A DNA stretch of 34,578 nucleotides, from the NCBI GenBank assembly GCA_016124735.1, contig WGMZ01000021.1, positions 1-34,578 of the forward strand, given 5' to 3'. The notes under the pieces were generated by a model. The model ran no database searches. It was not told the origin of the DNA and worked only from the letters and a program-made list of their open reading frames with translations. Positions 1 to 34,578 of this stretch are shown here, one piece after another; the stretch's first letter is position 1; each line of letters begins with the position of its first letter. Both the position numbers and the translations under genes were made by a program. The DNA is from Bacteroidota bacterium (GTDB lineage: Bacteria; Bacteroidota; Bacteroidia; UBA8524).

Positions 1-91
1 ATCTAGCCGTAGCTCCTTTCTCCATCTCCATCAAAACTTGTTGTTTGAATGATTCACTATATCGAATCACCACTCCTTGTTTTCTTTTCAT
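1..91 (-). CDS. IS3-family transposase OrfA, N-terminal fragment
   Basis: The ATG is at 91-89 and the frame stays open to the window edge, giving 30 residues: MKRKQGVVIRYSESFKQQVL and then a short MEMEKGATAR-type run. This opening (basic start, YSESFKQQVL, then a glutamate-rich helix) is typical of the helix-turn-helix OrfA of IS3-family transposases, which binds the element ends. The rest of OrfA and the OrfB DDE domain lie beyond the edge. Contigs often break inside such repeats. Identification rests only on the N-terminus. Confidence 0.6.
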   Translation of the reverse strand, partial: MKRKQGVVIRYSESFKQQVLMEMEKGATAR

Positions 92-134
92 GTTGATCAG
101 TTTTTATACTGTCAACTTTTTTCAGGACGATACA
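1..134 (-). mobile_element. Left end of an IS3-family insertion sequence (cut by window edge)
   Basis: The minus strand reads outward from about position 134 with TGTATCGTCCTGAAAAAAG, followed by GTTGACAG and then the transposase start at 91. A terminal TG, a short A-rich inverted-repeat-like end and a start codon about 45 bases inside fit the left end of an IS3-type element. The other end and target duplication are outside the window, so the exact boundary (about 134) is inferred. Confidence 0.55.
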
Positions 135-204
135 GTTTGTCTTGTCCTGGACTCTTGATTCTTGTCTCTTTTCAATAGCAAAAACGTACAACTTAAAACT
201 TCTT

Positions 205-252
205 CTTGCATTAACTAAAACTTTAGTTATGTTTGAACTAAGAATTTAGTTC
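205..252 (+). promoter_or_regulatory. Promoter with two palindromic operators upstream of the BlaI-type gene
   Basis: A Bacteroidota-type promoter is visible: CTTG at 205-208, a 19-base spacer and TATGTTTG at 228-235 (consensus TAnnTTTG). AACTAAA-AC-TTTAGTT (213-228) is a perfect palindrome between the two boxes. GAACTAA-GAAT-TTAGTTC (235-252) is a second palindrome that touches the ATG at 253. ACTAAA/TTTAGT half sites suit a BlaI/MecI dimer, so autorepression is the natural reading. The leader would be only about 12 bases. Confidence 0.7.
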
Positions 253-621
253 ATGAAAGATTTAACCAAGGCAGAAGAACAGGTAATGATGTTTCTCTGG
301 GAAAGAGGCGAGGCCTTTGTGAAGGAGTTGCTCGAAGATTTTCCGGAGCCCAAGCCGGCGTATAATACGGTGTCGACCATCGTCAGGATTTTGGAATCCA
401 AAGGTTTTGTGGGGTATACAGCTAAGGGGAAATCACACCGCTATCATCCACTTATCCAAAAAGAAGAATACATGAAACACGCGGTCGGAGGCTTATTGCA
501 GAACTATTTCAACGGTTCCTTAAGTGGTTTCGTTTCCTTCTTTAGTAGGCAGGGAAAACTGAAAGCAAATGAGCTCGATGAATTATTAAAATTGATTGAA
601 GAACAAAAAAAGAAGGCATGA
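253..621 (+). CDS. BlaI/MecI/CopY-family transcriptional repressor
   Basis: This 122-residue protein has the family's usual length. Residues 1-68 form the winged helix-turn-helix (LTKAEEQVMMFLWERG, then YNTVSTIVRILESKGFV and the wing GKSHRYHPL). The C-terminal half (about 70-122) is the helical dimerisation part. BlaI proteins repress their own operon and are released by proteolysis triggered by a membrane M56 partner, which here overlaps by 4 bases (ATGA at 618-621). The two palindromes directly upstream are the likely operators. No beta-lactamase gene is nearby, so the regulon is probably a general envelope-stress set, but that is inference. Confidence 0.9.
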   Translation: MKDLTKAEEQVMMFLWERGEAFVKELLEDFPEPKPAYNTVSTIVRILESKGFVGYTAKGKSHRYHPLIQKEEYMKHAVGGLLQNYFNGSLSGFVSFFSRQGKLKANELDELLKLIEEQKKKA

Positions 622-1790
622 GTTTCTGGACAGGTTTACTATGGGTATGTCTGTGTCAACTGGGATTGACCGGATTGTATTTTCTCTTTAAAAAGCGTTT
701 GGGTCTGCCCGCATGGAACCGCTTTCTCCTTTTGGCCATCGCCCTATTGCCCATGTTGGTATGGATTCCATTGCCGATTGAAAACGTATCAGGTTTTAGC
801 ACTATCTCCATCCAATTGCCGGAAATAAGCCTTGCAGAGAATCCATCGAATGCGATTCATCTTGGTTGGGAAATACTTTTTCTTCCTGGTTTTGTGATGC
901 TGCTATATTCTGTTTTTAAGATTCTTCGTTTCGTCCAAAAGGGAAGCTTTGAGAGAAAGTTGGATTCGGGAATACGTATCTTCCATCATCCGGATATTAA
1001 AGCCGCATGTTCCTTCTTTTCACGTATTTATTTGCCAGAATTCGTAGATGAGACAGACAGAAACTGGATGCTGACACATGAAGAAGTGCATGTTCGGCGT
1101 GCACATAGTTTGGATCGTCTGATTTTCGGAATTCTCCGCGGATTTTTTTGGTTCAATCCGGTCATCTATCAGTTGGATCGGGAACTGATACTGAATCACG
1201 AGTATGAGGCCGATCAGGAAGTGCTGAAGACAAACGACAATAAAACAAGGTATCAGCAGATCATGCTGGCCCATGCTATGGGTGTTCCCAGCCACTTACT
1301 GCATTGTTTTTCATCCTATAAACAAATTAAAAACAGAATACACTTTATGAACACACACACAATCAAGCGCGGTGCGTATTTCCTTTTCGTTCCGCTTGTA
1401 GGTTTGGTTCTCACCTGGACCGCCTGCAATCAATCGCAAAGAGAACAGGCGCAGGAAGAAGCCGGAGAGGTTTTTAATGCCGGACAAGTCGATCAATTAC
1501 CCGAAATGAAAGGGGGTATGGAAGCGCTCATGAATTACATGCAAAGTGAAATTCATTACCCGGAAAGCATGAAGGCTCAAGGGACAGAAGCCAGGGTGAT
1601 GGTCAGTTTTGTAGTCGATACCGATGGAAGCATCACCCAGGTGGAAGCCATGCGCACCGAAGGAATCAATCGGGCTTTTATCGACGAAGCCGTGAGAGCG
1701 GTAAGTTCCATGCCCAACTGGCAGCCGGGAATGAACGGCAGAACACCGGTGAAGGTTCAGATGGTGTTGCCGATAAGTTTTAGGTTATAG
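618..1790 (+). CDS. M56-family (BlaR1-type) membrane metallopeptidase with C-terminal TonB-like domain
   Basis: This 390-residue protein has several hydrophobic segments (about 3-23, 36-52, 86-103 and 254-268). The zinc motif HEEVH is at 154-158 and HEYEAD at 194-199, the standard HExxH and downstream glutamate of M56 peptidases. After the last membrane segment, residues about 300-390 form a TonB C-terminal-like domain (IHYPESMKAQGTEARVMVSF, ending in VKVQMVLPI). BlaR1 of firmicutes ends in a penicillin-binding sensor; this one does not, so the signal is unlikely to be a beta-lactam. Known family role: it senses an envelope signal and cleaves, or leads to cleavage of, the BlaI partner. It shares a transcript with the repressor. 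M56-TonB fusions are common in Bacteroidota. The ligand is unknown. Confidence 0.88.
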   Translation: MSFWTGLLWVCLCQLGLTGLYFLFKKRLGLPAWNRFLLLAIALLPMLVWIPLPIENVSGFSTISIQLPEISLAENPSNAIHLGWEILFLPGFVMLLYSVFKILRFVQKGSFERKLDSGIRIFHHPDIKAACSFFSRIYLPEFVDETDRNWMLTHEEVHVRRAHSLDRLIFGILRGFFWFNPVIYQLDRELILNHEYEADQEVLKTNDNKTRYQQIMLAHAMGVPSHLLHCFSSYKQIKNRIHFMNTHTIKRGAYFLFVPLVGLVLTWTACNQSQREQAQEEAGEVFNAGQVDQLPEMKGGMEALMNYMQSEIHYPESMKAQGTEARVMVSFVVDTDGSITQVEAMRTEGINRAFIDEAVRAVSSMPNWQPGMNGRTPVKVQMVLPISFRL

Positions 1791-1855
1791 AGTAGTTAGA
1801 GTTTTTAGAGTAGTTAGAGTAGTTAGAGATTTTAGACTTTTTGGAACCTTTAGAC
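1787..1855 (+). repeat. Short tandem repeats and left arm of an inverted repeat
   Basis: Directly after the M56 stop codon, TAGAGTAGT units recur several times (about 1787-1830). They are followed by a 24-base arm (1832-1855) that starts TTAGACTTTTTGGAACC. Its near-perfect inverted partner, 22 of 24 bases, lies at 2345-2368 on the other side of the four-helix-bundle gene. A partial second copy of the arm starts at 1860. Confidence 0.7.
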
Positions 1856-1970
1856 GGCCTAGACTTTTTGGATTGCTTTAGAAGCGTAAAACATTGAACG
1901 TTATTCAAATATTGACAGATACATAACATTGCTGATCAATCTTCGCTTTCAACTGCGGTATTTTTGAGAG

Positions 1971-2345
1971 GTGAAGTTGCACAATTTTAGAAAACTGGAA
2001 ATTTATCAGCGAAGCCAAACTTTAGCAGTAAATATTCTTCTCGAAACTAAAGGGAAGAGACCATATAAAGTATTTGATCAATTAGTTGGAAGCGCGTTAT
2101 CTGTTCCAAGTAATATAGCAGAGGGTTCGGTGAGAGGATCGCAAAAGGAATTTATAAGGTTTCTTAACTATTCCTGGGGATCCCTGACAGAATTGATTAC
2201 CCAGCTGGAAATTATTCTGAAATCTCAATTGATTGATCAAGAATTGGGAAATTTACTTTTGACTGAGTCTTTAAAGATTGAGCAAATGCTTGAAAGCTTT
2301 ATCCGCGTGCAATTGAACAATATGAACTTTAATTCTTCTCGGTAG
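1971..2345 (+). CDS. Four-helix-bundle protein, 23S rRNA intervening-sequence type
   Basis: This 124-residue protein starts at GTG; no ATG start fits. It belongs to the four-helix-bundle family first found encoded in 23S rRNA intervening sequences. Landmarks are the N-terminal HNFRKLEIYQRSQTLAVNIL, the central VGSALSVPSNIAEGSVRGSQ and the late NYSWGSLTELITQLEI. The fold makes a pentameric bundle related to the Avd protein of diversity-generating retroelements. The function is unknown, and copies outside rRNA are common in Bacteroidota. The gene stands alone, is flanked by inverted repeats (1832-1855 and 2345-2368), and has no clear operon partner. No reverse transcriptase or rRNA gene is nearby. 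Confidence 0.85.
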   Translation: MKLHNFRKLEIYQRSQTLAVNILLETKGKRPYKVFDQLVGSALSVPSNIAEGSVRGSQKEFIRFLNYSWGSLTELITQLEIILKSQLIDQELGNLLLTESLKIEQMLESFIRVQLNNMNFNSSR

Positions 2346-2368
2346 TCTAAAAGGTCCAAAAAGTCTAA
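2345..2368 (+). repeat. Right arm of the inverted repeat around the four-helix-bundle gene
   Basis: GTCTAAAAGGTCCAAAAAG plus TCTAA is the reverse complement of 1832-1855 with two mismatches. The arm begins at the last base of the stop codon of the four-helix-bundle gene. Transcribed together, the two arms could pair into a long stem that encloses the gene. Confidence 0.7.
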
Positions 2369-2382
2369 TTTATCTCAACAGT

Positions 2383-2958
2383 CTATCTCCACTCCAACTT
2401 CAACGCATATCTGCCCATTTCCTTGCCGTCGGCATCGATTCCCATAAAAAACAGGTAAACGGGTTCTTTCATCTTAGTAACAGGAAGGGTTTTTCCATCT
2501 TCTCTTTTGGTGAACTTTTCTATATCGAGATAACCGGTATAAAATCCATCTCCTTTTTCTACCCGGTTGAATGTATGCATTTCTATTCCGTCATCTGATT
2601 TCGAATCAGTTAGATAAGAATAATAACCCTTGGCCAAAATGAGATCCTTGTCGCTGTTTTGAGCTTCTGTTTTCATGGTCTTCATTGAAATAAACTCAAA
2701 TTCAGGCACGGTTTTGTCGCCAGGAAGTTCAAAGAGGGAAGGATCTGTACTGGCATTCAAATAGACCCCGTTCAATCCATATACCTTGACGCGCAAGGTA
2801 AAGGGCATCTTTTGCAACTCAATTATGTTGTTGTCGGGATCCACATAATCATCGTCCTGCATCACTTCCACTTCGAATCGGGGTTTCACCATTGACGGAC
2901 TAAAACTGCTGTGGATCAAGAAACTACTCAAGAGAAGAATGAAAATATTAGATTTCAT
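2383..2958 (-). CDS. Secreted protein of unknown function
   Basis: This 191-residue protein has an N-terminal signal peptide (MKSNIFILLLSSFLIHSSFS). The mature part is rich in beta-type sequence with alternating acidic and aromatic residues (FEVEVMQDDDYVDP near the start, VYLFFMGIDADGKEMGRYAL near the end). I do not recognise a family. There is no lipobox cysteine and no type IX sorting domain, so it is probably periplasmic. It follows the antiporter gene by 17 bases on the same strand and is probably co-transcribed with it, which may mean a shared role in envelope or ion stress, but nothing in the sequence proves that. Confidence 0.75.
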   Translation of the reverse strand: MKSNIFILLLSSFLIHSSFSPSMVKPRFEVEVMQDDDYVDPDNNIIELQKMPFTLRVKVYGLNGVYLNASTDPSLFELPGDKTVPEFEFISMKTMKTEAQNSDKDLILAKGYYSYLTDSKSDDGIEMHTFNRVEKGDGFYTGYLDIEKFTKREDGKTLPVTKMKEPVYLFFMGIDADGKEMGRYALKLEWR

Positions 2959-2975
2959 GTGAATACTATTAGGGG

Positions 2976-4211
2976 TTAATAACGGTTCTGAATGGTGACT
3001 TTTCTTTCGCGGTAAGCCATCAATCCGATCATCATCAAAAGGGAAGTTGCGAGAATGGTAAAGAACAAGATCCCCTCGTCGAAATTGGCAATCTTGTATT
3101 CTTCAGGAATACTATAGAACAGCGTGATGGTAATCAATCCGCGGGGTGCAATCAATACTTCCGGGAAAAGTCTTGATTTGAGAAAAATACTCAGGTTAAT
3201 GAGCCGCATTAGGATGAAGATCAATACCACGATACACCCGGCTACAATGATTTTTTCGTTGGCAATAAGACTTAAATCCATCGAAAAGCCGAATACCATG
3301 AAAAAGAGGGTCCTTACCACAAAAGAGAACTCGAGTGTAATCACTTTAAATTCCCGCAGTACATCATTTGTTTTTTCCCAGGTGTATTTGAGCCAATTCC
3401 CGAATTTATTCTCAAAGAAGAGTTTCGAATTGTTCAGAATCAACCCAAAGAAGAAGATCAGCAGTAAACTGCTCAAATGCATCAATTTGCCTACGGAATA
3501 AAAAAGGGTGATCATCGCCAGCAGAAAAAGGAATTTTACCTTCAGTGAAATGCGGTCCATAAAAATAAAGAGTAGAACGGCACCCACGATGGATACGATA
3601 ATGGTCAGGCCTATTTCAGTAATGGGTTTGTACCAGGTAATGGTTTCATTCGGGTGACTAAATGCCACCAGGTTGAAAATCATGATTCCAATGATATCTG
3701 AAAACACCGATTCGTAAATCATGAATTCTTTTTTGTCCAGAGGAAGGGTTTCCACACTCGGAATAACGATTGCCGAGCTGATCACCGAAAGCGACAATCC
3801 ATACAGAAAGGCGGAACGGTAGTCGGAATCGGTAAAGTACTGGATGAGATAGGTAATTGTAAATGAAGAAAGGAGTAGCAACAATACCGAGACGAACAAT
3901 GCCATCAGTATCATACGCTGTTTTTCTTTTTCCAGATGAAGGTCAAATGTACCTTCCAATACAATTAGAATCAGCCCGACGGTTCCCAGAATCTGCAAAA
4001 AGCTCATTGGGATATTCCAACCGATATGCGAATATTCCAGTCCGTATTTTAAGGATATTCCCGTCCCAATCAATAAGAGAACCGAAGGAATTTTAGTGTT
4101 TTTAGAGATCAGATTGAACACATAGGACAAAATGATCAGAGAACAGACGATGATAATACTGAGATAGTCGTTAGGCATAGCTGGAATTCCAAAAATACCG
4201 AAAAGCACCAT
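2976..4211 (-). CDS. Cation:proton antiporter (CPA family)
   Basis: This 411-residue, almost wholly hydrophobic protein has about 12 membrane segments, as expected for the Na+/H+ exchanger domain. It runs from YLSIIIVCSLIILSYVF near the start to FTILATSLLMMIGLM at the end, with no cytoplasmic regulatory tail. The middle ESVFSDIIGIMIFN (about 167-180) sits where CPA1 exchangers carry their ND ion-binding pair; here it reads SD. The late segment contains APRGLITITLFYSIP, another typical exchanger feature. The start at 4211 is an ATG; a second ATG 11 codons later (4178) is also possible. It lies divergently from the ECF sigma gene and upstream of the secreted protein. The ion specificity cannot be told. 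Confidence 0.85.
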   Translation of the reverse strand: MVLFGIFGIPAMPNDYLSIIIVCSLIILSYVFNLISKNTKIPSVLLLIGTGISLKYGLEYSHIGWNIPMSFLQILGTVGLILIVLEGTFDLHLEKEKQRMILMALFVSVLLLLLSSFTITYLIQYFTDSDYRSAFLYGLSLSVISSAIVIPSVETLPLDKKEFMIYESVFSDIIGIMIFNLVAFSHPNETITWYKPITEIGLTIIVSIVGAVLLFIFMDRISLKVKFLFLLAMITLFYSVGKLMHLSSLLLIFFFGLILNNSKLFFENKFGNWLKYTWEKTNDVLREFKVITLEFSFVVRTLFFMVFGFSMDLSLIANEKIIVAGCIVVLIFILMRLINLSIFLKSRLFPEVLIAPRGLITITLFYSIPEEYKIANFDEGILFFTILATSLLMMIGLMAYRERKVTIQNRY

Positions 4212-4322
4212 ATTGTGGTGAGGGATGTCCGGAATTTATAAAAAGAAAAAAATTATGTAGGAATGAAACTTTTTACCCTCTTTGCGACACTATATCTCTG
4301 AACAAGCGGTAAAATACCCTAA

Positions 4323-4877
4323 TTGACGACTGAAGTAAAAGATGAATTCCTGGATCACTACCGATCCTCTCACCAGGCCTTTGAAAGATTTTGCAGGGCG
4401 CTGTGCCGGGATCGTGAGGCGGCGCGCGAGCTGATCCAGGAGTCTTTGCTTCAGGCTCTTGAAGGATACCACCGTTTGGAGAACAAAGAAAAATTTTCTT
4501 CCTGGATGATGGGCATTGCCATTCGGGTAAAGAAAAGCCAGGACCGGAAATTTAAAAACTGGTTTTTAAAGGAGGATTTACCGGAGCAAAGTGTTGATAT
4601 GCATACGGACGCGGATGCAGGATTGTCGATGCTTCGGAAATTATGCCACAAGCTGAATGTTTCGGAGAAGGAAGCCTTTCTTTTGTTCGAACTGTCGGAT
4701 TTTTCGCTGGAAGCCATTGCGGAGATTCAGGCAGCCAATGTCAATACCGTCAAAACGCGTCTTCGTCGGGCGCGCGAGAAATTGCAAAAATGGCTGGAAA
4801 AAGAATACCGTCAACAGGACCCGCTTGTCAATTGGTCCGCTTCAACCTTAAATATGGAGGCCAAAGAAAATGGATAG
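4323..4877 (+). CDS. ECF-type RNA polymerase sigma factor
   Basis: This 184-residue protein is of ECF (sigma-70 group 4) type. Region 2 covers about 8-80 (HYRSSHQAFERFCRALCRDR, REAARELIQESLLQALEGYH, then FSSWMMGIAIRVKKSQDRK). Region 4 covers about 103-160 (LNVSEKEAFLLFELSDFSLE, then VNTVKTRLRRAREKLQKWL). The start is TTG at 4323: a TAA stop lies directly before it in frame (4320-4322), and no earlier or nearby ATG is usable, so the weak start looks real. It overlaps the next gene by 8 bases, so the two are translated together. That gene encodes a membrane protein with a short cytoplasmic N-terminus, the expected position of an anti-sigma factor. Confidence 0.92.
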   Translation: MTTEVKDEFLDHYRSSHQAFERFCRALCRDREAARELIQESLLQALEGYHRLENKEKFSSWMMGIAIRVKKSQDRKFKNWFLKEDLPEQSVDMHTDADAGLSMLRKLCHKLNVSEKEAFLLFELSDFSLEAIAEIQAANVNTVKTRLRRAREKLQKWLEKEYRQQDPLVNWSASTLNMEAKENG

Positions 4878-7239
4878 CAAGAAAAAAACATCGCTTGATG
4901 ATTTGCTGAACCAGGTTCGGCAAGGAACTCCCGTTATGGAGGAGCAGGAGGCCATGGATTTTATTCGCAATACAGGGAGTTTACCGCTGCCTAAACGTGT
5001 AAAAATTAAACCCATTATTATGACAAGTATTGTTCTGACCATAGGTCTGTTTGCCGGTATCTGGATGATGCCTGCTCACGTCAAAGACGCAAAAGAAATG
5101 CGCGAAGTAACGGAAGGAAATGAAATAAGTGGAGTAACAGAAGATAGCGAATTAACAGAAGGAAATGAAGTAAACCGGTTAAATGAAGGAAACCTTACTT
5201 CTGGGAAACGCGAAACAAGTGATGGAGATAAGGAAAGCATATTTGAGCATACTTACGCTCCTGTGGACACACCTACAGTCGACTCGATCGGGCTAAGAAG
5301 AGAAACCTTTTCAATGCTGATTGATAAAGATGAGAAAGAAGTGGATGGAGATTCGGTACGTATAAAAATGGTCACTGAATCCAGAACTTCAGATTCTCCT
5401 TACCGAAATTTTACCTGCAACATGCCGGAAGGTGCTTTGAAGTTGGAAGCATCGGAGCTAAAACCTTTGGGTATCATCTTAAAGGGAAACAATCTGTTGT
5501 ATCAAATGGACCATACCGCAGAAGGGAAAATACAGATTTCCTTCAACGGAATTGGTAATGTAAATGATACCCGAATAATTGGTTCCAATACTTCGAAGCA
5601 GAACCAGTATCTTCTTCCTTTGGCGGTTCAAAGTTGCAAAGGAGAGTGGATTTATCTGCGTGGTTCAGAACCTACTTTGGATGAAATTTCAAAAGGATTG
5701 GCCATTCAAATTGATCTGGAAGACGGAAACCTTATTTTTTGGTACGAAAGAAGTGAAGCCTTATTGAAATTGCTTCCGCTTATCATTCAAAATGCACTTC
5801 TCGAAAACCCGAATTTATATTCTATTGCAGCGGAAGACCGAACAATTGGCGGAACGGGAAAGGCTGTCAATGACGCATTAGAAAGCCATGGCCCATTGGT
5901 GGAATTGCAGGTAGAACCAAGTGAAAACCTAATTGATTTGGGAGGCCGGATCAGCGAGTTAGGAATTCACAAAAATGAAAAAGGGATTGAACTAAAAAGA
6001 GGAGGGATTTCCTACCTGAGAACAAAAAATCAAATGCAAATAGAGTCGGAGCGCCATTTTTCTGAAGATGATTTTAGAAAAGTAAAAAATACCATGAATT
6101 TATTGCCCATGTACATTACAGATGCTCATTTCTATCAAAATCATCCCATACAATTGGGAACTGTATTGCCTGTATTGAATGAGGAAGGGAATAAATTGGA
6201 TCTACAGGGAAAGTTTCTCTTTGACAAATGGGCATTGGTTCCTGTGGCAGTTGGATACCCCGATATGGATACAGTTATATTTTGGTATGCTTACAACGAT
6301 GCTTTAAAAAATATTTTAACTCCAGCCGAAAGGAATAAGATTGAGAACAGAATTTCAATGGTAAATACTGATATGCGGTATGTTGGAGCTAAAGCGCAAT
6401 TTGTTAACGTGGATCTTCTGTTTAAGGACGAAAAGGCTAGTGCTGAGGCACTAAATGCCATTGAACCGGCGAAAGAGGTGTTGAATAAGTTAGGGGTTCG
6501 CGTTTTGGAGGATGGAAAAATAGAAGTGAGGTATCTCTATGATGAAGACCACAAGTTGATGGTAAATGAATTCTCCAAATCGCAGTCAACTATTATAGAA
6601 TACAAAAATGAGTTTCATTTGGATAGTGCAACGAAGACCGGCTTGATTATTTCTAAACGGAACCTGGTGAGCATCACGGATGATTTAGGTGGGCAACCCC
6701 GCCTCACCCGCTGGCAGGAAGGAGGAATCAAATTGAATGAATTGATTCCGGTGCGTGTGAGAAGCGGTCAAATCTATTCCCTGGATGATAAAATCAATCA
6801 GCGTTGGCGCCCGGATATCATTATATGGTACGAGGCGACGCCGGAAATTCTTTCCATTCTTGAGTCGGAAGGCGATTCAGCAGAGATAGGGGAGGTAACT
6901 TCAACCGAAGTTAAGCCAACCGAAGTAGCAAAACCCGAATGCCGTTACACAGAAATTTGCCGCAATAAGCCCGGTGTTTTCAACAGCCATTCCGTTTATC
7001 CTAACCCGGCTTCCGGCTACAGTAATTTTGCATGGACAGCCACAGAAACAGCCGCATACAGTATTACCTTGTATGCGCTAAACGGACAGAAAGTTCGAAG
7101 TTTTGAAAACCTGAATGCTGTGATTGGGAAGAATTCATACCAGATGGATATTTCCAGTCTGCCTCCCGGGGTGTATATGCTTATCCTTCGCTCAGCAAAA
7201 GGAGATGAAATTCATGAGCGTTTGGTAGTGAAGGAATAG
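4870..7239 (+). CDS. Large membrane-anchored putative anti-sigma protein with type IX secretion sorting domain
   Basis: This 789-residue protein overlaps the sigma gene. Residues 1-47 are charged and look cytoplasmic. Residues 48-67 form one membrane segment (MTSIVLTIGLFAGIWMM). Residues 75-125 are a polar linker with imperfect TEGNE/NEGN repeats. The large extracytoplasmic part has three similar motifs: LIFWYERSEALLKLL (288-302), VIFWYAYNDALKNIL (469-483) and IIIWYEATPEILSIL (650-664). Residues about 708-789 are a Por-type C-terminal sorting domain (YPNPASG, ALNGQKV, SLPPGVYMLIL, final VVKE). The position suggests an anti-sigma factor. A type IX signal on a protein with a 47-residue cytoplasmic lead is odd: either the hydrophobic segment is a long cleavable signal, or the C-terminus is handled by the outer-membrane machinery while the N-terminus stays anchored. 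No zinc-binding anti-sigma motif is seen. Confidence 0.8.
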   Translation: MDSKKKTSLDDLLNQVRQGTPVMEEQEAMDFIRNTGSLPLPKRVKIKPIIMTSIVLTIGLFAGIWMMPAHVKDAKEMREVTEGNEISGVTEDSELTEGNEVNRLNEGNLTSGKRETSDGDKESIFEHTYAPVDTPTVDSIGLRRETFSMLIDKDEKEVDGDSVRIKMVTESRTSDSPYRNFTCNMPEGALKLEASELKPLGIILKGNNLLYQMDHTAEGKIQISFNGIGNVNDTRIIGSNTSKQNQYLLPLAVQSCKGEWIYLRGSEPTLDEISKGLAIQIDLEDGNLIFWYERSEALLKLLPLIIQNALLENPNLYSIAAEDRTIGGTGKAVNDALESHGPLVELQVEPSENLIDLGGRISELGIHKNEKGIELKRGGISYLRTKNQMQIESERHFSEDDFRKVKNTMNLLPMYITDAHFYQNHPIQLGTVLPVLNEEGNKLDLQGKFLFDKWALVPVAVGYPDMDTVIFWYAYNDALKNILTPAERNKIENRISMVNTDMRYVGAKAQFVNVDLLFKDEKASAEALNAIEPAKEVLNKLGVRVLEDGKIEVRYLYDEDHKLMVNEFSKSQSTIIEYKNEFHLDSATKTGLIISKRNLVSITDDLGGQPRLTRWQEGGIKLNELIPVRVRSGQIYSLDDKINQRWRPDIIIWYEATPEILSILESEGDSAEIGEVTSTEVKPTEVAKPECRYTEICRNKPGVFNSHSVYPNPASGYSNFAWTATETAAYSITLYALNGQKVRSFENLNAVIGKNSYQMDISSLPPGVYMLILRSAKGDEIHERLVVKE

Positions 7240-7276
7240 TAAGACCATGGATTTGTTTGATTTGGAAAAAATAGAA

Positions 7277-7304
7277 AGCGCTCTGGCCTTCCGGGCCGGG
7301 CGCT
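7277..7304 (-). terminator. Hairpin terminator for the apt-miaE transcript
   Basis: AGCGCTC (7277-7283) pairs with GGGCGCT (7298-7304), including one G-T pair. An inner GGCC/GGCC stem extends it. On the minus strand the hairpin is followed by TTTCTATTTTTTCC, the U-rich tail of an intrinsic terminator. It may also stop plus-strand readthrough from the 789-residue gene. Confidence 0.65.
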
Positions 7305-7372
7305 AATTTCCAGTTCCCGGAACGATACCTGTGCCCCGTCTTTCGTACTCTCTACTTTGTACTTAAGTACTT

Positions 7373-7954
7373 CTAATGCACCCGGTCGCCGCGCCACTCA
7401 AGGTTTTTCAAAATATCGGCTTCGCCATCAAGGATTTCATTCCAGCGGGCTTTTACTTCATCTGCCGGGAAATACTTCTTGGCGAGGTCAATGAACATGC
7501 GGTAGTGTCCCGCTTCGGAAACCATAAACTCATGGTAGAATTCGCGCAAATCTTCATCGCTACAATGGAGCGAAAGCAAACGGAAGCGCTCGCAACTGCG
7601 GGCTTCTATCATGGCACAGATGAGCAAATCATCCAACAAAGCTTCTTCTTTGTGGAGTCCTTTTCTTTTGAGTTTTAAGAGGAGATTGACATACTGGTCT
7701 TTGCGTTGTTTGCCCAGATTCAATCCGCGCTTTTTCAGCTCCTTTAAAACTTTACGAAAATGCCCCCATTCTTCTGCAACCAAGGGAGTCATTTCCTCGA
7801 CGAGGTCTTGTTTTTCCGAATGGTGGATGATCAGCGAAATACCACTGGTAGCCGCTTTCTGTTCACAGAATGCGTGGTCGGTAAGAATTTCTTCCAGTGA
7901 TTTTTCCGCAATATTGACCCAGCGGGGGTCGGTGGCCAGTTTCAATCCAAGCAT
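7373..7954 (-). CDS. miaE: tRNA-(ms[2]io[6]A)-hydroxylase MiaE
   Basis: This 193-residue protein is the usual size for MiaE, a ferritin-like non-haem diiron monooxygenase that hydroxylates the isopentenyl group of the modified A37 in tRNAs reading U-starting codons. Iron-ligand motifs are present: the glutamate in DHAFCEQKA (E31), EEWGH (E62 and H65), EARSCERF (about 117-124) and SEAGHYRMF (E147 and H150). It follows apt by 24 bases on the same strand and is probably co-transcribed. The window has no miaA or miaB. RimO, a relative of MiaB, is present at 25691. Confidence 0.92.
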   Translation of the reverse strand: MLGLKLATDPRWVNIAEKSLEEILTDHAFCEQKAATSGISLIIHHSEKQDLVEEMTPLVAEEWGHFRKVLKELKKRGLNLGKQRKDQYVNLLLKLKRKGLHKEEALLDDLLICAMIEARSCERFRLLSLHCSDEDLREFYHEFMVSEAGHYRMFIDLAKKYFPADEVKARWNEILDGEADILKNLEWRGDRVH

Positions 7955-7978
7955 GACGCAAAGATAAGCAGCGGCCCC

Positions 7979-8518
7979 TTAATAGGTTGCCAGACCGGTA
8001 ATTTTAGCCTCAGGAAAATGCTTCTTCAAAACTTCTTTTCCGTTCAAAAAGCTCAAATCAACTAAAAAGGAAAACCCTACAACCTGAGCACCAACCTTTT
8101 TGCAAAGATGGGCCGCTGCTTCTGCGGTTCCCCCTGTAGCCAAAAGATCGTCGTGGACCACAACACGGGCACCTGCTTCTAAGGCGTCTTCATGCATTTC
8201 AATCGTGGCTTCGCCGTATTCGAGGGCATAACTTATTTGCGCAGTTTTGGCCGGTAGTTTCCCAGCCTTACGCACCAAAACAAAAGGTTTTCGCATTCGG
8301 GTAGCCAAAGCAAGGCCAAATAAAAATCCTCTGCTTTCTATTCCAACAATTGCATCTACTTCGTTAGGTTCAAAATGAGAGGAAAATTCTTCCAGAATTC
8401 GGGTACAGAGTTCAGGGTTTTTGAAAACGGGGGTAATGTCTTTGAAGTTAATTCCCGGTTTTGGGAAATCAGGTATATTCCTGATGGCGGATTTAATATC
8501 GTTTTCCAACTGCTGCAT
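7979..8518 (-). CDS. apt: Adenine phosphoribosyltransferase
   Basis: This 179-residue purine-salvage enzyme makes AMP from adenine and PRPP in the cytoplasm. The PRPP-binding motif VVVHDDLLATGGTA is at 119-132. The family signatures PDFPKPGINFKDITP (16-30) and IVGIESRGFLFG (57-68) are intact, and the length is standard. A TAGATTTG element (minus strand, 8530-8523) ends 4 bases before the ATG; that is the correct spacing for a leaderless transcript, although no clear -33 element is visible. It is the first gene of a probable apt-miaE operon. Confidence 0.96.
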   Translation of the reverse strand: MQQLENDIKSAIRNIPDFPKPGINFKDITPVFKNPELCTRILEEFSSHFEPNEVDAIVGIESRGFLFGLALATRMRKPFVLVRKAGKLPAKTAQISYALEYGEATIEMHEDALEAGARVVVHDDLLATGGTAEAAAHLCKKVGAQVVGFSFLVDLSFLNGKEVLKKHFPEAKITGLATY

Positions 8519-8599
8519 CCAACAAATCTAGCAAACTCTTTGAATCCCCTTATTTGAAGTATAAATTCGTACATACTACTGGTTATTTATTTTGATTCT

Positions 8600-9682
8600 A
8601 TGCGGTACACCATCCTTCTTTTTCTGATCGTATCCTTTATCTCTTGCAAAAAAGACAAGCCGAGTACGCCCGAACCAACGCAGGATTACAGCGTAAGCTA
8701 TAAAAAACCCGGAGATGATCTGGCTACCTGCATGACCGATGGGGATGGCGACATGAGTTTTATTCTGATCAAAACCAGCAAAGGCTTTTATCTCGATAAA
8801 ATATGGAAAGATGGAAAGTCTCTCGGACGCTATAGCGTTCCCTTTAATGGGGGAGATTTTGTTCCGGAAGGAATCCTGAATAAGGATTTAAACATTATCG
8901 CCTATGGTTCCCTTGATGGCCAGCCAGCCTGGACCGATTTCCTTTCTCCTCCTCATGTGCTCAAGCAGAAGCAGGGACGTATTTTTGATATGCAAATTGT
9001 GCATGACAGCATCTGGTTTTGTGGTGAAATTGTGAATGGATCCAGCAAAGACATGTTGCTCGGACATATCAACTCCGGGACATTTGAGTTAAGAGATACA
9101 GTCAGTTTTGGAACTTCTGAAAATGATGGAGCCGTCGATTTGTGCCGCGGACCGGATCATAGTCTTTTGATGTTGGCTTATACCTATGGCGGTCCATCTG
9201 GTGATAGAGATATCTTTCTGTACCAATACGATTCAAATGGGAAGCAAATGCGCTTCAGGCAATGGGGTGGAAGTGGATACGACCAGCCTGAAATGCTTTT
9301 GTATGCGTACAATAAGATTTTTGTTTGCGGACATACGACCAGTTTTGGTGACCCGATGCACGATGCCTATATCGCCTGCCTGAAAGAGGATGATTTGAGT
9401 ATGGATTGGGAAAAAGCGGTGAATCTTGATGGACACGAGGGAGCTGATTTCATTGTTGATGCCTTCAATAAGCGGCTGGCATTGGGAAGTTATGCGCAGA
9501 TGAATCCAATCCATGGGGGGTATGGCCTGCTAATGGATACCGATGGCAATGTTATTTGGCAGCAGAAATTCATGGATTTCGAACGATTTTATCAAGTGCG
9601 CACGTTCGATGATCATCTGATGTATTTAGGACAAAAAAAGAACGACGATCTCGATGTCGCCGTTCAGTTACATTTTTACTAG
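8600..9682 (+). CDS. Lipoprotein of unknown function, probable beta-propeller
   Basis: This 360-residue protein has a lipoprotein signal: MRYTILLFLIVSFISC followed by KKDKPSTPEP, with the lipid-bearing cysteine at 16. The mature chain has repeating blades of about 45-55 residues with motifs such as IIAYGSLDGQPAW, IWFCGEIVNGSSKD, LLMLAYTYGGPSGDRDIFLY and IFVCGHTTSFGDPMHDAYIA. This is a pattern seen in Bacteroidota propeller-like proteins that follow a quantity through records, but I cannot name a substrate. There is no enzyme signature. It is a single-gene unit, divergent from apt and convergent with trxB, with a strong hairpin behind it. Confidence 0.8.
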   Translation: MRYTILLFLIVSFISCKKDKPSTPEPTQDYSVSYKKPGDDLATCMTDGDGDMSFILIKTSKGFYLDKIWKDGKSLGRYSVPFNGGDFVPEGILNKDLNIIAYGSLDGQPAWTDFLSPPHVLKQKQGRIFDMQIVHDSIWFCGEIVNGSSKDMLLGHINSGTFELRDTVSFGTSENDGAVDLCRGPDHSLLMLAYTYGGPSGDRDIFLYQYDSNGKQMRFRQWGGSGYDQPEMLLYAYNKIFVCGHTTSFGDPMHDAYIACLKEDDLSMDWEKAVNLDGHEGADFIVDAFNKRLALGSYAQMNPIHGGYGLLMDTDGNVIWQQKFMDFERFYQVRTFDDHLMYLGQKKNDDLDVAVQLHFY

Positions 9683-9710
9683 ACCATATTTGAGATTGAT
9701 GGTAAAAATA

Positions 9711-9736
9711 AGGCGGCGGACAATCGTCCGCCGCCT
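9711..9736. terminator. Bidirectional terminator hairpin between convergent genes
   Basis: AGGCGGCGGAC (9711-9721), a 4-base loop AATC and GTCCGCCGCCT (9726-9736) make a perfect 11-bp GC-rich stem with A/T-rich flanks on both sides. It lies between the lipoprotein gene and trxB, which converge, so it can serve both. Confidence 0.8.
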
Positions 9737-9768
9737 AAATATATTTGATAAGAAAAACAATCAGATTT

Positions 9769-9809
9769 AGTGTCCATCTTCTATGGTCTATCGTCCATGG
9801 TCAATGGAC
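9769..9809. repeat. Degenerate GTCCAT/ATGGTC intergenic repeat with hairpin
   Basis: The stretch repeats GTCCAT and CTATGGTC variants and contains GTCCAT-GGTCA-ATGGAC (9793-9809), a 6-bp stem with a 5-base loop. It is non-coding and of the simple-repeat kind often seen between Bacteroidota genes. Confidence 0.5.
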
Positions 9810-9812
9810 AAT

Positions 9813-10769
9813 TTACGCAGTTACCAGGCCCTGAGCTCCCAGGAAGCGCTCTGCATCCAGCGCAGCCATACAGCCGGTACCGGCTGCTGTAACAGCCTGA
9901 CGGTACACCTTATCCTGCGCATCTCCGCAAGCAAAAACTCCTTCCACATTGGTGCGGGATGAGCCCGGGATGGTTTGGATATAACCTTGTTCGTCGAGAT
10001 TGATATAGTCTTTAAAAATCCAGGTGTTCGGTGTATGGCCGATGGCCACAAAAAAGCCCTGAACCGGCAAGGTTTTGGTCTCGCCGTTTTCGTTGTTCTT
10101 GATGCGGACACCTTCTACCACTGTATCTCCCAGCACTTCATCTGTTTCTGAGTTGAAATGGATTTCAATATTTGGAGTATTCTCGACGCGATGTTGCATG
10201 GCTTTGGATGCTTTGAAATGGTCCTTGCGCACTATCATATGTACTTTCGAGCAAATCTTTGCCAAATACGAAGCTTCTTCGCAAGCGGTGTCTCCGGCAC
10301 CTACAATGGCCACTTCTTTTCCGCGGTAAAAGAATCCATCACAAACAGCGCAGGCAGAAACTCCACCGCCATTTGATTTGAATTTTTCTTCAGAAGGAAG
10401 TCCTAACCATTTGGCAGAAGCCCCGGTGGCAATAATGACAGTTTCTGCAATAATGTCTTTGTTTTCGTCAATTGTTACCCGAAAAGGTCTTTTGGAAAAG
10501 TCTACCGAGGTTGCGAGTCCAAAGCGTATATCAGCTCCCAAACGGGTAGCCTGCTCTTTAAACATATTCATCATCTCAGGACCTTCCACACCATTCGGAA
10601 ATCCCGGATAGTTTTCTACTTCAGTTGTGATGGTTAATTGTCCGCCTGGTTGCAAACCTTCGTACATAACCGGTTTCATATCTGCACGGGCTGCATAGAT
10701 GGCAGCGGTGTATCCGGCAGGACCTGATCCAATAATCAGGCATTCAACATGTTCTTTTTGCTCAGTCAT
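9813..10769 (-). CDS. trxB: Thioredoxin-disulfide reductase
   Basis: This 318-residue flavoprotein passes electrons from NADPH to thioredoxin. The FAD-binding motif GSGPAGYTAAIYAAR is at 14-28. The redox-active CAVC is at 140-143 inside SACAVCDGFF. The NADPH motif is GAGDTACEEASYLA (about 157-170), and the C-terminal FAD contact is GDAQDKVYRQAVTAAGTGC. All are intact and the length is normal. It stands alone, with a terminator hairpin downstream and a long gene-poor stretch upstream that holds a decayed gene. Confidence 0.97.
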   Translation of the reverse strand: MTEQKEHVECLIIGSGPAGYTAAIYAARADMKPVMYEGLQPGGQLTITTEVENYPGFPNGVEGPEMMNMFKEQATRLGADIRFGLATSVDFSKRPFRVTIDENKDIIAETVIIATGASAKWLGLPSEEKFKSNGGGVSACAVCDGFFYRGKEVAIVGAGDTACEEASYLAKICSKVHMIVRKDHFKASKAMQHRVENTPNIEIHFNSETDEVLGDTVVEGVRIKNNENGETKTLPVQGFFVAIGHTPNTWIFKDYINLDEQGYIQTIPGSSRTNVEGVFACGDAQDKVYRQAVTAAGTGCMAALDAERFLGAQGLVTA

Positions 10770-10830
10770 TCTGTTGGTAATCTATATAATCCACGAATTT
10801 GTCGTTTTCAGCGGAGAAATCTGACACATT

Positions 10831-11124
10831 TTATAAACAAAAAGGGAACCACATTGATGGTTCTTCTTTCTTCATGAAGTGAACATATTTCTGTTCACAA
10901 GCGACTTTAATCACATTGTTGCCATCCATATTGACTTCCGGAGCATTGAAAACTTTTCGGCGGATAAAAAAATGCAGGGAAGTGAATTGCACTCCGAAAG
11001 GAATGGGAAAGAGTTCGTCGGGAATAAAAATGAGGTGATACCAGTCATCTTTCCATCAAATCATCTGCAAATTCCGTCCTTGAATTTCACCAGCAGTCGG
11101 CTATTGTATGTATAAAAATTTCAT
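10831..11124 (-). pseudogene. Decayed gene of unknown family (frameshifts plus nonsense codon)
   Basis: On the minus strand a protein-like reading can be followed across three frames. ATG at 11124 starts MKF, a one-base shift in an A/T run gives YTYNSRLLVKFKDG, and a second one-base loss near 11070-11075 leads to NLQMI. A TGA (11057-11055) then stands where TGG is expected, followed by WKDDWYHLIFIPDELFPIPF, GVQFTSLHFFIRRKVFNAPE and VNMDGNNVIKVACEQKYVHF, ending at the TAA at 10833-10831. The long open tail has no start codon at its head. The residue pattern (charged, aromatic, no stops for 73 codons) is protein-like. I do not recognise the family. A plus-strand frame overlaps it at 10879-11115 but looks like a shadow. 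Confidence 0.6.
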
Positions 11125-11465
11125 GCGTATCCGATTTTTTCTTTCTCAATGATCCGCTATGCATTTCTCCGCTATCCCTTACGTGCGGGATATCCGCTCC
11201 TTCAGGCAGCGGGGGCCTCATCTCCGGAAGCCAGGCGCAATAGCCGACCGTTAAGAAAAAACAGAGAGCGGGGAAGCTTATTTTGGCCTTGATTTTTTGG
11301 TTCATTTGGAATTTATGCTGAGTGAAGTCGAAGCATCAAGACAAAATGAACATACAATAAGAAAGATATTGGGTTATCCTTATCGCATCGAATTGGTAAT
11401 AAAGCGTCTATTTATCATACTCAGCAGAAATTAGTGTTCACTTGCGTAATCTAAATAATTGAAAA
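11125..11465. repeat. Non-coding stretch with REP-like hairpins
   Basis: No convincing gene. TATCCC (11173-11178) and GGGATA (11187-11192) enclose an 8-base loop and sit inside a CCGC...TCCGC context with a related partial copy just before (GATCCGCTATGCATTTCTCC). The stretch also contains TGCTGAGTGAAGTCGAAGCA (about 11316-11335), which resembles a dispersed intergenic motif of Bacteroidota. A 72-codon minus-strand frame (11305-11087) starts with a hydrophobic run but is crossed by these hairpins and enters the pseudogene, so I do not call it. Confidence 0.45.
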
Positions 11466-12173
11466 TCATATTCTTTTTTTGTTCTGAACGAATCGAAAGA
11501 GTTGCGCCGGTTTGTGACTGACTCCGGTTTGACGTTCGTCCAGGGGGCGGATATGATCCATTTTTTTCACCGCTTTTCTAAAATTTCTTTTATCCAGAGG
11601 ACGATCAAGAATTGCTTCGTAAAGGCGTTGAAGTTGGCTCAGGGTGAATTTTTTTGGAAGTAAATCGCTCCCAATTCGATCATAAGAGATTTCTTCTCTT
11701 AAACAGGCGAGGGCTTTTTCCAGAATTAAGTTGTGGTCGAAGGCCAATTCAGGTATTTCATTTATGTCGTACCAGCTGGAAGAAGCGGCAAATGAACCAG
11801 CTCCCGGCTGATATTCTTCCATCTTGACCAAACTATAATAGGCGATGGAGATAACGCGGGCATCGGGTTTGGTGCGGTAGGTTTCCAGCCAATCCCGATC
11901 TTTTTCGCTACTGGCACGGTGCGGGTCTCCAAAAGCATAAAACTGACGTAAAAATAGACCCTTGAGACAAGTCAATTCCTCCAAAACACGACCTGCAGCC
12001 TGATCCAGCCCTTCGTCTTCATACACCAAATCTCCTGGCAATGCAAAACGACGCTTGACTTCTTTCCCAGGATGCTTTTGTTCAATAAGCAAGACTTTCA
12101 ATTTGTTTTCATCAAAACCAAAAATGACACAGTCGACTGAGACGTGTGGGTTGATATTGGAAGATGGCTTCAT
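11466..12173 (-). CDS. NrtR-type transcriptional regulator (inactive Nudix sensor plus winged helix)
   Basis: This 235-residue protein has a Nudix domain (about 10-140) and a C-terminal winged helix (about 165-230; KKFTLSQLQRLYEAILDRPL, then KRNFRKAVKKM). The Nudix box begins at G47 but has D53 for Glu, G61-R62 for the Arg-Glu pair and T68 for Gly; only E65-E66 remain. Such loss of catalysis is typical of NrtR regulators, where the Nudix part binds an effector such as ADP-ribose or a sugar, as in the Bacteroides arabinose regulator. It is divergent from a sugar-kinase-like gene and next to GH13 enzymes, so local sugar genes are likely targets. The effector cannot be told from sequence. Confidence 0.87.
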   Translation of the reverse strand: MKPSSNINPHVSVDCVIFGFDENKLKVLLIEQKHPGKEVKRRFALPGDLVYEDEGLDQAAGRVLEELTCLKGLFLRQFYAFGDPHRASSEKDRDWLETYRTKPDARVISIAYYSLVKMEEYQPGAGSFAASSSWYDINEIPELAFDHNLILEKALACLREEISYDRIGSDLLPKKFTLSQLQRLYEAILDRPLDKRNFRKAVKKMDHIRPLDERQTGVSHKPAQLFRFVQNKKRI

Positions 12174-12189
12174 TTGCTTCGTCTTATCG

Positions 12190-12344
12190 GATTTAAATCT
12201 TGGTGAATATATAATTAGTTATTGTATGAAATACACTGTTTTAAGCTGTTTGTTATCAGTTTTTTATGTTTATGTTAATGAAATTACTTCGCTGACATCG
12301 ACGGATTCGTCGGGGAAATTAATAATATTGACTTTAAATCTTTG
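12190..12344. promoter_or_regulatory. Divergent control region with candidate operator palindromes
   Basis: GATTTAAATC (12190-12199) is a perfect palindrome 17 bases before the regulator start. A partial copy, ACTTTAAATC, lies at 12331-12340 just before the kinase ATG. CGACG-GATT-CGTCG (12299-12312) is another inverted repeat. Either could bind the divergent NrtR-type regulator. AATCTTTG (12337-12344) resembles a -7 element with one mismatch and ends 4 bases before the kinase ATG. All assignments are tentative. Confidence 0.35.
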
Positions 12345-12348
12345 AATT

Positions 12349-13209
12349 ATGATTTTACTTGTGGATAGTGGCTCGACAAAAAGTGAATGGCTGCTGGTGA
12401 CTAAAAGCGGGGAATATGTAAACATTTACAATACAATCGGATTTAATCCGGTTTTCCAAAGCTCGGATTTTATAGAAAATGAAATCAAAGAAAATGGTGG
12501 TCTGATGGGTATTGCGGATAGTGTGGATCAGGTGTTCTACTATGGCGCCGGTTGTTCCGGTGAATCATATCAAAAGGTTGTATTCACTGCATTGACCCGT
12601 ATTTTTCGCAAGGCGAAGATCAATGTGGATCACGACATCATGGCTGCTGCTTATGCTTCGTATGAGGGAACACCCTGTATCTGCTGCATTCTGGGTACCG
12701 GATCCAATTCGGCCTATTTCGACGGAAGGGAAGTATATTCTGTAAATGCTGGTTTAGGTTATATCCTTGGAGACGAAGGCAGCGGCAGTTATTTTGGTAA
12801 AAAACTGCTGGCTGCATTTTTATACAAGCAATTGCCCGATGCGGTTCTGTCTGAACTGGAAGCGGAATTTCATCTCGACCGGGCCGGAATAATCAAAATG
12901 GTATATCAAGAACCGCGTGCCAATGTATATCTGGCAAGTTTCACTCGTTTTATTGCCAAACACCGGGATTTGCCTGTATTTGAGCAAATGCTGTACGAAG
13001 GGATGCGTGAGTTTCTGCACATTCACGTGTGTTGTTTTCCGGAGTATAAAGAAGTGAAAACACATTTTGTTGGATCCATTGCATTCTACTTCAGTGATTC
13101 TATTCGCCGCGCTGCAGCGGATCTTGGCATAGAAGTCGGACAAATCATGAAGTCGCCAATCCATCGTATGTTGGATTATCATATTCAATATTTTTTCCAA
13201 AATGCGTGA
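12349..13209 (+). CDS. BadF/BadG/BcrA/BcrD-family ATPase, likely amino-sugar kinase
   Basis: This 286-residue member of the ASKHA fold has the N-terminal phosphate loop VDSGSTKSEWLL (5-16), a middle ILGTGSNS loop (about 114-121) and GYILGDEGSGSYFGKKLL (about 137-154), the signature of N-acetylglucosamine kinase-like proteins in the BadF family. The length matches the compact Bacteroidota form. The likely role is phosphorylation of GlcNAc or another sugar in the cytoplasm, but the substrate is not proven. It is divergent from the NrtR-type regulator. Its stop codon overlaps the ATG of the beta-phosphoglucomutase stub that follows, suggesting a former operon. Confidence 0.85.
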   Translation: MILLVDSGSTKSEWLLVTKSGEYVNIYNTIGFNPVFQSSDFIENEIKENGGLMGIADSVDQVFYYGAGCSGESYQKVVFTALTRIFRKAKINVDHDIMAAAYASYEGTPCICCILGTGSNSAYFDGREVYSVNAGLGYILGDEGSGSYFGKKLLAAFLYKQLPDAVLSELEAEFHLDRAGIIKMVYQEPRANVYLASFTRFIAKHRDLPVFEQMLYEGMREFLHIHVCCFPEYKEVKTHFVGSIAFYFSDSIRRAAADLGIEVGQIMKSPIHRMLDYHIQYFFQNA

Positions 13210-13300
13210 GTTGAATGCCAGTATATTCGGTTTGGACGGCTTGCTGGCGGGAAAAACAGCAGGGGGATTTCGTGATTGGTTACCTGCTACTGTGTGCTAA
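13202..13300 (+). pseudogene. N-terminal stub of beta-phosphoglucomutase (HAD family)
   Basis: A 32-codon frame starts inside the kinase stop (ATG 13202) and reads MRELNASIFGLDGLLAG, then a run ending FRDW at 13284. It aligns without gaps to the start of beta-phosphoglucomutase (typical FDLDGVIVDTAKYHFLAW): DG, a hydrophobic pair, F and W coincide. The first Asp of the DxD nucleophile motif is Gly here (GGT for GAT), and the frame ends at TAA 13298-13300. The rest of the enzyme is gone. In related maltodextrin clusters pgmB stands next to a maltose phosphorylase gene; here a GH13 gene follows at once, so a deletion is likely. Recognition is by short similarity only. Confidence 0.5.
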
Positions 13301-13344
13301 TTTTGAAGAACATTATTCAGTGGAAAGCCTTTCCGGCAACATCT

Positions 13345-13352
13345 TAACTTTG
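13345..13352 (+). promoter_or_regulatory. TAnnTTTG -7 element before the GH13 lipoprotein gene
   Basis: TAACTTTG matches the Bacteroidota -7 consensus and ends 20 bases before the ATG at 13373. I see no matching -33 element 19-21 bases upstream, so this is a partial promoter call. Confidence 0.4.
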
Positions 13353-13372
13353 AAAAAGAGCACAAAAGCTAT

Positions 13373-15676
13373 ATGAGAAAACTGTTACCACTGATTCCAC
13401 TTTTGAGCCTTTTCGGTGCTTGCTCGGTGAAACCAAGTCCGGCAACAGGCGATTGGATGCCATTGCGACTGAATCCGGATTCAACAATGCTGTACCTGGA
13501 GGATTACTTCATGGACGCTTCCTTGATTAAATCTGTTAAGACGCCGGAAGGATTGACAGCAAATATCGACTCTTCCGGGAAGCAGCTCTGGCTGAAGGGG
13601 AATCCAGAGCGAGATATCTCGCTGTTAAAAATGATTGTTCCCGGATATGAATTAAGTCTGGTGGTAAAGAAATCGCTGAAAGTAAAGGCCCGGCTCGAAT
13701 ACCCGGATCCGAAGAAAGCCCATCAAATAATTTTTGTTGCTGGCGATTTCAATGGATGGACTCCCTCCAGCGACAGCATGTATTTTGATCCGACCAAGGG
13801 CTCCTGGATATTGGAAAAATATCTGAATCCCGGAGAACATTCCTATCGCTTACATTTTGATGATCTGGAGCAATTGGATGGAAAAAATCCGGAGCAAAAA
13901 GAAAATGGACTGGGAGGGGTTAATTCCGTTTGGTCCGCGGGGGAAATGGAAAAGGCGGCACAGATTCGGCTTCAGTTCGATGGAAAGACTATTTTTTCTG
14001 CCTCAACAGAGCGTCCGGAAGACTGGATTGTACTTTATAACAATCAGGTGATCCTGGAAAAAGATAGCTCTAATCGCATCAATTTGACCTCAGATGAGGT
14101 ATTCGGAGACGGATTGCTTCATATTTATGCTGGAAATCAGGAAGCCCTGGTTCCAGTGAAAAAGGGTCATTTTGTTATAGATGGATTCGAGATGACCCGA
14201 CAAGACCGTCATAGAATGATCATGTATTTCGTGATGCTCGATCGGTTTTTTAATGGAAAGCCGGATAATGACCCCCGGCCACTCGACTCTGTCATATACC
14301 GCGCACAGTTTCTTGGTGGCGACATCAATGGACTGGGAGCCTGGTTGGCCGATGGATATTTCGAAGACCTGAATGTGAACTCCATCTGCATTTCACCGAT
14401 TTCATCTAATCCGAAGGGGGCCTGGGGCCTCTGGGATAGAGGTGGGATGCGGACACGATTTTCTGCCTACCACGGATATTGGCCAATTTCATTTTCAGGA
14501 ATTGATCCACGCTTCGGAAGCGAACTGGATTTAAGAGAACTGATACGTTTGGCACACCGCGAAGACAAGAATATAATTCTTGACTTTGTAGCTCATCATG
14601 TACATATTGAACACCCGCTTTATAAAGACCATCCAGACTGGGTAACCCCGATTCATCTTCCGGATGGAAGCTTGAATACAGAACGATGGGATGAATTCCG
14701 CTTTACAACCTGGGTCGATGCGTTCCTTCCGACTCTGGATATGAGTCGCCCGGAAGTATGCGATGCCACGACAGATTCGGCCATGTACTGGTTTCACACC
14801 TTTGATCTGGATGGCTTACATCACGATGCTACCCAATATGTACCTAATAAATACTGGCGAATGCTAACCCGGAAAATGAGGACTGAAGTAGGAAGAACTG
14901 GCGAAAAAAGTATATTCCAAATCGGTGAAAGCCATGGCTCTGCTGAACTTATTGACTCTTATCTTGGAAGCGGGTTGATGGACGCGCAAATTGATTTCAA
15001 TCTTTATGATGCTGCCCTGCGTTGTTTTGCATTCGATAAATCAGCGAAAGAAAATGCCAGTTCCTATGAAAATTTAGCCAGGACACTCAGAGAAAGCATA
15101 CGCAACTATGGTCCGCATCATCTGATGGGAAATATTTCCGGAAATAAGGATAAGCCGCGTTTCGTTTCGCTGGCTGATGGATCGGTAAGGCCAGACGAGG
15201 ATACCCGGCTGGCTGGATATTCGCGAAAAATACGGCACCGAAATTCCAAAGCTTTTCGGCAATTGGCAATGATGATGGCCTTCAATTACATGATACCGGG
15301 AATTCCAGTTGTGTATTATGGAGATGAAATAGGCATGCCAGGAGCCAATGATCCGGATAACAGACGCATGATGCGTTTTGATTCACTCAGCCCCGATGAA
15401 TTGAAATTGCGCAGCACGGTGAGTGAATTGGGAAAAATCCGCAGCTCATCAATGGCATTAATGTATGGAAGCACGGAAGTAGAGAATTATCGCAATTACC
15501 TCTGTGTGCAGAGAAAATATGGCAATGAAACAATCCTTGCGTATTGGTCCAAATCGGGCGCGGAAGTGCCTCTGCCGGAAGGAAGCAAATGGGAATTGAT
15601 TTCTGGAAATGGACACATTGAATCCGGCCGCGCAATCATTGATCCGCTGTCTTATATCATCCTGAAACAAAATTGA
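13373..15676 (+). CDS. GH13 alpha-amylase-type lipoprotein with altered active site
   Basis: This 767-residue protein has a lipobox (MRKLLPLIPLLSLFGAC, Cys17), an N-terminal beta domain, a CBM48-like glycogen-binding segment (about 117-165; IIFVAGDFNGWTPSSDSMYF) and a GH13 barrel from about 280. Triad residues are present: D485 (LHHDA), E519 (QIGES) and D593 (GNKDKPRF). However, region I reads DFVAHH (404-409) with H408 for the usual Asn, and region II reads DGLHHD with H483 for the Arg that is almost invariant two residues before the nucleophile; each is one base from the usual codon. It probably sits on the cell surface, as SusG-like amylases do, but activity may be reduced or changed. It has its own -7 element and lies between two broken sugar genes. 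Confidence 0.87.
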   Translation: MRKLLPLIPLLSLFGACSVKPSPATGDWMPLRLNPDSTMLYLEDYFMDASLIKSVKTPEGLTANIDSSGKQLWLKGNPERDISLLKMIVPGYELSLVVKKSLKVKARLEYPDPKKAHQIIFVAGDFNGWTPSSDSMYFDPTKGSWILEKYLNPGEHSYRLHFDDLEQLDGKNPEQKENGLGGVNSVWSAGEMEKAAQIRLQFDGKTIFSASTERPEDWIVLYNNQVILEKDSSNRINLTSDEVFGDGLLHIYAGNQEALVPVKKGHFVIDGFEMTRQDRHRMIMYFVMLDRFFNGKPDNDPRPLDSVIYRAQFLGGDINGLGAWLADGYFEDLNVNSICISPISSNPKGAWGLWDRGGMRTRFSAYHGYWPISFSGIDPRFGSELDLRELIRLAHREDKNIILDFVAHHVHIEHPLYKDHPDWVTPIHLPDGSLNTERWDEFRFTTWVDAFLPTLDMSRPEVCDATTDSAMYWFHTFDLDGLHHDATQYVPNKYWRMLTRKMRTEVGRTGEKSIFQIGESHGSAELIDSYLGSGLMDAQIDFNLYDAALRCFAFDKSAKENASSYENLARTLRESIRNYGPHHLMGNISGNKDKPRFVSLADGSVRPDEDTRLAGYSRKIRHRNSKAFRQLAMMMAFNYMIPGIPVVYYGDEIGMPGANDPDNRRMMRFDSLSPDELKLRSTVSELGKIRSSSMALMYGSTEVENYRNYLCVQRKYGNETILAYWSKSGAEVPLPEGSKWELISGNGHIESGRAIIDPLSYIILKQN

Positions 15677-15677
15677 A

Positions 15678-16040
15678 ATGCAATACTTCTGGCTTCTTTT
15701 CATCCGTTTATTGGACTTTCCCTGCAACAGCAAGACCGCAAGCGAACAGCAATGTGTATGAAGTGAATGCGAGGCAATTCAGGTATGTGAGTGGTTTTTG
15801 CCAAGATTGAAGAAAATAGGAATCGATATTGTTCGGTTGATTCCAACCAAGCCATGGGCGAACAGAACCCTAAATGAAGTCTGGGAAGCTATAATTCAGA
15901 AAAGACTTAAAGCCATAATTCCGGGATTAAGGACTGAAGATGACTTTCAGCAGGGTGTGATTGAAGTCCATTCATTGATGGAATGTCTGTTTTTCACAGT
16001 GATTTTGGCCTTGTTTATATATGTTAAAAAGGTCATTGAA
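15678..16040 (+). pseudogene. Remnant of a second GH13 alpha-amylase gene
   Basis: Two bases after the lipoprotein stop, ATG 15678 begins a signal-like run (MQYFWLLFIRLL). Broken GH13 pieces follow in changing frames: NSNVYEVNARQF (about 15746-15781), LPRLKKIGIDIVRLIP (from 15795), then in another frame MGEQNPK-stop-SLGSYNS (from about 15852; compare the usual PIGEKNRKGSLGSYYS), then back to TEDDFQQGVIEVHSLM (about 15937-15985), after which the DWVANH region is lost. At least three frame changes and several internal stops are needed. An 88-codon frame (15798-16064) runs through it but is not a gene in itself. The C-terminal three quarters are missing, and the convergent GH13 gene follows. Confidence 0.75.
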
Positions 16041-16074
16041 GGGGTCGTCTCCATTCTGGTATAGAACAGATTTA

Positions 16075-17886
16075 TTACCATTCGAAAATAACTACTTCGT
16101 GTTGCTCCAAACCGAACACCGCATTGCGGTTCAAGGATACTTTATAAAGGCTTAGTTTAGGTTCTGATTCTCCGATGGCCCGATATAACTCCGGGAATTG
16201 AGAAAGTACAATTTCTGTACGCGCGGAATTGGTATTCACCAACACCGCAACTCCATGACCGTTTTTCTCGCGCATGTAGACGTATGCCCCACCTTGGGGT
16301 GTAAACTGAATAAAACGGGCATCTGTATCGAAGGCGGGATGGCTTTTTCGCAAATGAGCCAATGTGCGAATCACATAATAAGTACCTGAATCATGGTACT
16401 TATCGGGTGATTTCTCTCCCGGCCAGCCTCCTTTCCATTCAGGGTGTTTATCGTTGTCGTTACCTGTGGCGGCCATCAATTGCTCCGTTCCATAGTATAA
16501 ACAGGGAATTCCTCTTGTACTCAACAAGACACTCAAGGCACTCTGTAGTTTGAGTGTATCCCTCCCAAAAACACCAAATGTTCTCGGTAAATCGTGCTTG
16601 TCTAGAAAGGTGATCAATTCACGGGCATTGCTGTATTGGTAATCCTGGGCCAGGGTATAATAAATCTCAGCGAGACCTGTATTCCATCCTGGTTCCAAAT
16701 TGAAAGCATGTTGTATGGACCTGCACAATTGAAAATCGGTGAGGGAGGGAAGTCCGCCGTCCTCTGTATTCATTTTGTCGCCAAACCAAATTTGAATGCC
16801 TTCTCCATAATCCCAAATTTCTCCAAAAACAAAGAGCTCGGGAAATTCCCGATGGACCTGCTCATACCATTCCTTTATAAAACTGGCGCCGGGGTAGGCG
16901 TAAGTGTCAATGCACAGAGCGTCGATTTTATAGCGTTCCACCCACCAAAGCGTATTTTGGATCAGAAATTTCCGTAGATGGATATTGCTTGTATTTAAAT
17001 CCGGCATATGCTGATTGAACCAGTCCTGGTTAAATATCCTTTTTTGTTCGGGCGAGGCGTAGGGGTCCATCAGTATAGGAGCACGGAAATTGCTCCGGGT
17101 GAAGCTTGGCCACCAATGGAACCATGCCGAATCGATCAGGTCTCTGAAGAGAAAATTTCGATCGCCAATATGGTTGAAAACCATTTCTTTAACCAATTTC
17201 ATCTTCCGTTGGTGCATTTCGTCAATCAGGTTTTCGTAATCATGAGTGTCTCCCAAACGAGGGTCGATTCCGTAATGATTGGTTATGGCGAAGCCATGGT
17301 ACGATTCGAGCGGTTCATCATTTTCAAATACCGGATCAAGCCAAAGGGCCGTGACACCTAACTCTTTCAGGTAATCCAGTTGATTTTGTATGCCTTTCAA
17401 ATCGCCGCCGTGCCGGCCATATGCTGGATCCCTTGAATTACTTTTCTCCTGCATGCCGTTGGGATAATCGTTGGTAGGGTCGCCATTGGAAAAGCGATCG
17501 GACTTAATCAGATACAAGAGATCATGTTCGTCCAACGCAGATCCAATAGACGATTCCAATGACAATAGTGAATAGGAGAATTCTTTCCTTTGACCATTCA
17601 GATGATAATTCATTTTAAAATGAAAGGCCTTATTAATCTCTCCAAGATTCAGATAGATGAGAAGATAATTTTGGTTTTGCAAAGAGACAATGGAATCGAT
17701 TTTTATTCTTGTTTCACCCGAACTCCAATCACTACTTTTTCCAATTTCCGGATAATGAATGAGCAACTGAAGCTGACTGTTTTTCATTCCGGAAAACCAA
17801 TTGGGAGGATAGATAGATTGTGCATTCAAGCTAAATCCGGAGCAGATTAAGAGAAAGAAGAGTGCTTTTTTCATCTTGAAGAACAA
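16075..17886 (-). CDS. Secreted GH13 cyclomaltodextrinase/neopullulanase-like protein with altered active site
   Basis: This 603-residue protein has a signal peptide best started at the internal MKKALFFLLICSGFSLNAQ (ATG 17874); ATG 17886 would add four residues. The N-terminal Ig-like domain (YPPNWFSGMKNSQLQLLIH, 26-44) is that of cyclomaltodextrinases, followed by the GH13 barrel from about 122 and a C-terminal beta domain. Triad residues remain: D327 (LCIDTYAYPG), E356 (FGEIWDYG) and D432 (KHD). Three near-invariant residues are changed: E234 for Asp in region I (KEMVFNH), C325 for the Arg before the nucleophile, and K430 for Asn in region IV (FLDKHD). The frame is intact, so either selection has relaxed recently or the protein has a binding or modified catalytic role. 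The expected substrate is maltodextrin or cyclodextrin in the periplasm. Confidence 0.85.
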   Translation of the reverse strand: MFFKMKKALFFLLICSGFSLNAQSIYPPNWFSGMKNSQLQLLIHYPEIGKSSDWSSGETRIKIDSIVSLQNQNYLLIYLNLGEINKAFHFKMNYHLNGQRKEFSYSLLSLESSIGSALDEHDLLYLIKSDRFSNGDPTNDYPNGMQEKSNSRDPAYGRHGGDLKGIQNQLDYLKELGVTALWLDPVFENDEPLESYHGFAITNHYGIDPRLGDTHDYENLIDEMHQRKMKLVKEMVFNHIGDRNFLFRDLIDSAWFHWWPSFTRSNFRAPILMDPYASPEQKRIFNQDWFNQHMPDLNTSNIHLRKFLIQNTLWWVERYKIDALCIDTYAYPGASFIKEWYEQVHREFPELFVFGEIWDYGEGIQIWFGDKMNTEDGGLPSLTDFQLCRSIQHAFNLEPGWNTGLAEIYYTLAQDYQYSNARELITFLDKHDLPRTFGVFGRDTLKLQSALSVLLSTRGIPCLYYGTEQLMAATGNDNDKHPEWKGGWPGEKSPDKYHDSGTYYVIRTLAHLRKSHPAFDTDARFIQFTPQGGAYVYMREKNGHGVAVLVNTNSARTEIVLSQFPELYRAIGESEPKLSLYKVSLNRNAVFGLEQHEVVIFEW

Positions 17887-18170
17887 TGTGTTAAACCAAT
17901 CAAAATCAATAAAATGTACTGCGTATAGTGAAGAGTTTTACCTCTTTACTTAGTGTATAATTTACAGTTGTTTGCAAATTTGAAAAGACAATCAAAGCAA
18001 AATACAATCAGAAAACGTTACTGATCAATCTTTACCGCACTTCTTGATGGGGCTATATGCCAATGCATGGTACGCTATTAAAGTCCTGCAATGTTGAGAA
18101 AATGTAAATCGAAACTTTTCGGTTTCTCTGGGTTCCACAGAAATAATCGTAGCTGCTTTCAACGATTGAA
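17887..18170. promoter_or_regulatory. Gene-free stretch upstream of the secreted GH13 gene, with palindrome
   Basis: No gene is seen. AGTGAAGAG (17927-17935) and CTCTTTACT (17942-17950) form a 9-base inverted repeat with one G-T pair around a 6-base centre, 41 bases before the GH13 start. It may be an operator or leader hairpin. The rest is A/T-rich spacer without recognisable structure. Confidence 0.35.
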
Positions 18171-18201
18171 AAAGCCCCGGTTGCCTGGGCCATGGGGCTT
18201 T
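18171..18201 (-). terminator. Intrinsic terminator of the ECF sigma/T9SS operon
   Basis: AAAGCCCC (18171-18178) pairs with GGGGCTTT (18194-18201). On the minus strand the stem is followed by TTTTTCAATCG. It lies 20 bases after the stop codon of the type IX cargo gene, so it ends the 21893-18221 transcript. Confidence 0.8.
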
Positions 18202-18220
18202 TATCTAACGAACATGGAAC

Positions 18221-19921
18221 TTAATTGTTTTCTTTCTTCAGAATCTTCAGGGTTTGCCACTGGACTCCATCTCCAACCCGAAGAAAATAGATTCCGGGGG
18301 CCAGCTCTTTCATTGGAATCGAGGCAGGGGATACGGATGAGATCTCTCCCAGCAGGTATTCTTTTCCTGTTGCATCGTACAGATGAATCAATGCAGGCTT
18401 AAAAAACTCCCATTTCAACCATATATCACCACTGGTTGGATTCGGATATGCGATGATCTTTGGAGATGGATCAATCCGTTGAACAGAATTTGGATTCCCC
18501 GGTACTTCCTGACACATGATGAAGGAATAGCTTGTACCCATCACTTCAATGGTGTCGTAATCATTGTGTTTTATCACATCTTCAATCTTCTTGATTGTAA
18601 CGGTATCTCCATTGCGAGCGGTATCTCCTGAGACTGTATAATTGATCAAGCCGTAAACTGAACTATCCGATCCATCCTGAATTTTCGTTTCAATATTGGC
18701 TTTCGAATCAATCATGTAATTGCGAAAGAGATTTAGGTTATTGCTGCTGAAATTGGACAGAATATTTCCATTACCGAACCAGGTATTAAAATGCATGGAT
18801 ATCGATTTAAAGCTGGTGCCGTTCTCCGGTGTAAATTGTTTTGTTTGATTGACCACCTTTAAAGTTAGTGGATTGCTGATGAAAACATTCCTTTGGATTT
18901 CAAATGTCTGATTCAGTCCATTGCTTATTTCGGCGGGGAAGTGCACACATAAATTATTTGCGATGAATAGATTGCATTCCATGAGTCCGAAACGGTTTCC
19001 TTCCTCTATGAGAATTGCCGTGCCATTGGTTTCAAATGAATTCTCGCTTATGGTGCAAAGTGTCTGAGAAAGGGTTCTGTTCTCATTGCGGCCACGCAAT
19101 CGCAGGCCAATGCTATTTTGTTTTACAGATGTATTCTGAATGGACAAGCTGTGTCCATAAAACCCAATTCCATTATTAAGCAAGCTGGAAGAATCGATGC
19201 GCACATATGCGGCATCCCAAATGGCTGTATCATTATTTTGGATCACGCAAGAATAGAAATGCCCACTCACTTCTTTCATAGCGAGATGATTGTTTTCAAT
19301 GGTGGAATAATTGGCATTGATTATACCCGGTGAAAAATTGGAATCAACACCTGTTAAGCTTGCCGAAATACCAACTCTGTTATTGGCAATAAGGGATAAG
19401 GTCAACATAATTGAAGCTCCTCTGATTCCCGTTTTTATTCCGACAATATTATTCTCGATGGTTGAATTGTAAAATGTAATATCCAGAGTAGTTGGTGAAA
19501 AAGGTAGTGGAATTTGACTCGTATTGAGGCCGGTTTCAGCATCATTCAAAATGCCATAGTTGAAATGAATTCTTGCAGATTGACTTTCCATAAAAACCCC
19601 TTTCCAAAGGACATGTTTCCCATTCCCAATTTCCTTTCCTTTCAGGACTACCGGTAAGTTCTGAGAGCCATTTATTTCTAAAATTCCACCGACATAGATA
19701 CCATAGGGGCCTTCAAAAAATATATTTGTTCCCTCTTCAATCTCTAAAGAATATTCTATCGGGACCGTTACATTTCCCTGAATCCAATAGGGACCATTTG
19801 CTTTGGTCCAAATCGTTGCTGAATCAGACAAAGTAATTTCCTGAATAATTGTATCGGCTTTGACCGCTGAAAATGTACCCTGGAGAAATAGTGCCAAAGC
19901 AAAGATTAGTTTCAATTTCAT
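18221..19921 (-). CDS. Secreted right-handed beta-helix protein with type IX sorting domain
   Basis: The best start is ATG 19921-19919, which overlaps the upstream stop as ATGA and has AAGGAGGAG just before it; that gives 566 residues. A longer frame begins at 19948 but would precede the signal peptide MKLKLIFALALFLQGTFSAV. The mature part has repeated short strands with NNxxG, NNTAI and IENN turns over about residues 60-400 (STIENNIVGIKTG, SLIANNRVGIS, SVKQNSIGLRLRG, SFETNGTAILIEEG), the pattern of a parallel beta-helix of the pectate-lyase type without a clear active site. The last 75 residues are a Por-type sorting domain (AYPNPTSGDIWLKW, LYDATGKE, LAPGIYFLRVG). It is therefore probably exported across the outer membrane and surface-attached. 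Third gene of the sigma operon. Confidence 0.87.
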   Translation of the reverse strand: MKLKLIFALALFLQGTFSAVKADTIIQEITLSDSATIWTKANGPYWIQGNVTVPIEYSLEIEEGTNIFFEGPYGIYVGGILEINGSQNLPVVLKGKEIGNGKHVLWKGVFMESQSARIHFNYGILNDAETGLNTSQIPLPFSPTTLDITFYNSTIENNIVGIKTGIRGASIMLTLSLIANNRVGISASLTGVDSNFSPGIINANYSTIENNHLAMKEVSGHFYSCVIQNNDTAIWDAAYVRIDSSSLLNNGIGFYGHSLSIQNTSVKQNSIGLRLRGRNENRTLSQTLCTISENSFETNGTAILIEEGNRFGLMECNLFIANNLCVHFPAEISNGLNQTFEIQRNVFISNPLTLKVVNQTKQFTPENGTSFKSISMHFNTWFGNGNILSNFSSNNLNLFRNYMIDSKANIETKIQDGSDSSVYGLINYTVSGDTARNGDTVTIKKIEDVIKHNDYDTIEVMGTSYSFIMCQEVPGNPNSVQRIDPSPKIIAYPNPTSGDIWLKWEFFKPALIHLYDATGKEYLLGEISSVSPASIPMKELAPGIYFLRVGDGVQWQTLKILKKENN

Positions 19922-21321
19922 TTCGCTCCTCCTTTCTTTTGCAAACAAAACATCATTCCCAAACGGAAGCTGAGGTATTGGTGTCTTTCACTAAATAATG
20001 CACCCGAATAAATTTTACCAGGCTGGTACTGATAACGTGTCTGAATATAGATGGACGACCGATTATTCAGCAAATAAGATGCGCCAAAGCCAAACTTGAG
20101 CTGGTAATTCAACCTGCGGATGCTTTGATTCGTTTCATGGAAATAAGTTTCCCGGCTTTTGAACTGAACATTCGAGTTAAGGTAGTTCAGGGAAGTGCCA
20201 AACATCCAGCTCCATTCAAACCCTTGTCCGAGGCTTTGCACTTTTCCAATCTCTAGCGGAATACTGAGCCAACTGTATCGAAGAGAATAGTTTCCCCCTT
20301 TTTGGTCGTAGTTGATCATGGTCCCGGTATTTAAATTGCGGTCAACCCATTCGAGGGTGTCAATTTTGCCATAATACGAATAAGAACCACTTAGTGTATA
20401 GGCTGAATATGCAAAGCCCGTGCGAATGAGCCAATTTTTATTGCTGCGGTATTGATATCCAAGTTGAAGAATTCCACCCATTGCGGACCGATTGTTTTTT
20501 TCAAAATTAATATCTCCCCGTATCGCGAAATCTCTCACCGATGGAATCAAGGTGCCTGCTTCGAAATAAACATATTGATGACAGGACTTAAAAATGCTGG
20601 AATCTTTCTTAGGCGCCTTGATTTTTGGTATTTCGGGAGAATTCGGAGACCAGGAAGCGAGATGGATGGGAATTGTCGGAAACTCAACCGCTTCAATAGT
20701 CCGATTGTTTTGGTTTTCTAAGGGCTCAGAACCTTCTGGAGCTGGCCCGGATTCATCATTCAGATTTTTTTGGCTTCCATTTGGATTGGTTTTTTTATTC
20801 ACGGCATCAGAACTCCCGGAGAAAGGAGCAGGAGAGGGGAAGAGTAATTCCTCTCCTGTTCTTGAATTGCCCGGTGTTGGTTTCTGGGTTTGAGATAAAC
20901 CGGAAGCCTGATTATTTACTTTATCGGTAGGGAATGGATTGGAAGGATTGGAAGGATTGGAAGGATTGGATGGGTTCCCATCGATTTCAATATTTTTTTC
21001 ATCCGCTCCAGATGTAGCAGACTCCTGAACATTCGGCACCTGAATTTCCGATTGTCCATTGTGAGAGGATACAGGATTCGTTGTTTCAGACCTTGAACTT
21101 ACTTCTTGTCGGGCACCTTCGTGATCCATCAGAGAGAACACAATACAAATAGTCGCAATAAGGGCAACTGAAGCCACCCCAAATAAGGACCAGAACCTCC
21201 AATTTGGTTTTTTCAGGCCCAACTGTATCTGATTCCATACGGAATCATCCGGTTCGGCTTTCAGGTCTTTTAAGCCATCCCGGAACAGTTTTTCCAATTC
21301 ATCTAACTCTCTCTCCTTCAT
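19918..21321 (-). CDS. Putative anti-sigma protein: inner-membrane anchor fused to outer-membrane beta-barrel domain
   Basis: This 467-residue protein has a charged cytoplasmic N-terminus (1-42; MKERELDELEKLFRDGLKDL), one membrane segment (about 44-64; FWSLFGVASVALIATICIVF), a long low-complexity linker with NPS repeats (about 114-130) and Pro/Asn/Gly-rich sequence to about 235, and a C-terminal beta-rich domain of the PorT-like outer-membrane type (from about 245; YVYFEAGTLIPSVRDFAIRG ... YLSFRLGMMF). It overlaps the sigma gene by 4 bases (ATGA) and the next gene by 4 bases, so all three are tightly coupled. Sigma-anchor-barrel proteins are known in Bacteroidota but poorly studied. A protein bridging both membranes would be well placed to pass an outer-membrane signal to its sigma factor; this is inference. 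Confidence 0.82.
   Translation of the reverse strand: MKERELDELEKLFRDGLKDLKAEPDDSVWNQIQLGLKKPNWRFWSLFGVASVALIATICIVFSLMDHEGARQEVSSRSETTNPVSSHNGQSEIQVPNVQESATSGADEKNIEIDGNPSNPSNPSNPSNPFPTDKVNNQASGLSQTQKPTPGNSRTGEELLFPSPAPFSGSSDAVNKKTNPNGSQKNLNDESGPAPEGSEPLENQNNRTIEAVEFPTIPIHLASWSPNSPEIPKIKAPKKDSSIFKSCHQYVYFEAGTLIPSVRDFAIRGDINFEKNNRSAMGGILQLGYQYRSNKNWLIRTGFAYSAYTLSGSYSYYGKIDTLEWVDRNLNTGTMINYDQKGGNYSLRYSWLSIPLEIGKVQSLGQGFEWSWMFGTSLNYLNSNVQFKSRETYFHETNQSIRRLNYQLKFGFGASYLLNNRSSIYIQTRYQYQPGKIYSGALFSERHQYLSFRLGMMFCLQKKGGAK
20936..20971. repeat. Nine-base tandem repeat encoding Asn-Pro-Ser
   Basis: GGATTGGAA is repeated four times (20936-20944, 20945-20953, 20954-20962, and 20963-20971 with one change). 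On the coding strand it gives Ser-Asn-Pro units in the linker of the anchor-barrel protein. The unit is three codons, so copy-number change would alter linker length without breaking the frame. Confidence 0.85.
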
Positions 21322-21893
21322 TTTGTTATATCCTTTTGTTCCCTATGGGCCAGCCAATCGGCCAGCCGTTTTTTTGCTTTCATTAGCTGTGTTTTTGATG
21401 TGCTGGCACTGATATCAAGCTGTTCTGCAATTTCGTCGTGTGTATATCCTTCAATAACATATAAGTTGAAAACAGATCGGTACCCCGCGGGAAGTTTTTG
21501 TACCAATTGGAGCAAATCTTTCTCCTGTAGCTGCAAGTCGGCAGGTAGTCTGTAATCTTCCCAATCCGTATGTTCTTCTGGTAACTCGTTTCTTCGGTAC
21601 TCCCATTTTCTGTTAAAGCTAATCGCGGTATTTATTACTATCCGAGTCATCCAACCTTCAAAAGAACCGCTCCCCGAATACGCATTGCACTTGTTCAAAA
21701 TACTGATGAATGCCTCTTGAAGGATGTCTTGGGCGTGTTCGCGAGAGCCAGCATAGCGCAGGGCAATCCCCAGCAGCTTGGATTTATAGCGCTGGTATAG
21801 CTCAGACTGTGCTGATTTCTTTCCTTTTTTGCAGGCGTCTATCAGTTCTTTCGGCGTATCCAATTGGGCAGGTTCTGATTCTATGTCGTTCAA
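21318..21893 (-). CDS. ECF-type RNA polymerase sigma factor
   Basis: This 191-residue protein shows region 2 at about 20-95 (KSAQSELYQRYKSKLLGIAL, AQDILQEAFISILNKC, then GSFEGWMTRIVINTAISFNR) and region 4 at about 125-180 (LPAGYRSVFNLYVIEGYTHD, then EIAEQLDISASTSKTQLMKA). The start is TTG at 21893-21891: a TAA lies four codons upstream in frame and there is no ATG before the middle of region 2. First gene of a three-gene operon with 4-base overlaps. Similar sigma factors act with the PorXY system in type IX-secreting bacteria; that this one controls surface secretion is an inference from the cargo gene in its operon. Confidence 0.93.
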   Translation of the reverse strand: MNDIESEPAQLDTPKELIDACKKGKKSAQSELYQRYKSKLLGIALRYAGSREHAQDILQEAFISILNKCNAYSGSGSFEGWMTRIVINTAISFNRKWEYRRNELPEEHTDWEDYRLPADLQLQEKDLLQLVQKLPAGYRSVFNLYVIEGYTHDEIAEQLDISASTSKTQLMKAKKRLADWLAHREQKDITK

Positions 21894-22052
21894 TCGTGAG
21901 ATTTAGTTGTCTGAGCCGCTATTTTACCATATTTATGAGCCTCAGACCTAATTGTTTCCGTAATTTAATTTACGTCATTGCAGTAAATCAATCGAAATGA
22001 TGAAAGGTAAATTATCCAATAGGTTGATTTAAAAGAATCGACACTTCCTCAT

Positions 22053-22064
22053 CCTGACGACAGG
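22053..22064. repeat. Small CCTG/CAGG hairpin
   Basis: CCTG-ACGA-CAGG within TCATCCTGACGACAGGGG lies just after the stop codon of the minus-strand dehydrogenase gene. It resembles a dispersed intergenic motif of Bacteroidota and has no U-tract, so it is weak as a terminator. Confidence 0.35.
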
Positions 22065-22067
22065 GGT

Positions 22068-23393
22068 TCAGCGCTCTATAAAACTTATACCCAACTCATC
22101 CAACTGCTTCAAAGCAGGTAGGTAGAGTTCCGGATGAACCGGAATACAAACTCCTTTTTGAGAAAATTTTTCATTCAGAATCGCTTCTGCACAGATAGCC
22201 GCTGGCAGTCCAACCGTTTTAGCCATGGCCGTGTAGCGTGCATCTTCACCTTCCAATGCCATGCTGCTTTCAATATGTCTTATTTCTCCGTTCAGTTTAT
22301 ATTTGATACGGTGAATCATCACAATTAAGTCCCGGTCGGCATCCTCCAATTTCCATTTTTCTTCTAAGATGGCCTGAAGGATTTCTGCAGGGCTTCCTTT
22401 CAACTTCGGCAGTGCATAATCAGAAGAAAGAAGACCCAGGAAACGAAACTTTTCTTCCAATTCCAGGTTCCACCCCAATGCAGGAATTTGAGCAAGCTTT
22501 TCTTCAACATGAAGCGATGGGTGCCAGGGTAGAAAAGAGTTTAAAAACTGGCGCCCGCTGCATCCGGGGGGAAGATCCATAAGATAGGAATCGTCTGTCA
22601 GGCCCAACTGCACCATTACGTTCCAGCCCGAGCAATAACCGGGTCGGCGGAGGGTGCCACGCAACAAAGTCTGTATTCCCTGTAATTGATACCAATCCTT
22701 GTAAAGCAGGGAGTCTCTGTTGGGATAGCCTTCAAAATCACCATAAGATGGATGAGAAAAAGTCTGAGTTCTTTGAAACAACTGTGGATAGGATACAAAA
22801 TGCAATTCGGAATTGTCGATATACCTGGCCGAAGAGCCGTAGCCTGCCAACACAACATTCCGAGGATTCCAACTTAACTTATAATTCCAGGGGTTTGTAT
22901 CATTCTCGGGAGCTACCAATCCTCCGGTAAATGATTCAAAGCCGAGTATTTCTCCTCCTTGGTTATGGATCTCGTGAATTAACTTCATAGCCGACATATG
23001 ATCTATCCCTGGATCCAGGCCGGCCTCATTCAGGAAGCACAATCCCTTCTTCAATACTTCCGGATGAAGTTTTTTCATTGCTTCATCTGTATAAGAAGCC
23101 GTCACAAGATTTTTGCCCGCTTCCAGGCACATCTCTGCGACCTGTATATGTAGAAAAGGAGGGAGAAGTGAAATCACGATGTCGGCTTTTTGAATCAAAG
23201 CCATGCAACTTGATTTGTTTTCAATCCCGAACGCGTGGCAAATCAGAGCTTTGCTCTGATGGTGGATGCGCAACTGATCTGCAACCGGATCGCATACATG
23301 CAGGGTATAAGAATTTTCGGGTGCTTTTTCTAAAAAGTATCGAATCAGGTAACTTGCCGATTTACCAGCACCGAAAAGTAGTATGTTCGCCAT
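22068..23393 (-). CDS. Saccharopine dehydrogenase-like protein (LYS9 type)
   Basis: This 441-residue protein has an N-terminal Rossmann fold (MANILLFGAGKSASYLIRYF, then ADIVISLLPPFLHIQVAEMC) and the catalytic-domain signature FLNEAGLDPGIDHMSAMKLI (about 120-139). These match saccharopine reductase/dehydrogenase proteins of the LYS9 class, which act in lysine metabolism through saccharopine (lysine, 2-oxoglutarate and NAD(P)). The late RYTAMAKTVGLPAAICAEAI is also typical. Bacteroidota homologues may serve lysine breakdown or an unknown amine; the partner saccharopine-forming enzyme is not in the window. A promoter (below) ends 4 bases before the ATG. Confidence 0.87.
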   Translation of the reverse strand: MANILLFGAGKSASYLIRYFLEKAPENSYTLHVCDPVADQLRIHHQSKALICHAFGIENKSSCMALIQKADIVISLLPPFLHIQVAEMCLEAGKNLVTASYTDEAMKKLHPEVLKKGLCFLNEAGLDPGIDHMSAMKLIHEIHNQGGEILGFESFTGGLVAPENDTNPWNYKLSWNPRNVVLAGYGSSARYIDNSELHFVSYPQLFQRTQTFSHPSYGDFEGYPNRDSLLYKDWYQLQGIQTLLRGTLRRPGYCSGWNVMVQLGLTDDSYLMDLPPGCSGRQFLNSFLPWHPSLHVEEKLAQIPALGWNLELEEKFRFLGLLSSDYALPKLKGSPAEILQAILEEKWKLEDADRDLIVMIHRIKYKLNGEIRHIESSMALEGEDARYTAMAKTVGLPAAICAEAILNEKFSQKGVCIPVHPELYLPALKQLDELGISFIER

Positions 23394-23397
23394 AAGG

Positions 23398-23428
23398 CAA
23401 AGCTATTCTTTCGTTAGAAGACGCGCAA
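23398..23428 (-). promoter_or_regulatory. Promoter of the saccharopine dehydrogenase-like gene, placed for a leaderless mRNA
   Basis: On the minus strand TTG (23428-23426), a 20-base spacer and TAGCTTTG (23405-23398) match the Bacteroidota consensus. The -7 element ends 4 bases before the ATG at 23393, so transcription should begin at or next to the start codon. It overlaps the start of the cytidine deaminase pseudogene on the other strand. Confidence 0.6.
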
Positions 23429-23915
23429 TGGGAAGGATGATTTTAAAGGAATCGGAGATTGAAATAATGGATTGGGAGGAATTGATCCCTGCGGAATTTC
23501 AACTTATTCTGGCAGTACGAAAATCGGCAAAATCAGCATTTGCACTCGTTTCCGATTTTATGGTTGGAGCCGCATTGGAGCACGGAAACAGATTGATATG
23601 AACCGGCAATAATCAGGAAAATCAAGCCTTACCAAGCGGATTGTGTGCCGAAAGAGTGGTGCTTTATTTTGCGGGGGCAATTATCCGGATACGACGCCCA
23701 TCCGGCTGGCTGTTTCCGCATCTTTTCGTGATTTCGATAGTGTCAATCAACCCATAATCCTCTGTGGTTCGTGCCTTCAGGCCCTGAAGGAATACGAGTC
23801 GCGTTTTGGACAAGAGCTGGAAATACTTATGGATGGAGCTCAGGAAGTATGGAAGGTAAAAGGGCTATATAAATTACTTCCTTTTGCGTTTAATGGATTA
23901 GAGATGAAACCTTAG
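23428..23915 (+). pseudogene. cdd: Broken cytidine deaminase gene
   Basis: ATG 23428 begins a cytidine deaminase N-terminus (MGRMILKESEIEIMDWEELI), continues through VSDFMVGAALEHGNRLI and meets TGA at 23599-23601. Reading on in frame gives TGNNQENQALPSGLCAERVV, the zinc-site motif with CAE, then YFAGA. Near the GGGGG run at 23673-23677 the frame shifts by one base and resumes as NYPDTTPIRLAVSASF, LCGSCLQALKEY (the second zinc motif CGxC) and LLPFAFNGLEMKP, with the stop at 23913-23915. The gene would salvage cytidine to uridine. One nonsense and one frameshift make a working product unlikely, unless the assembly is at fault. Confidence 0.85.
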
Positions 23916-24012
23916 GAAATCTTCGGATGGGGAGAATTGGCAGCTTATCATTCAATTATCAAAACCCAACATCGACATCAATCTCAACCTCAATCTTTTT
24001 TTTCATGCACCC

Positions 24013-24043
24013 TTTGCGCTATTACAAAATCATATTATCTTTG
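24013..24043 (+). promoter_or_regulatory. Promoter of the rpmB-rpmG-DUF4295 operon
   Basis: TTTG (24013-24016), a 19-base spacer and TATCTTTG (24036-24043) match the Bacteroidota consensus TTTG-N19-TAnnTTTG. The expected start lies about 19 bases before the rpmB ATG. Confidence 0.8.
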
Positions 24044-24066
24044 CAGTCCTTTTAACAAGAATAGTC

Positions 24067-24300
24067 ATGTCGAGAGTGTGCGATTTAACTGGCAAGAAAG
24101 CGATGGTAGGGCATCACGTAAGTTTTTCAAACAAGAAAACCTTGCGTAGGTTCAACCCGAACTTGCACGTGAAGAAATTTTATATCCCAGAGGAAGACCG
24201 TTGGATAGTGCTGAAAGTTTCCACTTCAGCTATGAGAACCATTAACAAGAAAGGTATTTATGCCTGCTTGAAAGAATGGGAAAAAACAGGTCGTATTTAA
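24067..24300 (+). CDS. rpmB: Large-subunit ribosomal protein bL28
   Basis: This 77-residue protein begins MSRVCDLTGKKAMVGHHVSF and continues NKKTLRRFNPNLH, the standard L28 sequence, with the late STSAMRTINKKGIYACL. It is a structural protein of the 50S subunit near the exit-site region. The single N-terminal cysteine is not part of a zinc motif. The strong promoter lies directly upstream. It is followed by rpmG after 15 bases, an order common in Bacteroidota. Confidence 0.97.
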   Translation: MSRVCDLTGKKAMVGHHVSFSNKKTLRRFNPNLHVKKFYIPEEDRWIVLKVSTSAMRTINKKGIYACLKEWEKTGRI

Positions 24301-24315
24301 TAGAAAGAAAAGAAG

Positions 24316-24498
24316 ATGGCCAAAAAAGGTAACCGAGTACAGGTAATTTTGGAATGCACTGAACATAAAGAATCAGGCATGCCAGGCGTATCCCGCTATA
24401 TTACCACCAAAAATAAAAAGAACACCACCGAGCGTTTGGAACTGAAAAAGTACAATCCGGTGTTGAAGAAATATACCATTCACAAAGAAATTAAATAA
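24316..24498 (+). CDS. rpmG: Large-subunit ribosomal protein bL33
   Basis: This 60-residue protein carries the L33 hallmarks: [16 protein letters not shown] at the start and [20 protein letters not shown] in the middle, ending [11 protein letters not shown]. It lacks the four zinc-binding cysteines, so it is the zinc-independent form (only Cys14 is seen). It is a 50S subunit protein in the same operon as rpmB and the DUF4295 gene. Confidence 0.96.
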
Positions 24499-24500
24499 CC

Positions 24501-24656
24501 ATGGCTAAGAAGGTAGTAGCAACGCTGAGAAAAGAGGGTGCAGGAAAAGAATGGACCCGTATTATTAAAGCTGTAAAATCTCCTAAAACCGGAGCATACA
24601 CTTTCAAGGAAGAAATGCTTCCTGCCGAATTGGCTAAGGATGCGTTCAAAGCTTAA
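24501..24656 (+). CDS. DUF4295 family protein, Bacteroidota-specific ribosome-associated
   Basis: This small 51-residue frame begins ATG 24501, two bases after the rpmG stop: MAKKVVATLRKEGAGKEWTR, then IIKAVKSPKTGAYTFKEEML and PAELAKDAFKA. It is highly basic and matches the DUF4295 family that follows rpmG in most Bacteroidota. A Bacteroidota-specific ribosomal protein has been described from Flavobacterium ribosome structures, and this family is a plausible match, but I have not verified that. Translation is likely coupled to rpmG. A terminator hairpin follows 23 bases after the stop. Confidence 0.9.
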   Translation: MAKKVVATLRKEGAGKEWTRIIKAVKSPKTGAYTFKEEMLPAELAKDAFKA

Positions 24657-24678
24657 TTTGGCGTAATAAAAAGTTTAG

Positions 24679-24707
24679 AGCTTCCTGTCTGGCAGGGAGC
24701 TTTTTTT
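24679..24707 (+). terminator. Intrinsic terminator after the ribosomal-protein genes
   Basis: AGCTTCCTG (24679-24687), loop TCTGG and CAGGGAGCT (24693-24701) form a 9-bp stem with one G-T pair, followed by a T run to 24707. ftsY starts only 21 bases later with no clear promoter of its own, so this may act as a partial terminator that lowers ftsY relative to the ribosomal proteins. Confidence 0.8.
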
Positions 24708-24727
24708 GTTTTTAACCGTTTTGAAAA

Positions 24728-25684
24728 ATGGGATTGTTTGAGAAAATATTCTCCAGAGAGAAAAAGGAGAAACTAGATCAGGGGCTCGAAAAGACCAAGA
24801 GTAGCCTGTTGGGGAAAATTGGGAAAGCCCTGGCAGGTAAATCCAGTATAGACGAGGGCTTTCTGGATGATCTGGAAGAAATTCTCGTGACCTCAGACGT
24901 GGGAATCGAAACGACCCTAAAAATTATCGAGCGGATCGAAAACAGGGTTCAACGGGATAAATACCTGACAGAATCTGAATTGAACACGATGCTGCGGGAG
25001 GAAATAGCCGACCTACTTCCCGATCAGGACGATACATTAAGTCGTGATTTTCATCTTCCGAATGGAACCAAACCTTATGTAATTATGGTGGTGGGCGTGA
25101 ATGGTGTGGGAAAAACCACCACCATTGGAAAATTAGCTCATCAATTCAAAGCCAAGGGACATAAAGTGGTGTTGGGAGCTGCGGACACCTTTCGGGCCGC
25201 GGCAGTGGAACAGCTTAAAATATGGGGGCAGCGAACCGGAGTGGAAGTAGTTGAAAAAGGCATGAATGCCGATCCGGCTTCGGTTGCATTCGAAGCGGTG
25301 AAGGCAGCTTGTGAAAAAGAGGCAGACGTATGCATTATAGACACCGCAGGCAGACTGCATAACAAAGTCAACCTGATGAATGAGCTAAGTAAGATAAAAC
25401 GGGTCATGCAAAAAGTAGTTCCGGGTGCGCCTCATGAAGTTTTGCTGGTATTGGATGCGTCTACGGGTCAAAATGCTTTTGAACAAGCCCGGCAATTTAC
25501 TGCGGCAACCGAAGTGAATGCTCTGGCGCTTACCAAACTTGATGGAACCGCCAAAGGCGGCGTGGTAATTGGTGTTTCGGAACAATTTAAAACACCGGTT
25601 CGCTATATAGGAGTGGGAGAAGGAATGGAAGACCTGCAGGTTTTCAATAAATACGAATTCATCGATTCCTTGTTTAGTAATTAA
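24728..25684 (+). CDS. ftsY: Signal recognition particle receptor FtsY
   Basis: This 318-residue protein is short for FtsY because the acidic A domain is only about 45 residues, as is usual in Bacteroidota. The NG domain is complete: P-loop GVNGVGKTTTIGKLA (123-137), DTFRAAAVEQL, the DTAGRLHNK G3 motif, TKLDGTAKGG and the closing GVGEGMEDLQVF. It receives SRP-ribosome complexes at the inner membrane through its GTPase. It is followed by rimO after six bases, so ftsY, rimO and bshC form one transcription unit. Confidence 0.97.
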   Translation: MGLFEKIFSREKKEKLDQGLEKTKSSLLGKIGKALAGKSSIDEGFLDDLEEILVTSDVGIETTLKIIERIENRVQRDKYLTESELNTMLREEIADLLPDQDDTLSRDFHLPNGTKPYVIMVVGVNGVGKTTTIGKLAHQFKAKGHKVVLGAADTFRAAAVEQLKIWGQRTGVEVVEKGMNADPASVAFEAVKAACEKEADVCIIDTAGRLHNKVNLMNELSKIKRVMQKVVPGAPHEVLLVLDASTGQNAFEQARQFTAATEVNALALTKLDGTAKGGVVIGVSEQFKTPVRYIGVGEGMEDLQVFNKYEFIDSLFSN

Positions 25685-25690
25685 AGCATT

Positions 25691-27004
25691 GTGAAGGTAA
25701 GGACACGCAAACAGGACAAAATCAATATTATTACCATGGGCTGCTCCAAAAACCTTGTGGACAGCGAGGTTTTGATGTCTCAACTTAAAGCCAATGAATT
25801 GGAAGTAAGTCATGAGTCGGAGAAAGACGATGCCAATGTTGTCATTATAAATACCTGTGGGTTTATCGACAATGCAAAGAAGGAATCCATTGATACCATT
25901 CTCGACTATGTAGACCGCAAGGAAAAGGGAATGGTAGACCGTGTCTATGTAACTGGTTGTCTCTCTCATCGCTACCAGGAAGACCTGGAAGCAGAAATTC
26001 CTGAAGTGGATGCGTGGTTTGGCACACTGGAGTTGCCTCGTTTGTTGAATACCCTGGGCGCAGATTATAAACATGAATTAATCGGCGAACGGCTGGTAAC
26101 CACACCGTCGCATTACGCCTATATGAAAATTTCTGAGGGGTGTGACCGGCCTTGCTCTTTTTGTGCGATTCCTCTTATGAGAGGAAAACACGTATCCAAG
26201 CCCATTGAGCAATTGAAGAAGGAAGCTGAACACCTTGTGAAAAACGGAACCAAGGAGATTTTGCTGATTGCTCAGGATTCGACCTATTACGGTCTCGACT
26301 TATACGGGGAAAGAAAATTGGCAGATTTGCTCCGTGTGCTCTCTGATGTAGAAGGGCTGGATTGGATAAGGCTTCATTATGCCTATCCGTCGCAGTTTCC
26401 AATGGATGCACTGGATGTCATTGCTGAAAGAAAAAATATCTGCAGCTACCTGGATATTCCCCTGCAACATATCAGCGACAAAATGTTGAAAGCCATGCGT
26501 CGCGGAGTCACCCGAAGAAGAACCCAGCAAGTGGTGGATACCATTCGTGAAAAAGTCCCGGGCATTGCATTAAGAACCACCATGTTGGTAGGGCATCCGG
26601 GGGAAACAGTAGACGATTTTGAAGAACTCAAGGATTTTATCCGTAAGAATAAATTTGAGCGACTTGGGGTGTTTACCTATTCCCATGAAGACAATACTCA
26701 TTCAGGGTCGTTGGTGGATGACGTACCTGAAGAAGTTAAGGAACAAAGGGCCGCGGAGCTGATGGAACTGCAGGAACAGATTTCCTTTGATTTGAATCAG
26801 GAAAAAGTGGGGAAGACCTACCGCGTATTATTCGATCGGGTAGAAGGAAGTCATTTTGTTGGACGTACCGAATTTGATTCTCCAGAAGTTGATAATGAAG
26901 TACTTGTTGGCAAAAAGGAGAATTTTGTTCGACTCGGAGACTTTGCCAATGTAAAAATAAAACATGCTACAGCATTTGACCTTTATGGTGATGTTGTAAT
27001 TTAG
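25691..27004 (+). CDS. rimO: Ribosomal protein uS12 methylthiotransferase RimO
   Basis: This 437-residue radical SAM enzyme adds a methylthio group to the aspartate of ribosomal protein S12. It has the N-terminal methylthiotransferase domain with cluster cysteines C18, C56 and C90 (ITMGCSKNLVDSEV), the radical SAM motif CDRPCSFC (C151, C155, C158) and a C-terminal TRAM domain that binds S12. The start is GTG at 25691, only six bases after ftsY. The next gene, bshC, starts four bases after its stop. Length and all key residues are normal, and the S12-specific form rather than MiaB is shown by the CDRPCSFCAIPLMRGKHVSK run. Confidence 0.95.
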   Translation: MKVRTRKQDKINIITMGCSKNLVDSEVLMSQLKANELEVSHESEKDDANVVIINTCGFIDNAKKESIDTILDYVDRKEKGMVDRVYVTGCLSHRYQEDLEAEIPEVDAWFGTLELPRLLNTLGADYKHELIGERLVTTPSHYAYMKISEGCDRPCSFCAIPLMRGKHVSKPIEQLKKEAEHLVKNGTKEILLIAQDSTYYGLDLYGERKLADLLRVLSDVEGLDWIRLHYAYPSQFPMDALDVIAERKNICSYLDIPLQHISDKMLKAMRRGVTRRRTQQVVDTIREKVPGIALRTTMLVGHPGETVDDFEELKDFIRKNKFERLGVFTYSHEDNTHSGSLVDDVPEEVKEQRAAELMELQEQISFDLNQEKVGKTYRVLFDRVEGSHFVGRTEFDSPEVDNEVLVGKKENFVRLGDFANVKIKHATAFDLYGDVVI

Positions 27005-27008
27005 CGGC

Positions 27009-28607
27009 ATGCCGCTTCAACCCATTGATCCGGAAAAGAGTGGATTGTATTCTTCCCTCGTACTGGACTATCTAAATCGAAAAGACAGCTTAAGACAGTT
27101 TATTTCGAATTGGCCGGATAAATCTGGCTTTAAAAACCAAATAGACCGGAGAGCAAATCAACTCCCCGATAGGACAGTTTTGGTGCAGGCATTGCGTCGT
27201 CAATACGCATCTCTGGAACTGGGATCTCAGGTAGAAGCCAATCTGAAAAGACTTGAAGCCGACAATTCTTATACTTTAACAACAGGACAGCAAATTCATA
27301 TTTTCCTGGGACCCATGTATGTGTACTGGAAGATCGTGAGTACAATAGCCCTTTGCCAAAAGCTAAAGAAGGATTTTCCAGATCAGGAATTTATCCCTGT
27401 CTTTTGGATGGCTACTGAGGATCATGATTTTGCCGAAATCAATCACCTGGAATTATTCAATCGAAATTTTGAATGGGAAAGTCCCTCCGACAGGGCGATG
27501 CCGGTAGGAGCCTTAAGCACATTGGGGTTGCCGGAGCTTACGGATGAAGTCAATGAATTATTTCATCGTCAGGAATCCTTTCAACCCTTTGCAGCATTGT
27601 TTAAGGAGGCCTATTCGCGGTATGAGAATTTTGCCGCAGCAACCCGGTATTTGGTGCATTCGCTATTCAGGGAATTTGGCTTGCTTATCATTGATCCGAT
27701 GGATGAGGAGTTGAAAAAACAGTTTGACTCCATTCTTCGTGATGAGCTGGTGCATGGTTTTGCACAACAGGCTGTAGAAAAGACCAGCGAAGAATTGGGC
27801 AAAATGTACAGTCTTCAGGTACATCCCCGGGAAATTAATCTGTTTTATACCGGGTTGAACGGAAGGGAACGGGTGGAGAATTCGAGTGGAATGATTCAAA
27901 CGATTAGCGGGGAGAAAATCGGAAGACTTGAGGAAATACATAGCTGGCTTCCGAATAAACGAAGAGATTTTTCCACAAATGTGGTATTACGTCCGGTATA
28001 CCAAGAAACGATTTTGCCTAACCTCGCTTATATCGGTGGCCCGGGAGAATTAGCCTATTGGTTGCAGCTAAAAGAAGTTTTTGAGGCGTATCAGGTTCCT
28101 TTTCCCATACTTGAAAACAGAAAATCAATTTTTTTATTAGGTAAAAAATCTGTTCAAAATTGGGAGAAATCAGGATTGCCCTGGGATGCCTTGTTTGAGG
28201 AGGAATCGACTTTACGCAAAATGCTGCTGGAAGCGAGCAATGACGGACTGGTTAGTCTTGCTGAGGACCTGGAAGAATTGCATCGCTTAAAAGATAAAAT
28301 TATTGGAAAATCTGCGTCAATTCAACCGTCAAGTGCCAAGCCACTAGCGAATATTTTTAATCAAACCGAAAAAATTATTAAAAAAATTGACAAGGAAATT
28401 TTTACCTTGCAAGAAGCAGGACAGTTGAAAAATCTGGAAAAACTGATAAAAGTGAGGTCGGTTCTCAAAGAAAGAGGTTTCAATCAGGAACGAAATCACG
28501 GAGTCATTCAGTATATCTCAGAGTTGAAAACTGACAAAATAATTGGAGATATAAACAAGAATTACGAGGACATCGGTCCGGTTGCATTGCTACTGGAAGC
28601 CGAATAG
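27009..28607 (+). CDS. bshC: Bacillithiol biosynthesis cysteine-adding enzyme BshC
   Basis: This 532-residue protein is the expected size for BshC, which joins cysteine to the glucosaminyl-malate intermediate in the last step of bacillithiol synthesis. Typical landmarks are TTGQQIHIFLGPMYVYWKIV (about 93-112), PVFWMATEDHDFAEINHL (about 129-146) and VLRPVYQETILPNLAYIGGP (about 322-341) with the following GELAYWLQLK. A coiled coil covers about 425-485. BshA and BshB are not in the window. It is the last gene of the ftsY-rimO-bshC unit. Bacillithiol use is known in several Bacteroidota. Confidence 0.93.
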   Translation: MPLQPIDPEKSGLYSSLVLDYLNRKDSLRQFISNWPDKSGFKNQIDRRANQLPDRTVLVQALRRQYASLELGSQVEANLKRLEADNSYTLTTGQQIHIFLGPMYVYWKIVSTIALCQKLKKDFPDQEFIPVFWMATEDHDFAEINHLELFNRNFEWESPSDRAMPVGALSTLGLPELTDEVNELFHRQESFQPFAALFKEAYSRYENFAAATRYLVHSLFREFGLLIIDPMDEELKKQFDSILRDELVHGFAQQAVEKTSEELGKMYSLQVHPREINLFYTGLNGRERVENSSGMIQTISGEKIGRLEEIHSWLPNKRRDFSTNVVLRPVYQETILPNLAYIGGPGELAYWLQLKEVFEAYQVPFPILENRKSIFLLGKKSVQNWEKSGLPWDALFEEESTLRKMLLEASNDGLVSLAEDLEELHRLKDKIIGKSASIQPSSAKPLANIFNQTEKIIKKIDKEIFTLQEAGQLKNLEKLIKVRSVLKERGFNQERNHGVIQYISELKTDKIIGDINKNYEDIGPVALLLEAE

Positions 28608-28644
28608 AAAACCAAATTTTAAACTAACAACCGATTAATCCCAT

Positions 28645-30075
28645 ATGAAAAAACTTTTAGTTTTAGGACTGGCATTTGCAATTGCAATACCTGCCATGGC
28701 ACAAAAGAAGAAATCCACCACGCCGAATAAAGATGCGAAGCGTTGGATGGTTGGAGCACAGGTTGGGGGGACTACCCTCATTGGAGATGCTCAGAAATTA
28801 GGATTTAGTTATGCAGCGGGTGTTCGCGCTCAATATTCTTTTTCACATACCATAGGCTTTAGAGTTATGGGGAATTATGGTCAGCTGAAAGGATCAGAAA
28901 AACCGGATGGCCGTCCATACAGCTCATACAGCTTTACCAATAATTTTTGGGAAGCTCAGGGACAGGTGGTTATCACCATTGGCAATATTTCTTACTTGAG
29001 AAAAGCCAGAAAATGGAATTATTATGCGGCAGGTGGCGTTGGCTTTTTTGGCAGCAATGCAAAAAGTAAGTACATATTGAAATCAGACCTTACGGGAACT
29101 GAGAGATCTCAAACGTATAATCAGGTAACTCAGATGTATACGGCCTCTTTTGGAACCCGTTACAACATGAACAGCAATATTGCAATAGGCCTTGAATACC
29201 AAATGCGTTTTGTGGGATCTGATTTACTGGACGTTCTACAATACCCTTCGTTTGGCAATAAGGCAAACGATATGGTGAACATGTTGCAGGTAACCATTGA
29301 TTTCAAATTGGGCAAAAAAGGTAAAAAACATGTGGATTGGATAAATCCTGTTGAGGCCATTTATGAAGACATCGCAAAAGTTGAGAAAAAAGTGGATCAA
29401 CTTAGTGGTGACCAGGATGGCGACGGAGTATCTGATTATTTTGATAAAGACAATACCACTCCGCAAGGGGCTATGGTTTATGGAAACGGACAAGCTGTGG
29501 ATACCGATGGTGATGGAGTTCCGGATGTGAAAGACCAGGAGCCAAATTCTCCCAAAGGAGCTGTTGTTGACGAAAACGGTAAAGCAGCGGATGACGACCA
29601 CGATGGCGTTCCAAATGTGCTCGACCTTTCACCGAATACTGATACATCTTACATGGTAAACCACCAGGGTATACCAATAATGACCAAAGACCTCGCACGC
29701 AAACTTGCTCCTAAGGGCGGACTGGGTGCGGGAAGTGTGGGCTATATGCCTGCCATTCTTTTCGAAACAGGAAGTACCCAGATCAAACCTATCCATTACA
29801 TCGATCTGCAAAACATTGCAGAGGCGATTAAACGGACTCAAGGGGTTCAATTCCTGATTATCGGTAACGCAGATTACCGTGGATCAGAAAAATTGAATGA
29901 GAAATTGGCTCTGGAGCGTGCGCAAGCCGTGAAGAATGTATTGATAGAAAGCTTTGGAGTGGATCCATCGAGAATTGAGATTCAATCCAATGGCGAAAAA
30001 GTGCCTATCGCTAAAGGCACCGATCCAATGTCGCTGCAAGCGAACCGTCGTGTGCAGTTCTTCATTGTAGAATAA
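28645..30075 (+). CDS. OmpA-family outer-membrane protein with beta-barrel and thrombospondin-3 repeats
   Basis: This 476-residue protein has a signal peptide MKKLLVLGLAFAIAIPAMAQ. Residues about 30-225 form an eight-strand-like barrel (WMVGAQVGGTTLIGDAQ onward, closing with VTIDFKLG). Calcium-binding thrombospondin type 3 repeats follow at about 250-335 (DQDGDGVSDYFDKD, DTDGDGVPDVKDQEPNSP, DDDHDGVPNVLDLSP). The C-terminal OmpA domain (about 363-476) binds peptidoglycan; GNADYRGSEKLNEKLALERA and ANRRVQFFIVE carry the usual Asp and Arg contacts. It links outer membrane and cell wall. It starts 37 bases after bshC and is followed by a strong terminator. Confidence 0.93.
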   Translation: MKKLLVLGLAFAIAIPAMAQKKKSTTPNKDAKRWMVGAQVGGTTLIGDAQKLGFSYAAGVRAQYSFSHTIGFRVMGNYGQLKGSEKPDGRPYSSYSFTNNFWEAQGQVVITIGNISYLRKARKWNYYAAGGVGFFGSNAKSKYILKSDLTGTERSQTYNQVTQMYTASFGTRYNMNSNIAIGLEYQMRFVGSDLLDVLQYPSFGNKANDMVNMLQVTIDFKLGKKGKKHVDWINPVEAIYEDIAKVEKKVDQLSGDQDGDGVSDYFDKDNTTPQGAMVYGNGQAVDTDGDGVPDVKDQEPNSPKGAVVDENGKAADDDHDGVPNVLDLSPNTDTSYMVNHQGIPIMTKDLARKLAPKGGLGAGSVGYMPAILFETGSTQIKPIHYIDLQNIAEAIKRTQGVQFLIIGNADYRGSEKLNEKLALERAQAVKNVLIESFGVDPSRIEIQSNGEKVPIAKGTDPMSLQANRRVQFFIVE

Positions 30076-30094
30076 AAGAAAGAGAATTAAAAGG

Positions 30095-30125
30095 AAACCC
30101 CGGGACATTGTTTCGGGGTTTTTTT
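30095..30125. terminator. Intrinsic terminator after the OmpA-family gene
   Basis: AAACCCCG (30095-30102) pairs with CGGGGTTT (30114-30121) and is followed by a T run to 30125 on the plus strand. The minus strand also has an A/T flank, so it may serve the convergent methyltransferase gene. Confidence 0.85.
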
Positions 30126-30130
30126 ATGCA

Positions 30131-30661
30131 TCAGGGCAATTGCCGGGAAAGAAGTTCCCATAGGGCAATGCCACCGGAAACCGCCACATTAAATGAGTGC
30201 TTTGTGCCATATTGAGGAATTTCTAATACGGCATCACAACGATCGATTACTTCCTGATTTACTCCATCCACTTCATTTCCCAGAATCAGGGCTAAAGCTT
30301 TCTCAACGGATTTGAATTCGCGTATGTCAATGCTTTGCGTTGTTTGTTCCAAAGCCAGAATTTTATACCCTTCTTTTTTTAGATTTTCCACACAGGTGAT
30401 CACCGAATCGGCAGCTTCCCATGCCACTGTTTCTTCTGCCCCTAAAGCTGTTTTCCGGATCTCTTTATGAGGAGGTTTCCCCGTGATACCGCAGAGATAA
30501 AGCTTTTCTACACGAAAGGCGTCGGCAGATCTGAACAGGGATCCAACATTGCTCATACTGCGGATATCATCCAATACCAACACCATGGGGGTTTTTTGTG
30601 CATTTTTGAATGCTTCCGGACTGAGTCGGTTTAACTCGATATTCTTTAATTTGCGTGGCAT
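30131..30661 (-). CDS. TrmH/SpoU-family RNA 2'-O-methyltransferase
   Basis: This 176-residue SPOUT enzyme has the three family motifs. Motif 1 is SNVGSLFRSADAF (about 37-49), motif 2 is LALILGNEVDGVN (about 122-134) and motif 3 is IPQYGTKHSFNVAVSGGIAL (about 148-167). These form the knotted SAM-binding site. It is short and lacks the N-terminal substrate-binding extension of TrmH, so it probably methylates a ribose in tRNA or rRNA but the target is not known. The ATG at 30661 lies head to head with mutS, leaving no room for a separate promoter region. The trailing NVAVSGGIALWELL is typical of the Bacteroidota clade. Confidence 0.9.
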   Translation of the reverse strand: MPRKLKNIELNRLSPEAFKNAQKTPMVLVLDDIRSMSNVGSLFRSADAFRVEKLYLCGITGKPPHKEIRKTALGAEETVAWEAADSVITCVENLKKEGYKILALEQTTQSIDIREFKSVEKALALILGNEVDGVNQEVIDRCDAVLEIPQYGTKHSFNVAVSGGIALWELLSRQLP

Positions 30662-30666
30662 ACCTC

Positions 30667-33261
30667 GTGGCTAAAAAAACTACTGAAACACCCTTGATGC
30701 GCCAGTACGCGCAAATTAAAGCAAAATACCCGGGAGCTTTACTGCTTTTCCGGGTAGGCGATTTCTATGAAACCTTTGGAGAAGACGCAGTGGCAGCCTC
30801 AAAGATTCTTGGAATTGTACTTACAAAACGAGGCAATGGTTCTGCCACAGAGATAGAACTGGCAGGATTCCCGCACCATTCTCTGGATACCTACCTTCCT
30901 AAATTGGTGCGTGCTGGTCAGCGGGTGGCCATTTGCGATCAGCTGGAAGATCCCAAGATGACCAAAGGGATCGTTAAACGGGGCGTTACTGAACTTGTTA
31001 CACCAGGGGTTTCCTATAACGACAAAGTGCTGGATGCAAGAAAGAATAATTTCCTTTGTGCCTTGCATCATGAGAAAGGGCGCTTCGGTCTGGCCTTTTT
31101 GGATATTTCAACCGGAGAATTTTTTGTAGCGGAAGGATTGGCTGACGCTGCAGACAAACTCCTGCAAAGTTTGTCGCCCACAGAAGTTTTAATCAATAAA
31201 AAGTTTCGCAGCGAATTCTCTCAGATATTTGGAGAAGGATGGTATTCCTATGGCCTGGATGAATGGGTTTTTGGAGGAGAGTATGCCACAGAGAAATTGA
31301 CGCAGCATTTTCAAACCAGCTCGCTGAAAGGTTTTGGAATTGATGATCTGCCACTGGGAACCATTGCCGCAGGTGCATGTCTTCACTATCTCGAGGCCAC
31401 TCATCATGATGCCATTAGTCATATTACGGGGCTATCGCGTTTGGATCAGGGGAAATACGTTTGGCTGGATCGCTTCACCATCCGAAATCTGGAACTGTTG
31501 CATACGGCACAGGAGGGAGGAACCAGCTTACTCGATGTGCTTGATAGAAATACCACACCCATGGGTTCGCGCCTTTTACGCAAATGGATATTGATGCCGC
31601 TGCGGGAGAAAGAAGCCATTGACAAACGCCTGAATATGGTAGAGGCGCTAAAGCAGGATGAAGAATTGGCCCGTAATCTGGAATCCCGCCTCAATGAAAT
31701 CGGCGACATGGAACGTCTCGTTTCGAAAATTGCATTGAACCGGGTTAATCCTCGAGAATTGCTCCAATTGCGCAAAGCATTGCAGGCTTTGGGGCCGATC
31801 CAGATGATGTTGCAGAAACAGGATAATTTCTCCTTGAAGGCGCTGGCGGAGCAACTGAACCCCTGCGCTGGACTTCTTGAAAAGCTGGAAAAAGAGCTGA
31901 ACGACGAAGCACCGATTAGCCCAGGCAAGGGAGAGGTAATTAAAAAAGGCGTCAATGCGGATTTGGATGAGCTGCGTGCCATTGCACTCAATAGCAAGGA
32001 TGTCCTGGCATCTATCCAGAAGCGGGAAAGCGAACGAACCGGAATTACTTCACTGAAAATTGCCTTCAATAATGTATTTGGCTATTATCTGGAGGTAACC
32101 AATGTACACAAGGACAAGGTTCCTGTAGAATGGATTCGCAAGCAGACCTTGGTGAATGCGGAGCGCTATATCACCGAAGAACTGAAGACCTATGAAGAAA
32201 AAATCATGGGTGCAGAAGACAAGATATCTGCATTGGAGTCCAGGCTCTATCAGGAGCTTCTCAGTTTTGCCTCTGATTTTATTGCTGCTTTGCAACTAAA
32301 TGCGCAATTACTCGCACAAATCGATTGTCTGCATACATTCTCTCGCATTGCAAGAGAATATCGGTATCAAAAGCCGGAAATTACAGAAGACCATGAGTTA
32401 AGTTTACTTGAATGCCGGCATCCGGTAATTGAAAGAAAGCTGAAACCAGGAGAAAATTATATTCCGAACGACCTGTACCTGAACAATTCAAGTCAGCAAT
32501 TGATCATTCTCACGGGGCCCAATATGTCTGGTAAATCAGCCATCTTAAGACAAACTGCACTGGCCGTGATAATGGCCCAAATGGGTTGTTTTGTTCCGGC
32601 GAATAAAGCGGTCATTGGTTTGGTGGATAAAGTCTTTACAAGGGTGGGGGCTTCCGATAACCTTTCGGGTGGCGAGTCTACTTTCATGGTGGAGATGATG
32701 GAAACGGCATCGATCCTGAATAACCTGAGCGACCGCAGTCTGATTTTATTGGATGAAATTGGACGCGGTACCAGCACCTACGACGGCGTTTCACTGGCCT
32801 GGTCGATTTCTGAATACATTGCGCTGCACGAACAAAGGCCCAAAACCATGTTTGCCACCCATTACCATGAATTGAACGAACTGGAAAGCAAAATGGATGG
32901 AGTCGTGAATTATCATGTGGCAGTGAAAGAAACGGATGGAAATGTGCTCTTTCTCCGCAAAATGAAGCCGGGAGGAAGTGAACATAGTTTCGGTATTCAT
33001 GTAGCACGCATGGCAGGTGTACCTGCAAAAGTGCTGACCCGGGCAGAATCCATTCTACAAAGGCTGGAAGCAGATCGCTCCGAGATCAGCGGTAGAAAAA
33101 CCCTGAAGAAAGTGGCCGATACCATTCAATTGCAAATGTTTCAGATGGAAGACACCAAACTCAAAGAAGTCATACAGCACCTGCAAACCATGGACGTCAA
33201 CGCGCTTACCCCGATTGAGGCTTTGATGAAGCTGAATGAGGTGAAGCAGATGTTGGAGTAG
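30667..33261 (+). CDS. mutS: DNA mismatch repair protein MutS
   Basis: This is a full-length MutS1 of 864 residues from GTG 30667 (MAKKTTETPLMRQYAQIKAK), the start I prefer because homologues begin this way; GTG 30655 would give 868. The mismatch-reading Phe-x-Glu is in GDFYETFGED (F33 and E35 from the preferred start). The connector, lever and clamp domains follow, then the ATPase with Walker A GPNMSGKSAILRQ (from about 617), the GGESTFMVEM signature and Walker B LILLDEIGRGTSTYDGV (about 690-706), and the FATHYHEL helix. GKSA in place of GKST is usual in Bacteroidota MutS. It works with MutL, not in this window, to repair replication errors. It diverges from the TrmH-family gene with only 5 bases between starts, so its promoter must lie inside that gene. 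Confidence 0.96.
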   Translation: MAKKTTETPLMRQYAQIKAKYPGALLLFRVGDFYETFGEDAVAASKILGIVLTKRGNGSATEIELAGFPHHSLDTYLPKLVRAGQRVAICDQLEDPKMTKGIVKRGVTELVTPGVSYNDKVLDARKNNFLCALHHEKGRFGLAFLDISTGEFFVAEGLADAADKLLQSLSPTEVLINKKFRSEFSQIFGEGWYSYGLDEWVFGGEYATEKLTQHFQTSSLKGFGIDDLPLGTIAAGACLHYLEATHHDAISHITGLSRLDQGKYVWLDRFTIRNLELLHTAQEGGTSLLDVLDRNTTPMGSRLLRKWILMPLREKEAIDKRLNMVEALKQDEELARNLESRLNEIGDMERLVSKIALNRVNPRELLQLRKALQALGPIQMMLQKQDNFSLKALAEQLNPCAGLLEKLEKELNDEAPISPGKGEVIKKGVNADLDELRAIALNSKDVLASIQKRESERTGITSLKIAFNNVFGYYLEVTNVHKDKVPVEWIRKQTLVNAERYITEELKTYEEKIMGAEDKISALESRLYQELLSFASDFIAALQLNAQLLAQIDCLHTFSRIAREYRYQKPEITEDHELSLLECRHPVIERKLKPGENYIPNDLYLNNSSQQLIILTGPNMSGKSAILRQTALAVIMAQMGCFVPANKAVIGLVDKVFTRVGASDNLSGGESTFMVEMMETASILNNLSDRSLILLDEIGRGTSTYDGVSLAWSISEYIALHEQRPKTMFATHYHELNELESKMDGVVNYHVAVKETDGNVLFLRKMKPGGSEHSFGIHVARMAGVPAKVLTRAESILQRLEADRSEISGRKTLKKVADTIQLQMFQMEDTKLKEVIQHLQTMDVNALTPIEALMKLNEVKQMLE

Positions 33262-33616
33262 TGTAGGGTTGGTTTAGGGTTTATGGTTTAAGGGAGAACC
33301 AATGGAAAATGAATTTACTTCAGGTCATTGAGCATGGTTGCGGAGTTTGTCGAAGCCTCAGCGAGATGAATCATAGGTAGAGTGCCAATGGAAAGTCCTG
33401 ATTGAGTTCGGTCTTGAGTACAGAGTTGGAGAAAATAGACCCCGCAGGGGTCGCCCACCCTTAAGTTAAAATCAACCGTTTAACACAACCCCGTAGGGGT
33501 TACCCAATGGAGTACTGAGTACAAAGACTCTTTCCCTTTGACTTTTCGTCCTACGTCATTCGTCCTTCGTCTCTTGTACTCAGTGCTCTTGTACTTTTTT
33601 TCTATCTTGACGTCCC
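33262..33616. repeat. Gene-free repeat stretch after mutS
   Basis: No gene. GACCCC-GCA-GGGGTC-GCCCA (33438-33457) and AACCCC-GTA-GGGGTT-ACCCA (33487-33506) are two 20-base copies of one hairpin motif, 49 bases apart. GAGTACTGAGTACAAAGAC (33510-33528) and its inverted near-copy GTCTCTTGTACTCAGTGCTC (33569-33588) form a long imperfect stem. An early part (about 33333-33362) resembles a dispersed GAGCATGGTTGCGGAG-type motif. No T-tailed hairpin directly after mutS is obvious. Confidence 0.65.
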
Positions 33617-34306
33617 ATGTTCCGGAGAAAAGTCAAAACCCACTTCCATCCATTTAGCTATAAAAAATGGTTCAGCTATGTATGGCCCTTTAGCACCCAT
33701 GCACATTCTGAATACAGCGGCAAATTGGAAATCAATTGGATTGATGGGCGGAAACGTCTGGACAGCGAGAATGCCAATTATTCTTACGGGTCCCTGCAGC
33801 GTATATTGGAAACAGGTTTGGAAACCTTAAACCTGTCGGCTGTTCAATCTGTCTTATTGCTAGGTTTGGGTGGCGGAAGTGTCATTGGTTCTTTGCGCTT
33901 TCGTTATGGTTATCAGGGACCGATTCTGGCCGTGGATATTGATCCGGAAATCATCCGCATTGCCAAAGAGGAGTTTCATATTCTGGAATCTGAAAGTCTA
34001 AGTATCCGGCAAAGTGACGCACTGGAGTTCGTGAAACAATGCGATCAAAAATTTGATTTGATCATTGTTGATTTGTTCATTGACCGCCATGTTCCGGAAG
34101 TTTTCTTAGAAAAGCAATTTCATGAAGCGATTCTCTCCTGTTTGGATGAGAAAGCAAACTTGCTAATGAATTTGGGAATTGGACTGGATTCTGAAAAAGT
34201 CCCGCCAGCTATTCTAAAGACCTATACCAAAGAAAACAGATATCAGCTCAAGCTCTTGCACGGGGTGGAAGGGACGAATACGCTTTTGTTGGTTTATGGT
34301 TTATAG
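33617..34306 (+). CDS. Spermidine-synthase-like SAM-dependent protein
   Basis: This 229-residue protein has a Rossmann methyltransferase fold of the spermidine synthase type. The SAM/dcSAM loop VLLLGLGGGS is at 79-88, acidic D107 and D109 in VDIDPEII at the end of strand 2, D134 in SDALEF and D152 in IIVDLFID. The N-terminal beta part (LEINWIDGRKRLDSENANYS, then YGSLQRILETGL) resembles the spermidine synthase strand domain but is shortened, and the full polyamine-binding signature is not clear, so it may be a fused-domain orphan methyltransferase rather than a true SpeE. It follows a repeat stretch with no operon partner in view. Confidence 0.8.
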   Translation: MFRRKVKTHFHPFSYKKWFSYVWPFSTHAHSEYSGKLEINWIDGRKRLDSENANYSYGSLQRILETGLETLNLSAVQSVLLLGLGGGSVIGSLRFRYGYQGPILAVDIDPEIIRIAKEEFHILESESLSIRQSDALEFVKQCDQKFDLIIVDLFIDRHVPEVFLEKQFHEAILSCLDEKANLLMNLGIGLDSEKVPPAILKTYTKENRYQLKLLHGVEGTNTLLLVYGL

Positions 34307-34578
34307 TTTCTCATCAATTTCAAAAGCTGTGGGTTGGAAAGGACTTCTACTATCAGGAATTTAAAGACTATAATGAATCTCGATAAATCGATGACCTTTC
34401 ATCAATTGTAAAACCATGGAATTGTATTGAAATAAGGATGCCGATTCATCGCGACATATTCTGATGAATAATTTTATATGCGTATCCATTTGTCTCCCGC
34501 AAAACCTTTTGCTAAAGGATTCTTAATCCATTTATCCTTCTTTCTATTTCCTTTTTTTTAGAAAAAAAGGAAGAAAAA
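34307..34578. other. Gene-free right end of the window
   Basis: No gene is seen. CCTTT-TGCT-AAAGG (34505-34518) is a small hairpin, and TTCCTTTTTTT (34548-34558) with AAAAAAAGGAA (34562-34572) forms a perfect 11-base inverted repeat at the very end. The assembly may have stopped at this structure. Confidence 0.6.

Follow-up and report, generated by a model that had tools for sequence, protein, structure and literature searches.

An ECF sigma factor paired with a putative anti-sigma factor that ends in a type IX secretion sorting domain: a candidate trans-envelope regulator in a Bacteroidota bacterium

The window analysed here is a stretch of 34,578 nucleotides from a Bacteroidota bacterium (lineage Bacteroidia; UBA8524), corresponding to positions 1 to 34,578 of contig WGMZ01000021.1 in assembly GCA_016124735.1. 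At positions 4,323 to 7,239 it contains an ECF sigma factor gene and a partner gene, whose product carries a C-terminal sorting domain (CTD) of the type IX secretion system (T9SS). The features of the locus are as follows.

4323..4877, + strand: ECF sigma factor gene; 184 aa, TTG start, aligning with its relatives end to end
4870..7239, + strand: putative anti-sigma factor with T9SS sorting domain; 789 aa, ATG start
4870..5013, + strand: residues 1-48, putative sigma-binding (anti-sigma) domain; HMM match, model pLDDT about 70
5014..5070, + strand: residues 49-67, predicted single transmembrane signal anchor, from hydrophobicity; helix 49-63 in the model
5071..5433, + strand: residues 68-188, predicted disordered tether of about 120 residues; pLDDT mostly below 30
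5434..5805, + strand: residues 189-312, sensor unit 1, starting LKLEASELKPLGI; degenerate WYEPT motif at 284-311
6064..6387, + strand: residues 399-506, sensor unit 2 (limits approximate, from the model); degenerate WYEPT motif at 456-495
6496..6885, + strand: residues 543-672, sensor unit 3 (limits approximate); conserved WYEPT module at 622-664
6940..6960, + strand: Cys691-x5-Cys697, just N-terminal to the CTD; a Cys pair lies there in many, not all, family members
6979..7236, + strand: residues 704-789, T9SS type A C-terminal sorting domain; PF18962, TIGR04183, fold match to RemZ/RemA CTDs

The product of the first gene has the domain content of an ECF sigma factor, with sigma region 2 and region 4 domains only (Sigma70_r2, 33.9 bits; Sigma70_r4_2, 41 bits; both above the Pfam cut-off). 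The TTG seems to be its start codon; an in-frame stop lies immediately 5' of it (window 4320-4325), and the next Met is found deep in region 2. The gene overlaps its partner by eight bases, ATGGATAG. Overlaps of -4 or -8 and the same gene order were found to recur among related pairs, and the placement expected of an anti-sigma gene, directly downstream of and coupled to its sigma gene, is thereby conserved in relatives. The pair, with its overlap, single membrane segment and Por-type CTD, is as the earlier note had described it. The next gene in the window, MiaE, lies on the opposite strand, and therefore no operon partner is seen for the pair. Elsewhere in the window, a gene for a BlaI-like repressor is followed by one for an M56 peptidase with a TonB C-terminal domain (253-1790, + strand).

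Direct searches with the partner protein matched only CTDs. For residues 1-687 no convincing relative was found in 295 genomes of the class or in the genome contigs searched; the class genomes yielded two short weak matches, in L094 and L095, and no sigma pair adjoins either of them. Reading the partner as an orphan protein was nevertheless dropped, since its relatives surfaced, though only via the sigma factor. Relatives of the latter (A1), with 26-32% identity, are directly followed by a gene whose product has an N-terminal part of about 45 residues, a single transmembrane segment and a variable periplasmic part. The A1 collection comprised 80 named loci and 60 from genomes of the phylum. 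Among full-length partners of at least 200 aa, with the CTD called by a purpose-built HMM, 48/123 end in a CTD, compared with 30/431 control ORFs of the same loci (Fisher p 2e-16, a nominal value as the rows are related); the ORF rule missed or mis-framed a few partners (L252, L263 and L258). Pfam itself found PF18962 in 48 of 49 members scanned, including the window protein. The sigma-anchor-CTD order, for which the earlier note had suggested looking, is therefore recurrent in this subfamily, with Rufibacter (loci L141 and L153) an example of a cultured relative that has such a pair, and the pairing of a sigma factor with an anti-sigma factor ending in a T9SS CTD is strongly supported by homologues that share both order and overlap.

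With 106 CTD matches and 23 ECF sigma genes in the own genome, one sigma-CTD neighbourhood could arise there by chance, and this genome by itself could not decide the matter. A chance neighbour was made unlikely by the partner counts above and by the search that started from the module described below. On the sigma tree the CTD label requires at least 15 changes, compared with about 39 in shuffles. Starred branches force only two of these, and the branch of the window sigma factor is long, so it is unsure how often the CTD arose. The 75 non-CTD partners include 30 with an FGE-sulfatase domain and seven with DUF2807. Many of the FGE-sulfatase-like partners of this sigma subfamily are from Flavobacteriales, and such domains follow the membrane segment, also at L097 (1027-2532) and L098 (3828-5591). 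A possible replacement of the CTD by an outer membrane barrel was considered for five sister partners (L219, L224, L225, L233 and L250); their C-termini resemble outer membrane beta-signals by eye, but Pfam found no barrel family in them.

The N-terminus of the window protein, with two predicted helices (residues 9-18 and 25-34), resembles in sequence that of sister partners without a sorting domain. An HMM built from the N-termini of these sisters, which are themselves putative anti-sigma factors, matches residues 1-49 with 9.5 bits, a modest score compared with a best of 8.1 bits in 960 shuffles. Partners of other ECF sigma factors in the own genome reached at most 3.9 bits. The sole control that scored above the window protein was an anti-sigma-like neighbour in L125, a partner that was found only as this control match.

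Hydrophobicity over 19 residues peaks in the stretch from residue 49 onwards; the net charge is +4 on its N-terminal side and 0 on its C-terminal side, and its end lacks a nearby AxA. Across 49 CTD proteins the median start of the hydrophobic segment is residue 54, and its median number of uncharged residues is 21; the mean net charge is +2.2 before it and -0.4 after it, so the positive-inside rule is obeyed on average, and an AxA site lies near its end in only 9/49. The segment thus resembles a signal anchor more than it does a normal signal peptide, in agreement with the earlier note, which had treated it as a membrane anchor. T9SS effectors are stated in the literature to carry, all of them, a Sec signal peptide (PMC12618676), and the anchor is for that reason a real departure. 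The predicted tether that follows is 122 residues long in the window protein, with a median of 78 in the 31 proteins measured; at 0.34 nm per residue, these lengths correspond arithmetically to contours of about 41 nm and 27 nm. Some homologues have short tethers of 20-55 residues.

At the other end of the protein, the only Pfam family found is Por_Secre_tail (PF18962), over residues 709-787 (47 bits, cut-off 27, E 3e-12). TIGR04183 also matches (39.3 bits, cut-off 23), which identifies a type A sorting domain. Residues 704-787 are predicted to fold as a seven-strand beta sandwich (pLDDT mostly 74-86). In a fold search this CTD matched 8gl8_D and 8gl6_D (TM-scores by target length 0.77 and 0.72), both of which are T9SS CTDs solved bound within the SprA translocon. 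The CTDs of 49 divergent proteins show little or no variation in the YPNP motif and the core Gly/Tyr. SprA, the T9SS component searched for, is encoded in the own genome (2471.7 bits).

What lies between the tether and the CTD? Upstream of the CTD, matches between the window protein and its relatives extend further, into an un-named module with the consensus IIWYEPTxEFLxxLP, which is N-terminal to the CTD in 48/48 CTD partners; N-terminus, anchor, module and CTD are conserved family-wide. With a model trained on 36 of these 48 partners, the other 12 and the window protein having been left out, three WYEPT copies were found in the window protein: residues 622-664 score 23.3 bits (E 6.5e-7), and the weaker copies at 284-311 and 456-495 score 10 bits each, compared with a best of 1.7 in 200 shuffles. 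The module is absent from non-CTD partners save L122, in which the CTD is cut by a contig end, and L111, which has a weak CTD. No fold is claimed for it, because the AF2 models are weak in this region and the fold searches mainly covered the CTD.

A module-only search of 395 genomes, with an alignment that included the window protein's own copy, gave 44 matches, 41 of them at most 3.5 kb downstream of an A1-family sigma gene on the same strand; CTD homologues are hence linked to sigma genes, a linkage on which the earlier note had made its proposal depend. One genome (G640) has six module matches. The three matches without an A1-family sigma gene are one protein without a CTD and two short module-CTD proteins. 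The latter two (L274 1750-2625 and L276 1988-2857) have signal-peptide-like N-termini and are each followed by a VIT-domain gene. With such ordinary N-termini, the module-CTD part therefore also exists as apparent T9SS cargo, and the module looks, from its sequence distribution, like part of a surface system that also occurs as plain cargo. A VIT gene follows 10/48 sigma-linked CTD partners and a DUF1573 gene 4/48, compared with 0/74 other partners. The neighbour genes seen at CTD pairs are of VIT, VWA, DUF1573, beta-propeller and trypsin-like types, not T9SS components.

On balance, and guardedly, the sequence evidence leans towards a trans-envelope anti-sigma factor, the sensor end of which would be delivered by T9SS. 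The two genes would encode a cognate pair, an ECF sigma factor and an anti-sigma factor translationally coupled to it. In the anti-sigma protein, residues 1-48 would keep the sigma factor bound at the inner membrane, residues 49-67 would anchor the protein with its N-terminus inside and its C-terminus outside, and the disordered tether of about 120 residues would cross the periplasm. T9SS (PorV, SprA) would then deliver the repeated WYEPT module, together with the type A CTD, to the cell surface or outer membrane, with export through SprA presumably occurring while the protein is still anchored. A surface signal, which may be ligand binding, CTD cleavage by PorU or a pull on the tether, would alter or break the anti-sigma protein and so free the sigma factor. 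More tentatively, and with some doubt, a widespread anti-sigma family may span both membranes in this way, its C-terminus threaded through the type IX translocon and its inner-membrane anchor kept, so that T9SS export would build one unbroken protein wire linking the surface with RNA polymerase. The rule that T9SS effectors carry a Sec signal peptide, the modest N-terminal score, the short tethers of some homologues and the long branch of the window sigma factor all count against the trans-envelope model.

The earlier note had suggested that the C-terminus could report on the state of the type IX machinery. Its core, a sigma factor and an anti-sigma factor with a CTD, was retained, and this interpretation of the C-terminus is less favoured and considered unlikely. 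The CTD would compete for or occupy T9SS, and an export block or halted CTD cleavage would alter the state of the anti-sigma factor, so that the sigma factor induces envelope or secretion genes. The CTD does look like a functional type A signal, and there is a precedent in PorA, a CTD protein that acts upstream of PorXY-SigP in Porphyromonas gingivalis (PMC7712824). However, several paralogues per genome would be redundant for this purpose (as with the six module matches in G640), the conserved sensor module is left unexplained, and the downstream genes, where present, are of the VIT/VWA, DUF1573, beta-propeller or trypsin-like types listed above. Delivery of a sensor to the surface by T9SS explains more than reporting on T9SS itself.

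Two further explanations concern the fate of the sensor part. The anti-sigma factor of the type III flagellar system, FlgM, is itself exported, and the logic of export-coupled anti-sigma factors is established. By analogy, the partner might act as an anti-sigma factor until cut by signal peptidase or a site-1-like protease, whereupon the freed module and CTD would leave as ordinary T9SS cargo and export would consume the anti-sigma factor. The sigma-less homologues that appear to be plain cargo would suit such a regulated release, but no conserved type I signal peptidase site follows the anchor, given the scarcity of AxA near its end (9/49), and this course of events is judged improbable. Less credible still is an ordinary anti-sigma factor with a purely periplasmic sensor, in which the CTD would persist as a relic or as an Ig-like domain that is not used. 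Within the same subfamily, sister partners do manage without a CTD, with FGE-sulfatase (30/75) or DUF2807 (7/75) instead, whereas the near-invariance of the YPNP motif and core Gly/Tyr in 49 divergent proteins, and the joint retention of CTD and WYEPT module, argue against disuse.

The layout recurs in many related bacteria and could carry a surface signal straight to genes. If the trans-envelope reading is true, T9SS would serve both for export and for the assembly of signalling proteins that span the envelope, and every such sigma factor would have its sensor on the cell surface. It would also offer a test of whether SprA handles a substrate with its inner-membrane anchor still in place, and regulons can be predicted from it for a sigma class that is present in several copies in some Bacteroidota-related bacteria. 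The un-named WYEPT module gains a starting point for study. In the openly accessible papers searched, no description of CTD-bearing anti-sigma factors was found, nor any earlier description of an ECF sigma factor combined with one.

How does this protein compare with known systems? Dma (dual membrane-spanning anti-sigma) proteins have the same plan and end in a C-terminal outer membrane beta-barrel (PMC13088901). Like them, the window protein adjoins an ECF sigma gene and has an N-terminal putative anti-sigma domain, one transmembrane helix, a long disordered tether and a C-terminal part predicted to reach the outer membrane, and it may work like Dma. However, it ends in the WYEPT module and an Ig-like type A T9SS CTD instead of a barrel and is therefore not a Dma member; its N-terminus is also a closer match to the partners of another ECF subfamily than to the own genome's Dma-like partners. 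A second locus in the window (18221-21893, - strand) has, in a row, an ECF sigma gene (21318-21893), a Dma-resembling partner with a transmembrane segment, tether and barrel-like C-terminus (19918-21321) and a T9SS CTD protein (18221-19948). The same three kinds of gene are found at L101 2983-6819 (contig C44 of the own genome), where the gene for the CTD protein lies upstream of that for the sigma factor, and coordinates on contigs C4, C5 and C12 suggest similar neighbours there.

PorA shares with the present pair a T9SS CTD protein tied to an ECF sigma factor, but it is a separate, signal-peptide-bearing surface protein that acts via a two-component system (PMC7712824), whereas here the CTD is on the putative anti-sigma factor itself. 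The type A cargo RemA, RemZ and gingipains (TIGR04183/PF18962) have a CTD of the same family and fold; unlike them, the window protein bears a 48-residue cytoplasmic-type N-terminus and a signal anchor in place of the cleavable N-terminal signal peptide. The RsgI-type anti-sigma factors of the Gram-positive clostridia are membrane-anchored and have a surface sensor with carbohydrate-binding modules. The window protein, as a putative membrane-anchored anti-sigma factor with a surface sensor, would resemble them, with the outer membrane step as the difference.
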